Assembly: GCA_012728955.1 (NCBI GenBank)
Contig: JAAYED010000110.1
Coordinates: forward strand, 1 to 56,262
Source: Chloroflexota bacterium
GTDB taxonomy: Bacteria; Chloroflexota; Anaerolineae; UBA1429
Direction: 5' to 3'
Length of the DNA stretch: 56,262 nt
A program made the position numbers and the translations under genes. This document shows positions 1 through 56,262 of the stretch, one piece after another. Under the pieces are notes generated by a model. The model saw nothing but the letters and a program-made list of their open reading frames with translations. It did not search any database and was not told the origin of the DNA. Numbering within the stretch: the stretch's first letter is position 1; each line of letters begins with the position of its first letter.

Positions 1-853
1 CATTGGTGGACATGTCCAGGATGCGGCTGGCCACGGCGGCGGGCAGGTTATCCAGCACCGAGAGATGCCAGTCGGCTTCGACGAGGAATTGAAGACCATG
101 GGCACCGGCGTGTTCGACAAACTGGTAAAAGTAGACAGGGTCATTCCACTGGGCCAGTTCGTCATGCAGCAGCGCCGCGTCCACCTGCTGGCGGGGATCC
201 CCGTTCTGGACGCGGAGGATCGAACGCCAGGCGCCCATCAAAGTACCCTCGATGGGGTTGTCCTCGTCGGCGGTGGCCTCTGCGAGAAAGGCGATGAGCT
301 CCCGTGCGAGAGCCGCCTGGGCCAGCGGGTCTGTGGCCGTCCGTGCGTGGTGCAGCATCATCTCCCGCAGGCTGAGGATCATGTGCCAGCCGGGCAGCGT
401 GTTGTAGCTGACATAGGCCACGCCGTTGGGGGCGAGGTTCTCATGACAGACCCGCAGAAGGTGATCGCGCACCGTCGGCGGCACCCAGGAGTAGATGCCG
501 TGGGCGATGATATAGTCAAATGTGCCCAGTGCAGGGGTAACGTCGGAGAGGTCCTTTGTCTGCAGCGATACGTTGCGCAGGCCAAGCGCATCAACGGCCT
601 GCTGGCCGCTGGCGATCTGGGCGGGCGACAGATCGATGCCCACAAAGCTGGCCCCGGGCAGGCTGGCCGCCATGGGCAGCAGGTTGCCGCCCAGCGCGCA
701 GCCCAATTCCAGCACACGACAGGTCTCCGCCGGTGCGGGCGACAGGCCCAGCAGCGTGGCGCAGACGAACAGGTGGCTGGGGTGCGAGGGCCGGTAGCAG
801 AGCCAGGGATAGGGCACCTCATCGTAGCTGGTGGCGAGCCCCTGTGTTGGCAT
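1..853 (-). CDS. SAM-dependent methyltransferase with regulatory domain (3' end cut off)
   Basis: Reading the minus strand from the ATG at 853 gives at least 284 residues before the window edge. The glycine-rich SAM-binding motif I (VLELGCALGGN, near residue 48) is followed by an acidic strand end (GIDLSP) and an AHGIYSWVP motif, as in class I methyltransferases. The downstream part (LQFLVEADWHLSVL) resembles the methyltransferase regulatory domain (PF10119-type). A TATAAT lies on the minus strand at 886-881, about 28 nt upstream of the start. The substrate cannot be told from sequence. The opposite strand also carries a long open frame here, but only this frame has recognisable motifs. Confidence 0.82.
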   Translation of the reverse strand, partial: MPTQGLATSYDEVPYPWLCYRPSHPSHLFVCATLLGLSPAPAETCRVLELGCALGGNLLPMAASLPGASFVGIDLSPAQIASGQQAVDALGLRNVSLQTKDLSDVTPALGTFDYIIAHGIYSWVPPTVRDHLLRVCHENLAPNGVAYVSYNTLPGWHMILSLREMMLHHARTATDPLAQAALARELIAFLAEATADEDNPIEGTLMGAWRSILRVQNGDPRQQVDAALLHDELAQWNDPVYFYQFVEHAGAHGLQFLVEADWHLSVLDNLPAAVASRILDMSTN

Positions 854-880
854 GGCAACTCCCCTTGAGCGATTGGGGAC

Positions 881-909
881 ATTATAGAGGGTATTGACGC
901 CCGGTTCCA
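881..909 (-). promoter_or_regulatory. Candidate promoter of the methyltransferase
   Basis: Perfect TATAAT at 886-881 on the minus strand, with a poor -35 (TGGAAC, 909-904) 17 nt upstream. The predicted start of transcription is about 20 nt before the ATG. Confidence 0.45.
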
Positions 910-1018
910 CGGTTTTCCAGGCTGGGGAGTTGTTTGGGGCGAGGCAGGAGCCGGGCACTGGCCGCACTGGGCCGGAGCATGCTATGCTGCCCAGCAGCAA
1001 TGGCTTGGAGGTACGACG

Positions 1019-1681
1019 GTGATCGACGCAGAGAACCGGTGGATGCCACCCTCGCCCCATCGTGAGCGGATCCTGGAGGCGCTGCAGAGCGGCGCAGCGC
1101 ACCTGGTGGATCAGGGACATCGCCTGCCGCCTCTGCTCGTGTTTGAGGATGGCGGCATGATCCCGCTGCCGCGCGTGCGCCTGGCAGCGACGCGCCGGGG
1201 CCCTCAGTTGGTGGCCGCCGAGGAGAGCGACTCTCCCGGCATGACGCGTTTTTACGATGTGTGCGGCAGCATCGACGAGATCCTGGGGCAGGTGCGTGAG
1301 GGCCGTGCGCGCGATCCCGAGGAGATGGCCGGACTGTTGCGCGACATCGGCTACATGGTGGCGCGCCTGGGGCGCCGGGAGGAGCAGTACCGCGCTTTTC
1401 TGCAGGCGGTGCAGGCTGCGGTAAAGGCCGGGTTCGCCCAGCTGCCCCCCGATGCCCAGCAGGCGCCAGAGCGGCTGGCGCGGCTGGGCGCGGCCCTGGG
1501 GCTGGAGGGCGCGCCCCCTGGGGACGTGGCGACCATCACCAGTTGCGCGGAGGAGGTGCGGGCGCTGGCTCAGGCGCTGGAGGACCACCTGGCGCGCATG
1601 CGAGAGGTGGCAGCGGAGGTGCATCGCGCCTACCAGGCGGTGCGCGGTGCCCGCAACTGGGACGAGCAAGCGCCGGCGTAG
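1019..1681 (+). CDS. Hypothetical protein, largely helical
   Basis: GTG start at 1019 preceded by a GGAGGT ribosome-binding site at about 1006. The product is 220 aa, with no signal peptide or membrane segment. Residues 1-75 contain a short beta-rich stretch (LLVFEDGGMIPLPRVRL). The rest is Ala/Arg/Glu-rich and predicted helical, and could form coiled coil near residues 180-210. I do not recognise a family. It stands alone between a divergent methyltransferase and a convergent glycoside hydrolase. GC-rich codon use matches its neighbours, so it is probably a real gene. Confidence 0.65.
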   Translation: MIDAENRWMPPSPHRERILEALQSGAAHLVDQGHRLPPLLVFEDGGMIPLPRVRLAATRRGPQLVAAEESDSPGMTRFYDVCGSIDEILGQVREGRARDPEEMAGLLRDIGYMVARLGRREEQYRAFLQAVQAAVKAGFAQLPPDAQQAPERLARLGAALGLEGAPPGDVATITSCAEEVRALAQALEDHLARMREVAAEVHRAYQAVRGARNWDEQAPA

Positions 1682-1731
1682 CGCACAAGAGGGCGCCACG
1701 CCGGCGGCGGTACGCCGTGGGAGAGACGGGC

Positions 1732-2820
1732 TCAGCGGGCGCCGGTGATCTCGGCCACCCGCTCAAAAAAGGCGCGCTTGAAGGGCGTGTTGATCGTCCA
1801 GTTGACCGGCGGGGTCTGAAAGCCGGTGAGATCCTCCCAGGGGGCGTCGTCGCGCCAGCGGGGGCGCGGGTTATAGTCCTCCCAGGGATCGCCACCCTGT
1901 CCATGCCAACCCTGGTCATAGTAGCCCCAGGAGACCCGGCGAGGCCAGGCGGCCTCGAAATTGGGCAGCGCCGGCGAATCCTCATTGATGATGATCGGCT
2001 TGGGCGCGATGCGGTAAGCCTCCATGCCCTGTACCTGCTCGATGGCGGCGATCAGGCCCTCCGGTCGGAGTCCGTTGCCATGCAGCAGGATATAGTCCAC
2101 GCTGCGCACCAGGCTGGCCGGCGGCATGCCGCGCCCGGTATGCACCTCGGCGCCGCCGCCACTGGTGGAGAACAACAGCCCGGGAAACTCGGCCCGCAGG
2201 GTGTCGAGCATCTCGTGCTGCCTGTCAGCGCGAAAAATGCTGTAGGGCGTGTGGTCCACCACCACATCGATCTCGTTGGCCAGTTCCACCAGGACGTTGC
2301 GGTAGCCGCCCTCGCAGATAAAGGCGCAGGCCTCGCGGGCGGCGCGCCACACGGCGGCCTCGTCCTCCATGCGATTGAGCATCATCCAGTAGAAGAATCC
2401 CACGTTGGCCACCATGCCCAGAGCATCGGCACGCTTGAGCACCCGGTCAAGGCGCGCGGCATAGGCGGGCCTGAGAGCGCCCTGGGGCGTAAAGCCGTTG
2501 TTGTCATAGTTAAAGTACACATCACGCACGTACATGGGGCCGCCGCCCTGCAGGTTGACGCCAAAGGCGCGGATGCCGTGGTCGTACCAGCTGGGGAGCG
2601 CCTCGCAAAAGGCGTCGGTGTTGCGCTCCGGGTCCCAACGACCGGTATCGGGATAGGCCCAGTGGGCCACGGTCACAGGGTTGGCGTCGTCAAAGATGGC
2701 CTGTACCGCGCGCACGTTAAAGAGCATGCCCTCGATCCGATGGCCCTGGTACCAGCGGCCGGGATAGGTGGGCTTGCCATCGATGTACACATCGGCACCG
2801 TGGATCGTCACCGTGGTCAT
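1732..2820 (-). CDS. Glycoside hydrolase-like TIM-barrel protein (clan GH-A type)
   Basis: 362 aa, with no signal peptide, so probably cytoplasmic. VELANEID near residue 180 fits the Asn-Glu acid/base motif of clan GH-A hydrolases, and IIINEDS near residue 275 ends in a Glu placed like the barrel nucleophile. The ATG at 2820 is chosen because AAAGGAG sits 7 nt upstream; a slightly longer frame exists but has no such site. It is divergently transcribed from the sugar-acid dehydratase at 3012, with consensus-like promoters between them, which suggests a shared sugar substrate. The exact GH family cannot be assigned by eye. Confidence 0.7.
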   Translation of the reverse strand: MTTVTIHGADVYIDGKPTYPGRWYQGHRIEGMLFNVRAVQAIFDDANPVTVAHWAYPDTGRWDPERNTDAFCEALPSWYDHGIRAFGVNLQGGGPMYVRDVYFNYDNNGFTPQGALRPAYAARLDRVLKRADALGMVANVGFFYWMMLNRMEDEAAVWRAAREACAFICEGGYRNVLVELANEIDVVVDHTPYSIFRADRQHEMLDTLRAEFPGLLFSTSGGGAEVHTGRGMPPASLVRSVDYILLHGNGLRPEGLIAAIEQVQGMEAYRIAPKPIIINEDSPALPNFEAAWPRRVSWGYYDQGWHGQGGDPWEDYNPRPRWRDDAPWEDLTGFQTPPVNWTINTPFKRAFFERVAEITGAR

Positions 2821-2864
2821 GGGCACTCCTTTCGCCCTCTGCATGGTTTCCCTCTCGCCGGCGG

Positions 2865-2893
2865 ATTGTACTCGAGGCCGCGGAGGTTGTCAG
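2865..2893 (-). promoter_or_regulatory. Promoter of the glycoside hydrolase at 1732-2820
   Basis: Minus strand CTGACA (2893-2888), 17-nt spacer, TACAAT (2870-2865). Confidence 0.6.
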
Positions 2894-2944
2894 GCAAGGC
2901 GTCAGGCCAAGGGGGCCCGCCCACCGGCCAGCGCGTATCAGAGG

Positions 2945-2972
2945 TTGACCAGAGCGGCGGTGAGACTAGAAT
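2945..2972 (+). promoter_or_regulatory. Promoter of the enolase-superfamily dehydratase
   Basis: TTGACC (2945-2950), 16-nt spacer, TAGAAT (2967-2972). The predicted transcript has a leader of about 33 nt before the ATG at 3012. Confidence 0.65.
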
Positions 2973-3011
2973 GTGCCGCGGAAGGCTTATCTGCATCAGG
3001 AGGCACCAACC

Positions 3012-4202
3012 ATGCGTGTGATCGCTGCCGACATCATCGACGTGACCCTGCATCCGCACAAGCCGCCCGTGATCCTGCGCTTGATCACCGACGAGGGCCT
3101 GTACGGCGTGGGCGAGTTTCCGCTTTCCTATGGCATCGGGCGAAGCGCTGCGCTGGCCATGCTGCAGGAGATGGTGGAGCAGTATGTGATCGGGCAGGAC
3201 CCCGCGCGGGTGGAAAAGATTTGGAAGGATATCTTTTTCCGCACCTTTTGGGCGCAGGGGGGCGGTCCGGTGGTGTACGGGGGCCTGAGCACCATCGACA
3301 TGGCACTGTGGGACATCAAGGGCAAGGCGGCCAATCTGCCGGTGTACGATCTGCTGGGCGGGCGCATGCGCGATGACCTGCACGTATACTGCAACGGCTG
3401 GCTGGGCACCGAGTTTGCGCCGGCCCCCGACCATATCGAGAGCCCCGAGGCCTATGGTGAGCGTGCCGCCATGGTGGTCTCCATGGGGTACGACGCGCTC
3501 AAGTTCGATCCCTTCAGTGCGCCCCGCGGCTCGGGCTGGGGCCCCCGCGAGCGCCTGCTGGAGCCGGAGCGTGGCGAACTGGCCTATCAGCGGGTCAAGG
3601 CCGTGCGCGAGGCGGTGGGGCCGCAGGTGGACGTGCTGGTGGAGGTGCACGGCTGGCTGGGCGTGAGCGACGCCATCGCCTGGGGGCGCCGCATCGTGGA
3701 TCTCAAGCCCTTTTTCTATGAAGAGCCGGTGGACGCCATGAACGTGGAGGTGATGGCCCGGGTCGGTCGTGAGGTGCCCATTCCGCTGGCGGCAGGCGAA
3801 CGGCTGTACACCCGCTACCAGTTCCGCGAGTATATCGAAAAGCAGGTGCTCGACATCCTGCAGCCCGATATCGGGCTGGCGGGCGGCATCACCGAGTTGA
3901 AAAAGATCGCCTCGTACGCCGAGACCTATAACCTGTACATGCAGCCACACAACTGCCACGGGCCAATCGCCACGGCGGCGGCGGTGCAGGTGGATGCCTG
4001 TATCTCGAACTTTATCATCCAGGAGACGGTGCCCGAGCGGCCGATGGTCTGCTATGACATGGTCAACGAGCCTCTGGAGCCCCAGATCCGCAACAGCCGC
4101 ATGCCCATCCCCACCGGCCCTGGGCTGGGCGTGACGCTGAACGAGAAGTATATCGCCCGCTGCAACGTCAAGCGCTTGGGCGACAGCAAGGCAACCTTTT
4201 AG
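3012..4202 (+). CDS. Enolase-superfamily sugar acid dehydratase (galactonate/mannonate dehydratase-like)
   Basis: 396 aa. The ATG at 3012 follows AGGAGG; an earlier in-frame ATG at 2973 lies almost on the predicted transcription start and is less likely. The N-terminal capping domain is followed by a barrel. KFDPF (after residue 160), VEVHGW, FYEEP and AAGERL place the metal ligands, with LQPDIGLAGGITE near residue 290 and PHNCHGP carrying a candidate catalytic His. This arrangement is that of the galactonate/mannonate dehydratase branch of the mandelate racemase group, which turns aldonic acids into 2-keto-3-deoxy acids. The substrate is not determined. A strong terminator follows. Confidence 0.85.
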   Translation: MRVIAADIIDVTLHPHKPPVILRLITDEGLYGVGEFPLSYGIGRSAALAMLQEMVEQYVIGQDPARVEKIWKDIFFRTFWAQGGGPVVYGGLSTIDMALWDIKGKAANLPVYDLLGGRMRDDLHVYCNGWLGTEFAPAPDHIESPEAYGERAAMVVSMGYDALKFDPFSAPRGSGWGPRERLLEPERGELAYQRVKAVREAVGPQVDVLVEVHGWLGVSDAIAWGRRIVDLKPFFYEEPVDAMNVEVMARVGREVPIPLAAGERLYTRYQFREYIEKQVLDILQPDIGLAGGITELKKIASYAETYNLYMQPHNCHGPIATAAAVQVDACISNFIIQETVPERPMVCYDMVNEPLEPQIRNSRMPIPTGPGLGVTLNEKYIARCNVKRLGDSKATF

Positions 4203-4210
4203 GAAGGCTG

Positions 4211-4244
4211 GGGCGCAGGGGGTGGGTCCCTCTGCGCCCTTTTT
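4211..4244 (+). terminator. Rho-independent terminator after the dehydratase
   Basis: GGGCGCAG (4211-4218) pairs perfectly with CTGCGCCC (4232-4239), followed by five T. Confidence 0.88.
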
Positions 4245-4262
4245 CGCGATCTCGGGTGCGCA

Positions 4263-5609
4263 GTGTTTGAGGAGGCGAGGCAGGCGGTGGACAAGCCCTG
4301 GGCGCAACAACTGGCGGGACGTTTACAGGCACGCACTGCGCGGGTGTGCGTGATGGGGCTGGGCTATGTGGGCCTGCCTCTGGCGCTGCTGCTGGCCGAG
4401 GCAGGCTTGTACGTGACGGGCATTGACCCCGATCGGGACAAGGCGGCGCTGCTCGCCAGCGGCGTGAGCTATATCCACGACATTCCGGACGCCCGCGTGG
4501 CGGCCGCCAAGGCCTCGGGACGCTTTCACACCTCTCTCGATCCCGAGCCCCTGAGCAGGGCAGACGTAGCCATCATTTGTGTTCCCACGCCACTCTCCAA
4601 GTCCAAGGATCCCGATATCTCGTATGTGGTGGAGGCGGTAGACAGCTTGGCTGCGCACCGTCACCACGGCATGCTGATCGTCCTGGAGAGCACTACTTAT
4701 CCCGGCACTACGGAAGAGATTCTGCTGCCGCGGATCCAGCAGGATGGATATGTGGTGGGGGAGGACCTGTTTGTGGCCTTTTCGCCCGAGCGGGTGGATC
4801 CCGGCAACAAGCGCTTTACCATCCGCAACACGCCCAAGGTGGTGGGCGGGGTGACGCCGGTGTGCCTGCGGCTGGCCCAGCAGCTGTACGACGCCATTGT
4901 AGAGCGCACCGTGCCCGTCTCGAGCCCGGCCACCGCTGAGATGGTCAAGATTCTGGAGAACACCTACCGGGCGGTGAACATCGGGTTGGTGAACGAAATG
5001 GCCCAGATCTGCCGGCGCATCGGGCTCGACATCTGGGAGGTGATTGAGGCGGCGCGCACCAAGCCCTTTGGCTTTCAGGCCTTTTATCCCGGGCCCGGGC
5101 TGGGGGGCCACTGTATCCCGGTGGATCCCCTCTACCTCACCTGGAAAATGCGCAGCCTGAGCGTGCAGACGCGCTTTATCGAACTGGCGGACCAGGTGAA
5201 CCGCGATATGCCGCTGTATGTGGTGCACGGCGTGCAGGATGCCTTGAACGACCTGGGCAAGCCGCTGCGTGGCAGTGCCGTGTTGCTGCTGGGGGTGGCG
5301 TACAAGGCTGACGTGGCCGATCTGCGCGAGAGTCCGGCGCTGACCATCATCGAGCAGCTGCTGGCCCGCGGCGCCCGGGTGCAGTATCACGATCCCTTTC
5401 TTGCTCACGTCCAGCTCGGGACGGGGGCCGTGTTGGAGAGTTTACCCGCCCTCGACGAGGACGCGCTGCGAGCGGCCGATTGCGTACTGGTGCACACCCC
5501 TCACAGCAGCTATGACCTGGAGGCTCTGGTGCGGCAGGCGCGGCTGGTGTACGACACGCGGGGTGTGGTGCCGCAGGGCGTGGGCAGCGCGCAGGTCTAT
5601 CGCCTCTGA
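4263..5609 (+). CDS. UDP-sugar 6-dehydrogenase (UDP-glucose/GDP-mannose dehydrogenase family, WbpA/TviB-like)
   Basis: 448 aa. Three domains of the family are present: an N-terminal Rossmann fold with GLGYVGLPLA near residue 32 and VPTPL near 105; a central dimer domain (SPERVDPGN, then GLGGHCIPVDP with the catalytic Cys near residue 280); and a C-terminal domain (GVAYKADVADLRESP). It oxidises the C6 hydroxyl of a nucleotide sugar to a uronate using NAD for surface glycan synthesis. The GTG at 4263 lacks a good ribosome-binding site; GTG 4287, with GAGGAGG upstream, may be the true start and would shorten the protein by eight residues. Confidence 0.9.
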   Translation: MFEEARQAVDKPWAQQLAGRLQARTARVCVMGLGYVGLPLALLLAEAGLYVTGIDPDRDKAALLASGVSYIHDIPDARVAAAKASGRFHTSLDPEPLSRADVAIICVPTPLSKSKDPDISYVVEAVDSLAAHRHHGMLIVLESTTYPGTTEEILLPRIQQDGYVVGEDLFVAFSPERVDPGNKRFTIRNTPKVVGGVTPVCLRLAQQLYDAIVERTVPVSSPATAEMVKILENTYRAVNIGLVNEMAQICRRIGLDIWEVIEAARTKPFGFQAFYPGPGLGGHCIPVDPLYLTWKMRSLSVQTRFIELADQVNRDMPLYVVHGVQDALNDLGKPLRGSAVLLLGVAYKADVADLRESPALTIIEQLLARGARVQYHDPFLAHVQLGTGAVLESLPALDEDALRAADCVLVHTPHSSYDLEALVRQARLVYDTRGVVPQGVGSAQVYRL

Positions 5610-5632
5610 GGTTTGAGGCTGGCGACTGGGAG

Positions 5633-6187
5633 CTACTGATCCTGGAGCGTAGCGACCATGGGCAGGTTGCGGTAGTACGAGCCGGCATCCAGCCCATAGC
5701 CCACCACAAACTCGTCGGGCAGCTCCAGGCCCCGATAGGCCAGGGGGACATCCAGCAGGCGGCGATAGGGCCGGTCGAACAGGACCGCCACATTGAGCGA
5801 GGCGGGTTGCCGCGTACGCAGCGTGCGCAGCAGGTAATCCAGCGTCAGGCCGGTGTCGATCACATCCTCGACAAAGAGCACGTGGCGATTGGTGATAGAG
5901 ATGTCGAGGTCCTTGACGATGCGCACGGTGCCCGAGGAGCCGCCGGCGGCATAGGACGAGATGGCCATAAAGTCCACGGCGACGGGGATATCGATGGCCC
6001 GCAACAGGTCGGCCATGAACATCACCACGCCGGTGAGCACCCCCACCAGAACCGGTTGCCTGCCGGCATAGTCCTCGCTGATACGGGCGCCCATCTCCAG
6101 CACGGCCGCCCGTATGGCCTCCTCGCTGAGCACCACGCGTTGCACGTGCTCCTGCAGCTTGCCCGCGGGCGGGTTACTCGTCTGCAT
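5633..6187 (-). CDS. hpt: Hypoxanthine phosphoribosyltransferase
   Basis: 184 aa, the usual size. It salvages hypoxanthine and guanine with PRPP to IMP and GMP in the cytoplasm. The PRPP-binding loop is VLFVEDVIDTGLT near residue 100. VGVLTGVVMFMADLL and the C-terminal FVVGYGLDAGSYYRNLP also match the family. Its start lies inside the end of the upstream nuclease-like gene (14-nt overlap, different frame), so the two are probably translated from one mRNA starting at the promoter near 6650. Confidence 0.93.
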   Translation of the reverse strand: MQTSNPPAGKLQEHVQRVVLSEEAIRAAVLEMGARISEDYAGRQPVLVGVLTGVVMFMADLLRAIDIPVAVDFMAISSYAAGGSSGTVRIVKDLDISITNRHVLFVEDVIDTGLTLDYLLRTLRTRQPASLNVAVLFDRPYRRLLDVPLAYRGLELPDEFVVGYGLDAGSYYRNLPMVATLQDQ

Positions 6188-6599
6188 GGCTCAGCGCCTC
6201 TTTGCCCACCAGCTCCTCCGCATGCTCCTCGATGCCATAACGCCTCAGCATCCACTCAAAATCCTTGCGATTCCACAGCTTGATCTTGACGTCGGGATAC
6301 AGTGCTACCAGCTCGCGCAGCTTGCGGCGCTTGAGGCGGATCAGCCTCTGGCGCAGGGTGGTCAGCTCGATAAAGGTGTCCTGGTCCACCAGGTAAAAGT
6401 CGGGAGAAAAGGCCTCGAGGATGTTACCGTGCTCGTCCCAGGCCAGTGGAAAAGTATAAGGCTCATACTCCCAGCGGATGCCGTAAAAATCGAGGACGGA
6501 GGCAAACTCTTTTTCGCTGGGGTGGGCAAAGGTGATGGCTTTACGGGGGAGGGACGGATTCCGAATGGGGCGACGAACCGATTCTGGCTGGTCTTGCAT
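6174..6599 (-). CDS. PD-(D/E)XK nuclease-like protein, cotranscribed with hpt
   Basis: 141 aa. SEKEFASVLDFYGIRWEYEP is followed by FSPDFYLVDQDTFIELT and then KRRKLRELVALYP. This order (early Glu, PDF, hydrophobic strand with E-x-T, then basic helix) looks like a compact PD-(D/E)XK nuclease core of the TnsA/restriction-endonuclease-like kind, but the usual Lys of E-x-K is replaced by Thr, so activity is uncertain. No membrane segment. It starts at an ATG with a weak GGA site, follows a near-perfect promoter at 6645-6672, and overlaps hpt by 14 nt. The family assignment is inference. Confidence 0.6.
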   Translation of the reverse strand: MQDQPESVRRPIRNPSLPRKAITFAHPSEKEFASVLDFYGIRWEYEPYTFPLAWDEHGNILEAFSPDFYLVDQDTFIELTTLRQRLIRLKRRKLRELVALYPDVKIKLWNRKDFEWMLRRYGIEEHAEELVGKEALSHADE

Positions 6600-6644
6600 T
6601 CCGGTGATGACTCTCCTCCCCGGCCTGACGCCGTTCTGGTGCCC

Positions 6645-6672
6645 ATTATAGAGTCGCCAGGTGTGCTGTCAA
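6645..6672 (-). promoter_or_regulatory. Consensus promoter of the nuclease-like/hpt pair
   Basis: Minus strand TTGACA (6672-6667), 16-nt spacer, TATAAT (6650-6645). It begins just 8 nt after the terminator of the upstream noncoding RNA. Confidence 0.8.
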
Positions 6673-6679
6673 TGGGTAC

Positions 6680-6710
6680 AAAAAAAAGCCGCAGAGAATA
6701 CTCCGCGGCT
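6680..6710 (-). terminator. Rho-independent terminator of the noncoding RNA
   Basis: On the minus strand AGCCGCGGAG (6710-6701) pairs with CTCTGCGGCT (6696-6687) with one G-T pair, followed by a run of T to 6680. Confidence 0.88.
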
Positions 6711-6986
6711 GGTTCAGGCAAGAAACAAGACCCCAAGTGGCCTTCCCGCTCGGTGCGCTACACTCTCGTTGATCAAGGAGTGTCTCCTCCTGCAGCCCCA
6801 GTGCATCACTCTCCGCAACGGGATCCTGATGGACTCCACAGTGCCGGGTGCTGCCAGCGCTTGCCGCCAGCAACCCGCACTGCTTATAGACCGCGACCGG
6901 CCCTCTGGGGACCACCCCAGGAACGCTCCGCCCACTGGGCTGTTCGATTGTGGCGCCCCGACTGTCAGATCTCTCGGGGTCTTGCA
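6680..6986 (-). ncRNA. Free-standing structured noncoding RNA, family unknown
   Basis: The minus strand has its own promoter (TTGACA-17-TAACAT) and ends in a strong terminator, with no convincing reading frame between. The predicted transcript is about 300 nt, of which about 265 precede the terminator. CAAGACCCC at 6985-6977 pairs over its whole length with GGGGTCTTG at 6734-6726, closing the molecule. Inside, a ten-base strand within 6944-6933 pairs with one within 6803-6792 with a single bulge. Local hairpins lie at 6920-6905 (CTGGGG/CCCCAG, loop of 4), 6881-6840 and 6783-6760. RNase P, tmRNA and SRP RNA signature motifs are absent; a divergent 6S RNA is possible. Confidence 0.72.
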
Positions 6987-6991
6987 CAGTG

Positions 6992-7020
6992 ATGTTAGCA
7001 GAGTGGTGGGCGCTTGTCAA
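6992..7020 (-). promoter_or_regulatory. Promoter of the noncoding RNA
   Basis: Perfect TTGACA (7020-7015), exact 17-nt spacer, TAACAT (6997-6992). The expected start of transcription is near 6986, exactly where the closing helix begins. Confidence 0.8.
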
Positions 7021-7061
7021 GGATTTTTGGGACCAAGTGTTGCCCCGCCGGCCCATGCTAC

Positions 7062-7091
7062 GGGCAGCGGCACTGGTCTTGGCCGCTGCCC
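7062..7091. repeat. Perfect inverted repeat downstream of the GH2 gene
   Basis: GGGCAGCGGC (7062-7071) and GCCGCTGCCC (7082-7091) form a 10-bp stem with a 10-nt loop, 36 nt after the GH2 stop. No T run follows on either strand, so it may be a weak or factor-assisted terminator or an mRNA 3'-end stabiliser. Confidence 0.55.
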
Positions 7092-7126
7092 GCATATGCT
7101 GCTTGGCTTGTGGGTGACGCCGGGGT

Positions 7127-9529
7127 CTAGCGGGCCTCCATGGTGAGCGTGGCGCCCGTCAGGCCCTCGCCCCTGGCCTCCAGTGTCACGGTGCCCTGGG
7201 CGCCGGTGCCGCGCAGTACCACCATCAGCCGACCCTGGTACGTGGTACGAGTGGGACCGGTGTAGAGCTCTTCAGAGGTGGGCTCGCCGGAACCCACGGC
7301 GATGATCTGCGCCGGGCCGCTGGCCGCAAAGGACAACCTTTCGGCGGCCCAGGGTACCCGTCGGCAGGCGGCGTCCACCACTTCTACGGTCACATAGGCC
7401 AGGTCGCCATAGCTCGCGCAGAGCCCCTCGCGATCGGCGGTCAGGCGCAGGGCGCCGGGCGCCTCGGTGGTCTCCAGACGGGTGCGCCCCGTCTCCTGTC
7501 CATCGCGATAGGCGATGGCCTCCACATAACCCGGCTCGTAGACCACGTCAAAGCTGGCCAAGAAGCGGTTGGCATCGCCAGCAGGGCGACGCCCCTGCGA
7601 CCGGCCATTGATCACCAGCTCGATCTCGTCGTCAGGCGAGTAGACGTCCACCCGGGTGGTGCGGCCCTCCTCGCCGGGGAAGCTCCAGCTGTCCGAGACG
7701 GGTTCCCAGCCCCAGGGGTTGTAAAAGACGCCCGCCGCCAGGTCGCTGGGCCGCAGCACGCCCACCCAGGGCGCCGTGCGCACGCCCCACATCACATCGC
7801 GGTAGTAGGATTGGGCGCGCTTGAACCCGCAAATGTCGATGTCGCCGCAGTTGGCCAGGTGGTACGGAAAGGGCGTCCCAAAGCCACCGGGCTCGCCCAG
7901 GGTCACCTTGCCGATGCCCGACTCGCCCAGGTAGTCGATGGAGGTCCACACAAAGTCGCCGATCACCTGGGGCAGCGCCTCAGTGGCCTTCCAGGTATCG
8001 TAGGCCACCGAGGGAAAGGTCTCGGTGCCGGCCAGCACCCGCTGAGGAAAGCGCTGGGCGTCAAAGTCATAGCGCGGATACAAATAGTTATAGCCTACCA
8101 TGTCCAGGGCGTCGCAGAACTCTTCCGTGAGGTTACCCCAGCGGTCGGATTCGCAGTCGGTGGGGCGCAGACGGTCAAAGTTGAATGCGCCCTGGGCCGC
8201 CGTCACCGAGCCCAGGCTGGGCTGTCCGTCGGTGAACACCGCCTCGAACAGGAAGGGCAGCGCCGAGGTCACTGGGCGGGTCTCGTCCAGTGAGCGGATC
8301 AGCTCCGCCTGGCGGCGTGCCCAGAGGGGGCCGTCGGAGATGCCGCCACGCTCTGACACCTCGTTGCCGATGGACCACATGATCACCGAGGGATGGTTGC
8401 GGTCGCGCAGCACCATGGAGGCGGTATCCCGCGCCCACCAGTCCTCAAAGTAGAGGTGATAGTCGGCGAGATTCTTGCCCATGCGCCAGCAGTCAAAGGT
8501 CTCGTCGATCACCAGCATGCCCAGCCTGTCGCAGGCTTCGAGCATGGCGGGGGCGGGCGGGTTATGGGCGCAGCGGATGGCATTGTATCCGGCCGCCAGC
8601 ATCAGCTCGACTTTGCGCTCCTCGGCACGGTCGTAGCTGGCGGCGCCCAGCAGGCCGTTGTCGTGGTGCACGCAGCCGCCCTTGAGCTTGAGGGGCACGC
8701 CGTTGAGGCGCAGGCCCTGCTCCGCATCCATGGCCAGGGTCCGGATGCCAAAAGTAGTGCTTTCCTGGTCGATCACGGTGTCATCGGCCAGCACCTGGCT
8801 TTGGAGCGTGTACAGACAGGGATCTTGCAGGCTCCACAGACGGGCGTCGTGCAGGGTCACCGTCTCATCCAGCACCAGCTGCCCCTGGTCGTCCAGCCGC
8901 AACGGGACCGTGGTGGAGGCCACCTGCTCTCCCGAGCAATCGAGGATGGCCGATTGGATGGTTGCGCTGGCCCCAGGCTGGCCCGCCAGGGTGGTAGTGA
9001 TCTTGAGCTTGGCTTCAGAGCCACGTACCGATTCGGTGCGCACAAACACGCCCCACGGGACGATGCGGGTAGCCCCGCCGCGGCGCAGCCACACGTGGCG
9101 ATAGATGCCCGTGCCCGTGTACCAGCGCGAATTGGGCTGGGCGGAGTTGTTCACCCTCACCATGATCCGGTTGGTGGCGCCAAAGGTGATGTGAGGCGTG
9201 ATGTCCACCACAAAGCTGGTATAGCCGTAGGGGTGCAGTGCCACCGTGTCACGGTTGACCATGACGGTAGCGTTCATGTACACACCCTCGAACTCGAGTT
9301 GCAGGCTCTGACCGCGCCATTCTTCGGGCACGTACAGCTCGCGGCGATAGGTGAGCACGCCCGACCAGGCATAGCCGCCGCCACCGCCGGTGGGATATGT
9401 GGCCGAGCGCTCGCGCTCGATAGAGGCGTCGTGTGGCAGGGTGACCGGCGTCCACTGGGCGTCGGGCGGCGGTGTCATGCCCGTGTGGACGGTGTACTCC
9501 CAGCCGTCATTGAGCTTGAGTTTGAGCAT
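7127..9529 (-). CDS. Glycoside hydrolase family 2 protein (beta-galactosidase type)
   Basis: 800 aa, no signal peptide. Domain order: sugar-binding jelly roll (residues 1-160), immunoglobulin-like domain (160-270), TIM barrel (270-570), then C-terminal DUF4982-like and Ig-like domains. RDRNHPSVIMWSIGNE near residue 390 holds the acid/base Glu. AGTETFPSVAYDTW near residue 500 is a candidate nucleophile region, and FVWTSIDYLGE is typical of the GH2 branch with DUF4982. AAGGAG lies 7 nt before the ATG at 9529. It is 47 nt downstream of the SCP-2 gene on the same strand, so probably one operon. Galactosidase is the likeliest activity; glucuronidase or mannosidase cannot be excluded. Confidence 0.9.
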   Translation of the reverse strand: MLKLKLNDGWEYTVHTGMTPPPDAQWTPVTLPHDASIERERSATYPTGGGGGYAWSGVLTYRRELYVPEEWRGQSLQLEFEGVYMNATVMVNRDTVALHPYGYTSFVVDITPHITFGATNRIMVRVNNSAQPNSRWYTGTGIYRHVWLRRGGATRIVPWGVFVRTESVRGSEAKLKITTTLAGQPGASATIQSAILDCSGEQVASTTVPLRLDDQGQLVLDETVTLHDARLWSLQDPCLYTLQSQVLADDTVIDQESTTFGIRTLAMDAEQGLRLNGVPLKLKGGCVHHDNGLLGAASYDRAEERKVELMLAAGYNAIRCAHNPPAPAMLEACDRLGMLVIDETFDCWRMGKNLADYHLYFEDWWARDTASMVLRDRNHPSVIMWSIGNEVSERGGISDGPLWARRQAELIRSLDETRPVTSALPFLFEAVFTDGQPSLGSVTAAQGAFNFDRLRPTDCESDRWGNLTEEFCDALDMVGYNYLYPRYDFDAQRFPQRVLAGTETFPSVAYDTWKATEALPQVIGDFVWTSIDYLGESGIGKVTLGEPGGFGTPFPYHLANCGDIDICGFKRAQSYYRDVMWGVRTAPWVGVLRPSDLAAGVFYNPWGWEPVSDSWSFPGEEGRTTRVDVYSPDDEIELVINGRSQGRRPAGDANRFLASFDVVYEPGYVEAIAYRDGQETGRTRLETTEAPGALRLTADREGLCASYGDLAYVTVEVVDAACRRVPWAAERLSFAASGPAQIIAVGSGEPTSEELYTGPTRTTYQGRLMVVLRGTGAQGTVTLEARGEGLTGATLTMEAR

Positions 9530-9576
9530 AGTGGCTCCTTGAAATGGTCAGAGATTCGGTCCCGTAAAGATCCGCA

Positions 9577-9975
9577 CTAGTCGCGTGACAGGTGCTCCGT
9601 GGCGGCCTTGTAGAGCGGGGTGATATAGTAGATATAGTTGGCGACGCTCTCCGCCATCCATTCGTCGCCCCGCAGGCGCAGAGCCCCCGAAAAGTAGGCC
9701 GATTCGCCGCTGAGCCTGCCCAGAAAGATCCGGTCCAGCGTGTCGCTGGCCAGCGTGATGCCCACCGTGGCGGCGCTGGCGCTGCCTGCGGTACCGGTGA
9801 TCACGCCCTTGCTAAAGGCGATCACGTACTCGGTGCCGGGCAGATCGGTGACATTGATCCCCAGCGAGACGTTGGCGCTGCGGATGCGGGTGGTGAGCGT
9901 TTCGTTCTTGTTGAGCTCTGCTACCACCTGGTCCAGGATGGCGATGAGCTCTTCGCGGTTAGCATACACTGCCAT
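9577..9975 (-). CDS. SCP-2 sterol-transfer-family-like small protein
   Basis: 132 aa, soluble. The pattern of helix (EELIAILDQVVAELN), strands (VSLGINVTDLPGTEYVIAFSKGVITGT) and the segment LDRIFLGRLSGESAYFSGALRLRGDEW matches the SCP-2 fold, a small lipid-binding pocket domain also used as an accessory to metabolic enzymes. GGGAGG precedes the ATG at 9975. It leads a probable operon with the GH2 gene and is divergent from the GH127-type gene. A role in lipid or hydrophobic ligand handling is inference from the fold only. Confidence 0.7.
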   Translation of the reverse strand: MAVYANREELIAILDQVVAELNKNETLTTRIRSANVSLGINVTDLPGTEYVIAFSKGVITGTAGSASAATVGITLASDTLDRIFLGRLSGESAYFSGALRLRGDEWMAESVANYIYYITPLYKAATEHLSRD

Positions 9976-10013
9976 GATGACCTCCCTGTCATTCGTATGT
10001 CCACTCTGTCCTT

Positions 10014-10042
10014 ATACTAGACGGTAACACATGCGGTTGCAA
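10014..10042 (-). promoter_or_regulatory. Promoter of the SCP-2/GH2 operon
   Basis: Minus strand TTGCAA (10042-10037), 17-nt spacer, TAGTAT (10019-10014). Confidence 0.5.
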
Positions 10043-10085
10043 CAGGGTTTTGGCTGGAGGCGTGGCGTGTCGGCGTAACAGCACC

Positions 10086-10091
10086 TATAAT
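10086..10091 (+). promoter_or_regulatory. -10 element of the GH127-type gene at 10109
   Basis: Perfect TATAAT, with no good -35 at the right distance. Transcription would start about 10 nt before the ATG, leaving only the GGAGGTG ribosome-binding site in the leader; an activator may be needed. Confidence 0.5.
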
Positions 10092-10108
10092 CCCCACGGA
10101 GGTGGCGC

Positions 10109-12061
10109 ATGGTGGTGGAACAGGCTGGTTTGATGCCTGCGGCGTTGGAGCCGCTGCGGCTGGGAGAGCTTCTGCCGGAGGGCTGGCTGGCGCGGCAGTT
10201 GCGCATCCAGGCCGAGGGGCTCTCCGGGCACCTGGCCGAGTTCTGGCCCGACATCGCGGACAGTGGCTGGATCGGCGGCTTGGGCGAGGGCTGGGAGCGG
10301 GGGCCCTACTGGCTGGATGGTTTGGTGCCGCTGGCATTCCTGTTGCAGGACGACGGGCTGATCGCGCTGGCGCGTCGCTGGATGGATGAGGTGCTGGCTC
10401 GCCAGAGCCCGGATGGCTGGCTGGGTCCGCGGCAGGACGTCGCCACCGGCCGCTACAAGCCGCTGGATCCATGGCCCGTGGCGGTGTTCGTCAAGGCGGC
10501 GTTGCAGTGGCAGGAGGCCACCGCAGACCGGCGGGTGCTGCCGGCGCTGTTGCGCTACTATCGGCGGCTGGAGGAGCAACTGCAGCGCACCCCGCTGTTT
10601 GACTGGGGCCGCATGCGCTGGCCCGAGATCGCCCTGGGCATCCAGGAGACGTTTGTCCGCAGCGGCGAGAGGTGGCTGTTGCCTCTGGCCGAGACGGTGC
10701 GTCGCCAGGGGTTCGACTGGGCGGCACTGTTCGCCCACTATCCGTACACTGGGCGTACCACGCGCCAGGATATCTCCATGGCCACCCACGTGGTGAACAA
10801 CGCCATGGCGCTCAAGGCAGGAGCCATCGCCTGGCGGCAAAGCGGAGACCTGGCGGATCTGCTGGCCAGCCAACGCATGCTGGACCTTCTGGAGGCGTAC
10901 CACGGTCAGGTGACCGGTGTTTTCACCGGGGACGAGCATCTGGCGGGCAAGAGCCCCTCCCAGGGCACCGAGCTGTGCGCTGTGGTGGAGATGATGTATT
11001 CCCTGGAGTTCTTGCAGCGGGTGGCGCCCTCGGTGGAACGGGGCGACCTGCTGGAGCGCGTGGCGTTCAATGCGCTGCCGGCCACCTTCAAGCCGGACAT
11101 GTGGGCCCACCAGTACGATCAGCAGGTGAACCAGCCAGTGTGCCAGGTGGTGCCCGAGCCGATCTATACCAACAATGCGCCCGAGAGCAACATCTATGGC
11201 CTGGAGCCCAATTATGGCTGCTGTACGGCCAACATGCACCAGGGCTGGCCGCGCTACGCCGCCAGCGCCTGGATGCGCCGCCCGGCCTGCAGCGGCCGGC
11301 CAGAGCATCTGGTGGCGCTCTCCTACGTGCCCTGTTGCCTCTGCACACAGGTAGCGGGAACGCCAGTAGAGATCCGCGTGCAGACCGAATACCCCTTTGA
11401 GGGCACGGTGCGCGTCACCGTGATGGCGGATTCTCCGCTGCGGATGGGGCTGGAGCTGCCCGTCCCTCGCTGGGCCGCCAGCGCTCAACTGATCCTGCCG
11501 GACGGCAGGACACTGGCCTTGACTGCCGGCAGCTGGCATGTGCTGGAGCAAGAGTGGTGCGGGCGCAGCGAGCTGCTGCTGGAGCTGGAGATGGGTTTGC
11601 GCGTGGAGACGCGCCATCGGGGCGCCGCCTCGATTCTCTATGGTCCGCTGGTGATGGCGCTGGAGATCGGCGAAGAGTGGCGCCTGATCGGAGGGGAGCC
11701 GCCCCACGGCGATTGGGAGGTGCACCCCACCACGCCCTGGAACATGGGACTGGTACTGGATCGGGCTCACCCACAACAATCGTTGGAGGTGCACCGGCGC
11801 CCCATGGGAGAGACGCCTTTTTCTCCGGAAGGTGTGCCGCTCTATGCCCTGGTGCAGGGCGCGCCACTGGCGCAGTGGGTGCTGCAGCAGGGGACGGCGG
11901 GGCCCGTCCCAGAGAGCCCCGCTGCCAGTGGGGCGCCCTTGCGCCCGCTGCGACTGATCCCCTATGGCGCCACCAACCTCCGCATCGCCGAGTTTCCCAC
12001 CCTTGCCGCGGAGAATCTGGCGGCGGGTTCACCGATCGACAGCCAGAGTGACATGCCCTGA
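10109..12061 (+). CDS. Beta-L-arabinofuranosidase-type glycoside hydrolase (GH127/DUF1680 superfamily, divergent)
   Basis: 650 aa with no signal peptide. The N-terminal alpha/alpha barrel carries GPYWLDGLVPLAFLL and DGWLGP. QGTELCAVVEMM near residue 290 and NYGCCTANMHQGWPR near residue 370 supply the Glu, Cys and paired Cys seen in the Cys-nucleophile family. The C-terminal part is beta-rich. It differs clearly from the neighbouring GH127 gene, for example CCTANMHQG against CSCCPTNVAR, so it probably belongs to a sister family with another linkage or sugar. GGAGGTG sits just before the ATG. The two genes are 20 nt apart and probably cotranscribed. Confidence 0.85.
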   Translation: MVVEQAGLMPAALEPLRLGELLPEGWLARQLRIQAEGLSGHLAEFWPDIADSGWIGGLGEGWERGPYWLDGLVPLAFLLQDDGLIALARRWMDEVLARQSPDGWLGPRQDVATGRYKPLDPWPVAVFVKAALQWQEATADRRVLPALLRYYRRLEEQLQRTPLFDWGRMRWPEIALGIQETFVRSGERWLLPLAETVRRQGFDWAALFAHYPYTGRTTRQDISMATHVVNNAMALKAGAIAWRQSGDLADLLASQRMLDLLEAYHGQVTGVFTGDEHLAGKSPSQGTELCAVVEMMYSLEFLQRVAPSVERGDLLERVAFNALPATFKPDMWAHQYDQQVNQPVCQVVPEPIYTNNAPESNIYGLEPNYGCCTANMHQGWPRYAASAWMRRPACSGRPEHLVALSYVPCCLCTQVAGTPVEIRVQTEYPFEGTVRVTVMADSPLRMGLELPVPRWAASAQLILPDGRTLALTAGSWHVLEQEWCGRSELLLELEMGLRVETRHRGAASILYGPLVMALEIGEEWRLIGGEPPHGDWEVHPTTPWNMGLVLDRAHPQQSLEVHRRPMGETPFSPEGVPLYALVQGAPLAQWVLQQGTAGPVPESPAASGAPLRPLRLIPYGATNLRIAEFPTLAAENLAAGSPIDSQSDMP

Positions 12062-12081
12062 GCGGGATGGAAAGGATCGAT

Positions 12082-14010
12082 ATGCGCAACACAACCGGCC
12101 TCAAGCCAGTTCCCCTGAGCCAGGTCACCCTCAGCGGTGGCTTTTGGGCCGAGCGTCAGGCGGTGAACCGTTCGGTGAGCGTGCCGGTGGAGTATGACCG
12201 TTGCCAGGAGACCGGTCGCCTGGCGGTGTTCGATCTCAACTGGAAGCCGCAGGATTCCTGGCGGCCGCATCACTTTTATGATTCAGATGTGGCCAAGTGG
12301 ATCGAGGCGGCGGCTTATTCGCTCACCACCCATCCTGACCCAGCGCTGGAAGGGCAGGTGGATGCGGTGATCGAACGCATCGTGGCGGCACAGCAGCCGG
12401 ACGGCTACCTGAACACCTTTTTCACCATGATGACGCCGGACGAGCGCTGGACCAACCTGCGGGACATGCACGAGCTCTACTGCGCGGGCCACCTCATCGA
12501 GGCGGCGGTTGCCTGGCGCGAGGCCACCGGCAAGACGGCCCTGCTGGACGCGCTGTGCCGGTATGCGGACTATATCGGCGAGGTGTTTGGACCGGGGGAG
12601 GGGCAGAGGCCGGGCTACCCGGGCCACGAGGAGTTGGAGCTGGCCCTGGTCAAGTTGTACCGGGCCACTGGGGAGGAGCGCTATCTGAGCCTGGCGCGCT
12701 TTTTCCTGGATGAACGGGGACGGCAGCCTCACTATTTCGACGTGGAGGCGGCCGAGCGGGGCGAAGCGCCCGGCCAGGCCCACTATGGGCACGATCACCG
12801 CTACAACCAGTCGCATCAGCCGGTGCGCCGGCAGTCCACGGTGGAGGGGCACGCCGTGCGGGCCATGTACCTCTACAGCGCCATGGCCGATGTGGCCCTG
12901 GAGACGCACGACGAGGAAATGGCGGCCGCCTGCCGCCGGCTGTGGGACAACATGACCCAGCGCCGGATGTATGTTACTGGCGGTATCGGATCCAGTTCCC
13001 GGGGCGAGCGCTTTACGGTGGACTATGACCTGCCCAACGACATCGCCTACGCCGAGACCTGCGCTGCCATCGGTGTGGTGTTCTTTGCCCAGCGCATGTT
13101 CCTGCTGGATGGCGAGTCTCGCTATATCGACATCATGGAGCGCGCCCTCTACAACGGGATGCTCAGCGGCGTCTCGCTGCAGGGGGATACCTTTTTCTAC
13201 GCCAACCCACTGGCCGTGGATCCGGCGCAGTACGCCGCGCGGCCGGACCTCTTTCGCGGTGGCGTGGTGGCGCCGCGCCGCCAGGCCTGGTTTGACTGCT
13301 CCTGTTGCCCGACCAATGTGGCGCGGCTGCTGGCGGACCTGGGGGCCTATGTGGCTGCCACAGCCGAGCAGCGTGTATATGTCAATCTATACACGACGGG
13401 GACCATCTCTGTGGACCTGCAGGAACCTGTGCAGCTGGAGGTAGAGACTGATTATCCCTGGGGTGGGCGCGTGCGGCTGGTGTGGCACGGACGGCCACAG
13501 CAGGCGGGCCTGGCGCTGCGGGTGCCTGGCTGGTGCCGGCAGGCTGATGTGGCGCTCAATGGGGAGCCCTGGAACGGACCGTACCTGAGACACAAGGGCT
13601 ATCTGTTGCTGGAGCGGTGCTGGAGCGAGGGCGATACCGTGACGCTGGACCTGGCCATGCCGGTAGAGCGCGTGTACGCACGGCCCGAGGTGCGTGCCGA
13701 CGTGGGCCGGGTGGCGCTCCAGCGCGGCCCGCTGGTGTATGCCCTGGAGAGCTGCGACAACGGTCCCAATCTGGATGCCCTGGTCCTTCCACGGGATGCG
13801 GCGCTCACCGTGCAACGGGAGCCCGGCCTGCTGGACGGGGTGGTGACCATCCGGGGCGATGGCTGGCGCGTGGGGGCCGAGGCGGGCAGCTCGGGGCTGT
13901 ATCGCAAGCAGGCCCATGCGCACCGGGGCGTGTCGCTGACGGCGGTGCCCTACTATGCCTGGGCCAACCGCGATCCGGGCGAAATGCTGGTGTGGATCCG
14001 TGAGGCCTGA
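12082..14010 (+). CDS. Beta-L-arabinofuranosidase, GH127 (HypBA1-like)
   Basis: 642 aa. An alpha/alpha-barrel hydrolase that uses a zinc-bound Cys as nucleophile. AYAETCAAIG near residue 335 gives the Glu and one Cys, and WFDCSCCPTNVARLL near residue 410 gives the paired Cys, matching the zinc and nucleophile positions known in HypBA1. The family removes terminal beta-L-arabinofuranose, as in plant glycoproteins and arabinans. The ATG at 12082 is preferred over 12067 because AAAGGA lies between them at the right distance. It follows the divergent GH127-type gene in one probable transcript. Confidence 0.92.
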   Translation: MRNTTGLKPVPLSQVTLSGGFWAERQAVNRSVSVPVEYDRCQETGRLAVFDLNWKPQDSWRPHHFYDSDVAKWIEAAAYSLTTHPDPALEGQVDAVIERIVAAQQPDGYLNTFFTMMTPDERWTNLRDMHELYCAGHLIEAAVAWREATGKTALLDALCRYADYIGEVFGPGEGQRPGYPGHEELELALVKLYRATGEERYLSLARFFLDERGRQPHYFDVEAAERGEAPGQAHYGHDHRYNQSHQPVRRQSTVEGHAVRAMYLYSAMADVALETHDEEMAAACRRLWDNMTQRRMYVTGGIGSSSRGERFTVDYDLPNDIAYAETCAAIGVVFFAQRMFLLDGESRYIDIMERALYNGMLSGVSLQGDTFFYANPLAVDPAQYAARPDLFRGGVVAPRRQAWFDCSCCPTNVARLLADLGAYVAATAEQRVYVNLYTTGTISVDLQEPVQLEVETDYPWGGRVRLVWHGRPQQAGLALRVPGWCRQADVALNGEPWNGPYLRHKGYLLLERCWSEGDTVTLDLAMPVERVYARPEVRADVGRVALQRGPLVYALESCDNGPNLDALVLPRDAALTVQREPGLLDGVVTIRGDGWRVGAEAGSSGLYRKQAHAHRGVSLTAVPYYAWANRDPGEMLVWIREA

Positions 14011-14036
14011 CGGACACAGGGCGCTCGCATGAGTGA

Positions 14037-14084
14037 CAAGTCCGCTTGGCGAAGCTCGCGGACGTCCTGCTAAAGTGTCAAGGG
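14037..14084. repeat. Imperfect inverted repeat after the GH127 gene
   Basis: TGACA...TGTCA arms enclose GTCCGC/GCGGAC in the 197-bp gap between convergent genes. No T run follows. It may be an RNA 3' end signal; nothing else is recognisable in this gap. Confidence 0.35.
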
Positions 14085-14207
14085 GCTCCCCGGAAGACCC
14101 ACTTTCTCCCGCGAAACGTCCTTCAAGCCTCGGTGGGCCTCGCTGGGCCGGCGCCCTGCGCTGGCCCCGTGCGCGGTGGAGCCGTCTGCGCGGCGGCAGG
14201 GGTGCTC

Positions 14208-15008
14208 TCAGGCAGTCGGGGCGGCCAGCAGCCTCCGCGCCCGCGTTACCGCGCTGGCGATCCACTTCTCCTCACGCAGCAGGGTCTCCGCCCAGTCCCC
14301 TGCCGGATCCATCCAAGCCTCCAGCATCACGTCCAGGTTGCGTTTCACGGGCTGGATGCAAGCCAGCGCGGCAGCCATGTCCAGCTGTCCCTCACCGAGC
14401 TGCCTGCCGGTGATGCGATAGCCCACCGGAGCGCGCTCCACCGCATAGTCCTTGAGGTGCAGTTGCAGCGCTCGAGGGGCCAGTTGCGTGAGGGTTTGCA
14501 GGGGCGGCTCCAGCAGCAGCAGGTTGTTGGCGGTATCGGCGCAAAAGCCCAGCGGGGGGTGGCCCAACTGCCGCACGATCTCGGCCAGGGCGGCCGCCGG
14601 GAACTCGCCGTGATTCTCGATGGCCAGGGGCAGGGCCGCCCGCTCCAGCTGGGGCAGCAGCCAGCGCAGGCCTGCCTGCGCCTCTGACGGCTGGGGCACA
14701 TCCAGCACCAGGCGCAGGGCGCGGCTGCCCAGGTGCGTGGCGATAGAGACATAGCGCGACAGCAGATCGCGGTCCATGCCTTTGGTTCCCACTTCGATGG
14801 CGACGCCCAACTGGCGCGAGAGCGCGCCCAGGTCAGCCAGCGCCTCATCGCCGAGCAGGTGCAGCGGCATGTTATCGGCGAACTGGACCAGGTCCAGCTC
14901 CAGGGCCAGGGCGCGGCGCAACAGAGTGGTGTGATCCATCACCAGGGCATTGCGCGGATCCGCCGAGGTGGCATAGCGGTAGATAAAGCTCGACAGTCCC
15001 AGTCGCAT
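14208..15008 (-). CDS. Sugar phosphate isomerase/epimerase family protein (xylose isomerase-like TIM barrel)
   Basis: 266 aa. MRLGLSSFIYRYA, then LDLVQFADNMPLHLL, GVAIEVGTKGM, LPLAIENHGEF near residue 145 (metal-binding Glu), GFCADTANN and LQLHLKDYAV near residue 200 (His and Asp of the metal site) follow the AP-endonuclease-2/hydroxypyruvate isomerase-like barrel. AAGGAG lies 8 nt before the ATG at 15008; a much longer open frame upstream has no supporting motifs. Substrate unknown; such proteins act as isomerases or epimerases in minor sugar and inositol pathways. It is divergent from the radical-SAM activase. Confidence 0.82.
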   Translation of the reverse strand: MRLGLSSFIYRYATSADPRNALVMDHTTLLRRALALELDLVQFADNMPLHLLGDEALADLGALSRQLGVAIEVGTKGMDRDLLSRYVSIATHLGSRALRLVLDVPQPSEAQAGLRWLLPQLERAALPLAIENHGEFPAAALAEIVRQLGHPPLGFCADTANNLLLLEPPLQTLTQLAPRALQLHLKDYAVERAPVGYRITGRQLGEGQLDMAAALACIQPVKRNLDVMLEAWMDPAGDWAETLLREEKWIASAVTRARRLLAAPTA

Positions 15009-15066
15009 GGGCAGTGCTCCTTGGGCAGTGGCATGTTGGATCGCCCGCTGAGGGCCAACTGCCCGC

Positions 15067-15095
15067 AGTGTACTCGCCTTGCCGCGGTAATTCCA
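15067..15095 (-). promoter_or_regulatory. Candidate promoter of the isomerase/epimerase gene
   Basis: Minus strand TGGAAT (15095-15090), 17-nt spacer, TACACT (15072-15067). Confidence 0.45.
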
Positions 15096-15123
15096 GAGAG
15101 GGAGGTCGCGTCTGAATGCGGGA

Positions 15124-15151
15124 TTGACAGGGGCCGCCGCCTGGCTACCAT
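15124..15151 (+). promoter_or_regulatory. Promoter of the glycyl-radical activase; transcript probably leaderless
   Basis: Perfect TTGACA (15124-15129), 16-nt spacer, TACCAT (15146-15151). The start of transcription would fall on or next to the ATG at 15159, and no ribosome-binding site is visible there. Confidence 0.6.
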
Positions 15152-15158
15152 TGTGGGT

Positions 15159-16085
15159 ATGGCAAACAGTATCAGCTCTGTACGCGGCACCATCACCGAG
15201 GTTCAACGCTTTTCCGTGCATGACGGCCCGGGCATCCGCACCACCGTCTTTGTCAAGGGCTGCAACCTGCACTGTTTCTGGTGCCACAACCCCGAGACGC
15301 ACCGCCTGGCTCCAGAGCTGGAGCTGCACCCCGACCGCTGCATCGGCTGCCTGGCGTGCGTGGCCGCCTGCGAGCGGCACTGCCACGAGGTGACCAGCGA
15401 GGGCAAGGTCTTTCACCGGGAGGACTGCATCGCCTGTGGCGCCTGTGCCCGTGAGTGCTTTGCCGACGCCTTGCACCTGGTGGGGCGAGAGGTCTCGGTG
15501 GGCGAGATAATGGGTGACATATTGGCCGACCGTGCCTTTTATGCCAATTCGGGTGGTGGCGTGACCATCTCGGGTGGCGAGCCGCTGCTCCAGCCCGAAT
15601 TTACCGCCGCGCTGCTGACGGCCTGTCGCGAGGAGGGCATCCATGCCGCCATCGAGACGGCGGTGCAGTTTCCCTGGGAGCGGGTGGCCGCTGTGCTGCC
15701 GCTGGTGGATCTCTTGATGATGGACATCAAGGTGATGGATGAGGCAACGCACCGCCGCGTAACGGGGGTGGGCAACGCCCGCATCTTGGAGAACGCCCGG
15801 CGGATAGCCGCCAGCGGCAAGCCGATGATCGTGCGCACGCCGGTGGTGCCAGGCGTCAATGACACCTCCGAGGCGATTGGCGAGATTGCCGCCTTTGTGC
15901 GGGGGCTGCCCACGCTGCAATATCTGGATCTGCTGCCCTTTCATCCCATGGCGGCCGGCAAGTATGACAGCCTGGGCCGTGCCTATGAGGCGCGCAATCT
16001 GCCGCGGCCCACTTCGGAGCATATGGAGGCGCTGGCCCAGCGGGCGCGGGCGGAGGGCATCGAGGTGCGCCTGGGGCGAAACTGA
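15159..16085 (+). CDS. Glycyl-radical enzyme activating protein (radical SAM)
   Basis: 308 aa. The radical-SAM cluster motif is CNLHCFWC near residue 38. An inserted ferredoxin-like domain follows with two four-Cys motifs (CIGCLACVAAC and CIACGACARECF, residues 62-108). VTISGGEPLLQPEF is the glycine-rich SAM-binding motif. This architecture is that of PflA-like activases which put the glycyl radical on dehydratases, lyases or decarboxylases under anaerobic conditions. No glycyl-radical enzyme is present in the window, so its partner is encoded elsewhere. The start is the first in-frame ATG and has no upstream ribosome-binding site. Confidence 0.9.
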   Translation: MANSISSVRGTITEVQRFSVHDGPGIRTTVFVKGCNLHCFWCHNPETHRLAPELELHPDRCIGCLACVAACERHCHEVTSEGKVFHREDCIACGACARECFADALHLVGREVSVGEIMGDILADRAFYANSGGGVTISGGEPLLQPEFTAALLTACREEGIHAAIETAVQFPWERVAAVLPLVDLLMMDIKVMDEATHRRVTGVGNARILENARRIAASGKPMIVRTPVVPGVNDTSEAIGEIAAFVRGLPTLQYLDLLPFHPMAAGKYDSLGRAYEARNLPRPTSEHMEALAQRARAEGIEVRLGRN

Positions 16086-16096
16086 CGGCAGAAGCG

Positions 16097-16132
16097 AAAA
16101 ACCGCCGCGGCAGATCCATCTGTCGCGGCGGT
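16097..16132 (-). terminator. Terminator between convergent genes
   Basis: AACCGCCGCG pairs with CGCGGCGGTT and extends inward through CAGAT/ATCTG. On the minus strand the stem is followed by a T run, so it mainly serves the GH35-like gene. Confidence 0.8.
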
Positions 16133-16147
16133 TGTGGTACTTGCGGG

Positions 16148-17764
16148 CTACTTGGCAAAGATGACGCGCACCACCTGCACGTCCGGCTCTACCCAGATGC
16201 CATTGTCCCTTTCGTCGCCGTTGCGGCGGCGGTCCACCACAAAGGTGTCGCCCTCAAAGTGCCCCTCGTCGATCGAGATAAAGGGCGCCTGGCGCTCGCG
16301 CAAAAAGTCGCCCTGGGTGGGATCCATGGTCTGGCTGGCGGGCCCCTTGCGTCGCAGGCCGAGACGATAGGCCGCACCTACCAGATAAAAGGTGTCCTCG
16401 CTCTCCTGAAAGATCAGGCCGCGACCCCGCGGGGCCTTGGGCGCCTGGAACAGGGCGCGATCGGCCGCCGTGTGGCGCCAATCCATGCCGGCATAGGATA
16501 CGCCGCCGTAACCAAAGCGTACCACGCCCGTCCAGCCATCCAGATCCAGATACTGATCGCCCTGGCCCTCGAGCTGCATCACGGCATGGATGCGATCGGT
16601 GCCCTGGTAGCGCAGGAGCAGGGGGATGGCCGAGGCGACGGCGTGGAAACTGCCCACGATGTCCGCTGCAGGAGGATTGACGCCGCCGTCGGGACCAACG
16701 AGATGCTCGATGGCGAAAAAGTGATAGCCGATGGCGCTGGTGTTGGCGATGGCGTGGAACATGTGCCAGGCGTTGGAGCTCCCCGGCGCTGACTCGGGCA
16801 CAAAGAGCGGGTTATCGGGGCGGGCGTAGGCCTCGCAAATGGCGCGATAACCGTCGGCGTCGGCGATATAGATATCCGGCGCAATCAGGTCAATGTGCGG
16901 CGTGGCCCACTTCCAGAGATCCAGCGCAAATGACACGGCTCCGCCCGAGGGATAGGTGCCGCCCGGCGCACGCCAGCCCGCCTCGCCCAGCCAGACGTTG
17001 ACGTACAGAGGCAGGTCGTACACGGCACGGCCTGCCTCCGCCAGGGAATCGATGTAGCGGGCGATAGAGTAAGCGGTCATCAGCTCACCGGCACGCGCGC
17101 CCAGCACCTCGGGCCAGTTGCCGGCCTGCCTGCCGCCCGCCTCCTGCCAGGCCTCCCAGATCCCACCGCTGGAGAGACCCTGCAGCAGCCCCAGCACGCC
17201 CTCGGGGACAGGAGACTGGAACATGGCCTCGGCGGCCTCGCCATAGTCACGGTCGCTCCCCAGAATGCCCGGCTCGTTCTCGATCTGCACGGCGATGACG
17301 GTCTGCTGCTGGGCGTCCTGCTCCTTGAGGTGGGCCAGCAGCGCGCAAAAGGCTTTTTCATCTGCCTGGCGCGTGGCCTCGCAGTGTGACGAGAGCACCC
17401 AGACGCGGTTGCCATAGGGGTTGATTACCCGCCAAAAGCGCTCTGGATCGCGCTTGACCCAGGCCGGGGCGTATTCCATGCAGCCGTTCTTCCAGGTGCC
17501 GAACCAGAGCAGCACGAGGTGCACATCATTCTCGCGGGCCATGGCCAGCAGCGTGTCCACACTGGCCCAATCAAAGGTTCCCTCCTCGGGCTCGACCTGC
17601 TCCCAGTACACGGGGATCTCGAGGGTGTTGCCGTGCAGCAGTTTCAGCGCCTTGAAGGCCGTCTCGGCCTCGGCGCGGTTGTATCCGCTGGAATTGCGCG
17701 ACTGCCCGCCCAGGGGGAAAAAAGGCTTGCCTTGGACGGTAAAGGGTCGACAGATGCTGGACAT
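16148..17764 (-). CDS. Beta-galactosidase-like glycoside hydrolase (GH35-like with DUF5597-type tail)
   Basis: 538 aa, no signal peptide. The TIM barrel begins with LLHGNTLEIPVYWEQVEP (residues 42-59), typical of GH35/GH42-type beta-galactosidases. VQIENEP puts the acid/base Glu at residue 164, and NPLFVPES near residue 325 is a candidate nucleophile. The C-terminal 150 residues are beta-rich (RGLIFQESEDTFYLVGAAYRL), as in DUF5597 tails. GAGGAGG precedes the ATG at 17764, and a good promoter lies at 17814-17841. Likely cleaves beta-galactosides in the cytoplasm; arabinopyranosidase activity is an alternative. Confidence 0.85.
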   Translation of the reverse strand: MSSICRPFTVQGKPFFPLGGQSRNSSGYNRAEAETAFKALKLLHGNTLEIPVYWEQVEPEEGTFDWASVDTLLAMARENDVHLVLLWFGTWKNGCMEYAPAWVKRDPERFWRVINPYGNRVWVLSSHCEATRQADEKAFCALLAHLKEQDAQQQTVIAVQIENEPGILGSDRDYGEAAEAMFQSPVPEGVLGLLQGLSSGGIWEAWQEAGGRQAGNWPEVLGARAGELMTAYSIARYIDSLAEAGRAVYDLPLYVNVWLGEAGWRAPGGTYPSGGAVSFALDLWKWATPHIDLIAPDIYIADADGYRAICEAYARPDNPLFVPESAPGSSNAWHMFHAIANTSAIGYHFFAIEHLVGPDGGVNPPAADIVGSFHAVASAIPLLLRYQGTDRIHAVMQLEGQGDQYLDLDGWTGVVRFGYGGVSYAGMDWRHTAADRALFQAPKAPRGRGLIFQESEDTFYLVGAAYRLGLRRKGPASQTMDPTQGDFLRERQAPFISIDEGHFEGDTFVVDRRRNGDERDNGIWVEPDVQVVRVIFAK

Positions 17765-17813
17765 GGGGGCCTCCTCTACGTGATCACAGGATGCAACGGC
17801 GCTACCTCGGCAG

Positions 17814-17841
17814 ATTCTAGCGCTGGAGCAGGGGGCGTCAA
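17814..17841 (-). promoter_or_regulatory. Promoter of the GH35-like gene
   Basis: Minus strand TTGACG (17841-17836), 16-nt spacer, TAGAAT (17819-17814). The -35 lies just past the stop of the upstream DUF697-like gene. Confidence 0.65.
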
Positions 17842-17857
17842 GGCCTGTGCCCGTGGC

Positions 17858-19051
17858 TCACTGAGAGTCTGACTCGGGCAGCGCCTCCCGCACCGGCCGA
17901 TTGCAGCGCCGACAGACGGTGGCTCGCGATGGCAGGGGCTCGCCGCAAAAGCGACAATAGCGGGGAGAGCGCTCCCCACTCTCCCCTGGGCCGGCGGAGA
18001 GGCGCCAGGGACGCCGGCGGGGGCGTTCGGCCCGCTGCTGGTCGCGCCGCATGCGGCGAGCCTGGCGTTGGCGGCGGTAGCGGTCGACCATTTCCCGCGC
18101 TCTGGTGCGCCCCGCCTGGGCGGCATCCCGATACAGGGCCTGGATCCTTTCCGTGGGGAGCCTGCCGCCGTTCAGATACCAATGCCAGACGATGTTGCCG
18201 GTGACAAAGGTGCCGGACCAGGCGATGGCTACCTTGGGCACCAGGCCCAGCCCGGGCAAGAGCCCTACCAGAGTGCGGGCCAGGCTGCGCCATACAAAGC
18301 CGCCTCCGATAACCCCGCCAAACTCGCGCACATAGTCGCGCCACTCGGTCGCCATCCCCAACGCCAGTCCGAGGCGATAAACCATAAAGGCCTGAGCCTT
18401 GGTGAGGACCAGCATGTCGGTAACGTTGAGCGGAACGTTGAGCACTGGGATGATCCCCGCCAGGCCGGTGGTGAGCGCATAGGTGGCGTTGGACTGGCTC
18501 ACCTCCTCGATGAGCCGGCGGGCCACGGTGTTGCGAAAGAGCGGCAGCTGCCGCGCCAGAGCGAGATGGCGCTGGGGCAGCGCCTGCAGGGTTGCCGGCA
18601 CCAGCGTGCGCTCTAGAAAGCGCGGATCGCTTACGTCGCCAGTGAGATAGCTGTCGGGCAGCCAGAGGTTGGGCCCCGCGGGCACCAGTTCCCCGTTGGT
18701 CAGGGTGTCGCGGTCCAGAATGGTGAGCACGGGGATGCGCCGGCTGCGCAGCGCCCTGGCCAGCTCCTGCTCCGGCTCGCTGCTCTCAGCCGAGGGCGGC
18801 ACTATGATGATGACCAGATCCGCCGCTGGCAAACGCTCGGCAGAGAGCTCCCGGATCACCAGCGGCGTGGCCGCGATCTCTTCCGGGTGGTAGGGGTCCA
18901 CCCGCAGGGCGTTTCCCAACACCCGCGTGCGGGCACCCGCTCGGCCGGCAAGCACCACCCGCAAAGGGGTGAGGGCTTCCTCCGCGATCGGTTTCAGGTC
19001 CACTTCCTTGAGGTTGCGCCAGACGTCGGCCACATCGCCCAATCCCACCAT
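17858..19051 (-). CDS. DUF697-like membrane protein with degenerate GTPase domain and C-terminal zinc ribbon
   Basis: 397 aa. Residues 25-150 follow the outline of a small GTPase, but the P-loop position reads VLAGRAGARTRV, without the G-K-S/T, and the NKxD position reads TILDRDT, so nucleotide hydrolysis is doubtful. Residues 185-300 resemble DUF697 of the YcjF group, with hydrophobic segments ALTTGLAGIIPVLNVP and SLARTLVGLLPGLGLV likely to insert in the membrane. An Arg-rich helix follows, then a zinc-ribbon pair (CRFCGEPL...CRRCNRP) at the extreme C-terminus. Start at ATG 19051 with a weak CAGGTG. Function unknown. Confidence 0.7.
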   Translation of the reverse strand: MVGLGDVADVWRNLKEVDLKPIAEEALTPLRVVLAGRAGARTRVLGNALRVDPYHPEEIAATPLVIRELSAERLPAADLVIIIVPPSAESSEPEQELARALRSRRIPVLTILDRDTLTNGELVPAGPNLWLPDSYLTGDVSDPRFLERTLVPATLQALPQRHLALARQLPLFRNTVARRLIEEVSQSNATYALTTGLAGIIPVLNVPLNVTDMLVLTKAQAFMVYRLGLALGMATEWRDYVREFGGVIGGGFVWRSLARTLVGLLPGLGLVPKVAIAWSGTFVTGNIVWHWYLNGGRLPTERIQALYRDAAQAGRTRAREMVDRYRRQRQARRMRRDQQRAERPRRRPWRLSAGPGESGERSPRYCRFCGEPLPSRATVCRRCNRPVREALPESDSQ

Positions 19052-19143
19052 GTTGCACCTGCCGTTCCCGCCAGTGCGGGCCTGTTCTCTCGTGTGTATG
19101 GTACCCGGCCCTGGGGCATCACGCCAGCGGCGTACGCTGGGCC

Positions 19144-19171
19144 TTGATCTTGAACGGTCCTGTGGCACAAT
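19144..19171 (+). promoter_or_regulatory. Candidate promoter of the oxidoreductase operon at 19205
   Basis: TTGATC (19144-19149), 16-nt spacer, CACAAT (19166-19171). Confidence 0.45.
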
Positions 19172-19204
19172 ACGTTCCAAAGCAGGCAGCGTTGCGGAGG
19201 GCCC

Positions 19205-20242
19205 ATGGACAAGGTACGGGTCGGCATTGTGGGGATGGGTATCGGGCGCGACAACGCCCTGGCGCTGCACGGCAACCCCCGGGGCAGCGTGGTGGCGCTG
19301 TGCGACCTGATCCCCGAGAGGATGGAACGGGTGGCGGCAGAGCTTCAAGCGCCGGTGCGGATGTATACCGAGGTGGCGGCGCTGTGTGCCGATCCGGAGG
19401 TGGACGCCATCTTTGTGGGCACGCCCAATCGGCTGCATGTGCCGGTGGCGCTGCAGGTGGTGGCCGCAGGCAAGCACGTGATGGTGACCAAGCCGCTGGC
19501 CGACTCGGTGGCGGCGGCGGAGGAACTGGTGGCGGCCGCCGAGGCGGCAGGCGTAGTCAACATGATGTCGCTCTCGACGCGCTTTTCCGCCGAGGTGCAG
19601 TATCTCGGGGCACTGCGTGAGGCCGGGCGGCTGGGCGAGATCTATTATGCCCGTGCCCGCAGCATCCGCCGCAGCGGCATTCCGGATTGGAACACCGGCT
19701 TTGTGGAGGAAGGTGGCGGCGCCTTTCGCGACATGGGCGTGCACGCTCTGGACGCGGCCTGGTGGCTGCTGGGCATGCCTCAGCCGGTTACCGTGAGCGG
19801 GGTTGCCGGGGCCCGGTTTGGCCCCCGCGGCTTGGGCTACTGGGACTATCGCCGGCCACCAGAGTCGTTCTACAGCCGATTCGCCGCCGATGACTATGGC
19901 GGTGGGTTTATCCGCTTTGCCGATGGCACCGGTCTGCAGATCGAGAGCTTTTGGGCCAGCCACCAGGCGCCCGACCTCAACATCGAGCTCTTTGGCACCG
20001 AGGCCGGGGCGCGGTTGCGCCCGTTGACGCTGTACAGCACCGAGAAGGATGCGCCGATGGATACCGCCATCAGCGTTCCCAAGACAGGGAACTCTTTCGA
20101 TGCGGTGGCGGCGCATTTTATCGCCTGCATCCTCGATGGGGTGCCCTGCCAGGCGCCGCTCAGGCACGGGCTGGTGGTGCAGCGCATGATGGAGGGATTA
20201 CTGGAGAGCGCCGCGCAGGGACGCGAGGTCATTCTGGCTTAG
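19205..20242 (+). CDS. Gfo/Idh/MocA family oxidoreductase
   Basis: 345 aa. VGIVGMGIGRDNA near residue 5 is the NAD(P)-binding loop, and VTKPLADS near residue 97 holds the conserved Lys-Pro of the active site. FRDMGVHALDAAWWLLGMPQPV carries the HxxD-type His-Asp. The C-terminal beta-sheet domain is complete. The family oxidises or reduces sugars, inositols and their derivatives. GGAGGG precedes the ATG. It is the first gene of a tight run (gaps of 10 and 2 nt) with a second oxidoreductase and a HIT protein. Substrate unknown. Confidence 0.9.
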   Translation: MDKVRVGIVGMGIGRDNALALHGNPRGSVVALCDLIPERMERVAAELQAPVRMYTEVAALCADPEVDAIFVGTPNRLHVPVALQVVAAGKHVMVTKPLADSVAAAEELVAAAEAAGVVNMMSLSTRFSAEVQYLGALREAGRLGEIYYARARSIRRSGIPDWNTGFVEEGGGAFRDMGVHALDAAWWLLGMPQPVTVSGVAGARFGPRGLGYWDYRRPPESFYSRFAADDYGGGFIRFADGTGLQIESFWASHQAPDLNIELFGTEAGARLRPLTLYSTEKDAPMDTAISVPKTGNSFDAVAAHFIACILDGVPCQAPLRHGLVVQRMMEGLLESAAQGREVILA

Positions 20243-20252
20243 GGAGGCAAGC

Positions 20253-21398
20253 ATGGTCAAGAGATACAGGGTAGCGGTGATCGGTTTCGCACACATGCAC
20301 GTGAACCACCTGGTGGATACCTTTGCCGCGTTGCCCAACGTGGAGTGGGTGGGCTGCGCCGACACCGTGCCGGCGGTGGAGCCACTCTCGAACAAGCCCA
20401 GCACGCGCCGGGCCAACCTGCAGCGTGCCCTGCAGGTTACGGGCATCCCGCGAGCCTGGGAGGACTATCGGGAGCTTTTGTCGAGCGAGCGACCGGATAT
20501 CGTGATCGTGTGTCCGGAGAATGCGCGCCATGGCGAGGTGGTCGAGGCGGCGGCCGCCGCCGGCGCCCACATCCTCACGGAAAAGCCCATGTCCTCTACG
20601 TTGGGCGATGCGCTGCGCATGGCACGGGCTGTGCGCCAGCACGGCGTAGAGTTGATGGTCAACTGGCCTACCACCTGGAGCCCGGCTGTGCGCCGCATGA
20701 AAGAGTTGCTGGACGCGGGCACCATCGGCGAGATCCTCCAGGTCAAGTGGCGCAACGGTGCCTCCATGGGCCCACTGGCGTACAACACCGGCGCCGATAC
20801 GGTGCTGCCAGCGGAAAAGGGCTCTGAATGGTGGCATCAGAGTGCCCCCGGCGGCGGCGTGCTGCTGGACTATTGCTGCTATGGCGCCTGTCTGTCCCGT
20901 TGGTTCCTGGGAGAGCCTGCTACCGCGGCGCTGGGCATCAAGGCCAATCTGGACAGCCCCTATGGCGACGCCGAGGACAATGCCATCCTCACGGTGCGTT
21001 TCCCGCGGGCGCTGGCGCTGCTGGAGGCCACCTGGACAACCTGGGCTACCGGTGTGCCCACCGGGCCGATCGTATACGGAACCAGAGGGACACTGGTTGC
21101 CGATTCTGCCACCGATGCCACCGGACAGGTGCGGCCCGCCGTCAAGGTGTATACCACCCGCGGCCAGTCGCCAGCCTCTCCCGATGCGGTGGACTGGGGC
21201 GAGCCGCTCCCCGCGGGCAGGGCTACCGAGGCGGAGGAATTCATCCACCATTTGGAGACCGGTGAGCCTCTGCATCCCACCCTGCAGCTGGAGCTCAATC
21301 TCGATGCCATGGCCATCCTGGATGCGGGCATCCGCTCTGCGGGCAGCGGCCAGCTGGAGCTGGTGAACGACCTGCGCTGGTCGATCGGGCTGGGCTGA
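20253..21398 (+). CDS. Gfo/Idh/MocA family oxidoreductase, HMH variant
   Basis: 381 aa. The N-terminal Rossmann fold starts VAVIGFAHMHVNHL, in which the usual G-x-G-x-x-G is altered to G-F-A-H-M-H. LTEKPMSSTL near residue 110 gives the conserved Lys-Pro, and APGGGVLLDYCCYGACL lies where the active-site His-Asp normally is. GGAGG is 6 nt before the ATG. It is cotranscribed with the preceding paralogue. The related gene at 55022-56014 shares the HMH feature near its N-terminus, suggesting a subfamily. Likely a sugar-derivative dehydrogenase with unknown substrate. Confidence 0.85.
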   Translation: MVKRYRVAVIGFAHMHVNHLVDTFAALPNVEWVGCADTVPAVEPLSNKPSTRRANLQRALQVTGIPRAWEDYRELLSSERPDIVIVCPENARHGEVVEAAAAAGAHILTEKPMSSTLGDALRMARAVRQHGVELMVNWPTTWSPAVRRMKELLDAGTIGEILQVKWRNGASMGPLAYNTGADTVLPAEKGSEWWHQSAPGGGVLLDYCCYGACLSRWFLGEPATAALGIKANLDSPYGDAEDNAILTVRFPRALALLEATWTTWATGVPTGPIVYGTRGTLVADSATDATGQVRPAVKVYTTRGQSPASPDAVDWGEPLPAGRATEAEEFIHHLETGEPLHPTLQLELNLDAMAILDAGIRSAGSGQLELVNDLRWSIGLG

Positions 21399-21400
21399 GC

Positions 21401-21841
21401 ATGACCGAGATCCGTTGTCCTTTTTGTAACCCGGCCATCGTCGCGTCGACCATCGCCGAGTCCACAACCATGCGGGCGCTGTACAACATCGCGCCCATGT
21501 TGCCGGGGCACTGTCTGGTGATCCCGCGACGGCACGTGCGGCATTTGGCGGACCTCTCCTCCGAGGAGGGGGCGGCGCTGTGGGAGATGGCGGCGCAGGT
21601 CGCCAACGCGGCCATGCGACTGTATGGCGGCACCGGCTTTGATCTCTCGCTGCAAGAGGGCGCGGCGGCGGGGCAGACGGTGCCTCACCTGCACCTGCAT
21701 GTGATCCCTCGACATGAGGGCGATCTCACCGGACGGGACTGGCATTCCGTGCTGATCGACAGCGTCAGCAGGCCGCCGCTGACGCCGGAAGAGATGGCCC
21801 TCCAGGTCACTCGCCTCAGGCGGGCGCTGGCGGCGCGCTAG
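21401..21841 (+). CDS. HIT family protein (histidine triad nucleotide hydrolase/transferase)
   Basis: 146 aa. CPFCN at the N-terminus resembles a zinc-binding half site, HCLVIPRRHVRHL is the conserved strand-helix, and VPHLHLHVIPR near residue 95 is the histidine triad (HxHxHxx). The superfamily hydrolyses or transfers nucleotides on phosphoramidates, Ap4A-like compounds or nucleotide sugars. It begins 2 nt after the preceding stop and is probably translationally coupled. A perfect 12-bp terminator follows. Confidence 0.93.
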   Translation: MTEIRCPFCNPAIVASTIAESTTMRALYNIAPMLPGHCLVIPRRHVRHLADLSSEEGAALWEMAAQVANAAMRLYGGTGFDLSLQEGAAAGQTVPHLHLHVIPRHEGDLTGRDWHSVLIDSVSRPPLTPEEMALQVTRLRRALAAR

Positions 21842-21849
21842 AGTGGCAA

Positions 21850-21886
21850 GCGCCCCGAGAGACAACTCTCGGGGCGCTGTGTTTTG
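21850..21886 (+). terminator. Rho-independent terminator of the oxidoreductase-HIT operon
   Basis: GCGCCCCGAGAG (21850-21861), 4-nt loop, CTCTCGGGGCGC (21866-21877), then a T-rich tail. Confidence 0.88.
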
Positions 21887-21910
21887 TGCCTGCTGGTGCG
21901 CGAGAGGGCG

Positions 21911-22807
21911 CTAGTCCGCCTTGGGCGGAAACTCGGTGTTGCTGAGCATGGCGATCACCTTGACTACCGCCGAGTGATCCAGATTGCCCCAGCCGTTGGC
22001 CATCATCGAGGAAAAGAGCTCGTGGGCCAGTGCCGAAGCGGGCAGTGAGGCGCCATAGGCGCGAGCCGCCTCGCGGATAATGTTCAGGTCCTTGTAGTGG
22101 AAGGCGGCACGGAAACCGGGCTCAAAGTCATCGTTGATCATGCGCGGACCGCGCACGTCCATCACCCGCGTCTGCGCATAGCCGGCGCTGAGCACCTTGA
22201 TGATGATCTCGGGATCGACGCCCGCCTTGGTGCCCAGCACCAAAGCTTCGGCGAGGCCGATAAAGTTCATCGCTACCTGGATCTGGTTGCAGGCCTTGAC
22301 CGTCTGGCCCGCGCCCGAGGGACCACAGTAGGTGGGCTTGCCCAGGATCTCGAAAATGGGCAGGGCCCGCTCGTAAACCGCCGGGTCGCCACCCACCATG
22401 ATCGAGAGGGTTGCCTGCTGAGCGCCCACCTGTCCGCCGGATACAGGCGCATCCAGCATGGGGCAGCCGTGCTCGGCGGCCGCCTTGGCGACCTTGATGG
22501 CCATCACCGGGGAAATGCTGGACATGTCCAGCAGCAGCGTATCGGGGCGGGCGCCCACCAGCACACCGTTCTCGCCGAGATACACCGCCTCCACGTGAGG
22601 CGAGTCCGGCACCATGGAGATAAAGATGTCGCACTGTGCGGCAGCTTCCTGCGAGGAGGAGGCCGCGATGCCGCCCAGGCTCACAAACTCGGCCAGCGCC
22701 TCAGGCACCAGGTCAAAGCCGATGACCTCATAGCCGGCCTTCATCAGATGCCCCGCCATGGGGTTGCCCATAATACCCAAGCCAACAAACCCGATCTTGC
22801 TTCCCAT
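21911..22807 (-). CDS. 3-hydroxyisobutyrate dehydrogenase/tartronate semialdehyde reductase-type protein
   Basis: 298 aa, full length for the beta-hydroxyacid dehydrogenase family. IGFVGLGIMGNPMAGHLMKAGY (residues 5-26) is the NAD(P)-binding motif, DAPVSGGQVGAQ near 118 the substrate loop, and GQTVKACNQ near 168 contains the catalytic Lys. AGGGAG precedes the ATG at 22807; an in-frame ATG further upstream is weaker. In this sugar-acid setting a GarR-like tartronate semialdehyde reductase role is plausible, but 3-hydroxyisobutyrate or succinic semialdehyde specificity cannot be excluded. Confidence 0.88.
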   Translation of the reverse strand: MGSKIGFVGLGIMGNPMAGHLMKAGYEVIGFDLVPEALAEFVSLGGIAASSSQEAAAQCDIFISMVPDSPHVEAVYLGENGVLVGARPDTLLLDMSSISPVMAIKVAKAAAEHGCPMLDAPVSGGQVGAQQATLSIMVGGDPAVYERALPIFEILGKPTYCGPSGAGQTVKACNQIQVAMNFIGLAEALVLGTKAGVDPEIIIKVLSAGYAQTRVMDVRGPRMINDDFEPGFRAAFHYKDLNIIREAARAYGASLPASALAHELFSSMMANGWGNLDHSAVVKVIAMLSNTEFPPKAD

Positions 22808-22844
22808 CTGTCGCTCCCTTGTCTGTAGGTGCTGAACGTCCGTC

Positions 22845-22873
22845 ATTTTACCCGAGCCCGTGTGGCAGCGCAA
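22845..22873 (-). promoter_or_regulatory. Promoter of the beta-hydroxyacid dehydrogenase gene
   Basis: Minus strand TTGCGC (22873-22868), 17-nt spacer, TAAAAT (22850-22845). It lets this gene be expressed apart from the upstream GHL6-like operon. Confidence 0.55.
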
Positions 22874-22879
22874 TCGCGG

Positions 22880-24889
22880 TCACCACAGGAGTTGGATCGC
22901 CTCGAACATCTCCAGCCGCCGCACCTGCAGGCGCAGCTGGCCGTCGGTCAGCTCCCAGGGCACCGATTGACCGGTGACGAGGCTGGTGACGCTGCGGGGC
23001 GCCCTGTCGCATGGCAGCGCCAGCCACAGATCCTGGAGGGACAGCGGCTGGAAAAAGCTCACGCCATAGTGCCCCGAGCTGTTAACCAGGTGGACGAGAT
23101 CGGCCTCGCCCTTGCGGCTGCGCATGCGCGTTACTTCTACCTGCTCGGGCAGGTTGCCAGCCAGAGGAGCCACGCCGGCCACATGTTCGATCAGATCCGC
23201 CATGAAACTGCTCGTGTTGACATAACCCTGTCGATAAAACAGGCTCCCCGGCAGCCAGGGCACGTGGATGGCGAGGCCCTGGCCATGCCGGTGGGTGACC
23301 CAACCCGGCCGATCCACCACGGTGTTGGTGTAGCAGCGCTCGGGCGGGCCAAAGGGCTGCGGCGGCACCAGCCGCAGCCACTGCTTCGCCTCTGGCGTGT
23401 ACGCGCAATACAGGTAGGGTCCGTCCAGATAGAGCAGATCGGTATCGCTGCAGCGTCCGAGGGCAACGCGATCCTCCGGATCGATCATCAGGTAGGACCC
23501 TCGTATATCCGCCCCAGTTGCCTCCACCGCCGAGACGCCCAGGCAGGCCAGGCCCGGGGCGGGGCGCTCGTTCAGAGAGCTGTCGCGGCTGGCACTCTGG
23601 TACACCGAGATGAGGGTACCCCCGCCCTGCACATAGGCATCCACCTTGGCGGCGAGCTCGTCGCTCATTACCCGCAGGTCCGGCAGGATCACCAGGCGGT
23701 ATTGGGACCAGTCGCGCTCCAGGGCGGTATCCACAAGCGGGGCGTCAAAGAGCCAGTGTCCCTCGGTGAGCACGCGGTACCAGCCCCGGGTCTCCGGGTC
23801 GCCGCTGCGGGTATCGTTGAGCAGCAGCACGTCCGCCAGCACCTGATTGTCCTGATAGGCGGCCTCGTGGGCGGCGTGGTAGGCAAACATTTCGCGAATG
23901 GGTTCAAAGCCGGAGCGATCGGCGTGGTTATCCAGGCGGCCGATCAGGTACCAATCCAGTTGGCCGCCGTTGGCCAGGCTCTGTGCAAGCCGCAGCTTTT
24001 GCTGCTGCGGCGACACGGTGACGTGCCGGTAGGGAAAGTCGATAAAGTCCACCGTGGTGCTGGTGGACACCAGTTCGGGCCAGGTGCCCACCGCCCACTT
24101 GGTGTTGGAGGAGGCCTGGTACTGCCAGTGCGGGAGCGCACGGTCGATGGCGGTGTTGGATTCCTGCCGGATAAAGCCGGCGCGCCGGCCATAGTCGCGA
24201 TCGATCGCCATGTCGGGGCGCAGACGGTGGATCAGGGCGTGCACCCGCTCGGTGAGGACCTGCACCTGCCTGGCGGTGAACAGGCGGTAGGCGCGCCAGA
24301 CGGGGTCATCGCGATCGGTGGAACGAGGCAGGTCGAGGCCGCACTCTTGGCGAAAGGCGCGCTGGCAGGCGGCACAATGGCAGATGCCGTACTCGCGCCC
24401 GGAATAGTCGCGGGTTTGAAAACCACCCATGTTGAAAAAGATGCCATCCACGTCGTACTGCTGGATGAGCTCCTCGATGATGCGCAGTGCATGGTGCTGC
24501 TGATAGTCACCCATCAGGCAGGCGTGCACATCGCCGTTATAGTCGACGATCTCGCCGGCAGCGGTACGATAGGCCCAGTCGGGATGTTCCTCGAACAGCG
24601 GACGCCTGACCTTGGAAAAGTCGGTCCGCGCCAGCAGACGGATGTCGGCCGCGTGGCAGGCCTCGATGATGCGCGCCAGGCTGTCGCCCTGCAGATAGGG
24701 GCTCTGATAATGAAAGGGTAGGCTGGTGGGATAACTGGCGATGATGCCGGCGCAGTTGAACAGGACGTTGGTGGCGTGAAAGGATTGGAGGTCGGCGACC
24801 AGGCGCTGGGCGTCGATGTCGCACATGTCGATCTCACGCAGGTTGGTCTGGATCATCCTCCAGGGACGCTGCTCCCACCAGTAGCTCAT
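22880..24889 (-). CDS. GHL6-like putative glycosyl hydrolase with beta-galactosidase trimerisation-like domain
   Basis: 669 aa. The N-terminal barrel (residues 1-330) includes FSKVRRPLFEEHPDW, DVDGIFFNMGGF and YGICHCAACQRAFRQ, the Cys-rich pattern seen in hypothetical glycosyl hydrolase 6 (PF14871-type) and fucosidase-like proteins. Residues 350-560 resemble a flavodoxin-like trimerisation domain (VILPDLRVMSDELAAKVDAYVQGGGTLI). A small beta domain ends the protein. AAAGGAGG precedes the ATG at 24889. It lies 26 nt downstream of the three MFS genes and is probably in their operon. Activity is predicted from fold only. Confidence 0.78.
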   Translation of the reverse strand: MSYWWEQRPWRMIQTNLREIDMCDIDAQRLVADLQSFHATNVLFNCAGIIASYPTSLPFHYQSPYLQGDSLARIIEACHAADIRLLARTDFSKVRRPLFEEHPDWAYRTAAGEIVDYNGDVHACLMGDYQQHHALRIIEELIQQYDVDGIFFNMGGFQTRDYSGREYGICHCAACQRAFRQECGLDLPRSTDRDDPVWRAYRLFTARQVQVLTERVHALIHRLRPDMAIDRDYGRRAGFIRQESNTAIDRALPHWQYQASSNTKWAVGTWPELVSTSTTVDFIDFPYRHVTVSPQQQKLRLAQSLANGGQLDWYLIGRLDNHADRSGFEPIREMFAYHAAHEAAYQDNQVLADVLLLNDTRSGDPETRGWYRVLTEGHWLFDAPLVDTALERDWSQYRLVILPDLRVMSDELAAKVDAYVQGGGTLISVYQSASRDSSLNERPAPGLACLGVSAVEATGADIRGSYLMIDPEDRVALGRCSDTDLLYLDGPYLYCAYTPEAKQWLRLVPPQPFGPPERCYTNTVVDRPGWVTHRHGQGLAIHVPWLPGSLFYRQGYVNTSSFMADLIEHVAGVAPLAGNLPEQVEVTRMRSRKGEADLVHLVNSSGHYGVSFFQPLSLQDLWLALPCDRAPRSVTSLVTGQSVPWELTDGQLRLQVRRLEMFEAIQLLW

Positions 24890-24915
24890 GGGATCCTCCT
24901 TTGTTTGAGACTGGA

Positions 24916-26223
24916 TCAGTCGGCATCGGCGAGCGTGGTGCGAGGGTCGCGCACCAGAGTCGCCAGCATCAGGGCACCCAGGCAGCCCAGCGCGGTGGCG
25001 ATGGCGAACAGCGGCCCAAAGCCCAGGGCTCCCGCCAGGGCGCCCCCGATCACCGGGGCCAGGGTGCGGGCAGGTGCAAGCAGTGTGGCGGTCAACCCGA
25101 TATAGGTGGGGCGATCCACCGGCCGGGCGAATTCGAGCACCAGGTTCGAGCCCGAGATTACTTCGCCACCGTGGGCGGCGCCCACCAGCGCCAGCGCCAG
25201 GTGAAGCCCCCACACCACCGGCGTCCAGCCGGCCAAGAGGGCGCCCAGCCCCGTGGCAAGGGCGCAGAGGGCCAGCACCGCCTTGTGGCCATAGCGATCG
25301 GCGATCAGCCCCCAGGTCAGGTACATCACCGTCTGCGTGATGGCGATGGTGGCGGTGAGGCCCCCCACCTGCAAGCCTGTAAGGTTGAAACGGCGGGCAC
25401 CATCCACGATGACAAAACTGGTGGCCATGCTGCCCAGCAGGCCCACCGTGCGCGCCAGAACAAAGCGGGCATAGTTTCGGTCCTTCCGCACCAGTTCCGG
25501 CAACCGGGCCAGATAGCTGGTCAAGGGTGTGGGGGGCTTGACCTCCAGGTCAGGCGGCTCACGGGTGAGCGCCAGGCCCGTCCAGGAGACAAAGGTGGCC
25601 GCCGAGCCCAGCATCATGCAGGCGGCAAAGCCGTTGAATCCCCAATGCTGCAGCAGTTGTCCCGCCAGAAAGGCGCCGCCTACGCCAAGCAGCGCGCCAA
25701 GGCTGCGGCCGATGCCAAAGAACTGCCCCCGGCGGCGGGTGGGGATGACTTTGCCGATCATCGACGACCAGGCGGGCAGGATCATACCCAGCGATATCGA
25801 GCCCACGGTCCTCAGCACTAAAAAGAGCACCAGCACGAACCCGGGCCGAGTCTGGCCCCACAGGAGCAAAGCGACGCCCACCAGGAAAAAGGAGGCGCGC
25901 TCGATGGAACCGCTCAACAGGCTGATGGGCTTTTTGTAGCGCAGGCCCTCGGTCAGCCCGGCCATGGCCAGTTGCGGCAACAGAACACCCAAACTCACCA
26001 GGGCGGTGGCCAGGCCAATGATCACGGTGGATGCGCCCAGGCTGCTCAGCAGCAGCGGGATGACCGTCTCGTTGGACATGATCTGCTGGGCCACCTGGTA
26101 GAACATGGCGTCTACGATGCCAACGCCCATGTTCCAGCGCAGGTGCCGTCGCACATAAGCCTGCACCTCAGAGGGCGTAGCCAGGGTCCGTGTCTCGCGC
26201 CAGGTGCAAAAGCGCTCCAGCAT
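24916..26223 (-). CDS. MFS transporter, tandem copy 1
   Basis: 435 aa with about 12 membrane segments. The N-terminal cytoplasmic stretch EVQAYVRRHLRWNMGVGIVDAMF is shared with the next two genes, as are GKVIPTRRRGQFFGIGRSLG in the middle loop and RPTYIGLTATLLAPARTLAPVIGG near the C-terminus. The proteins are therefore recent paralogues of one MFS subfamily. GGGAGGGG lies before the ATG, only 3 nt after the stop of copy 2. The substrate is unknown; the position beside glycoside hydrolases suggests a saccharide. Confidence 0.88.
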   Translation of the reverse strand: MLERFCTWRETRTLATPSEVQAYVRRHLRWNMGVGIVDAMFYQVAQQIMSNETVIPLLLSSLGASTVIIGLATALVSLGVLLPQLAMAGLTEGLRYKKPISLLSGSIERASFFLVGVALLLWGQTRPGFVLVLFLVLRTVGSISLGMILPAWSSMIGKVIPTRRRGQFFGIGRSLGALLGVGGAFLAGQLLQHWGFNGFAACMMLGSAATFVSWTGLALTREPPDLEVKPPTPLTSYLARLPELVRKDRNYARFVLARTVGLLGSMATSFVIVDGARRFNLTGLQVGGLTATIAITQTVMYLTWGLIADRYGHKAVLALCALATGLGALLAGWTPVVWGLHLALALVGAAHGGEVISGSNLVLEFARPVDRPTYIGLTATLLAPARTLAPVIGGALAGALGFGPLFAIATALGCLGALMLATLVRDPRTTLADAD

Positions 26224-26226
26224 GGC

Positions 26227-27525
26227 TCAGGCCCCTCCCGCGTTACGGGGTTCCACCACGCGCAGCGCCATCCACGCCACACCCAGCAGAGAGATCGCCG
26301 CAGCCACCACAAAGAGTGTCCCAAACCCCAGCGAGGTAGCTAGGGCGCCCCCGATGATGGGCGCCAGCACCCGGAAAGGCGCCACCAGCGTGTTGGACAG
26401 GCCGATATACGTGGGCCGCTCGGCGGGGGAGGCGAACTCGAGCAGAATGCTGGTGGCCGAGATCATCTCGGCCGAGAGGGAGGATCCCACCAGCGCAAAG
26501 GCGAGATAGACGCCCAGCAGGTTACCGGAGAGCAGCACCGCCAGGGCGGCCGCTGCCAGGGCAGCGTTGCCCAGGCAGAGCACGAGCTTGTGGCCGTGTC
26601 GATCGGCGATGAGGCCCCACACGAGGTACATGATGCCCTGGCTGAGGGCATTGGTGGCCGTCAGCGCTCCCACTGCCGCACCAGACAGACCAAAACGTTG
26701 TGCGGCATAGACGATATAAAAGCTCACCGCCATGGTACCGAGGGCGGTCACCGGCCGGGCGATGAGAAAGGCGGCAAAGTTGCGATCGGCTCGCAGGCGG
26801 GCAGGCAGACCGGCGAAATAGGCTTTCAACGGGGGCCGCGGTCTGGTTTCGAGATCCGGCGGCTCCTTGGTGATGGTGAGCCCGGTCCAGGAGAGGACAA
26901 AGGCGCCAAAGGCGAGAAAAAAGCACAGCGCAAAGTTCTGCGGAAAGGGCTGGGTGTCCAGGATGCGGCCCGCCAGCAGCGCACCGCCTGCCCCCAGCAG
27001 AGAGCCGATTCCCCGGCCTATACCCAGAAAGATGCCCCGTCGCCGGGTGGGGATGACCTTGCCGATCAGGGTGAGCCAGGCCGGCACCGAAAAGCCCAGC
27101 GCCGAGCCGGTGAGGGTGCGTGCCAGCACAAAAACAGCCAGCGCCAGAGTGGGCGCGTTGGCCCCCCAGATCCACACGGCGATGCCGATCAGCAGATAGC
27201 CGAGACGATCGATGCCACTGCCCACCACGCTGACCGGCTTCTTGAAGCGGCGCTCTTCGATTATCCCCGCGGCAAAGAGTTGCGGCACAAAGGTCACCAC
27301 GCTGTTGATGGCCATCACCGTGCCCAGCAGAACGGGCGAGGCGCCCAGCCGGGTGATCAGCAGGGGCATCACCGTCTCGGTGGAGACGATCTGCATGGCC
27401 AGCATCACAAAAATGGCATCCATGATGCCGGCGCCCAGATTCCAACGCAGGTTGGCCTGGACGTACTCTTGCACCGCCTGGGGGGTAGTCAAACGCCTGG
27501 CGCTGGTAAAGTTGCTGAAACTCAC
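26227..27525 (-). CDS. MFS transporter, tandem copy 2
   Basis: 432 aa, about 12 membrane segments, GTG start with GAGGGAG just upstream. It carries the same subfamily signatures as its neighbours: QEYVQANLRWNLGAGIMDAIF, GKVIPTRRRGIFLGIGRGIG and RPTYIGLSNTLVAPFRVLAP. Divergence from copies 1 and 3 is spread over the membrane helices, which suggests different ligands rather than redundant copies. Middle gene of a probable operon. Confidence 0.88.
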   Translation of the reverse strand: MSFSNFTSARRLTTPQAVQEYVQANLRWNLGAGIMDAIFVMLAMQIVSTETVMPLLITRLGASPVLLGTVMAINSVVTFVPQLFAAGIIEERRFKKPVSVVGSGIDRLGYLLIGIAVWIWGANAPTLALAVFVLARTLTGSALGFSVPAWLTLIGKVIPTRRRGIFLGIGRGIGSLLGAGGALLAGRILDTQPFPQNFALCFFLAFGAFVLSWTGLTITKEPPDLETRPRPPLKAYFAGLPARLRADRNFAAFLIARPVTALGTMAVSFYIVYAAQRFGLSGAAVGALTATNALSQGIMYLVWGLIADRHGHKLVLCLGNAALAAAALAVLLSGNLLGVYLAFALVGSSLSAEMISATSILLEFASPAERPTYIGLSNTLVAPFRVLAPIIGGALATSLGFGTLFVVAAAISLLGVAWMALRVVEPRNAGGA

Positions 27526-27565
27526 AGTCTCCCTCGATGCCCCGCAGGGGGTGGCGGACGCAGAC

Positions 27566-28855
27566 TCAGTTCATCGTGCGTGGCTCTCGCACGCGCAGCG
27601 CCAGGGTGCCCAGCCCCAACAGGGACATGGCCGTGGCGATGGTGAACATCCCCGGGTAGCCCAGCGTCCCCGCCAGGGCGCCTCCGAGAATGGGAGCCAG
27701 GGCGCGAAAAGGCGCCGTTAACGTGTTGCACAGGCCCACATAGGTGGGCTGTTCCTCCGGCCGGGCAAACTCGAGCACGATGCTGGAGCTGGAGGTCATC
27801 TCGGCGGCCACACCCGCCCCCGTCAACGCAAAAGCAACAAACAAACCGCCCAGGCTGGGCGTGAGGCGGGCCAGCAGCGTGGCCGCCGCCATGCAGGCCG
27901 CCCCGGCACAGAGCACGCGCTTGTGTCCAAAGCGATCCGCCACCAATCCCCACAGCAGGTACATCGCGGCCTGTGCGGTGCTGATGGTGGCGGTCAGCTG
28001 TCCGATTTGGGTGCCGCGCAGGGCCAGGCGTTGGGTTCCATAGACGATGATGAACCCCAGGGCCATGCTGCCCAGCACTGTCAGCGATCGGGCGAGGATG
28101 TAGCGGCTGAAATTGGGATTCCTGCGCAGGACGCCGGGCAGCTCCGCCAGGTAGCGGCGCAGAGGAGTACGCGGTGCCACGGTCAGGTCCGGAGGCTCCC
28201 GTGTCACGGCGAGCCCCAACCAGGAGAGACTCATAAAGGCAAAGGCCAGGCCAAAGCAGAGTGCAAAGCTCAACGGCCAGGGCTGGGTATCCAACAGGTG
28301 ACCGGAGAGCAGGGCGGCGCCCACTCCCAGCAGTGCGCCCAGGCCACGGCCCAGCCCTAGGAAGAGGCCACGCCGGCGCGTGGGGATGGTTTTGGCGATG
28401 AGTGTGTACCAGGCGGGGATGATGATCCCGACGGACACCGAGGAAAGCGTGCGCAGCAGCACGTAGGCCGCCAGGGCCAGCGCGGCGTGGGAGCTCCCCC
28501 ACAGCCAGAGCGCCAGGCCAATCAGCAGATAGGGCAGGCGCTCGCCCATGCCAAAGAGCATCGAGATGGGGCGTTTGTAGCGGCGCGTCTGCGATACCCC
28601 CGCGCCGATCAACTGGGGCAGCATCACACCGGCATTGGTAAGAGCCGTGATCAACCCCAGCAGAAAGGACGTGGCCCCGAGCCTGGTCAACAGCAGGGGA
28701 ATTACCGTCTCGTTCGAGACCATGGCCATGCCCGGTGCAAAAAAGACCAGGTCGGCGATGCCGGCGCGCATGTTCCAGCCCAGGTTACGCCGTACAAAGG
28801 CCTCTACGGCATCAGCGGTGCGGGGGACGTCGGGCTTGGAGGGCACCGCCCGCAT
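27566..28855 (-). CDS. MFS transporter, tandem copy 3
   Basis: 429 aa, about 12 membrane segments. Shared signatures: EAFVRRNLGWNMRAGIADLVF, AKTIPTRRRGLFLGLGRGLG and QPTYVGLCNTLTAPFRALAP. Its ATG overlaps the stop of the upstream MetH-activation-like gene as TGATG, which implies translational coupling to that gene. It is the promoter-proximal transporter of the set. Confidence 0.88.
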   Translation of the reverse strand: MRAVPSKPDVPRTADAVEAFVRRNLGWNMRAGIADLVFFAPGMAMVSNETVIPLLLTRLGATSFLLGLITALTNAGVMLPQLIGAGVSQTRRYKRPISMLFGMGERLPYLLIGLALWLWGSSHAALALAAYVLLRTLSSVSVGIIIPAWYTLIAKTIPTRRRGLFLGLGRGLGALLGVGAALLSGHLLDTQPWPLSFALCFGLAFAFMSLSWLGLAVTREPPDLTVAPRTPLRRYLAELPGVLRRNPNFSRYILARSLTVLGSMALGFIIVYGTQRLALRGTQIGQLTATISTAQAAMYLLWGLVADRFGHKRVLCAGAACMAAATLLARLTPSLGGLFVAFALTGAGVAAEMTSSSSIVLEFARPEEQPTYVGLCNTLTAPFRALAPILGGALAGTLGYPGMFTIATAMSLLGLGTLALRVREPRTMN

Positions 28856-29544
28856 CAGTCGGCAGCCTGGGCGTAGCGCCGCTCAAAGAGATCCTGATCA
28901 TACGGTGCGCGCCGATTGGGACAATCCAGCATGGGGCACAGCTGGCAGGACTCAAAGCCGCCCTCCACAGGAAAGCGGATGCCCGTCACGGATTTGTTGG
29001 GAGTCATCAGGCAGCTGTCGCTCAGGGTGACGCCCAGCGCTTGAGCCGCCTCTGCCATGACTGTGAAAAAGGGACGCTGCTGGGCCAGCGGCCAATCGGC
29101 AAGAGAGCCCGGGTTCATGGTGGAGGTCTTGCCCGGGGCAAAGGTGGCGTTGAGGTCCTTTTCCAGCGCCGAAACCGCTGCGCGCAGGGCACGGATTTTG
29201 ATCTCTTCGGCCCAGAACTGGTGCACCATGTCCTCCAGCCCGTGTGCCCAGTCGTTGAGCTCGGTGCCGCAGGTGGCCATGAACAGGAACACGCGGTGAG
29301 CGTCCTTCAGGTTCACCGCCAGCACGCGGCTGTGGAACTCGGTCCCATCGATACGGACCTGTGCCTCCCCAACTTCCTGGAGGAGTACGGCACGATACGC
29401 CGCTTTGGGCCTGCCGATGCGCATCGCCTCCGCGACCAGTTGAGCCAGTGCAGCCTGATCGGCGGCATTCTTGACGCGCAATACCCGAATCAGGCTGTCC
29501 ACGTCCGTGGAAAAGGGGATATCGGTGAGCAGTTTGGTATTCAT
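28855..29544 (-). CDS. MetH activation-domain-like protein (vitamin B12-dependent methionine synthase activation-type)
   Basis: 229 aa. The region MATCGTELNDWAHG, then STMNPGSLADWPLAQQ near residue 145, SDSCLMTPNKSVTGIRFP and the Cys cluster CQLCPMLDCPNRRAPYD near residue 205 match the stand-alone form of the MetH reactivation-type domain. In known systems such proteins accompany corrinoid-dependent methyltransferases. GAGGAG precedes the ATG at 29544. It is the first gene after a TTGACA-16-GATAAT promoter and is coupled by TGATG overlap to MFS copy 3. Its partner is not beside it; two URO-D-like methyltransferases elsewhere in the window are candidates. Confidence 0.8.
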   Translation of the reverse strand: MNTKLLTDIPFSTDVDSLIRVLRVKNAADQAALAQLVAEAMRIGRPKAAYRAVLLQEVGEAQVRIDGTEFHSRVLAVNLKDAHRVFLFMATCGTELNDWAHGLEDMVHQFWAEEIKIRALRAAVSALEKDLNATFAPGKTSTMNPGSLADWPLAQQRPFFTVMAEAAQALGVTLSDSCLMTPNKSVTGIRFPVEGGFESCQLCPMLDCPNRRAPYDQDLFERRYAQAAD

Positions 29545-29570
29545 CCTCGCTCCTCGTTGATGGCTGCCAC

Positions 29571-29598
29571 ATTATCGGGCCGTACCTGGCGTTGTCAA
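29571..29598 (-). promoter_or_regulatory. Promoter of the MetH-activation-like/MFS/GHL6 operon
   Basis: Minus strand TTGACA (29598-29593), 16-nt spacer, GATAAT (29576-29571). Confidence 0.72.
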
Positions 29599-29605
29599 GG
29601 TCCAG

Positions 29606-29633
29606 TGGACCAGGTACAGGCCGGCGCTATAAT
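29606..29633 (+). promoter_or_regulatory. Promoter of the enolase-superfamily gene at 29661
   Basis: TGGACC (29606-29611), 16-nt spacer, TATAAT (29628-29633). It stands back to back with the minus-strand promoter, with only 7 nt between the two -35 boxes, so one regulator could act on both. Confidence 0.6.
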
Positions 29634-29660
29634 GGTGCCACCAGATTGGAGGGGGTAGCC

Positions 29661-30755
29661 ATGCGCGTCACAGAAGTTGTCTCCACACTGCATCGGGTCA
29701 CACGGCAGCGGGCCATTCGCAACGGGCGCTATACCTATGCCCAGAGCGGCACGGTGATCACCCGGGTGCGCACCGACGATGGGATCGAAGGGATCGGCTG
29801 GGCTGGGGGGCAGCCCGGCGCCGATGAGACCGTGTTCCACGCCGCGCTGGCTCTGGGGCCGCTGGCAGTGGGGCTGGACGTCACCGATACGGAGCAGCTC
29901 TGGGAGCGCATCTTTCAGCCCAAACTGTATGGTCGCCGCGGACTGACCAACCGCGCCATGTCTGCTATCGACATCGCCATGTGGGATGCCCTGGGCAAGA
30001 CGGTGGGGCTGCCCGTCACCAAACTGTTGGGCGGGTATACCTCCAGTGTGCCGGCCTATCTGGCGGGGGGATACTATCTGGAGGGCAAGGGGCTGCCCGA
30101 GCTGCAGCAAGAGATGCGGGAAAAGGTGTCGGCCGGCGCACGCTACGTGAAGATGAAGATCGGTGGCGCCCCGCTGCGGGAAGACATCGAGCGGGTGCGG
30201 GCGGTGCGCGATGCCCTGGGCCCCGACATCGAGATCATGGTGGACGCCAACAATGCCTACTCGCCCCTGGAGGCCATCCGCATCGCCCAGCAGATCGAGG
30301 ATCTGGATATCTACTGGTTCGAGGAGCCGGTGCACGCCGAGGACTATGAGGGGCTGCGCCGCGTGCACGACAGCACCGGCATCCCCATCGCCACCGGCGA
30401 GAACGAGTACACCCGGTACGGATTCCGCGATCTGATCGCCTGTGGCGGCGCCGACATTCTGCAGCCGGATGCCAACGTACTGGGGGGCATCACCGAGTTT
30501 CGCCACATCGCCTCGCTGGCAAGCGCACACAACCTGCCGGTGGCGCCCCACGGCTCGGCGCTGCTGCACGTGCACCTGGTAGCTGCCGTGTCCAACGGGC
30601 TGATCGTGGAGCATGTGGTGACCGAGGGCGATGAGCGTCGCCTGATCATGGGCGATCTCTCCCTGAACGAGCAGGGGATGCTCACGGCCCCCACCGCCCC
30701 CGGCCTGGGGGTGACGCTGGATGAGGCCTTTTTGGCCGAGACGCGCATCGGCTGA
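29661..30755 (+). CDS. Mandelate racemase/muconate lactonizing enzyme family protein
   Basis: 364 aa. ATG 29661 follows GGAGGGG. Active-site residues of the subgroup are all visible: YVKMKIGG near residue 165 (K-x-K), IMVDANNAY near 195 (Asp ligand), YWFEEPV near 220, TGENEYTRYGF near 245 (third ligand), ILQPDANVLGGITE, and PHGSALLHVH near 295 with a general-base His. This is the racemase/dehydratase type acting on hydroxyacids or sugar acids, different from the galactonate dehydratase-like gene at 3012. It sits between the transporter operon and the HD/URO-D pair. Confidence 0.88.
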   Translation: MRVTEVVSTLHRVTRQRAIRNGRYTYAQSGTVITRVRTDDGIEGIGWAGGQPGADETVFHAALALGPLAVGLDVTDTEQLWERIFQPKLYGRRGLTNRAMSAIDIAMWDALGKTVGLPVTKLLGGYTSSVPAYLAGGYYLEGKGLPELQQEMREKVSAGARYVKMKIGGAPLREDIERVRAVRDALGPDIEIMVDANNAYSPLEAIRIAQQIEDLDIYWFEEPVHAEDYEGLRRVHDSTGIPIATGENEYTRYGFRDLIACGGADILQPDANVLGGITEFRHIASLASAHNLPVAPHGSALLHVHLVAAVSNGLIVEHVVTEGDERRLIMGDLSLNEQGMLTAPTAPGLGVTLDEAFLAETRIG

Positions 30756-30772
30756 AATAGGGGCAGCAACAA

Positions 30773-30810
30773 AGGAGGGTACCGCCCAGCGGCGGTACCC
30801 TCCTCTTGCT
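30773..30810 (+). terminator. Bidirectional terminator between convergent genes
   Basis: A perfect 14-bp stem (30773-30786 with 30791-30804) and 4-nt loop, with T-rich tails on both strands. It serves the enolase-superfamily gene and the HD-domain gene. Confidence 0.88.
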
Positions 30811-30824
30811 TCCCGAAACAGGCG

Positions 30825-31829
30825 CTAGAATACGCCCTGGCACTCGCGCTGGATGTCGGCGATAAAGTCACAGGTGCGGGGGCTGGCGCCGGCCGGAGCC
30901 CACACCTGTAACAGATGGCGCGTTTCTTCGGCCACGCTGGGATCGTCGGTATGGGTCATATAGTGGACCACCACGTCCACGCCGGTATGGTCGGGATGCG
31001 CGGCGAACAGATCCAGCTCGTCGCTGAGCCAGCCCAGATGCGCCTCCAGCCGATCGATGCGCAGGTTGGCAAGGTCGCGGCCCGCCTGAGTGTGCAGCCT
31101 GGGCACAAAATCGCGACGCTTGCCTTCGGCCCAGTTGGGCAGGTTCTCGCGGATGTAGGGCACCAGGTATTCCAGCGGGCGCTGTTGCAGGATCTCGGCG
31201 ATGCTGGGCGCATCGGGGGCACGCCGCTGGTCATAGTAATGGTGGTGGATATAGATGTTGCGCACAAAGGCGGGCAAGCCGATATTGGCGTCGATGGTGT
31301 CGGCGTCGTACAAACAGGCGCTCTCTATGGGGGCGTCTGCCGGAGGCATCAGGTGATGCGCGATGGTTTCGGCCACGCGGTTGCAGACCCGCTGATCCAC
31401 GCCCAGCTCGCTCAGCAGCGCGTGCGCCAGCAGCGCCCCGGACTCGTTGTGGAGCTTGCCTTCCAGGGCCAGCTGGTCGTACAGCGCGGTAACATGGTTG
31501 CTGCGTACCGGCCGGCGAACCTGGTTGTACCAGAGGCCGCGCTCGTCCACCAGGCGCTTGCCATCCGGGCCCACTACATACTCACCGTCATAGGGCTTGG
31601 TGATGTCGTGCAAGAGCGCGGCCAGCTCGGTTACCAGCGCATCGCCGCCCTCCCGCTCGCAGAGCGTCAGGGCCAGCCCGGTCACGCGACGGGTGTGGTC
31701 ATAGGTGTAGGCGCGCCAGTTAAAGGTCACCCAGCCGGGATCCCAGAGGGCAAAGGTTTCTCGCAGGGTGCTGTCGATTTGCGACACCAGATCAACGTGT
31801 TCCATCGGACCTGAGGTTCCTCCAGACAT
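30825..31829 (-). CDS. HD-domain phosphohydrolase-like protein
   Basis: 334 aa. TYDHTRRVTGLA near residue 45 gives the first His, LAALLHDITKP near 70 the His-Asp pair, followed by SNHVTALY and VAETIAHHLMPP near 150 with later metal ligands, as in HD phosphohydrolases. The C-terminal 170 residues are His-rich and unassigned. The ATG at 31829 overlaps the stop of the upstream URO-D-like gene as TAATG; an alternative ATG at 31805 would remove eight residues. The coupling suggests the two act together, perhaps on a nucleotide or a methylated metabolite. Substrate unknown. Confidence 0.82.
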   Translation of the reverse strand: MSGGTSGPMEHVDLVSQIDSTLRETFALWDPGWVTFNWRAYTYDHTRRVTGLALTLCEREGGDALVTELAALLHDITKPYDGEYVVGPDGKRLVDERGLWYNQVRRPVRSNHVTALYDQLALEGKLHNESGALLAHALLSELGVDQRVCNRVAETIAHHLMPPADAPIESACLYDADTIDANIGLPAFVRNIYIHHHYYDQRRAPDAPSIAEILQQRPLEYLVPYIRENLPNWAEGKRRDFVPRLHTQAGRDLANLRIDRLEAHLGWLSDELDLFAAHPDHTGVDVVVHYMTHTDDPSVAEETRHLLQVWAPAGASPRTCDFIADIQRECQGVF

Positions 31830-32899
31830 TAGATTGAGCGAATCAGCTCTGGAATGGCTCGCAGCCGGTCGAGATCCATGTCACTGGGCAGCGTGCCCGC
31901 AAGGCCCAGCACAATGCCACGGTGCCCTGCGGCGTCGGCGGCAGCCCGTCGCACGCCGTCTTCAAAGGATGTGACTGGAACGGTGGGCGACAGCCAGCCG
32001 CCATCGATGCCGCCCCACAGGGTGATCCCTTCGCCCAGTTGAGCGCTGCGCCTCCCCAGGCTGGGCCCGGCTTCTGCCGGCGCGACTCCAGCCAGGGTGG
32101 CGATGCCCGCTTCGAGCGCGGGAGCAGCCAGATCTGCACAGTCACCGTGGACCGAGACTTGCAGCACCTTGTGGTACTCGCGCAGCTCACAGGTGGTGGA
32201 TCGGTAGGACGGGGCAAGGTAACGGTCAAAGAACGGGGCCGTGACGGTGGCGGAGGTCAGCCCGTCGGGACTGGATTGGAGGCTGCCCGCCAGCTGCGCC
32301 AGTGCGGTGGCGGCCTCCTGAAGAGGCTCGTCCAGCGCTGCAAGAATCATCCCCATGGCGGGCTCTTCGAGCAGCTCTTCCAGTCGGTCCCAGCCGATCA
32401 GCTCCCTGCCCAGGCGCATGATGGGCCGGGGCGGCAGCTCGATGGCCAGCAAGCCATCGCTGCCGATGGAGGCATCCAACTCGGTGAGGCCTGTGGTGTC
32501 CAACTCCCAGCGCATGGCGCGTGCCCAGAGCACCGCCGCGGGCAGATCGGCGGGGCCGGCGATGGGCAGGTGGGTCTGTTGCCACTCGGTGCGCGGGGCT
32601 CGCTCCCACTGCCAGATCAGCGGGCCAGAGGCGGTCTCTACACGCCGGGTGCGTTGGAACTCGTCCTCCTCCAGCGACACTTCCATGCCGGGCAGGGACT
32701 CGCTCCACAGGCGGGCCACCATCCAGATGGGCAGCCCCAGGGCTCGGTAGACCTCTGGCAAAGCCAGGCCCTCCAGCGCAGGCGGCATCATGCCCAGCAG
32801 CGCCATGCGCTGGTACCAGCGTGTGAGATCTGCAAGGAAAATGGGATCGTCCCCACCTCCGCCGGTGAGGCGAGCTCTCAACTCTTGTCGCAGAGCCAT
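31829..32899 (-). CDS. Uroporphyrinogen decarboxylase-like (URO-D/MtaA-type) protein, divergent
   Basis: 356 aa. The overall pattern and the C-terminal segment ITLWGGIDGG, then GIVLGLAGTLPSDMDLDRLRAI, match the URO-D barrel as used in methylcobalamin:CoM and related methyltransferases. LQVSVHGDCADL near residue 245 carries His-x-Asp-Cys, comparable with the zinc site of that branch. The N-terminal third is poorly conserved. AGGAGG lies 8 nt before the ATG at 32899, and a strong promoter precedes it. Haem synthesis is unlikely, given the sequence and the coupling to an HD protein. Confidence 0.75.
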   Translation of the reverse strand: MALRQELRARLTGGGGDDPIFLADLTRWYQRMALLGMMPPALEGLALPEVYRALGLPIWMVARLWSESLPGMEVSLEEDEFQRTRRVETASGPLIWQWERAPRTEWQQTHLPIAGPADLPAAVLWARAMRWELDTTGLTELDASIGSDGLLAIELPPRPIMRLGRELIGWDRLEELLEEPAMGMILAALDEPLQEAATALAQLAGSLQSSPDGLTSATVTAPFFDRYLAPSYRSTTCELREYHKVLQVSVHGDCADLAAPALEAGIATLAGVAPAEAGPSLGRRSAQLGEGITLWGGIDGGWLSPTVPVTSFEDGVRRAAADAAGHRGIVLGLAGTLPSDMDLDRLRAIPELIRSI

Positions 32900-32955
32900 G
32901 CTCGGAACCTCCTAGAGAGGCAGGCGTCGAGACGCGTGGCCAACCAACGCCTGCC

Positions 32956-32984
32956 ATTGTAGCCCGCAGACCGGCCCTCGTCAA
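32956..32984 (-). promoter_or_regulatory. Promoter of the URO-D-like/HD pair
   Basis: Minus strand TTGACG (32984-32979), 17-nt spacer, TACAAT (32961-32956). Confidence 0.7.
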
Positions 32985-33027
32985 TCGATCGCCGCACCAA
33001 CAGCCGGCGGATCACACTGCGGACTAT

Positions 33028-33056
33028 TTGACCGCTGGAAAGGGCACGCATATACT
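33028..33056 (+). promoter_or_regulatory. Promoter of the EF-G paralogue
   Basis: TTGACC (33028-33033), exact 17-nt spacer, TATACT (33051-33056). Transcription should start near 33063, giving a leader of about 150 nt, unusually long for this window. Confidence 0.75.
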
Positions 33057-33115
33057 CATTGGTCGGTTTTTGAGGCTCCCTTTGGAGCATCGGAGCCGCA
33101 AAAGGGGCTTGCAGG

Positions 33116-33170
33116 GTGGCATGCTGTGGAATGGCCCGTCGGGCGGGCCGGCGGCAGGCCACTTTTTTTT
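33116..33170 (+). terminator. Intrinsic terminator inside the EF-G leader (attenuator)
   Basis: GTGGC-A-TGC (33116-33124) pairs with GCA-G-GCCAC (33154-33162) with one mismatch, and encloses GGCCCG/CGGGCC (33133-33138 with 33144-33149). Eight T follow at 33163-33170. The only upstream gene is divergent, so this structure must act on the leader of the EF-G gene, whose ATG is 45 nt further on. Confidence 0.75.
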
Positions 33171-33204
33171 CGCTGCTGATGCGTACGCGGGCGGCGAGGA
33201 GTAA
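33121..33204 (+). CDS. Candidate leader peptide (upstream ORF) of the EF-G paralogue
   Basis: 27 codons from ATG 33121 to TAA 33202-33204, with an AGGGTG ribosome-binding site 3-4 nt before the ATG. The frame runs through the whole terminator hairpin and its T run, which becomes Phe-Phe-Phe at codons 15-17, and stops 11 nt before the EF-G ATG. The peptide starts Met-Leu-Trp-Asn, is Gly/Ala-rich and ends Gly-Gly-Glu-Glu. A ribosome translating it would keep the hairpin from forming. Whether it is translated is inference. Confidence 0.5.
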   Translation: MLWNGPSGGPAAGHFFFAADAYAGGEE

Positions 33205-33215
33205 ACGGAGACAGA

Positions 33216-35282
33216 ATGACAACGGAACGGCTGCACAAGATTCGCAACATCGGCATCATTGCGCACATCGATGCCGGCAAGACCACCACCACTGAGCGCA
33301 TTCTGTACCACACCGGTACCATTCACCGCTCGGGGAATGTGGATGATGGCAATACCACCACCGACTTTATGGTCCAGGAACGGGAGCGCGGCATCACCAT
33401 CCAGAGTGCCGCCATCACCAGTTTCTGGCGTGGGTACCAGCTCAACCTGATCGATACCCCAGGTCACATCGACTTTACCTCCGAGGTGCAGCGCTCGCTG
33501 CGGGTGCTGGATGGCGGCGTGGTGGCTTTTGACGGCGTGGCAGGGGTAGAGCCCCAGTCCGAGACGGTCTGGCGCCAGGCAGACCGCTATGGGGTGCCCC
33601 GGATGGCCTTTATCAACAAGCTCGACCGCCCGGGCGCCAGTGTGGATCGTTCGGCGGAGATGATTCGCGAGCGGCTCGGGGCCCATCCCGTGGTGCTGCA
33701 GATGCCCATCGGCAGGGAGGACTCGCTGGCTGGGGTGATCGACCTGGTGCGCATGCGGGCCCTCTCCGCAGATGTGGACGGGCACGTGGAAGAGAGCCCC
33801 ATCCCTGAGCAGCTGCAGGCCGAGGCGGAGCAGCGGCGCGACCAGATGCTGGCTGCCCTGGCCGACGTGGATGACGAGGTCGCCCTGCTGTATCTGGACA
33901 ATGAGCCCGTGCCACCGGAGCTGTTCGAGGCCGCCCTGCGCGGGGCCACTATCGCCGGCCGTGCCATACCGGTGGTGTGTGGCTCGTCGCTGCGCAACGT
34001 CGGCGTGGTGCCCCTGCTGGATGCGGTCATCGCCTATTTGCCCTCTCCTTCGGACGTGCCCGCCATTGTGGCCAAGTCCGCGCTGGATGGCGATCCGGTG
34101 ACCTGTCCGGTGGACTCGGAGGCACCGTTGGCAGCGCTGGTGTTCAAGATCTCTACCGATCCCTATGTGGGCAAGCTCTCCTTTTTCCGGATCTATTCCG
34201 GAACCATTGCGCGGGGCGATGTAGTGACCAACACGACCACGGGCGAGTCCGCCAAGGTGGGGCGTCTGGTGCGCATGCACGCCGACCGTCGTGAAGAGGT
34301 GGACGCGATCCAGGCGGGGGATATCGGCGCGGTGTTGGGCCTGAAACTGGCGCGTACCGGCGAGACCCTGGCCACCAGCGAGCAGCCGGTGGTGCTGGAG
34401 GATATCAGCTTCCCCACCCCCGTGATCGAGCTGTCCATCACCGCGGGCTCCAAGGCCGGCGAGGAGCGCCTGGGCAACGCGCTGGCGCGGCTGCTGGAAG
34501 AGGATCCCACCCTCACCATCAAGTACAACGAGCAGACCCGTGAGTCGACCCTGGCGGGGATGGGCGAGCTGCATCTGGACGTGATAGTGGACCGCCTGCG
34601 ACGCGAGTTTAACGTGGATGTGGTGGTGGGCAAGCCCAAGGTGGCCTATTGTGAGACCATCACCCGCGCGGTGAGCGCCTCGGGACGTCTGGTCAAGCAA
34701 TCGGGCGGCCACGGGCAGTTTGCCGTGGTGGACGTAGAGGTGGAACCGCTGGAGCAGGGCGGCGGCTTTGTGTTTGAGAATGCCATCACGGCCGGCGCCA
34801 TACCGAAGCAGTTTATTCCCTCCATCGAAAAGGGCATCCGCGAGGCTCTGCGGGAGGGCCCCTTTGCCAAACAACCCGTTGTGGATATCAAGGTCCGGGT
34901 GGTGGACGGCAAGTTCCACGAGGTGGACTCGTCTGACCGCGCCTTTCAGGCGGCGGGTGCCCTGGCACTGCGCGAGGCTGTGCAGCGCGGCCACCCCATC
35001 CTGCTGGAGCCCACCATGAAGGTGGAGGTGATCTCGCCGCAAGAGTACACGGGGGATCTGATCGGCGATCTCAGTGGCAGGGCGGCCATCATCAATGGCA
35101 TCGAGCCTCGCACAGCCGGTGGTCAGGCAATCCATGCGCAGGTGCCGCTGGCCAACATGTTCGGCTATGCCACCACGTTGCGTTCGCTCACTCAGGGGCG
35201 CGGCAGCTTTACCATGCAGTTCTCGCATTATCAGCGTGCCAGTGAAGAGGCCACCAAAGAGCTCCACGCGCGGGTTGCCTAG
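33216..35282 (+). CDS. fusA: Elongation factor G, stand-alone paralogue
   Basis: 688 aa, all five domains present. GTPase motifs: AHIDAGKTT near residue 18, QERERGITI near 57, DTPGH near 85 and NKLD near 138. It promotes translocation and, with ribosome recycling factor, ribosome splitting. The DFMVQERERGITIQSA switch-1 region resembles the EF-G2/mitochondrial EFG2-type and spirochaete-type variants more than the canonical DWMEQE-ERGIT form. There is no rpsL, rpsG or tuf beside it. GGAG lies before the ATG. Expression probably depends on the leader terminator at 33116-33170. Canonical fusA is possible if the genome has no other copy. Confidence 0.92.
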   Translation: MTTERLHKIRNIGIIAHIDAGKTTTTERILYHTGTIHRSGNVDDGNTTTDFMVQERERGITIQSAAITSFWRGYQLNLIDTPGHIDFTSEVQRSLRVLDGGVVAFDGVAGVEPQSETVWRQADRYGVPRMAFINKLDRPGASVDRSAEMIRERLGAHPVVLQMPIGREDSLAGVIDLVRMRALSADVDGHVEESPIPEQLQAEAEQRRDQMLAALADVDDEVALLYLDNEPVPPELFEAALRGATIAGRAIPVVCGSSLRNVGVVPLLDAVIAYLPSPSDVPAIVAKSALDGDPVTCPVDSEAPLAALVFKISTDPYVGKLSFFRIYSGTIARGDVVTNTTTGESAKVGRLVRMHADRREEVDAIQAGDIGAVLGLKLARTGETLATSEQPVVLEDISFPTPVIELSITAGSKAGEERLGNALARLLEEDPTLTIKYNEQTRESTLAGMGELHLDVIVDRLRREFNVDVVVGKPKVAYCETITRAVSASGRLVKQSGGHGQFAVVDVEVEPLEQGGGFVFENAITAGAIPKQFIPSIEKGIREALREGPFAKQPVVDIKVRVVDGKFHEVDSSDRAFQAAGALALREAVQRGHPILLEPTMKVEVISPQEYTGDLIGDLSGRAAIINGIEPRTAGGQAIHAQVPLANMFGYATTLRSLTQGRGSFTMQFSHYQRASEEATKELHARVA

Positions 35283-35311
35283 GCTCCGCAGCGAGACGAG
35301 CCTCCCATTGG

Positions 35312-35346
35312 AAACACGCGCGTGCCACCGGGGTGCGCGCGTGTTT
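35312..35346 (+). terminator. Terminator after EF-G
   Basis: AAACACGCGCG (35312-35322) and CGCGCGTGTTT (35336-35346) form a perfect 11-bp stem ending in TTT. Confidence 0.7.
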
Positions 35347-35367
35347 GCGCATGATGGGGCATACCGT

Positions 35368-35395
35368 TTGGTGGCGCACCGTGCTATGCTATAGT
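35368..35395 (+). promoter_or_regulatory. Candidate promoter of trmFO
   Basis: TTGGTG (35368-35373), 16-nt spacer, TATAGT (35390-35395). The transcript would start a few bases before the ATG at 35406, with almost no leader. Confidence 0.5.
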
Positions 35396-35405
35396 AAGGC
35401 GCAGC

Positions 35406-36761
35406 ATGACAAAGGAATGGCGACCGGTAACGGTGATCGGCGGCGGGCTCGCCGGCTGCGAAGCAGCCTGGCAGATAGCCCGTCGTGGCGTTCCCGTGGT
35501 GCTGTACGAGATGCGCCCTGGACGCAATACCCCCGCTCACCAGACGGATCTGCTGGGCGAACTGGTATGCAGCAACTCTCTGGGATCGACCCTGGTGGGG
35601 CGGGCGCCGGGCCTGCTCAAGGCGGAACTGGAGATGGTCGGGAGCTTGGTATTGGATTGTGCCAGGGAGGCCGCGGTGCCCGCCGGGCGGGCCCTGGCGG
35701 TGGACCGGGAGGCCCTGGCGCAGGCGCTTACGGCGCACATTTCTGCCGAGCCGCGTATCACACTCCTGCGCAGTGAGGTCACTGCACTCCCCGAGGAGGG
35801 CCTGTGCGTGGTAGCTTCGGGGCCTTTGACCTCGCCAGACCTGGCACAGTCCTTGGCCCGCCTCACAGGGAGCGAGCACCTCTCCTTTTATGATGCCATG
35901 GCGCCCATCGTGCAGGCCGATTCCATCGACATGGAGATTGCCTTTCGCGCCTCGCGCTATGACGACGGCGAGGGTGGCGACTATATCAATTGCCCCATGT
36001 CGCGGGACGAGTATGAGGCCTTTGTAGAGGCGCTGGTGAGCGCCAGGCGCGCCCCGCAGCGCGAGTTTGAGCGCGGCGATCCTCACTTTTTCGAGGCTTG
36101 CCTGCCCATCGAGGTACTGGCGGCCCGCGGTAAGGATGCGCTGGCCTACGGTCCGCTGCGCCCGGTGGGGCTGGTGGATCCGCGTACGGGGCGCCGACCT
36201 TACGCCGTGGTGCAGCTCCGTCAAGACAACCTGGCCGGTTCGCTGTATAATCTGGTGGGCTTTCAAACGAGCCTGGCGTGGGATGAGCAGCGTCGCGTGC
36301 TGAGCCTGATTCCCGGGCTGCAGAAGGCCCAGTGGGTGCGCCTGGGACAGATGCATCGTAACACGTTTATCGACTCGCCACGACTGTTGAGCAGGGACTT
36401 GTCATTTCAGGGCAGGTCGGAGCTGTTTTTTGCCGGGCAGTTGATCGGCACGGAAGGCTATGTGGGCTCTACAGCCAGCGGCTTGGTGGCGGGCATCAAC
36501 GCCGCCCGTCGGGCTCAGGGGCGCGATACGCTGGTTTGGCCGGAGCAGACCATGCTGGGGGCGCTGCTGCGCTATGTCACTACGCCTCAGCCGGGCCGCT
36601 TTCAGCCCATCAAGGCCAACCTGGGCCTCTTGCCCTCCCTGGAGATCCGTGCCAGGAGCAAGCGGCAGCGAGGCGAGGCGCAGGCTGAACGCGCCCTGCA
36701 GGCCATGCGGCAATATGTGAGCTCGAGCGGTGTGTTAGAGGACGTGGGAGGGGTAGCCTGA
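35406..36761 (+). CDS. trmFO: Methylenetetrahydrofolate-tRNA-(uracil-54-C5)-methyltransferase (folate/FAD-dependent)
   Basis: 451 aa, full length. TVIGGGLAGCEAAWQIA near residue 10 is the FAD-binding motif, and YEMRPGRNTPAHQTDLLGELVCSNSLGS near 37 is diagnostic of TrmFO, as are YDAMAPIVQADSID and LIGTEGYVGSTASGLVAGINAAR near the C-terminus. The enzyme methylates U54 in the T-loop of tRNA using methylene-THF. Its stop and the start of the next gene overlap as TGATG. Confidence 0.95.
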   Translation: MTKEWRPVTVIGGGLAGCEAAWQIARRGVPVVLYEMRPGRNTPAHQTDLLGELVCSNSLGSTLVGRAPGLLKAELEMVGSLVLDCAREAAVPAGRALAVDREALAQALTAHISAEPRITLLRSEVTALPEEGLCVVASGPLTSPDLAQSLARLTGSEHLSFYDAMAPIVQADSIDMEIAFRASRYDDGEGGDYINCPMSRDEYEAFVEALVSARRAPQREFERGDPHFFEACLPIEVLAARGKDALAYGPLRPVGLVDPRTGRRPYAVVQLRQDNLAGSLYNLVGFQTSLAWDEQRRVLSLIPGLQKAQWVRLGQMHRNTFIDSPRLLSRDLSFQGRSELFFAGQLIGTEGYVGSTASGLVAGINAARRAQGRDTLVWPEQTMLGALLRYVTTPQPGRFQPIKANLGLLPSLEIRARSKRQRGEAQAERALQAMRQYVSSSGVLEDVGGVA

Positions 36762-37663
36762 TGCGTTCCTTGCGCCCATGGATGGTGCTGCTGCTGGTGG
36801 CGCTGCTGTTGCTGGGTGGTTGTGCCCCTGGCGGTGACGAGTTCTCGGGCAGCCGTGCCATGAGCCATGTTCGTCGAATGGTGCGCATGGGTTCCCGTGC
36901 TCCGGGTACGGAGGGCAACGCCGAGGCCGCCCAGTACATCACCAATCAAGTGGAGCGCTATGACTGGAAGGTTGAACGGGATTGTTTCGCTTACGGCGGT
37001 GAGACGCTCTGTAACCTGATCGCGAAAAAGGGTCAAGGGCCCATCGTGCTGGTGGGCGCTCACTATGATACCCGCCCCCTGGCCGATCGGGACCTGGTGG
37101 ATCGCACCCAGCCGGTGCCCGGCGCCAATGATGGCGCCAGCGGGACGGCGGTACTCCTGGAGCTGGCCCGCACTCTGGATACGTCCAATTTGGAGGGCTC
37201 GCAGATCTGGCTGGTGTTCTTTGACGGCGAGGACAGCGGCGAGATCGCCGGCTGGGAGTGGGGGGCAGGTGCCAGTCACCTGGCGCAGCGCCTCACCAAA
37301 GAGCCGCAGAACCGTGTGCAGTATGTGATTGTGGCGGACATGATCGGAGACGCCGACCAGCAGATCTATTACGAATGGTCGTCCACCCTGTGGCTCAAAG
37401 AAGAGCTGTGGCGCCTTGCCGACAGCCTGGGATATGGCGATACCTTCCTCGCCAGCCACAAGCACCATATCATCGACGACCACACGCCTTTTTTGCAGGT
37501 GGGCATTCCGGCAGTGCTGCTGATTGACTTTGACTATCCCTATTGGCATACCTTGGACGACACACCCGACAAGCTGGACGCAGAGAGCCTGCAACGTGTC
37601 GGTGACGTGATCAAGTCCTGGCTCGAGGATGAGCCGCTTGCGGCGCGCGCAATTGCCCGTTGA
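36761..37663 (+). CDS. Secreted M28-family zinc hydrolase lipoprotein (glutaminyl cyclase/aminopeptidase-like)
   Basis: 300 aa. Residues 1-23 form a lipoprotein signal ending in LLLLGGCAPG, with Cys near residue 22 as the lipid anchor. The catalytic domain shows GAHYDTRP near 105 (His, Asp), GANDGASGTAVLLEL near 125, VFFDGEDSG near 155, ADMIGDAD near 195 and HTLDDTPDKL near 265. These are the metal-binding positions of the M28 fold, closest to glutaminyl-peptide cyclotransferase-like members. It is coupled to trmFO by a TGATG overlap. It probably acts outside the cytoplasmic membrane on peptides. Confidence 0.88.
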   Translation: MRSLRPWMVLLLVALLLLGGCAPGGDEFSGSRAMSHVRRMVRMGSRAPGTEGNAEAAQYITNQVERYDWKVERDCFAYGGETLCNLIAKKGQGPIVLVGAHYDTRPLADRDLVDRTQPVPGANDGASGTAVLLELARTLDTSNLEGSQIWLVFFDGEDSGEIAGWEWGAGASHLAQRLTKEPQNRVQYVIVADMIGDADQQIYYEWSSTLWLKEELWRLADSLGYGDTFLASHKHHIIDDHTPFLQVGIPAVLLIDFDYPYWHTLDDTPDKLDAESLQRVGDVIKSWLEDEPLAARAIAR

Positions 37664-37720
37664 TGTTCCCTGGCGGTCGCCCGGAAGGACCGCATGCGAG
37701 GGACCATGCAGGAGGCCAGG

Positions 37721-38875
37721 ATGAGAATCGCGAAACGGATCGAGAACCTTCCACCGTATGTGTTCGCCACGGTGGAAAAGCGCATCGCAGCGGAACGCGC
37801 CCGCGGCAAGGATGTAATCAGCCTGGGCATCGGCAGCCCCGACCTGGCGCCGCCGAAAGAGATCATCGAGGTCATGTACCAGAGCGCGCAACGCAGCGAC
37901 ACCCATGGCTATGCTGGTTACTATGGAACGCCGGCACTCCGCGAAGCCACAGTGGGATATTACGGCCGGCGCTTTGGTGTCGAGCTCGATCCGACCTCAG
38001 AGGTACTGCCTCTGATCGGCTCCAAGGAGGGCCTGGCGAATACGGCGCTGGCTTTTATCGATCCCGGCGACATCGCCCTGGCTACGGATCCGGGTTATCC
38101 CACTTATCGCATGGGTGCGCTGATGGCCGGCGGCGAGTTCTACTCCATGCCGCTCTATCGGGAGAATGGCTGGTTGCCCGATCTGGAGGCCATTCCCGGC
38201 GATGTGCTGGCCCGGGCCACCATCATGTGGCTGAACTATCCCAACAACCCCACCGGTGCCGGCGCGCCCTTGAGCTGGTTGCGGCAGGCGGTGGACTTTG
38301 CAGCGGCGCACGACCTGCTGATCTGCTACGACAATCCCTATTGCGACGTGACCTTTGACGGCTATGTGGCCCCCAGCATTCTGCAGGTGCCCGGCGCAAA
38401 GGACGTGGCCATCGAATTCAACTCGCACAGCAAGACGTACAACATGGCCGGCTGGCGCGTAGGCGTGGCAGTGGGCAATGCCACCGCCATCAACGCCCTC
38501 ACCACCGTCAAGACCAACATCGATTCGGGCATCTTTCGGCCCATTCAGGACGCCGCCACAGCGGCCTATAACGGAGATCAGAGCTGGCTGGCGGATCGCA
38601 ACGCCATCTATCAGCGGCGCCGCGACATCATCCTGGACTGGTTGCCCAAAATCGGTATGTGGGCGGACAAGCCGGTCGGCGGCCTGTATGTGTGGGCACA
38701 TGTGCCCGAAGGGACCACCTGCGAGGCCTTTGCTCTGGACATGCTGGAACGGGCCGGTGTGTGGCTTACTCCCGGAACTGCCTTTGGCACCTATGGCGAG
38801 GGATACATGCGCATCTCGATCTGTATCCCCGAGGAGCGACTGATCGAGGCAGGGGAACGCTTATCACGGGTCTAG
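37721..38875 (+). CDS. Class I/II aminotransferase, LL-diaminopimelate aminotransferase-like
   Basis: 384 aa. ATG 37721 with GGAGG upstream; an in-frame ATG at 37694 is less well placed. RIENLPPYVFATVEKR and ISLGIGSPDLAPP are typical of the DapL-like group. YYGTPALREA, WLNYPNNPTGA, ICYDNPYCDV and SHSKTYNMAGWRVG near residue 238 (PLP Lys) complete fold type I. It probably catalyses transamination in lysine/peptidoglycan precursor synthesis or of another amino acid. The start of hflX follows 11 nt after its stop. Confidence 0.87.
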   Translation: MRIAKRIENLPPYVFATVEKRIAAERARGKDVISLGIGSPDLAPPKEIIEVMYQSAQRSDTHGYAGYYGTPALREATVGYYGRRFGVELDPTSEVLPLIGSKEGLANTALAFIDPGDIALATDPGYPTYRMGALMAGGEFYSMPLYRENGWLPDLEAIPGDVLARATIMWLNYPNNPTGAGAPLSWLRQAVDFAAAHDLLICYDNPYCDVTFDGYVAPSILQVPGAKDVAIEFNSHSKTYNMAGWRVGVAVGNATAINALTTVKTNIDSGIFRPIQDAATAAYNGDQSWLADRNAIYQRRRDIILDWLPKIGMWADKPVGGLYVWAHVPEGTTCEAFALDMLERAGVWLTPGTAFGTYGEGYMRISICIPEERLIEAGERLSRV

Positions 38876-38886
38876 ACACTCGAGAC

Positions 38887-40206
38887 GTGCGCTTGAACGG
38901 ACGCAACGGTAACCACGTACAGCGCGCCTTTCTGGTAGGGGCGCATGTACGCGGCGAGGCAACTCTGTTCGATACCGACGCGTCCTTGGACGAATTGGCG
39001 GACCTGGCGCGCTCTGCCGGTCTGCGGGTGGTGGGGCGCGACCAGCAGAACCTGGATCGCGTCAATCCAGCGACCTATGTCGGCAGCGGCAAGGTTGCCG
39101 AGATCAAGGAAGAGTGCCTCGAGCGGGATGCAGAGCTCGTGATCTTGGACGACGAGCTCTCTCCCGCTCAGCTGCGTACGCTCGAGCGAGAGCTGGGCTT
39201 GACGGTGCTGGATCGCACGGCGCTGATTCTGGACATTTTCGCGCTGCGTGCCAGCACCCGCGAGGGGGCACTCCAGGTGGAGCTGGCTCAGTACGCCTAT
39301 CGTCTGCCGCGCCTCACGCGGCAGTGGACGCACCTCTCCCGTCAGGCGGTGGGCGGTGTGGGCCTTCGCGGTCCGGGCGAGACTCAGTTGGAGAGCGACC
39401 GTCGGGAGATCGGGCGGCGGATGGCGCAGCTGCGTCGCGAGATCGACCAGGTGCGCAACCTGCGTGGCCAGCGCCGGCGCCAGCGTCGGCGACAGGGGCT
39501 CCCCACGGTGGCGATCGTGGGCTATACCAACGCCGGCAAGAGCACGCTGCTCAACCTGCTCACCAGCGCCAACGTGCTGGCACAGGATAACCTCTTTGCT
39601 ACGCTGGACCCCACGACGCGCCGGCTGGAGCTGCCCGGCGGCAAACAGGTGCTCTTTACCGATACGGTGGGCTTTATCCAAAAGCTCCCCACACAGCTGG
39701 TGGCCGCCTTTCGAGCCACGCTGGAAGAGGTCAACGATGCTGATATTCTGCTCCACGTGGCGGATGCCAGCGACCCTCTGCTTTTGCTCAAGGTAGAGGC
39801 CGTGGAGCAGGTGCTGCAGGAGATTGGCGCCGGTGACAAGCCGATGATCCTGGCGCTGAACAAGATCGACCTGGTGGACGCGGGCGCGCTGGAACAGGAA
39901 GAGAGCAACCGCTTTGTGCGACGGCCGGCCACGGTGGAGACCCTCCGGGACAAGTATCAGCGGGTGGTGTACCTCTCGGCTACGCAGAACGTCGGCGTGG
40001 AGGAGCTGCTCGCCCAGGTAGAAGAGCTGCTGCTGGCCGAAATGGTGGTTTGCGAGGCGGTGCTGCCCTACAGCGCCGGCGAAGTGTTGAGCAGCTGGCG
40101 TGAGCATGGGCTGCTGGAGAGTGTCGACTATGCCCCCGATGGGATCCATGTGGAGGGGCGGCTTCCCCGCTGGGCCACCGGCATCCTGGACGATCTGCAA
40201 CCGTAA
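38887..40206 (+). CDS. hflX: GTPase HflX (ribosome-splitting GTPase)
   Basis: About 439 aa from a GTG at 38887. The N-terminal HflX domain contains VGSGKVAEIKEE, and GGVGLRGPGETQLESDRREIGRRM is the family signature. The G domain has VGYTNAGKSTLLN near residue 217, DTVGFIQKLP, and NKID. HflX splits stalled 70S ribosomes. No ATG lies in frame after the preceding stop, so the start must be GTG 38887, TTG 38893, or a codon inside the aminotransferase gene; an AGGGG at 38851 has no usual start codon at the right distance. A strong terminator follows. Confidence 0.92.
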   Translation: MRLNGRNGNHVQRAFLVGAHVRGEATLFDTDASLDELADLARSAGLRVVGRDQQNLDRVNPATYVGSGKVAEIKEECLERDAELVILDDELSPAQLRTLERELGLTVLDRTALILDIFALRASTREGALQVELAQYAYRLPRLTRQWTHLSRQAVGGVGLRGPGETQLESDRREIGRRMAQLRREIDQVRNLRGQRRRQRRRQGLPTVAIVGYTNAGKSTLLNLLTSANVLAQDNLFATLDPTTRRLELPGGKQVLFTDTVGFIQKLPTQLVAAFRATLEEVNDADILLHVADASDPLLLLKVEAVEQVLQEIGAGDKPMILALNKIDLVDAGALEQEESNRFVRRPATVETLRDKYQRVVYLSATQNVGVEELLAQVEELLLAEMVVCEAVLPYSAGEVLSSWREHGLLESVDYAPDGIHVEGRLPRWATGILDDLQP

Positions 40207-40214
40207 GGGCAGTA

Positions 40215-40258
40215 CAGAGGGCGGCCCCAGTTAACTCACTGGGGCCGCCCTCTGTTTG
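40215..40258 (+). terminator. Terminator between hflX and purH
   Basis: A perfect 17-bp stem (40215-40231 with 40238-40254), 6-nt loop, then a short T-rich tail. It can work in both directions. Confidence 0.88.
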
Positions 40259-40283
40259 CTCGGCGTCGTCCAGCGGGAATCGA

Positions 40284-41456
40284 CTAGTGGTGAAAGAGGC
40301 GCAGCCCGGTAAAGGCCATCAGCATGCCATAACTGTTGCCGGCGGCGATGACGTCCTCATCACGCACCGAGCCGCCGGGCTGGGCCACAAAGCGCACGCC
40401 GCTGCGGCTGGCGCGGTCCAGTGAATCGCGAAAGGGAAAGTAGGCATCGCTGCTGAGGGCCACGCCATCCAGGGCATCCAGCCACTCGCGCCGTGCCGCT
40501 GCCGAGAGTCGGGTGGGCACCACGTCAAAAGCCGCCTCCCAGGCCAGCTCTTCTGCGGGGGAGAGGTCTTCGTTCAGATACAGGTCGATGGCATTGTTGC
40601 GATCGGCACGGCTGATGCCCGCGCGGAACCGCAGCGATTGCACCTCCGGATGCTGGCGGAGGAACCACAGGTCCGACTTGTCCGCCGCCAGCCGCGTGCA
40701 ATGCACGCGTGATTGCTGGCCGGCGCCGGTACCCGTGATCTGCCCGTTGTGCGCCAGGCACACCGAGTTGGACTGGGTGTACTTGAGCGCCAGCGTGGCC
40801 ACGATCAGATCGCGCAACCCCTCCTGGGGCAACGTGCGGTTCTCGCTGACGAGGTTGCTGAATGTGTCCGGACCGATGACGGCGTCATTGCGGCGCTGCT
40901 CCAGCCGTACCCCAAAGACCTGCCGGGTCTCCACAGGCTCGGGTACATAGCCCGGGTCCATCTCGAGCACACAGTAGTTGCCGCCGCGCTTCCTGGAGAG
41001 GATGCGCAGCGCCCGCGTCTCATAGCCCGGGGCGATCACGCCGTCGGATACCTCGCGGCGCAGCAGCTCGGCAGTAGCCACGTCGCAGGGCTCCGAGAGG
41101 GCCACCCAGTCGCCAAAGGAAGACATGCGATCGGCGCCGCGCGCCCGGGCGTAGGCGCTGGCCAGCGGCGACAGCTCCAGGTCCTCCACCGCACAAGAGA
41201 CCCGTTCCACCGGCGAGAGCGGCAGGCCGACGGCAGCGCCTGCAGGGCTGACGTGCTTGAAAGAAGCCGCCGCTGGCAGGCCGAGGGCGCGGCTCAGTTC
41301 CTGCACCAGTTGCCACGAGTTGAGCGCATCCAACAGGTTGGTGAACCCCGGACGACCGTTGCGCACGACAAAGGGAAGGTCTCCGCCCTCCATCCAGGCC
41401 CGGGCGGGTTGCTGATGCGGGTTGAGACCATAGCGAAGGACCAGTTCAGAGGGCAT
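40284..41456 (-). CDS. purH: Stand-alone AICAR transformylase (phosphoribosylaminoimidazolecarboxamide formyltransferase)
   Basis: 390 aa, equal to the transformylase half of bifunctional PurH. The IMP cyclohydrolase domain is absent. RYGLNPHQ at the N-terminus and [11 protein letters not shown] near residue 68 (catalytic Lys-His) are diagnostic. [49 protein letters not shown] and [10 protein letters not shown] complete the fold. The enzyme formylates AICAR with 10-formyl-THF in purine synthesis; IMP cyclohydrolase must be encoded elsewhere. GGAG precedes the ATG at 41456. Confidence 0.92.
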
Positions 41457-41562
41457 GCCTCACTCCTGTACAGGGATTGCAGCGGGTCGGTGCACTGTAA
41501 GGACCACCAACCCGCCGTGTTCACAGAACGGGAACCGCTCAGGCCATTGCCAGCGCAGACGG

Positions 41563-44001
41563 TCAGTCTCGCGCGATGGCATTGCTGCCTGGCTTGAGCT
41601 CGCTGCGGCGGCCGCGCCACACAAACTCGCCGGCCAGATCCTCGGGCAATTCTATCACGCCATGCACGCCCTCGCTAAAGTCGAGGTCAAAGCTGACAAA
41701 ACCCTGTCGGCCATCGGGAAAGCGCCCGCGCAGCTGGGCAAAGGTCGCAGGTTGTGGCGCGATGCGTATCCGTGAGAGCCCGGGCGCCGTGGGGCGGGCG
41801 CCGAGGTACGAGGCAACCGCATGATACAGCGGATGCGCTCCCCAGGCATGGCAGTCCGAGCGCGAGGGTTCGGGCTGCTCCAATACGGTTTTCAGGCCCA
41901 TGGCGGGCAGGTCGCGCCAGAAACTCAGGCGTTTGTCGGCCTTGTCCAGGGCACCCACATGATAGAGCGCCTCAAAGAGATAGTGGCTGTAATACACCGT
42001 GGTGCGGGCCAGATGCGGTGCGTTCAAGAGACCGGCAAGCAGGCGCTGCTGTTCGCTGCCCTGGAAGAGGTTCGTGAGCAGCGCCAGGCACTGGGCGTGT
42101 TCGGAGAAAAAGCGGTGACCCAGGTCGTCCGCTATCAAGCCCAGGGAGGGCACCCAAAAGCCGCGCACGATGGCGGCCGCCAGTCGCCGGCGGACGCCGC
42201 TCCAATGGCCTGCCAGTTCGAGCTGGCCAAACTGGCGCAAGAGATAGATCGCTCGATCCAGTGCGTACAGATACTGCAGGTTGAGCACTGCGCTGGCGCC
42301 AAAGCGCGCATCGGGGGGCCAGCCGGCGTTCCACTCGGGCACCCAGTCGCAAAAGTTCCAGCCGTTGGGCGCCACGGCCAGGTCGTCGGCGCCGATGCCG
42401 GCGCCAAAGGCGCTGAGCACCGCGTGGATGCCCGGCAGCATCTGGCGCACCTGCGCCTCCCGTCCCCGCCAGAGATACAGGTCATACACCATGCAGACCC
42501 ACCAGAGCGAAAAGGGTGGGATGACCTGCGGCACGCGGGAGGGGTAGCGGCTGCGGGTGAGCCCGTCATATCCCCGTGACTGGTCAAAGAGGGTGGCTGC
42601 GCGCAGCGGCAGCCGGTCGTCGTGGGTGCTCACATAAGTGGCCAGAATCTCCAGGCGGGTATCGCCCACATACTGCAGCTGCTCATAGTAGGGACAATCC
42701 ATGTACGTCTCGTGGGAGCACATCTGCAGCGTCCGGAACATCAGTGGTCGAACGGCATCAAAGGCGGCGTCACCGGTGTCGAGCGCGGCCTCCATCTCCA
42801 GGGGATAACGCGTCTCGTGCCAGTACAGATCCTGAATGGTGAGGGGCTCATCCTGCGTCTGCACATACAGGTCGACATAACGCCCAGCGCGCCACCAGAG
42901 CGTGCTGTAGCGTCGACCCTGCCCGCCCTCCAGGATAAAGTCGTCGTACACGCAACGCACGTATTTGCCTTCGATCTCGCCGCGGTTGCCTTTGGCATCG
43001 CTGCGCGCGTCGGCGCTCTCGTACAGGCTCTCCGACCAGCCCATGGTGACCACTGCGCCGGCCCCGCCTTCGGTGACCAGCATGGGGTAGGCGCAATAGT
43101 AGTTGTCCAGGTCGATCAGGATGCGCAGGCAGCTGTGGGGCCCCACCAGTACCGGCGCCCCATTGTCCAGCAGCTGCTGCCAGCGGAGCGAAAGGGTGGC
43201 ATCATTGCACGCCAGAGAGACAGGCTGGCGACGGAGGGTTTGCGGTGTGGCATCGGGAGCAGCACTCTGGGCATGGCGCACCGTGCCCACATGCCGCGGT
43301 TCCTCGAGCATGGGCGGAATAGGGGCAGGCTGCAGGTGATGCTGTGGGTAGCGCTCGCGTGTCTCGTAATCGGCGGTCCAGTGAAAACCATCGCCCACCG
43401 GAATGGCCACCGCCTGCGCAGGCTTCCAATCGGCCACCGTAGCGGGGTCCGTCTCCCAGCCCCAGGGATAGAGCGCGCCGTCCATGGTAAAGCACCACCC
43501 GGTGACATAGTACCAGCTGACCGTGTCTGCCCGGCCGGTAAATGCATGAATCTCTGTTACTTCCCAGGGGGCTGACCCGGTGGAGAGCAGGTTCGTCCAG
43601 GGCCCCTCCGCCAGCAGGAGAAAACCAGGTTCACCGTACATCTGCGCCATGGGCGCGCCATCCTGTGGGAACCAGGTGACGCTGGCCGCCAGGAGGTGCT
43701 TGCCCTGGCTGAGGTGCAGCTGATAGCTCTCATAGTTCCAGTGCCCCAGATCGCCGCGCATGGGGCCACGGCCCAACCGCTGGCCGTCCAGATACAGCGT
43801 GTAGCGCTGGTCGGCGCTGACGCGCACCGGCACCGTGGCTTCACAAGGCACGTCCAGGGTCAGGCGAAAGAGCACGACTGCCGGCTCGCCGGGCCTTGGT
43901 TGGGGATGCCACACCCAGCGACAGCCGTAGCCCGCAGGGGGCTGTTGGTATCCAGGCATGGCTGCAGGGGGGAAGGGATTGTAGTCAGCCGAGTTGGGCA
44001 T
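41563..44001 (-). CDS. Alpha-L-rhamnosidase-like glycoside hydrolase (GH78 type)
   Basis: 812 aa, no signal peptide. The N-terminal beta-sandwich (RVSADQRYTLYLDGQRLGRGPMRG, residues 60-83) precedes the alpha/alpha barrel with SHETYMDCPYYEQLQYVGDTRLE near residue 455, where the acidic residues match the GH78 general acid region, and WNFCDWVPEWNAG near 570. The conserved SDCHAWGAHPLYHAVASYLG near 735 is followed by a C-terminal beta domain. AAAGGAG precedes the ATG at 44001. It probably removes terminal alpha-L-rhamnose. It is divergent from the DUF3343 gene. Confidence 0.9.
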   Translation of the reverse strand: MPNSADYNPFPPAAMPGYQQPPAGYGCRWVWHPQPRPGEPAVVLFRLTLDVPCEATVPVRVSADQRYTLYLDGQRLGRGPMRGDLGHWNYESYQLHLSQGKHLLAASVTWFPQDGAPMAQMYGEPGFLLLAEGPWTNLLSTGSAPWEVTEIHAFTGRADTVSWYYVTGWCFTMDGALYPWGWETDPATVADWKPAQAVAIPVGDGFHWTADYETRERYPQHHLQPAPIPPMLEEPRHVGTVRHAQSAAPDATPQTLRRQPVSLACNDATLSLRWQQLLDNGAPVLVGPHSCLRILIDLDNYYCAYPMLVTEGGAGAVVTMGWSESLYESADARSDAKGNRGEIEGKYVRCVYDDFILEGGQGRRYSTLWWRAGRYVDLYVQTQDEPLTIQDLYWHETRYPLEMEAALDTGDAAFDAVRPLMFRTLQMCSHETYMDCPYYEQLQYVGDTRLEILATYVSTHDDRLPLRAATLFDQSRGYDGLTRSRYPSRVPQVIPPFSLWWVCMVYDLYLWRGREAQVRQMLPGIHAVLSAFGAGIGADDLAVAPNGWNFCDWVPEWNAGWPPDARFGASAVLNLQYLYALDRAIYLLRQFGQLELAGHWSGVRRRLAAAIVRGFWVPSLGLIADDLGHRFFSEHAQCLALLTNLFQGSEQQRLLAGLLNAPHLARTTVYYSHYLFEALYHVGALDKADKRLSFWRDLPAMGLKTVLEQPEPSRSDCHAWGAHPLYHAVASYLGARPTAPGLSRIRIAPQPATFAQLRGRFPDGRQGFVSFDLDFSEGVHGVIELPEDLAGEFVWRGRRSELKPGSNAIARD

Positions 44002-44035
44002 GGCACAGCTCCTTTTGGAATCGCGACCTGCAGGC

Positions 44036-44064
44036 AGGATAGGGGGGCCTCGACGGGCTGTCAA
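44036..44064 (-). promoter_or_regulatory. Promoter of the GH78 gene
   Basis: Minus strand TTGACA (44064-44059), 17-nt spacer, TATCCT (44041-44036). Confidence 0.68.
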
Positions 44065-44076
44065 GCCGATCTGGAA

Positions 44077-44105
44077 TTGTCGTCCCCCGTGGGTGTGGCT
44101 ACAAT
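44077..44105 (+). promoter_or_regulatory. Promoter of the DUF3343 gene
   Basis: TTGTCG (44077-44082), 17-nt spacer, TACAAT (44100-44105). Confidence 0.65.
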
Positions 44106-44137
44106 CCGGTAACGAAACATGCTCACAGGAGGGGTCA

Positions 44138-44371
44138 GTGACGGCTAACAGTGGCCCATACGCGGTGTTCTTGCTGGGGAGTACCGCGGCGGCTATGCGG
44201 GGCGAAAAGCTCCTGTTGCGGGCCGGCCTGGAAGTCAAGCTCATTCCGGTGCCCCGCGAGATCTCCAGCGATTGCGGCATCTCCATCCGGGTCGGCTGGG
44301 ATGACCGTGAGGCCGCCCTTGCTACGCTGGCAGAAGGGCGGGTCAAGGTCGACAGAGTCCATCGCATGTAA
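44138..44371 (+). CDS. DUF3343-like small protein (putative Se/S carrier-like)
   Basis: 77 aa from a GTG at 44138 with AGGAGGGG 5 nt upstream. Residues 8-75 (AVFLLGSTAAAMRGEKLLLRAG, then VKLIPVPREISSDCGISIRV) are the compact fold called DUF3343 or putative Se/S carrier protein-like. The Cys in SSDCGISI is the conserved, possibly chalcogen-carrying residue. Such proteins often lie near selenium, cysteine desulfurase or YedF/TusA-type genes, but none is beside it here. It has its own promoter, so it is expressed as a single gene. Confidence 0.82.
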   Translation: MTANSGPYAVFLLGSTAAAMRGEKLLLRAGLEVKLIPVPREISSDCGISIRVGWDDREAALATLAEGRVKVDRVHRM

Positions 44372-44659
44372 GCCATCGCCGGCACTGGCGCGATCGGGGC
44401 CATCTCCGGCGGAACGCGGCGCAGCAGCGCGATGCCAGGGCCACATGGAGAGGCGGTAGCGCCCGCAGCGGCAGAGCGCTGCGGCGCTGGCTGAAGGTAG
44501 CTCCAGTGCCGGGGAATGACCCGGCCCCAACGCTGAGCGAGCCACCCAAAGTGGGATTACCGCCCTGGACCAGCCCGGGCCGGGCGGACAGGGTCGCCAC
44601 TCGTGCAGATGCGAGTGCCGCCGCGACAAAACTGGTCCCCTGAGAGAGCTGCCCGAGCT
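44372..44659. other. Gene-free region dense in inverted repeats, possible structured RNA
   Basis: 288 bp between convergent gene ends. AGCGCC-C-GCAGCG (44458-44470) pairs with CGCTGCGGCGCT (44477-44488). GCCGGG (44508-44513) pairs with CCCGGC (44520-44525). CACTCG (44598-44603) pairs with CGAGTG (44612-44617), inside GGACCAG (44567-44573) and CTGGTCC (44632-44638). No clear T-run terminator, promoter or convincing reading frame is visible. It may be overlapping 3' ends of two transcripts or an unrecognised RNA. Confidence 0.4.
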
Positions 44660-45235
44660 CTACCCCATGATCCCCAGGAACCATTCCAGTGACACCGAAC
44701 CCAGCAGGGCCACCAGGATGGCTTTGCCTGTTTTCCCCAGCCAACAGGGCAGCAGGAAACGGCCGATCGGTATGCGCGCCATGCCCGCAGCGATACCGGC
44801 GAGATCAAAGACGGGATTGGGGATCAGCGAGAGCAAAAACAGGGTGAGAAAACCGTGTCGCTCCAGGAGCGACGCGATCTGTTGAAAGCGGGCATGGTCC
44901 TCGATCACCGCGCTGCCCGCATAGCCCGCCATGTACCCTGTGAGCTCGCCGATCGGTTCGCCGATACCTGCCACCAGCCCCACCAGCAGCGGGTTGAGCA
45001 CGCTGCCCCCGGCAAACACGACCGCCAGGCCGGGGGCAGGCAGCACCACTGTGGCATTACTCAGGATGCTCACCAGGAACACACCCAGGTAGCCATACCG
45101 CTCCAGCTGCACCAGCTGGTCACGAAACACCCACACCAGGGCGGTGATGGTGACCGACGCCAGCAGCGCGACGATGCGCGAGCGGTGGCCTGATCTTGTG
45201 GTTGCAGGGGCCTCCGCGGAACCCAGACTGCTCAC
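44660..45235 (-). CDS. DedA/VTT-domain membrane protein
   Basis: 191 aa with four to five hydrophobic segments. [28 protein letters not shown], then [16 protein letters not shown], and [30 protein letters not shown] follow the VTT/SNARE-associated (DedA, YqaA-like) pattern with re-entrant loops. Members are linked to undecaprenyl phosphate or other lipid flipping. GTG start at 45235 overlaps the cyclophilin stop (GTGA), implying coupling. The location downstream of glycan polymer genes fits a lipid carrier role (inference). Confidence 0.82.
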
Positions 45236-45792
45236 CTCGTCTCGATGATCTCGATGCTGAGGATACGGTCGCCGGGAGGGGGAGTGGGGCGCGCACCGGG
45301 ATCGCGGGGCGCGATGGCGCGCACCACGTCCATGCCCTCCACCACGCGGCCGAACACCGTGTGCCGACCGTCCAGATGGGGCGTGGGCACATAGGTGATA
45401 AAGAACTGGCTGCCGTTGGTGGCGGGCCCCCGGTTAGCCATGGAGAGCACGCCCTCGGCGTTGTGGCGCAGCCGCGGAGTGAACTCGTCACGGAAGGTAT
45501 AGCCGGGGCCGCCGGCGCCGGTGCCCGTGGGATCGCCGGTCTGAGCCATAAAGCCGGGGATTACGCGGTGAAAGGTGACGCCGTCATAGTAGCCCTTGCG
45601 AGCCAGAAACACCCAGTTGTTGACCGTAATGGGCGTCAGATCGGCATACAGCTCCACCTTTACGTCGCCCTTGCTGGTATGGATCACAGCGCTGTAGCGC
45701 ACGCCGGGCTCCAGAGCCATGGCCGGCGCCTGGCGCCATTGGGTCTCACGGGGGCGGGTGCGCCCGGCGTTGCCTGCACTCTCATTGCTCAT
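45232..45792 (-). CDS. Peptidyl-prolyl cis-trans isomerase, cyclophilin type
   Basis: 186 aa. [53 protein letters not shown] contains the catalytic Arg (FHRVIPGFM) and the conserved QTGDPTGTG loop, and [21 protein letters not shown] completes the family signature. No signal peptide, so cytoplasmic. AAAGGA lies 6 nt before the ATG at 45792. It is downstream of the WecA/MraY-like gene and overlaps the VTT gene by four bases. Confidence 0.94.
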
Positions 45793-45822
45793 GTTGCTTC
45801 CTTTCTGTCTAGAAATGCCTGT

Positions 45823-46848
45823 TCACCCACCAGTGGTGGGTGCCTGGTTGCGTCGTACGAAATCTCTCTCCAACCTCCAGATCAGGGCTCCCAGCGCCAG
45901 CACCAGGGCGATGGCGATGGCATAGGAGAGCCTCGGGCTGGCCTGCATCAGGAACATGGCCACCACTCCGAGGGCTCCGCACATCAGGTAGATCACCAGC
46001 ACCGCCTCCCGTGGTGAGAGCCCATAGGCGACGAGGCGATGGGAGAGGTGGTCGCGCCCTGGTGTGGTGAGGGGATTCAGTCCCCTTCGCAGCCGGGAAA
46101 TGGTGACCAAAGTGGTGTCGAAAACCGGCACGCCCAGCACCACCAGCGGGATCAGCCAGGACACGCTGGTGGAGAGCCCCGGAAAGCGGAGCTTGATCGC
46201 CAGGGCGGAGAGGACAAAGCCCAGGAACAGCGCCCCGCTGTCCCCCATGAAAATGCGGGCGGGGTTCAGGTTATAGAGCAAAAAGCCCACGCAAGCACCC
46301 ATCACGGCCGCCGCCAAGGCACCCACCAGATACTGACCGTTCATGGCAGCCAACAGCAGAAAAAAGGCCGAGGCGATGGTGGCCACACCACCTGCCAGAC
46401 CATCCATGTTGTCCAGCAGGTTCATGGCGTTGGTGATCCCCACGATCCAAAACAGAGTCACCACGATGTTAAAAGCCTTGAGCCAGGGAAGCTGGATGGC
46501 CACGCCTGAAATGACCAGAATTCCGGCGGCCAGCAGCTGCACCAGGAGCTTGGCCCGGGGGCGCAGCGAGCTCTTGTCGTCCCACAGCCCCATAAAGGAG
46601 CAGATTGTGGCACCTACCAGAATACCGATCACCTCGCGGACATAGCTGCGATCGCCCAGAAGGAGCAGTGAGCCGATAAAGGCCACAAAGATGGCCACTC
46701 CGCCGGTCAGAGGCATGGGACGGCTGTGCACCTTGCGCGCGGACGGCAGATCCAGGATGCCGATCTTGAATGCCACCTTGCGCATCAACGGGGTGGCGCT
46801 GGCTGCGACGATGAACGCCGACAGGACGATCAGCAGATATTGTGCCAA
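45823..46848 (-). CDS. WecA/TagO-type polyprenyl-phosphate sugar-1-phosphate transferase (MraY family)
   Basis: 341 aa with about 10 membrane segments. [17 protein letters not shown] near residue 140 is the Asp-rich motif, [13 protein letters not shown] near 200 and [16 protein letters not shown] near 265 carry the conserved Asp and His. It transfers a sugar phosphate from UDP-sugar to undecaprenyl phosphate and starts a surface glycan. The start is TTG 46848 with AGAGGAG upstream; no ATG fits. It lies 18 nt after the O-antigen ligase-like gene and is probably cotranscribed. Confidence 0.92.
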
Positions 46849-46866
46849 AGAGCTCCTCTCACGGCG

Positions 46867-49800
46867 TCACTTGATCTTGTCGGCCAATTGTGCCCTCAGC
46901 GCCAGAAGACCTTGCCTCTGCTCTGAGGGCGCTGCCAGCAACGCGCGATCCACATAGTCCAGCGCCATCTGGCCTTCGCCCAGGGCAGCGCTGGCATAGG
47001 CCAGGTTGCGCAGGGTGGCCACATCCTGTGGCTCTTGCGCCAGAACCAGCAGCCAGGCGGCGCGGGCGCCCTGCCAATCATCCATCTGCGCCAGCACATA
47101 CCCCAAGCGCGATTGCACCGCCACAGCCTCGGGCGCCAGAGTGGCTGCCTGTCGATAGGCGTCGAGCGCCGCTGGCCAATCCTGCGCTTGGCGGCTCAGG
47201 TCCCCCAGCAAGAGCCAGGTGTCCACAAAGGTGGCGTCCACCGCCAGAGAACGCCGATAGTAGTTGGCAGCGCGCTGTTGATCGCCCAGCAGGGCTGCGG
47301 TGCCTCCCGCCTCGTTCAACAACACTGCGCTGTGCGGACGCAGAGCGATGGCGCTGTCGTACTGGGCCAGTGCCCGCTGCAGATAGCTCTGTGCCTCAGC
47401 TGCTCCGCCGGAGGTGGCCCAGCTCCGAAATGCCCGCGCCAGGTTGGCGGGATGGTCGGCGTTCAGCGGCGAGAGCGCCTGGGCGGCCTCCAGATGGGCG
47501 ATGGCCTGGGCGAACAGGTCCTCGGTACCGACGCTGGCGGAGCGTGCCTGCTCCAGCCGCGCACGGCCGGCGAATAACTGGTAATAATCCTCGCTGGGGG
47601 CCAGCGCTATCGCACGCTCACAGGCGATGGCCGCCTGCGCCCAGCTCTGCGCCCTATCATACATCAAGCCCTGCTTGTAGACCATGTCGGCAGCCACGGA
47701 CCGTGCGTTTGCGCGCACCGCCAGCACCAGCACCGCCACGAGAAGGGGGGCTGCCAAGGCCGGACGTCTCCGCTCTGGAGACGTGGCCACGCCAGGTGAA
47801 GCTCCCCTGGACAGCAGGATGGCCAGTGGCGATGGCAGGACCAACAGAGCCAGCAGGGCCAACAGCCGCCAGCCGGCGGCCTGATCGGTGTCGGGCAACA
47901 GTGTCGTGAGGAGCGCAAACAGCAGCAGTGGTAGCGCGCAGCAGAGAACGGTGTTCCGCCAGTAGTTGGGAGAGGCTGTGAACGGCGCCTGGTCAGCGCT
48001 GGCGTCGGTCAGGAGCGCCAGCAAGAGCCCCATTGCGGTGGGCAGGGCGATCCACAGCAGCGTGCTGCCCCACTCGCTCGCCCGAGCACCCAGGCTTCCG
48101 CTGGCACCAAGGTCCCACCACAGGATCAGTGCAATCGCGACAAGGGGCTGCACCCGCAGCACCGTGCTTGTCCACGGGCTTACTTGGGAGACGGAGACGC
48201 TCGTGCGGTGTCCCCGGCCTTTTCCGGCAGCCTTGACCGGCCTGGCCAGCACGGGCACGCTTGCGCCTTCCGCCTCGACTCGGGATTCGGCCGACGGAGC
48301 AGTCAGCACGCCTGCCAGCAGGCCTGCCAGTGCCCAGAACAGGGCGCGCGTTGCGCCGATGGCGATGCCCACCGAGATCTCGATCCAGTGCGCCGCCAGC
48401 GCGCCCAGCACGGCGACCAGAAGCAGCCTCTGCCAGGGCGACGCCGCGGTTGGTGCCGCTCCACCGCGCAGCGCCACCGTTGCCACCCGCGCAGCCGCGG
48501 CCATCAGCACGCCCAGCGGAAGTGCCACCCCGGCCAGGCGAAGCGAACCGTCCAGCCAGGTCACCAGTCCAACAGCCAGCAGACCGCCGCCCAGCGAGAG
48601 AGCAAAAAAGCCTGTAGTGGCGCGGCGCCCCTCCAGCAGTCCCAGGCGCCGCAAGCCCAGAGTCAACAGCGAGAGGAACAGCCCGTACCAGGCTAACAAC
48701 CCTGGCAGGCCGGTAGTGATCAGCAGGTCCAGCGTCTCATTGTGGGCACGGTCCGGGATAGCGCTGCGCGACTCGACCTGGCTCAACGCAGCGGGATACC
48801 AGGGGCTGTAGGCCAGGGCCATGGTCTCGGGACCATTGCCGATGGCTGCGCGCAACGGATCGGAGGCGAGAAGATCCAGAGCTCCCTCCCAGATCAGAGT
48901 ACGCACACGGCCGGTTCCCCGATCGGTCTCCAGCAGGCGCGCCAGTCTGCCCACGTAGGGCAGCTCACGCACTCCCGCCAGCGGCGAGGCGGGAAGGTTC
49001 ACGATGATCAGCAGCGCTACGAGAGCCAGCACCAGGATCACCGATGCCCTGGCCAGTTTCACGCTGTGGACCAAACCCACGCCCAGCAGCGCCATCGAGG
49101 CAAGGCCCGCCAGCAGGCCCACCTGGGGACCGCGGCTGCCGCTGTACAAGAGGGCTGCCATCTGGCTGGCTGTCAGCACCGCCGAAAAGGCCGCCCATGC
49201 TGCCCTCTTTACAGGCAGACCCGACAGGCGTGCGCCGCCAGCGGCGAACAGCAGCAATGTCACCATCAGCGCCGCTGCCCAGCCAAAGGGAAGCCAGAGC
49301 CAGGCCGCCAGCTGCAGCAGGCCCAGCACCCCAATCGCAGACCAGAGAACTCTGCTGTGGACTTGGGAGGCGATGGCGCGACACTCGCTGATGCAGCGAG
49401 CCAGCGTCAGCGGAATGACCATCACCAGCCAGGCCCCCAGGAAGATGGCATTGCCGAGCGTGGAAACCACGCGTTGCGTGACATCGCCCTCCCAGGGCAG
49501 CGGATCCAGCCCGTGATGCTGGGCGATGCCATAGAGCACGATGGGGAGGCTGGTGAGCAGCACTATGGTGACCAGGCGCTCCGCCTGGGCCCGGTTGCGC
49601 AGCCAGCGCCACACGCACAGGAACAGGACGAGATAGCTCAGGGTGGAAAAGGTGCCCTGCAGGCGCTGATAAGAGCCCCACCAGCTGGAATGCGGATGGA
49701 TGGACCAGAACGAGGCCAGCACCGACGCCAGCGCCACGGCCAACGCCGATACCAGTACCGGGTTGCGCAGGGAGCGTCGCAGCCGCTGGGCCAGAGTGTG

Positions 49801-50004
49801 CAGCCTGCCGGCGCTGGCGTCCGTGAGCATCGAGAGCGCTGCCAACAGGGCCATGAGTGTCGCCAGGCTGCGAAAAATGGCGATCTTGTCCGGCTCGAAC
49901 ACGCGAAAAGAGTGCACGTTAAAAAAGAGGGGCAGCACCACCATGGCCAGCAGCCAGAGCTGCTCCAGCACTTGCGCGATGCTGATACGCAGGCGCTCGC
50001 TCAT
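46867..50004 (-). CDS. O-antigen ligase-like membrane protein with C-terminal TPR repeats
   Basis: 1045 aa. The ATG at 50004 has GGAG 5 nt upstream. About 12 hydrophobic segments fill residues 15-520. The periplasmic loop around NGPETMALAYSPWYPAAL and RSAIPDRAHNETLDLLITTGLPGLLAW near residue 400 matches the Wzy_C/O-antigen ligase domain. A second block of helices (residues 535-760) follows, then at least five tetratricopeptide repeats from about 800 to the end (AANYYRRSLAVDATFVDTW, ALDAYRQAATLAPEAVAV). Known relatives ligate or polymerise lipid-linked glycans. The TPR tail suggests protein partners. Confidence 0.88.
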   Translation of the reverse strand: MSERLRISIAQVLEQLWLLAMVVLPLFFNVHSFRVFEPDKIAIFRSLATLMALLAALSMLTDASAGRLHTLAQRLRRSLRNPVLVSALAVALASVLASFWSIHPHSSWWGSYQRLQGTFSTLSYLVLFLCVWRWLRNRAQAERLVTIVLLTSLPIVLYGIAQHHGLDPLPWEGDVTQRVVSTLGNAIFLGAWLVMVIPLTLARCISECRAIASQVHSRVLWSAIGVLGLLQLAAWLWLPFGWAAALMVTLLLFAAGGARLSGLPVKRAAWAAFSAVLTASQMAALLYSGSRGPQVGLLAGLASMALLGVGLVHSVKLARASVILVLALVALLIIVNLPASPLAGVRELPYVGRLARLLETDRGTGRVRTLIWEGALDLLASDPLRAAIGNGPETMALAYSPWYPAALSQVESRSAIPDRAHNETLDLLITTGLPGLLAWYGLFLSLLTLGLRRLGLLEGRRATTGFFALSLGGGLLAVGLVTWLDGSLRLAGVALPLGVLMAAAARVATVALRGGAAPTAASPWQRLLLVAVLGALAAHWIEISVGIAIGATRALFWALAGLLAGVLTAPSAESRVEAEGASVPVLARPVKAAGKGRGHRTSVSVSQVSPWTSTVLRVQPLVAIALILWWDLGASGSLGARASEWGSTLLWIALPTAMGLLLALLTDASADQAPFTASPNYWRNTVLCCALPLLLFALLTTLLPDTDQAAGWRLLALLALLVLPSPLAILLSRGASPGVATSPERRRPALAAPLLVAVLVLAVRANARSVAADMVYKQGLMYDRAQSWAQAAIACERAIALAPSEDYYQLFAGRARLEQARSASVGTEDLFAQAIAHLEAAQALSPLNADHPANLARAFRSWATSGGAAEAQSYLQRALAQYDSAIALRPHSAVLLNEAGGTAALLGDQQRAANYYRRSLAVDATFVDTWLLLGDLSRQAQDWPAALDAYRQAATLAPEAVAVQSRLGYVLAQMDDWQGARAAWLLVLAQEPQDVATLRNLAYASAALGEGQMALDYVDRALLAAPSEQRQGLLALRAQLADKIK

Positions 50005-50041
50005 GCCCGCTCCGTGAGCCAATGCGCAGGGCGTATTGTGT

Positions 50042-51169
50042 TCACCTCGCCCGCCCCCGCGCACGAGCAGCCAGCACCGCAGAGTAGACCTCGTCCATCT
50101 CGGCAACCATGCGCTCAGCCTCAAAGGCGGCGGCCCGGGCGGCCGCACCCACCGCCAGGCGCTGGCGCAACGCCCCGTCCTCCAACAGGAGGGTCAGCGC
50201 ACGCGCGAGGGCGGCGGCATCGCGCGGCGGAACCACCAGCCCCGACTGGCCATCCTGGTTGACGTAACTGGTGCCGGTGCCCAGCTCGGTGGAGACAATG
50301 GGCAGGCCAGAGGCCAGCGCTTCCACCTGCACCAGGCCGAATGCCTCGCTGCGCTCGCTGGCTGGAAGACAAAAGACGTCTGCCAGGGCATAGTAGGCGG
50401 GCAACTCCTCGTCCGGCACGGCGCCGGCAAACACTACCCGATCCTCCAGGCCGGTGGCCTGCACCTGCCGCCGCAGCGCCGGGCCCTCGGGCCCCTCACC
50501 CACCAGCATCAGGCGACCGGGCATTTGAGGCAGCGCCTCCAGCAAGTAATGCAGGCCCTTGTAGTAGCGCAGCACCCCCACAAAGAGTACCCAGGGCCCC
50601 TCCCCATGGCGCTCGCGGAGGCGCTGCACCTGTGCGGCGGACACGCTCTTGAAGGGACGCTGATCGATACCATAAGGGATCACCGTGCAGCGCTGGCGCA
50701 CCTGCTGCAGGGTGGGCGAGCTGGCGAGATAGTTGGGCGATGCCACCAATACCCGATCGACCCGCTGCAGCACCTGCATCATCAGTGGTCGGTAAAAGCG
50801 CAGGATGCGCTGCTGCCGCACCACATCGCTGTGATAACTGAGCACCGTGGGACGAGCTCCCAGGTGAGGCAGCTGCGCCAGCTCAGCCGGTGGATAGGGA
50901 AAGTGCAGGTGAGTGATGTCAGGCCGTTGGCGGGCCAGGCGCCAGGGGAGTGACAGGCTGAGCGGCGTGGAGGCGACGCGAGCCAGGCGCCCCGCCTTGA
51001 TGATCTGCACGCCCGCCATCTGCATGCTCACGGTGCGCGGACCGGGGTTGGTCACCAGCACCGTCACCTCATGGCCGGCACGTGCCTGCCGCTCGGCGAG
51101 GAGGCGCACATGGTTCTCGATGCCGCCCAGTACGGGATAATAGTCCTTGTAGACGTGCAGGATGCGCAT
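50042..51169 (-). CDS. Glycosyltransferase family 4 protein
   Basis: 375 aa. MRILHVYKDYYPVLGGIENHV is the GT4 N-terminus with the Gly-Gly loop. YHSDVVRQQRILRFYRPLM, VIPYGIDQRPF, LFVGVLRYYKGLHYLLEAL near residue 200 and SERSEAFGLVQVEALASGLPIV near 285 carry the E-x7-E motif. It is a GT-B retaining transferase that likely adds a hexose to a lipid-linked glycan. Start at ATG 51169; a longer upstream frame has no ribosome-binding site. It is 37 nt upstream of the O-antigen ligase-like gene. Confidence 0.9.
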   Translation of the reverse strand: MRILHVYKDYYPVLGGIENHVRLLAERQARAGHEVTVLVTNPGPRTVSMQMAGVQIIKAGRLARVASTPLSLSLPWRLARQRPDITHLHFPYPPAELAQLPHLGARPTVLSYHSDVVRQQRILRFYRPLMMQVLQRVDRVLVASPNYLASSPTLQQVRQRCTVIPYGIDQRPFKSVSAAQVQRLRERHGEGPWVLFVGVLRYYKGLHYLLEALPQMPGRLMLVGEGPEGPALRRQVQATGLEDRVVFAGAVPDEELPAYYALADVFCLPASERSEAFGLVQVEALASGLPIVSTELGTGTSYVNQDGQSGLVVPPRDAAALARALTLLLEDGALRQRLAVGAAARAAAFEAERMVAEMDEVYSAVLAARARGRAR

Positions 51170-51287
51170 GCCGCCGCCCTCATTGCTCGGTTTGGCCACC
51201 AGTGTACCACAAGGCTGCGCAGAGGGTTCATCAGCTCGGTAAAGGGACCCACCTGTGCTGCGCAGTCCCCTCTTGCTCCTCACCCGG

Positions 51288-51791
51288 TCAACGGAGCTCC
51301 TGCAGACCGGGGGGATATGGCGCCACGCCGGTAATGGTTCCCAGGGCCGCCAGGTGATCCGCTACGCTGCGGCCCGTTACCGGGTGCAGCACGGAGGCGG
51401 CGATCTCGGCCAGAGGGACCAGCACGGTGCTGCGCTGGAGCATCCCCGGATGGGGGATGGTGAGCTCTTCTGTGGCTATCTGGATGCCGTCATACAGCAG
51501 GATGTCCAGGTCGATCACCCGGGGGCCGTTGCGCCGTGTGGGTGTACGTCCCAGTGTGCGCTCGATATCTTTGAGCAGATGGAGCAGTGCGTGCGGTGCC
51601 AGCGGTACCTCGATCAGGCAGGCGGCATTGAGAAACCGTGGCTGGTCCAGCACGCCCCAGGGCTCTGTCTCATAGTTGCGGGAGCGCCGCAGCACAGGGC
51701 AGTGCGCTGCCTGCAGCTGGGCACAAGCTCCATCCAGAGCGGCTTGTCGATCGCCAAGATTGCTGCCCAACCCAAGGTATACCAGCGGCAT
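51288..51791 (-). CDS. folK: 2-amino-4-hydroxy-6-hydroxymethyldihydropteridine diphosphokinase
   Basis: 167 aa. VYLGLGSNLGDRQAAL at the N-terminus, the central RNYETEPWGVLDQPRFLN, and RNGPRVIDLDILLYDG near residue 90 are the conserved HPPK motifs. It pyrophosphorylates hydroxymethyl-dihydropterin with ATP, one step before dihydropteroate synthase. It starts 6 nt after the folP stop and is certainly in the same transcript. Confidence 0.95.
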   Translation of the reverse strand: MPLVYLGLGSNLGDRQAALDGACAQLQAAHCPVLRRSRNYETEPWGVLDQPRFLNAACLIEVPLAPHALLHLLKDIERTLGRTPTRRNGPRVIDLDILLYDGIQIATEELTIPHPGMLQRSTVLVPLAEIAASVLHPVTGRSVADHLAALGTITGVAPYPPGLQELR

Positions 51792-51797
51792 GGCAGA

Positions 51798-53084
51798 CTA
51801 GCGGCCTCCCATGCGAGGGGAGCCGAGGCTGGCGGACCGCAGGGCATCGACGAGACGGACGGTCTCTACCGCAGCGGCCACGTCATGCACGCGGATGATA
51901 TCGGCAGCGCCGGAGGCCACCGCTGCGGCCACTGAGGCCAGGCTGGCTTGCATGCGCTGGTCGGGAGGCAGCCGCAGCACCTGCCCCAGGAAAGACTTGT
52001 GCGACGAGCCAAAGAGGATCGGCTGGCCCAGTGCCCGCAGCGCCTGCGTCCAGCTGGAGAGGGCCAGGTTCTGCCGCACGGTCTTGCCAAAACCCAGCCC
52101 AGGATCGAGGATGAGCTGTTCCCGGCGGATGCCTGCCGCCAGGGCGGCATCGAGCAGAGCGGCAGTTTGCTCCAGCACGTCCAGGATCAAGTCGTCATAA
52201 GGGGCAGTGACATAGTGCCCGCCCAGCCGTGCATCCCTGAGTACACGCCCGCGGCTGCGGTTGTGCATGAGCACCGCCGGGCAGCCGGCGCGGCGCACCG
52301 TCTCGCTCATGGCGGGATCACCCTGCAATCCGGTGACGTCATTGATCAGGTCGGCCCCGGCCGCGAGGGCTTCCCGGGCTACCTCCGCCTTGCTGGTATC
52401 CACCGAGATGGGCAGGGCGGTACGGGCCCGAATGGCGCGCAGGGCAGGCAACAGCCGCTCCATCTCCACCTGAGCGGAGACGCCCGCAGCCCCGGGACGG
52501 GTGGACTCGGCGCCGAGGTCCAGGATGTCGGCGCCACTCTGCTCAAACTGCAGCGCACGCTCCGCAGCGCGCTCTGCCACGCTGGCCGGATCCTGGCCGG
52601 CGCGCAGGAGGCCATCCCCCGAGAAAGAGTCGGGGGTGAGGTTGATAATGCCCATGACCCAGGTACGCTGGCCCCAGGCAAAGGTGCGCCCGCCGATACG
52701 TGTGGAAAAAGGGAGCGGTTCGCTCACCGCCCGCAGAGCGGCGGCCAGCTCCTCGCCCAGCTGGCGGTCCTCCGCGAGGGGACCCTGCCGCAGCCGCAGA
52801 ATGAGAGCCTTGAGCGTCCCCTGCGAGATCTGCAGCACCAGCGGTTGCACGTGATCGCCGGTGCGTGCCTGCCTGGCGCAGAGGTTGCGAAAGCGCTCCA
52901 GCGTCTGTGCACCGGCAACCGTGCGTGGCCGGATGCGCAGCAGCAGGGTGGCCCCGTCCAGCCAGTCACGCAGTTCAGAGGCCGGTATGCCCAGCCCCAC
53001 GTACTCTGCCGGGCGCAAGGCTGCGTTGCCTGCCCAGGTGATGTGAACCACATACTGTCGCAGGGGCACAGCAGCCGGACCCAT
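51798..53084 (-). CDS. folP: Dihydropteroate synthase with N-terminal extension
   Basis: 428 aa from ATG 53084. Residues 150-428 are the normal enzyme: WVMGIINLTPDSFSGDG, ADILDLGAESTRPGA, PISVDTSKAEVA, DLINDVTGLQGD, LILDPGLGFGKT and IIRVHDVAAAVETVRL. Residues 1-140 form an extra unrecognised domain. The usual S-R-K-S loop reads SSHKSFLG, with His in place of Arg but the Lys kept. GTG 53108, overlapping the upstream stop as GTGA, is an equally plausible start. It condenses pABA with the pterin diphosphate made by FolK. Confidence 0.93.
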   Translation of the reverse strand: MGPAAVPLRQYVVHITWAGNAALRPAEYVGLGIPASELRDWLDGATLLLRIRPRTVAGAQTLERFRNLCARQARTGDHVQPLVLQISQGTLKALILRLRQGPLAEDRQLGEELAAALRAVSEPLPFSTRIGGRTFAWGQRTWVMGIINLTPDSFSGDGLLRAGQDPASVAERAAERALQFEQSGADILDLGAESTRPGAAGVSAQVEMERLLPALRAIRARTALPISVDTSKAEVAREALAAGADLINDVTGLQGDPAMSETVRRAGCPAVLMHNRSRGRVLRDARLGGHYVTAPYDDLILDVLEQTAALLDAALAAGIRREQLILDPGLGFGKTVRQNLALSSWTQALRALGQPILFGSSHKSFLGQVLRLPPDQRMQASLASVAAAVASGAADIIRVHDVAAAVETVRLVDALRSASLGSPRMGGR

Positions 53085-53104
53085 GCTCGAATCTCGTGGA
53101 GAGG

Positions 53105-53743
53105 TCACCGTCGCGGGGCCAGCACGCAAACCTGTGTGTCCTCGCCCAGCTGGGAGGCAGTGATGCGCAACAGCTCCTGCGGTTCGGCGTCGCGCGTCTC
53201 CATTTCGGTGAGAAAGCGCGTCACTGTGGCCCGCTGGCGATCCAAATCGGGCAGCCGATAACGCATGGGGATGACCACCTTGGGCTCGATGAGGTTGACC
53301 ACTTCGGCCGCCCGGGTGGCCGTAAGCACATCGCCTCCGCCTACAGGCAGGAGGAGCACGTCGATCCCGTCCAGCTCCTCGATCTGCTCCTGGGTCGGAA
53401 CCACATTGAGATCCCCCAGATGGCACACCACCACATCCTCGATCTCGATGAGATAGGCTGTGTTGGGCGTGCCCTCCACACTGGGCGCGTCGCTGGCGTG
53501 GCACGCCACGCCCAGCACAAAAATGCCGCTGACCTCGTATTCGCCTGGACCGCGCACCACGTATGGGTTGTCTCGCACCGCGCGGGCATAGTTGGCCGAC
53601 GGTGCATCATGACTGATGGTCACAATGTCTGCCGAGAGGCGAGGGAGTCGAAAGCCCTCCTCTGGGGCAAAAGGATCGGTTATCAGAGCGGCGCCCTTGC
53701 CACGCATGCGAAAGCAGGCGCCGCCATACCAGGTGATCTCCAT
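53105..53743 (-). CDS. MBL-fold metal-dependent hydrolase-like protein (UlaG/UPF0173-like)
   Basis: 212 aa. MEITWYGGACFRMRGKGAALITDPF is the start typical of UlaG-like proteins, ISHDAPSANYA near residue 45 stands at the usual HxHxDH site in reduced form, and VCHLGDLN near 110 and PKVVIPMRY near 155 follow the fold. Loss of some metal-binding His residues makes the activity uncertain. GGAG precedes the ATG at 53743. Coupled to folP by overlap or a short gap. Function unknown. Confidence 0.82.
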   Translation of the reverse strand: MEITWYGGACFRMRGKGAALITDPFAPEEGFRLPRLSADIVTISHDAPSANYARAVRDNPYVVRGPGEYEVSGIFVLGVACHASDAPSVEGTPNTAYLIEIEDVVVCHLGDLNVVPTQEQIEELDGIDVLLLPVGGGDVLTATRAAEVVNLIEPKVVIPMRYRLPDLDRQRATVTRFLTEMETRDAEPQELLRITASQLGEDTQVCVLAPRR

Positions 53744-53784
53744 ACCATCTCCGAAGGTGTTATGCGCTGAATGCCGTGCAGGGC

Positions 53785-54987
53785 TCAGCGTCCCTGCCAG
53801 TGCTGGTAAAAGGGAAAGGCCTTGATCATGTCTTCAGGCCAGCCCAACATGTGACACTTTTCCCAGACATAGTAGCAGTAGGTGTCCCAGGGGACCAATG
53901 CCGGGCAGCGGTGGTCCACATGCGGGATATAGCCGCCCGCCAGCACCATGGGCTCGATGCGCCTGAGCTCCGCCAGCACCGCCTCACGCCCCTGCCACAG
54001 CGCGAACTTGTCAAAGCCTCCGCGGATCAGCAGATCGCGGCCGTACTGTTGCTTGAGGGCCACCGGGTCGTTGCCGGGATGGACCTCCAGTGGGAACATG
54101 CAGTTGACGCCCACACCCAGCCAGAGCGGGATCAGTTTCAGGATGTTGCCGTCACAATCGGTCCAGATGACATCGATGCCGTGCTCCCGCAGCAGCCTGG
54201 TGACGGGGGCCATGTGCGGCATGATGCGCTCGACGAAAAAGCGCGGGCTCAGCAGCGGCCCGCTGTTAAAGGCGATGTCCTCCCAGCCGCCGGCAGCGTC
54301 AATAAAGCCCCTCTCCAACACCTGCGGCATGAGGGTGAGGGCCAGCGTCGCCTGATGGGCCACCATCTCTTCCACCAGGTCGGGGTTGTCCACCGACATC
54401 AGGGCCAGCGACTCAAAGCCCACCCAGTCGCGGATGCGACCGATGTAGGATCCCAGGTCAGTGACCACGGGGTTGGTGGACTGGCGCGTCATCTGCTCGA
54501 GCCCGGCGAGCTCGGCGGCTCCATAGCGACGGCCGGGCCAGGCAGGGTCGAGAAACTCGTCGCGAAAGGCCTCCCAGCTGGCGCGATCGCGGATGGGGAA
54601 CTCGAGAAAATGCGGGATGGTCTCGGTGCCTGAAGACTTGTCCTGGCGCAGCACACCGATTCCGTCACGGTAGGTGACAGTGTTCTCGGTCTTTTCGAGG
54701 ATCTGGGTCTCGCGAAGCGGCATGGCCGTAAGGCGGGCGCTCAAGTGTTCAAACTGTTCCACACCAAAGAACTCTTCGACCAGCCGATCGGGTATCGTAC
54801 CGTCGGGCTGGCGCATGGATACGGGCAGGTGCCCTTCACGCATCCAGTCCTCTTTGAGCTCGGTCCAGTAGCCAAACTCGAGGTGCGAAATATAGTCCAC
54901 CTGTTGATAGTGCATCGTGCGCCGAAAGCGCTCCCGAGCCGTGAGGGGCGGAGCATAGCTGAGCGGTCCACCGCGGAGGTCTTGCAT
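53785..54987 (-). CDS. Uroporphyrinogen decarboxylase-like (URO-D family) methyltransferase-type protein
   Basis: 400 aa. TARERFRRTMHYQQVDYISHLEFGYW at the N-terminus and DVIWTDCDGNILKLIPLWLGVGVNCMFPLEV near residue 260 are typical of large URO-D-like proteins in sugar and demethylation clusters. The C-terminal GGYIPHVDHRCPALVPWDTYCYYV has the His-x-Asp/Cys arrangement of a possible zinc site. GGGAG lies before the ATG at 54987. It is 34 nt downstream of two Gfo/Idh/MocA oxidoreductases. Haem synthesis is unlikely in this setting. Confidence 0.83.
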   Translation of the reverse strand: MQDLRGGPLSYAPPLTARERFRRTMHYQQVDYISHLEFGYWTELKEDWMREGHLPVSMRQPDGTIPDRLVEEFFGVEQFEHLSARLTAMPLRETQILEKTENTVTYRDGIGVLRQDKSSGTETIPHFLEFPIRDRASWEAFRDEFLDPAWPGRRYGAAELAGLEQMTRQSTNPVVTDLGSYIGRIRDWVGFESLALMSVDNPDLVEEMVAHQATLALTLMPQVLERGFIDAAGGWEDIAFNSGPLLSPRFFVERIMPHMAPVTRLLREHGIDVIWTDCDGNILKLIPLWLGVGVNCMFPLEVHPGNDPVALKQQYGRDLLIRGGFDKFALWQGREAVLAELRRIEPMVLAGGYIPHVDHRCPALVPWDTYCYYVWEKCHMLGWPEDMIKAFPFYQHWQGR

Positions 54988-55021
54988 CGTCTTTCTCCCA
55001 GTGCAATTGTGGTGTGGTCGC

Positions 55022-56014
55022 CTAATCAAGGGTGACGGGGGCGCCCGTGCGGGCGGATTGGTAGGCCGCCAGTGCCACGCGCAGGGCCCAGAGGCCATCC
55101 TCTCCGGTGCTTCTCGGCACGCCCCCGTTGCGCACCGCAAGCATAAAGTCATCGATCATGGCGGCATCCAAATCGGTGCCCCAGCTGACCCAGCGGGCGG
55201 GGGTGGCCTCCCAGGGATAGTGCGTCAGGTGCTCGTCGAACAGGCGGACCTCGGCGGTGGTCCGCGAGCCGATCACCCTCAAGTTGACGTCCCCCCAGGT
55301 GGGATAGCTGCGAGGCCTGCTCCAGCTGCAGTCCAGCGTAGCAAAGCTGCCGTCGCCCATCTCGATGCTAAGCAGGGCCGAGTCGTCCCACGACTGATGG
55401 TAGAGGCCATGGCCGACCTCGGCGTAAACCCTCGTGGGGTTGGAGCCGGTGAGCCGGCGCAACAGGTCCGCCACGTGGACCGTATGGTCGATCACGGCGC
55501 CGCCGCCGGAGCGCTCCAGCTCGATGAAAAAGCCGCCGGGCATGGAACCCCGGTTGGTGGCCCTGATGGCAAGCAGGTCGCCCAGAGCGCCGGCACGCTT
55601 GAGGCTCAGCAACTCGCAGAAAGCGGGGCTGAACGGGCAGGGAAAGGCGGTGCCCAGCACCAGGCCGGCGCGCTGGAAGGCCTCCACCATGGTTTGGGCA
55701 TCCTCTACGGTGGTGGCGATGGGCTTTTCCACCAGCGCGGGCACCCCGGCCTCCGCTGCCTGCAGAGCCATCTCACGGTGCGAGGCATTGGCCGAGGTGA
55801 TGATCACCCCATCCAGACCATCCAGCAGTTCCTGCTCGGAGCTCACCACCCTCAGCGGCAGTTCAGCGGCCAAGCGCGCCACCAACTCGGGCTGCGTGCT
55901 GTCATACAGGCGCACCTCACGCAGGTCCTGTCGTCGGGTCAGGGCAGACAGATAGCTCTGCGCGTGCATGTGCTCAAGGCTCCACACGCCGATGGCCATG
56001 CCGGAGCGTATCAT
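55022..56014 (-). CDS. Gfo/Idh/MocA family oxidoreductase, HMH variant
   Basis: 330 aa from ATG 56014, with AAGGTGG upstream. MAIGVWSLEHMHAQSYL replaces the usual glycine-rich loop and contains the same HMH element as the gene at 20253. VEKPIATT near residue 95 gives the conserved Lys-Pro, and GGAVIDHTVHVADLLRRL near 170 the His-Val-x-Asp active site. Its ATG overlaps the stop of the upstream partial oxidoreductase as ATGA, so the two are coupled. Confidence 0.88.
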   Translation of the reverse strand: MIRSGMAIGVWSLEHMHAQSYLSALTRRQDLREVRLYDSTQPELVARLAAELPLRVVSSEQELLDGLDGVIITSANASHREMALQAAEAGVPALVEKPIATTVEDAQTMVEAFQRAGLVLGTAFPCPFSPAFCELLSLKRAGALGDLLAIRATNRGSMPGGFFIELERSGGGAVIDHTVHVADLLRRLTGSNPTRVYAEVGHGLYHQSWDDSALLSIEMGDGSFATLDCSWSRPRSYPTWGDVNLRVIGSRTTAEVRLFDEHLTHYPWEATPARWVSWGTDLDAAMIDDFMLAVRNGGVPRSTGEDGLWALRVALAAYQSARTGAPVTLD

Positions 56015-56262
56015 AATGTCACCACCTTGCTGCAAGCAGCCGACTTGAAGGCAGCCAATGCCAGGCAGAGGGAACGGGATTCGTGTTGCGGAGCGACCGG
56101 CGGCTCCCCAGTGCGGATGCGGTGCGCCCACTGTTCCAGCTCCAAGGGCAGGGTACCAGCAGGTCCAAAGGGATCCCTTTCGGCACAGCCTGCTTCCACC
56201 ACAATCGCGGTGGACTGGGCGCTGTCCAGGCTCAACAGACCCGCATCACCGGCGATCTCGAG
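56011..56262 (-). CDS. Gfo/Idh/MocA-like oxidoreductase, 5' part outside the window
   Basis: The last 83 residues of a gene that continues beyond the window. The visible start LEIAGDAGLLSLD is the strand-turn of the C-terminal sheet domain in this family, and the end LALAAFKSAACSK is the final helix. It overlaps the next gene by four bases (ATGA). Only a fragment is seen, so the substrate and subfamily are unknown. Confidence 0.7.
   Translation of the reverse strand, partial: LEIAGDAGLLSLDSAQSTAIVVEAGCAERDPFGPAGTLPLELEQWAHRIRTGEPPVAPQHESRSLCLALAAFKSAACSKVVTL

Follow-up and report, generated by a model that had tools for sequence, protein, structure and literature searches.

A predicted stand-alone structured RNA and its previously undescribed multi-copy family in Chloroflexota

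The window, by which we mean the whole stretch of 56,262 nucleotides of Chloroflexota DNA that was analysed, contains the gene of a predicted structured RNA on its minus strand. Comparison with related genomes makes it a well supported conclusion that this RNA is one member of a multi-copy RNA family, not described before, of one Chloroflexota family. That the family would be a new RNA class is likewise well supported.

The RNA gene and its predicted fold

The features of the locus strongly support a stand-alone, probably non-coding gene with its own promoter and terminator. The predicted RNA (6680–6986, minus strand) measures about 305 nt from a start near 6986, inferred from the position of the −10 element, to the end of the terminator U-tract. 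A sequence-only reading of this DNA had named a TTGACA-17-TAACAT promoter and no strand; we find it on the minus strand (6992–7020), with TTGACA at 7020–7015, a 17-nt spacer and TAACAT at 6997–6992. The −10 element is of the extended type (TGcTAACAT, 7000–6992). The clean intrinsic terminator of the same reading is also present (6680–6710, minus strand), as a GC-rich stem of 10 pairs (6710–6687) followed by a U8 tail. Right after it comes, again as described, a separate consensus promoter for the next operon (6645–6672, minus strand; TTGACA-16-TATAAT, 12 of 12 consensus positions). These two are the only promoter-like sites in 1.7 kb, where 0.3 are expected.

Folding of positions 6680–6988 on the minus strand gives an energy of −151.7 kcal/mol (z = −4.88; no shuffle out of 100 does as well), compared with z = −1.22 for the plus strand of the same region. 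The predicted fold is a multi-branch tree without a large open central bubble. Its predicted start near 6986 coincides exactly with a closing helix, P1, in which GCAAGACCCCGAG-A-GAUC pairs with a partner ending in GGGGUCUUGU. The helix had been read as 9 bp long. It is indeed there, but with 13 continuous pairs, an A-A mismatch and 3–4 more pairs it exceeds that length. The 5′ arm of P1, GCAAGACCCCGAGAGAUC (6968–6985, minus strand), forms 17 pairs with 6742–6725 and holds a nearly invariant GAGAG; the 3′ arm, GGCCACUUGGGGUCUUGU (6725–6742, minus strand), has the family consensus GGUCACUUGRGGYYYUGC. The core closed in this way is 263 nt long (6986–6724, minus strand).

The second long-range helix and the several hairpins that had been noticed before are seen in the fold as well. 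The helix, P3, joins AGCCCAGUG on its 5′ side (6933–6941, minus strand) to CACUGGGGCU on its 3′ side (6794–6803, minus strand) and closes the multi-branch hairpin junction. It is supported by the fold and by two-sided changes at alignment columns 46/199, 52/193, 53/192 and 57/188. The P7 hairpin, GGAG-GAGACA-CUCC (6777–6790, minus strand), is kept in most members (columns 226–239), and 3′ of it lies a conserved segment, UUGAUCAACGA (6766–6776, minus strand; AUAAMAACGA in the family alignment), that is predicted to be single-stranded. In the subset of members similar to the window copy, a consensus fold of six sequences (RNAalifold) contains P1, P3, P7 and the hairpins, and 11 pairs show changes in both partners.

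Directly after P1 the window copy carries a motif, UCUGACAGUCGG (6957–6970, minus strand), which recurs near the 5′ end of the giant members described below; its counterpart in the 300–460-nt members is CUGACCCGCAAGUCGGG. We rejected by eye a k-turn at the top of P1, because the AAA bulge is not followed by a GA/AG tandem.

The longest open frames have 87 codons (window copy) and 139 codons (one relative, G005b), and such lengths could speak for an mRNA that encodes a small protein. However, the similarity between homologs is the same in all six frames, so that no frame is selected as coding; no frame is shared, and lengths vary freely. The frames thus appear to be chance ones, none of them conserved among homologs, which agrees with the earlier statement that there is no good ORF inside. 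The small-mRNA explanation is poorly supported and its probability next to negligible.

Comparison with known RNAs

The Rfam search that had been suggested along with the sequence-only reading yielded no credible family for the window RNA or its homologs. The whole window has no match in Rfam 15 at gathering thresholds (cmscan), including ROOL, GOLLD, OLE, HEARO, raiA and Chloroflexi-1. At E<=10, positions 6500–7200 give only two sub-threshold, chance-level matches. One is to suhB (21.7 bits against a cut-off of 41) and rests mainly on the terminator hairpin. The other is to Chloroflexi-1 (RF01698; 7049–7122, plus strand, 18.7 bits against a cut-off of 80) and comes from a hairpin adjoining the RNA. 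For 23 homologous loci (17 + 6; cmscan, E<=1 or 2), no family covers the RNAs beyond sub-threshold, chance-like matches. We found no paper that names this RNA in the open-access literature.

RNase P RNA, tmRNA and SRP RNA had been described as absent, and none of their models matches at the locus. The tmRNA model (RF00023) has no match in 6500–7200 at E<=10, and tmRNA is rejected on this ground. Class A RNase P RNA (RF00010) and bacterial small SRP RNA (RF00169) have no match at the RNA locus, and both identities are rejected, as the genome has its own copies elsewhere (G000:C160:16593-16983, 269.1 bits, and G000:C304:2681-2780, 70.8 bits, respectively).

The sequence-only reading had left the choice between a divergent 6S RNA and a new class, and only the second option holds. 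The 6S model (RF00013) finds nothing in 6500–7200 at E<=10, while it identifies the genome's own 6S RNA elsewhere (G000:C255:304-465, 72.7 bits) and a 6S RNA in 9 of 9 relatives tested; a divergent 6S is thereby ruled out. Since genuine 6S, RNase P and SRP RNAs are encoded elsewhere in the genome, the window RNA is no divergent version of these. It resembles 6S RNA in standing alone, in its terminal closing helix and in having its own promoter and terminator. In contrast, the hallmark of 6S, a single long and irregular hairpin opened by a large bubble at its centre, is absent from the predicted multi-branch fold of the window RNA, and cores across the new family range from 178 to 932 nt. An RNA non-homologous to 6S could nevertheless regulate transcription in a 6S-like manner, as a mimic for RNA polymerase, and the closing helix, the dedicated promoter and the near-invariant base of the molecule would suit such a role. 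Given the real 6S in the same genome and in every relative tested, and a tree-like fold without the open bubble, we consider such a mimic quite improbable.

In general size and complexity the window RNA is comparable to stand-alone structured RNAs such as the raiA motif, from which it differs in having no Rfam match. In overall character it also resembles ROOL, GOLLD and OLE, large and intricately folded bacterial RNAs whose sequence varies while the structure is kept. The new family differs in that neither its small nor its 780–930-nt members have an Rfam match to any of these. Its members are found in bacterial genome contigs only, with none in viral contigs, where the matches consist of the short hairpin or a 16-base motif alone, without the remainder. 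GOLLD, ROOL and OLE form RNA-only multimers (PMC12286853), and the same paper mentions a raiA monomer structure.

Chloroflexi-1 is listed as a structured RNA candidate for Chloroflexus aggregans (PMC2864571) and comes from the same phylum as the window RNA. Its model, however, is 84 nt long, and its sole match is the chance-level one given above. The source of that match is a strong GC-rich inverted repeat, CGGGCAGCGG...CCGCTGCCCG (window 7059–7096), in the stretch that separates the RNA promoter from the end of the GH2 gene.

A multi-copy family with constant ends

The RNA had been called an orphan. In the sense of lacking relatives this does not hold, as it has about 31, one of them a 783-nt paralog within the same genome. 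Blastn finds two full-length relatives, with 62–63% identity and the same neighbours. Covariance models from homologous regions, a check proposed with the sequence-only reading, led to conserved relatives and to a covarying P1, and this conservation independently confirms the RNA. We used a model of three sequences (R1) and one of 14 sequences (R2), neither of which contained the promoter, and a 25-sequence model of the promoter and the P1 5′ arm (R3).

With these models we found about 32 copies in 17 genomes: all 15 genomes of the window's family (f1), one genome of f42 and, more weakly, one of f3. Among 396 genomes of the class, R3 matches of at least 36 bits are confined to f1 (15 of 15 genomes, 30 copies) and the one f42 genome. 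The f3 copy (G016) scores 29.8 bits with R3; it first came to light next to the same 141-aa gene that adjoins the window RNA. In 400 genomes spread across the phylum, matches at E<=1e-5 occur in f1 genomes only. R3 matches under about 28 bits look promoter-only. Two candidate genomes (G062 and G087) were rejected after their loci were read and the RNA was absent, and weak R2 matches in f16, f38 and G066 were left out of the member set. Pattern searches were less discriminating: a first one (CCNGAGGGCCGNTCGNGGTCTA, 2 mismatches, 396 genomes) gave 25 matches with only 3 real, and in a scan of GTDB species genomes the matches were in Chloroflexota MAGs except for two chance ones, which came from MAGs of Geobacter (L109) and Acidimicrobiia (L116).

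Genomes, which are draft assemblies, carry one to four copies, some in tandem. For example, the tandem members at L106:1344-1956 (plus strand, genome G014) each have their own promoter, and pairs of nearby members also occur in G004:C136 and G002:C137. Copies within one genome are strongly diverged. Near the copy in G012 we also noticed a cobalamin riboswitch (RF00174, 68.5 bits; L139:2439-2590, plus strand), which is separate from the RNA.

The genes around the copies bear on whether the RNA acts in cis. Beside the window RNA, and outside it, lie a 141-aa gene without a Pfam family (6174–6599, minus strand) and an hprt-like phosphoribosyltransferase gene (5633–6187, minus strand; PF00156, E 1.3e-24). 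A cis-acting leader of these two genes, either an attenuator or a riboswitch, would fit the terminator between RNA and gene and the presence of the 141-aa gene as shared neighbour in four genomes (G000, G001, G004 and G006). Yet the operon has its own perfect promoter past the terminator, and most copies have other neighbours, some in the opposite orientation, which makes the leader explanation poorly supported and very improbable. Indeed, the nearest genes are diverse (beta-galactosidase, MFS, nitroreductase, methyltransferase, HAD hydrolase, epimerase and others), neighbours face both ways, and the 141-aa/hprt context is common to some members only. We count these widely differing neighbours, together with one to four copies per genome, as support for action in trans. 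The 141-aa protein itself is present in 22 of 41 related genomes.

What stays constant among the copies is the way they begin and end. An exact TTGACA is found in 25 of the 25 members with an aligned start, all of which have P1, and nearly all carry the extended −10 at fixed spacing. The window copy and the aligned members thus share one signature, a TTGACA-17-TGnTAnnnT promoter followed directly by P1. Since R1 and R2 lacked the promoter, TTGACA counts as independent evidence in the members to which they led; in copies found with R3, that role falls to the 3′ arm and the terminator. Terminators are seen downstream of many members.

P1 is paired in 98.0% of 510 cells (30 distinct sequences, with the arms joined by hand through an N linker), and sliding the partner as a control lowers pairing to 26–52%. 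Two-sided changes affect 7 of the 17 pairs and amount to 45 cells compared to 11.8 in shuffles; none of 500 shuffles reaches 45. All 24 members tested fold below their shuffles (z from −3.6 to −11.0) with P1 recovered in each, and most of them show further long-range helices and a multi-branch hairpin junction.

Within P1, the lower part covaries freely, and the part made of GAGAG / GUCACUUG around the A·A mismatch (GAGAG / CACUUG) is nearly invariant in sequence. Near-invariant positions on both strands beside freely covarying ones suggest recognition, beyond mere pairing. Nonetheless, part of this conservation could come from relatedness or from sequence demands of the start site. G-U pairs are kept too: pair 11 is G-U in 27 of 30 sequences, and pair 17 is U-G in 25 of 30.

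These details also bear on a mobile DNA element with terminal inverted repeats that resemble P1 by coincidence. Such an element would account for the inverted arms at the two ends, for genomes with several copies and for the changes in size. But the kept G-U pairs and the A-A mismatch would be mismatches in DNA repeats, yet fit an RNA helix; in addition, copies in the same genome are strongly diverged, and the promoter and terminator are kept beyond the arms. A mobile element is therefore poorly supported and scarcely credible.

A second constant part is P7. GGAGRAGAMACUCC followed by AUAAMAACGA occurs in the window copy and most members, and the hairpin is missing or altered in several (e.g. 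G011, G003, G005 and G016).

A variable interior and a possible scaffold role

Between the constant ends, closed cores range from 178 to 932 nt. The smallest (178 nt) is in G016, most measure 216–283 nt, and those of G003, G005, G009 and G011 measure 304–456 nt. Three cores are giant, with 783 nt (G000b), 811 nt (G001b) and 932 nt (G004c). The first of these is the second member in the window's genome (L195:~1507-2290, plus strand; G000:C148:~9006-9789) and has its own promoter and terminator. The other two (L196 and L197, respectively) are its orthologs, with the same kind of gene, without a Pfam match, downstream. In the 456-nt member of G009 (L097:1272-1727, minus strand), the P7 hairpin and the A-rich strand occur twice, an apparent internal duplication. 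As the interior is too variable for a single alignment, helices other than P1, P3 and P7 come mostly from single-sequence folds.

Based on these features, we favour, with moderate confidence, a structural RNA that stands alone, acts in trans and represents a new family, for which we use the name "P1-closed ornate RNA of Anaerolineae"; it would probably serve as a scaffold with a common docking base. Sequence comparison shows the gene organisation, the structure and the conservation, and from these we infer the action in trans and the scaffold or docking role. The strong-looking dedicated promoter is placed to start the RNA at the first base pairs of P1. The chain is then predicted to fold into P1, the long-range helices P2 and P3 and the multi-branch hairpins, followed in most members by P7 and the A-rich single strand, and to end at the intrinsic terminator. 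P1 would be a stable base that protects both ends of the molecule, and its near-invariant part (GAGAG/GUCACUUG with the A-A mismatch) may dock a partner that all copies share, which would be a protein or a second RNA copy. P7 and the A-rich strand, where present, may dock that partner too. The interior, variable in size, would be the scaffold; it differs from paralog to paralog, and may provide each of them with a job or a particle size of its own. Constant ends, cores of 178–932 nt and the duplicated P7 module in G009 support this scaffold view.

An alternative is a base-pairing regulatory RNA, in which the hairpin loops and the A-rich strand would pair with mRNAs in trans and P1 would only protect the ends. 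The stand-alone gene with a terminator, the several paralogs per genome and the conserved AUAAMAACGA, predicted to be single-stranded, together with the RAGAMA loop, are all compatible with this. However, these RNAs are far larger and more branched than is usual for such regulators, and it is within helix P1, not in a seed, that their least variable bases are found. We regard a base-pairing regulator as unlikely.

Going further than the scaffold reading, the family may be a class of giant ornate RNAs, with paralog sets of about 180–930 nt that share one docking base and would assemble into RNA-only or RNA-protein particles. This we put forward tentatively, as a possibility somewhat short of probable. 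The newness that we describe applies to the RNA family, and would be less if its function is that of a known kind of RNA.

Few bacterial RNAs are very large and intricately folded, and recent work on several of them has revealed unexpected activities, such as the formation of RNA-only cages. The family described here is near-universal in one lineage, and its one to four diverged copies per genome, on a fixed base, would form a natural series for study across their range of core sizes. Its presence suggests that poorly cultured phyla still harbour conserved RNA classes missing from our libraries.
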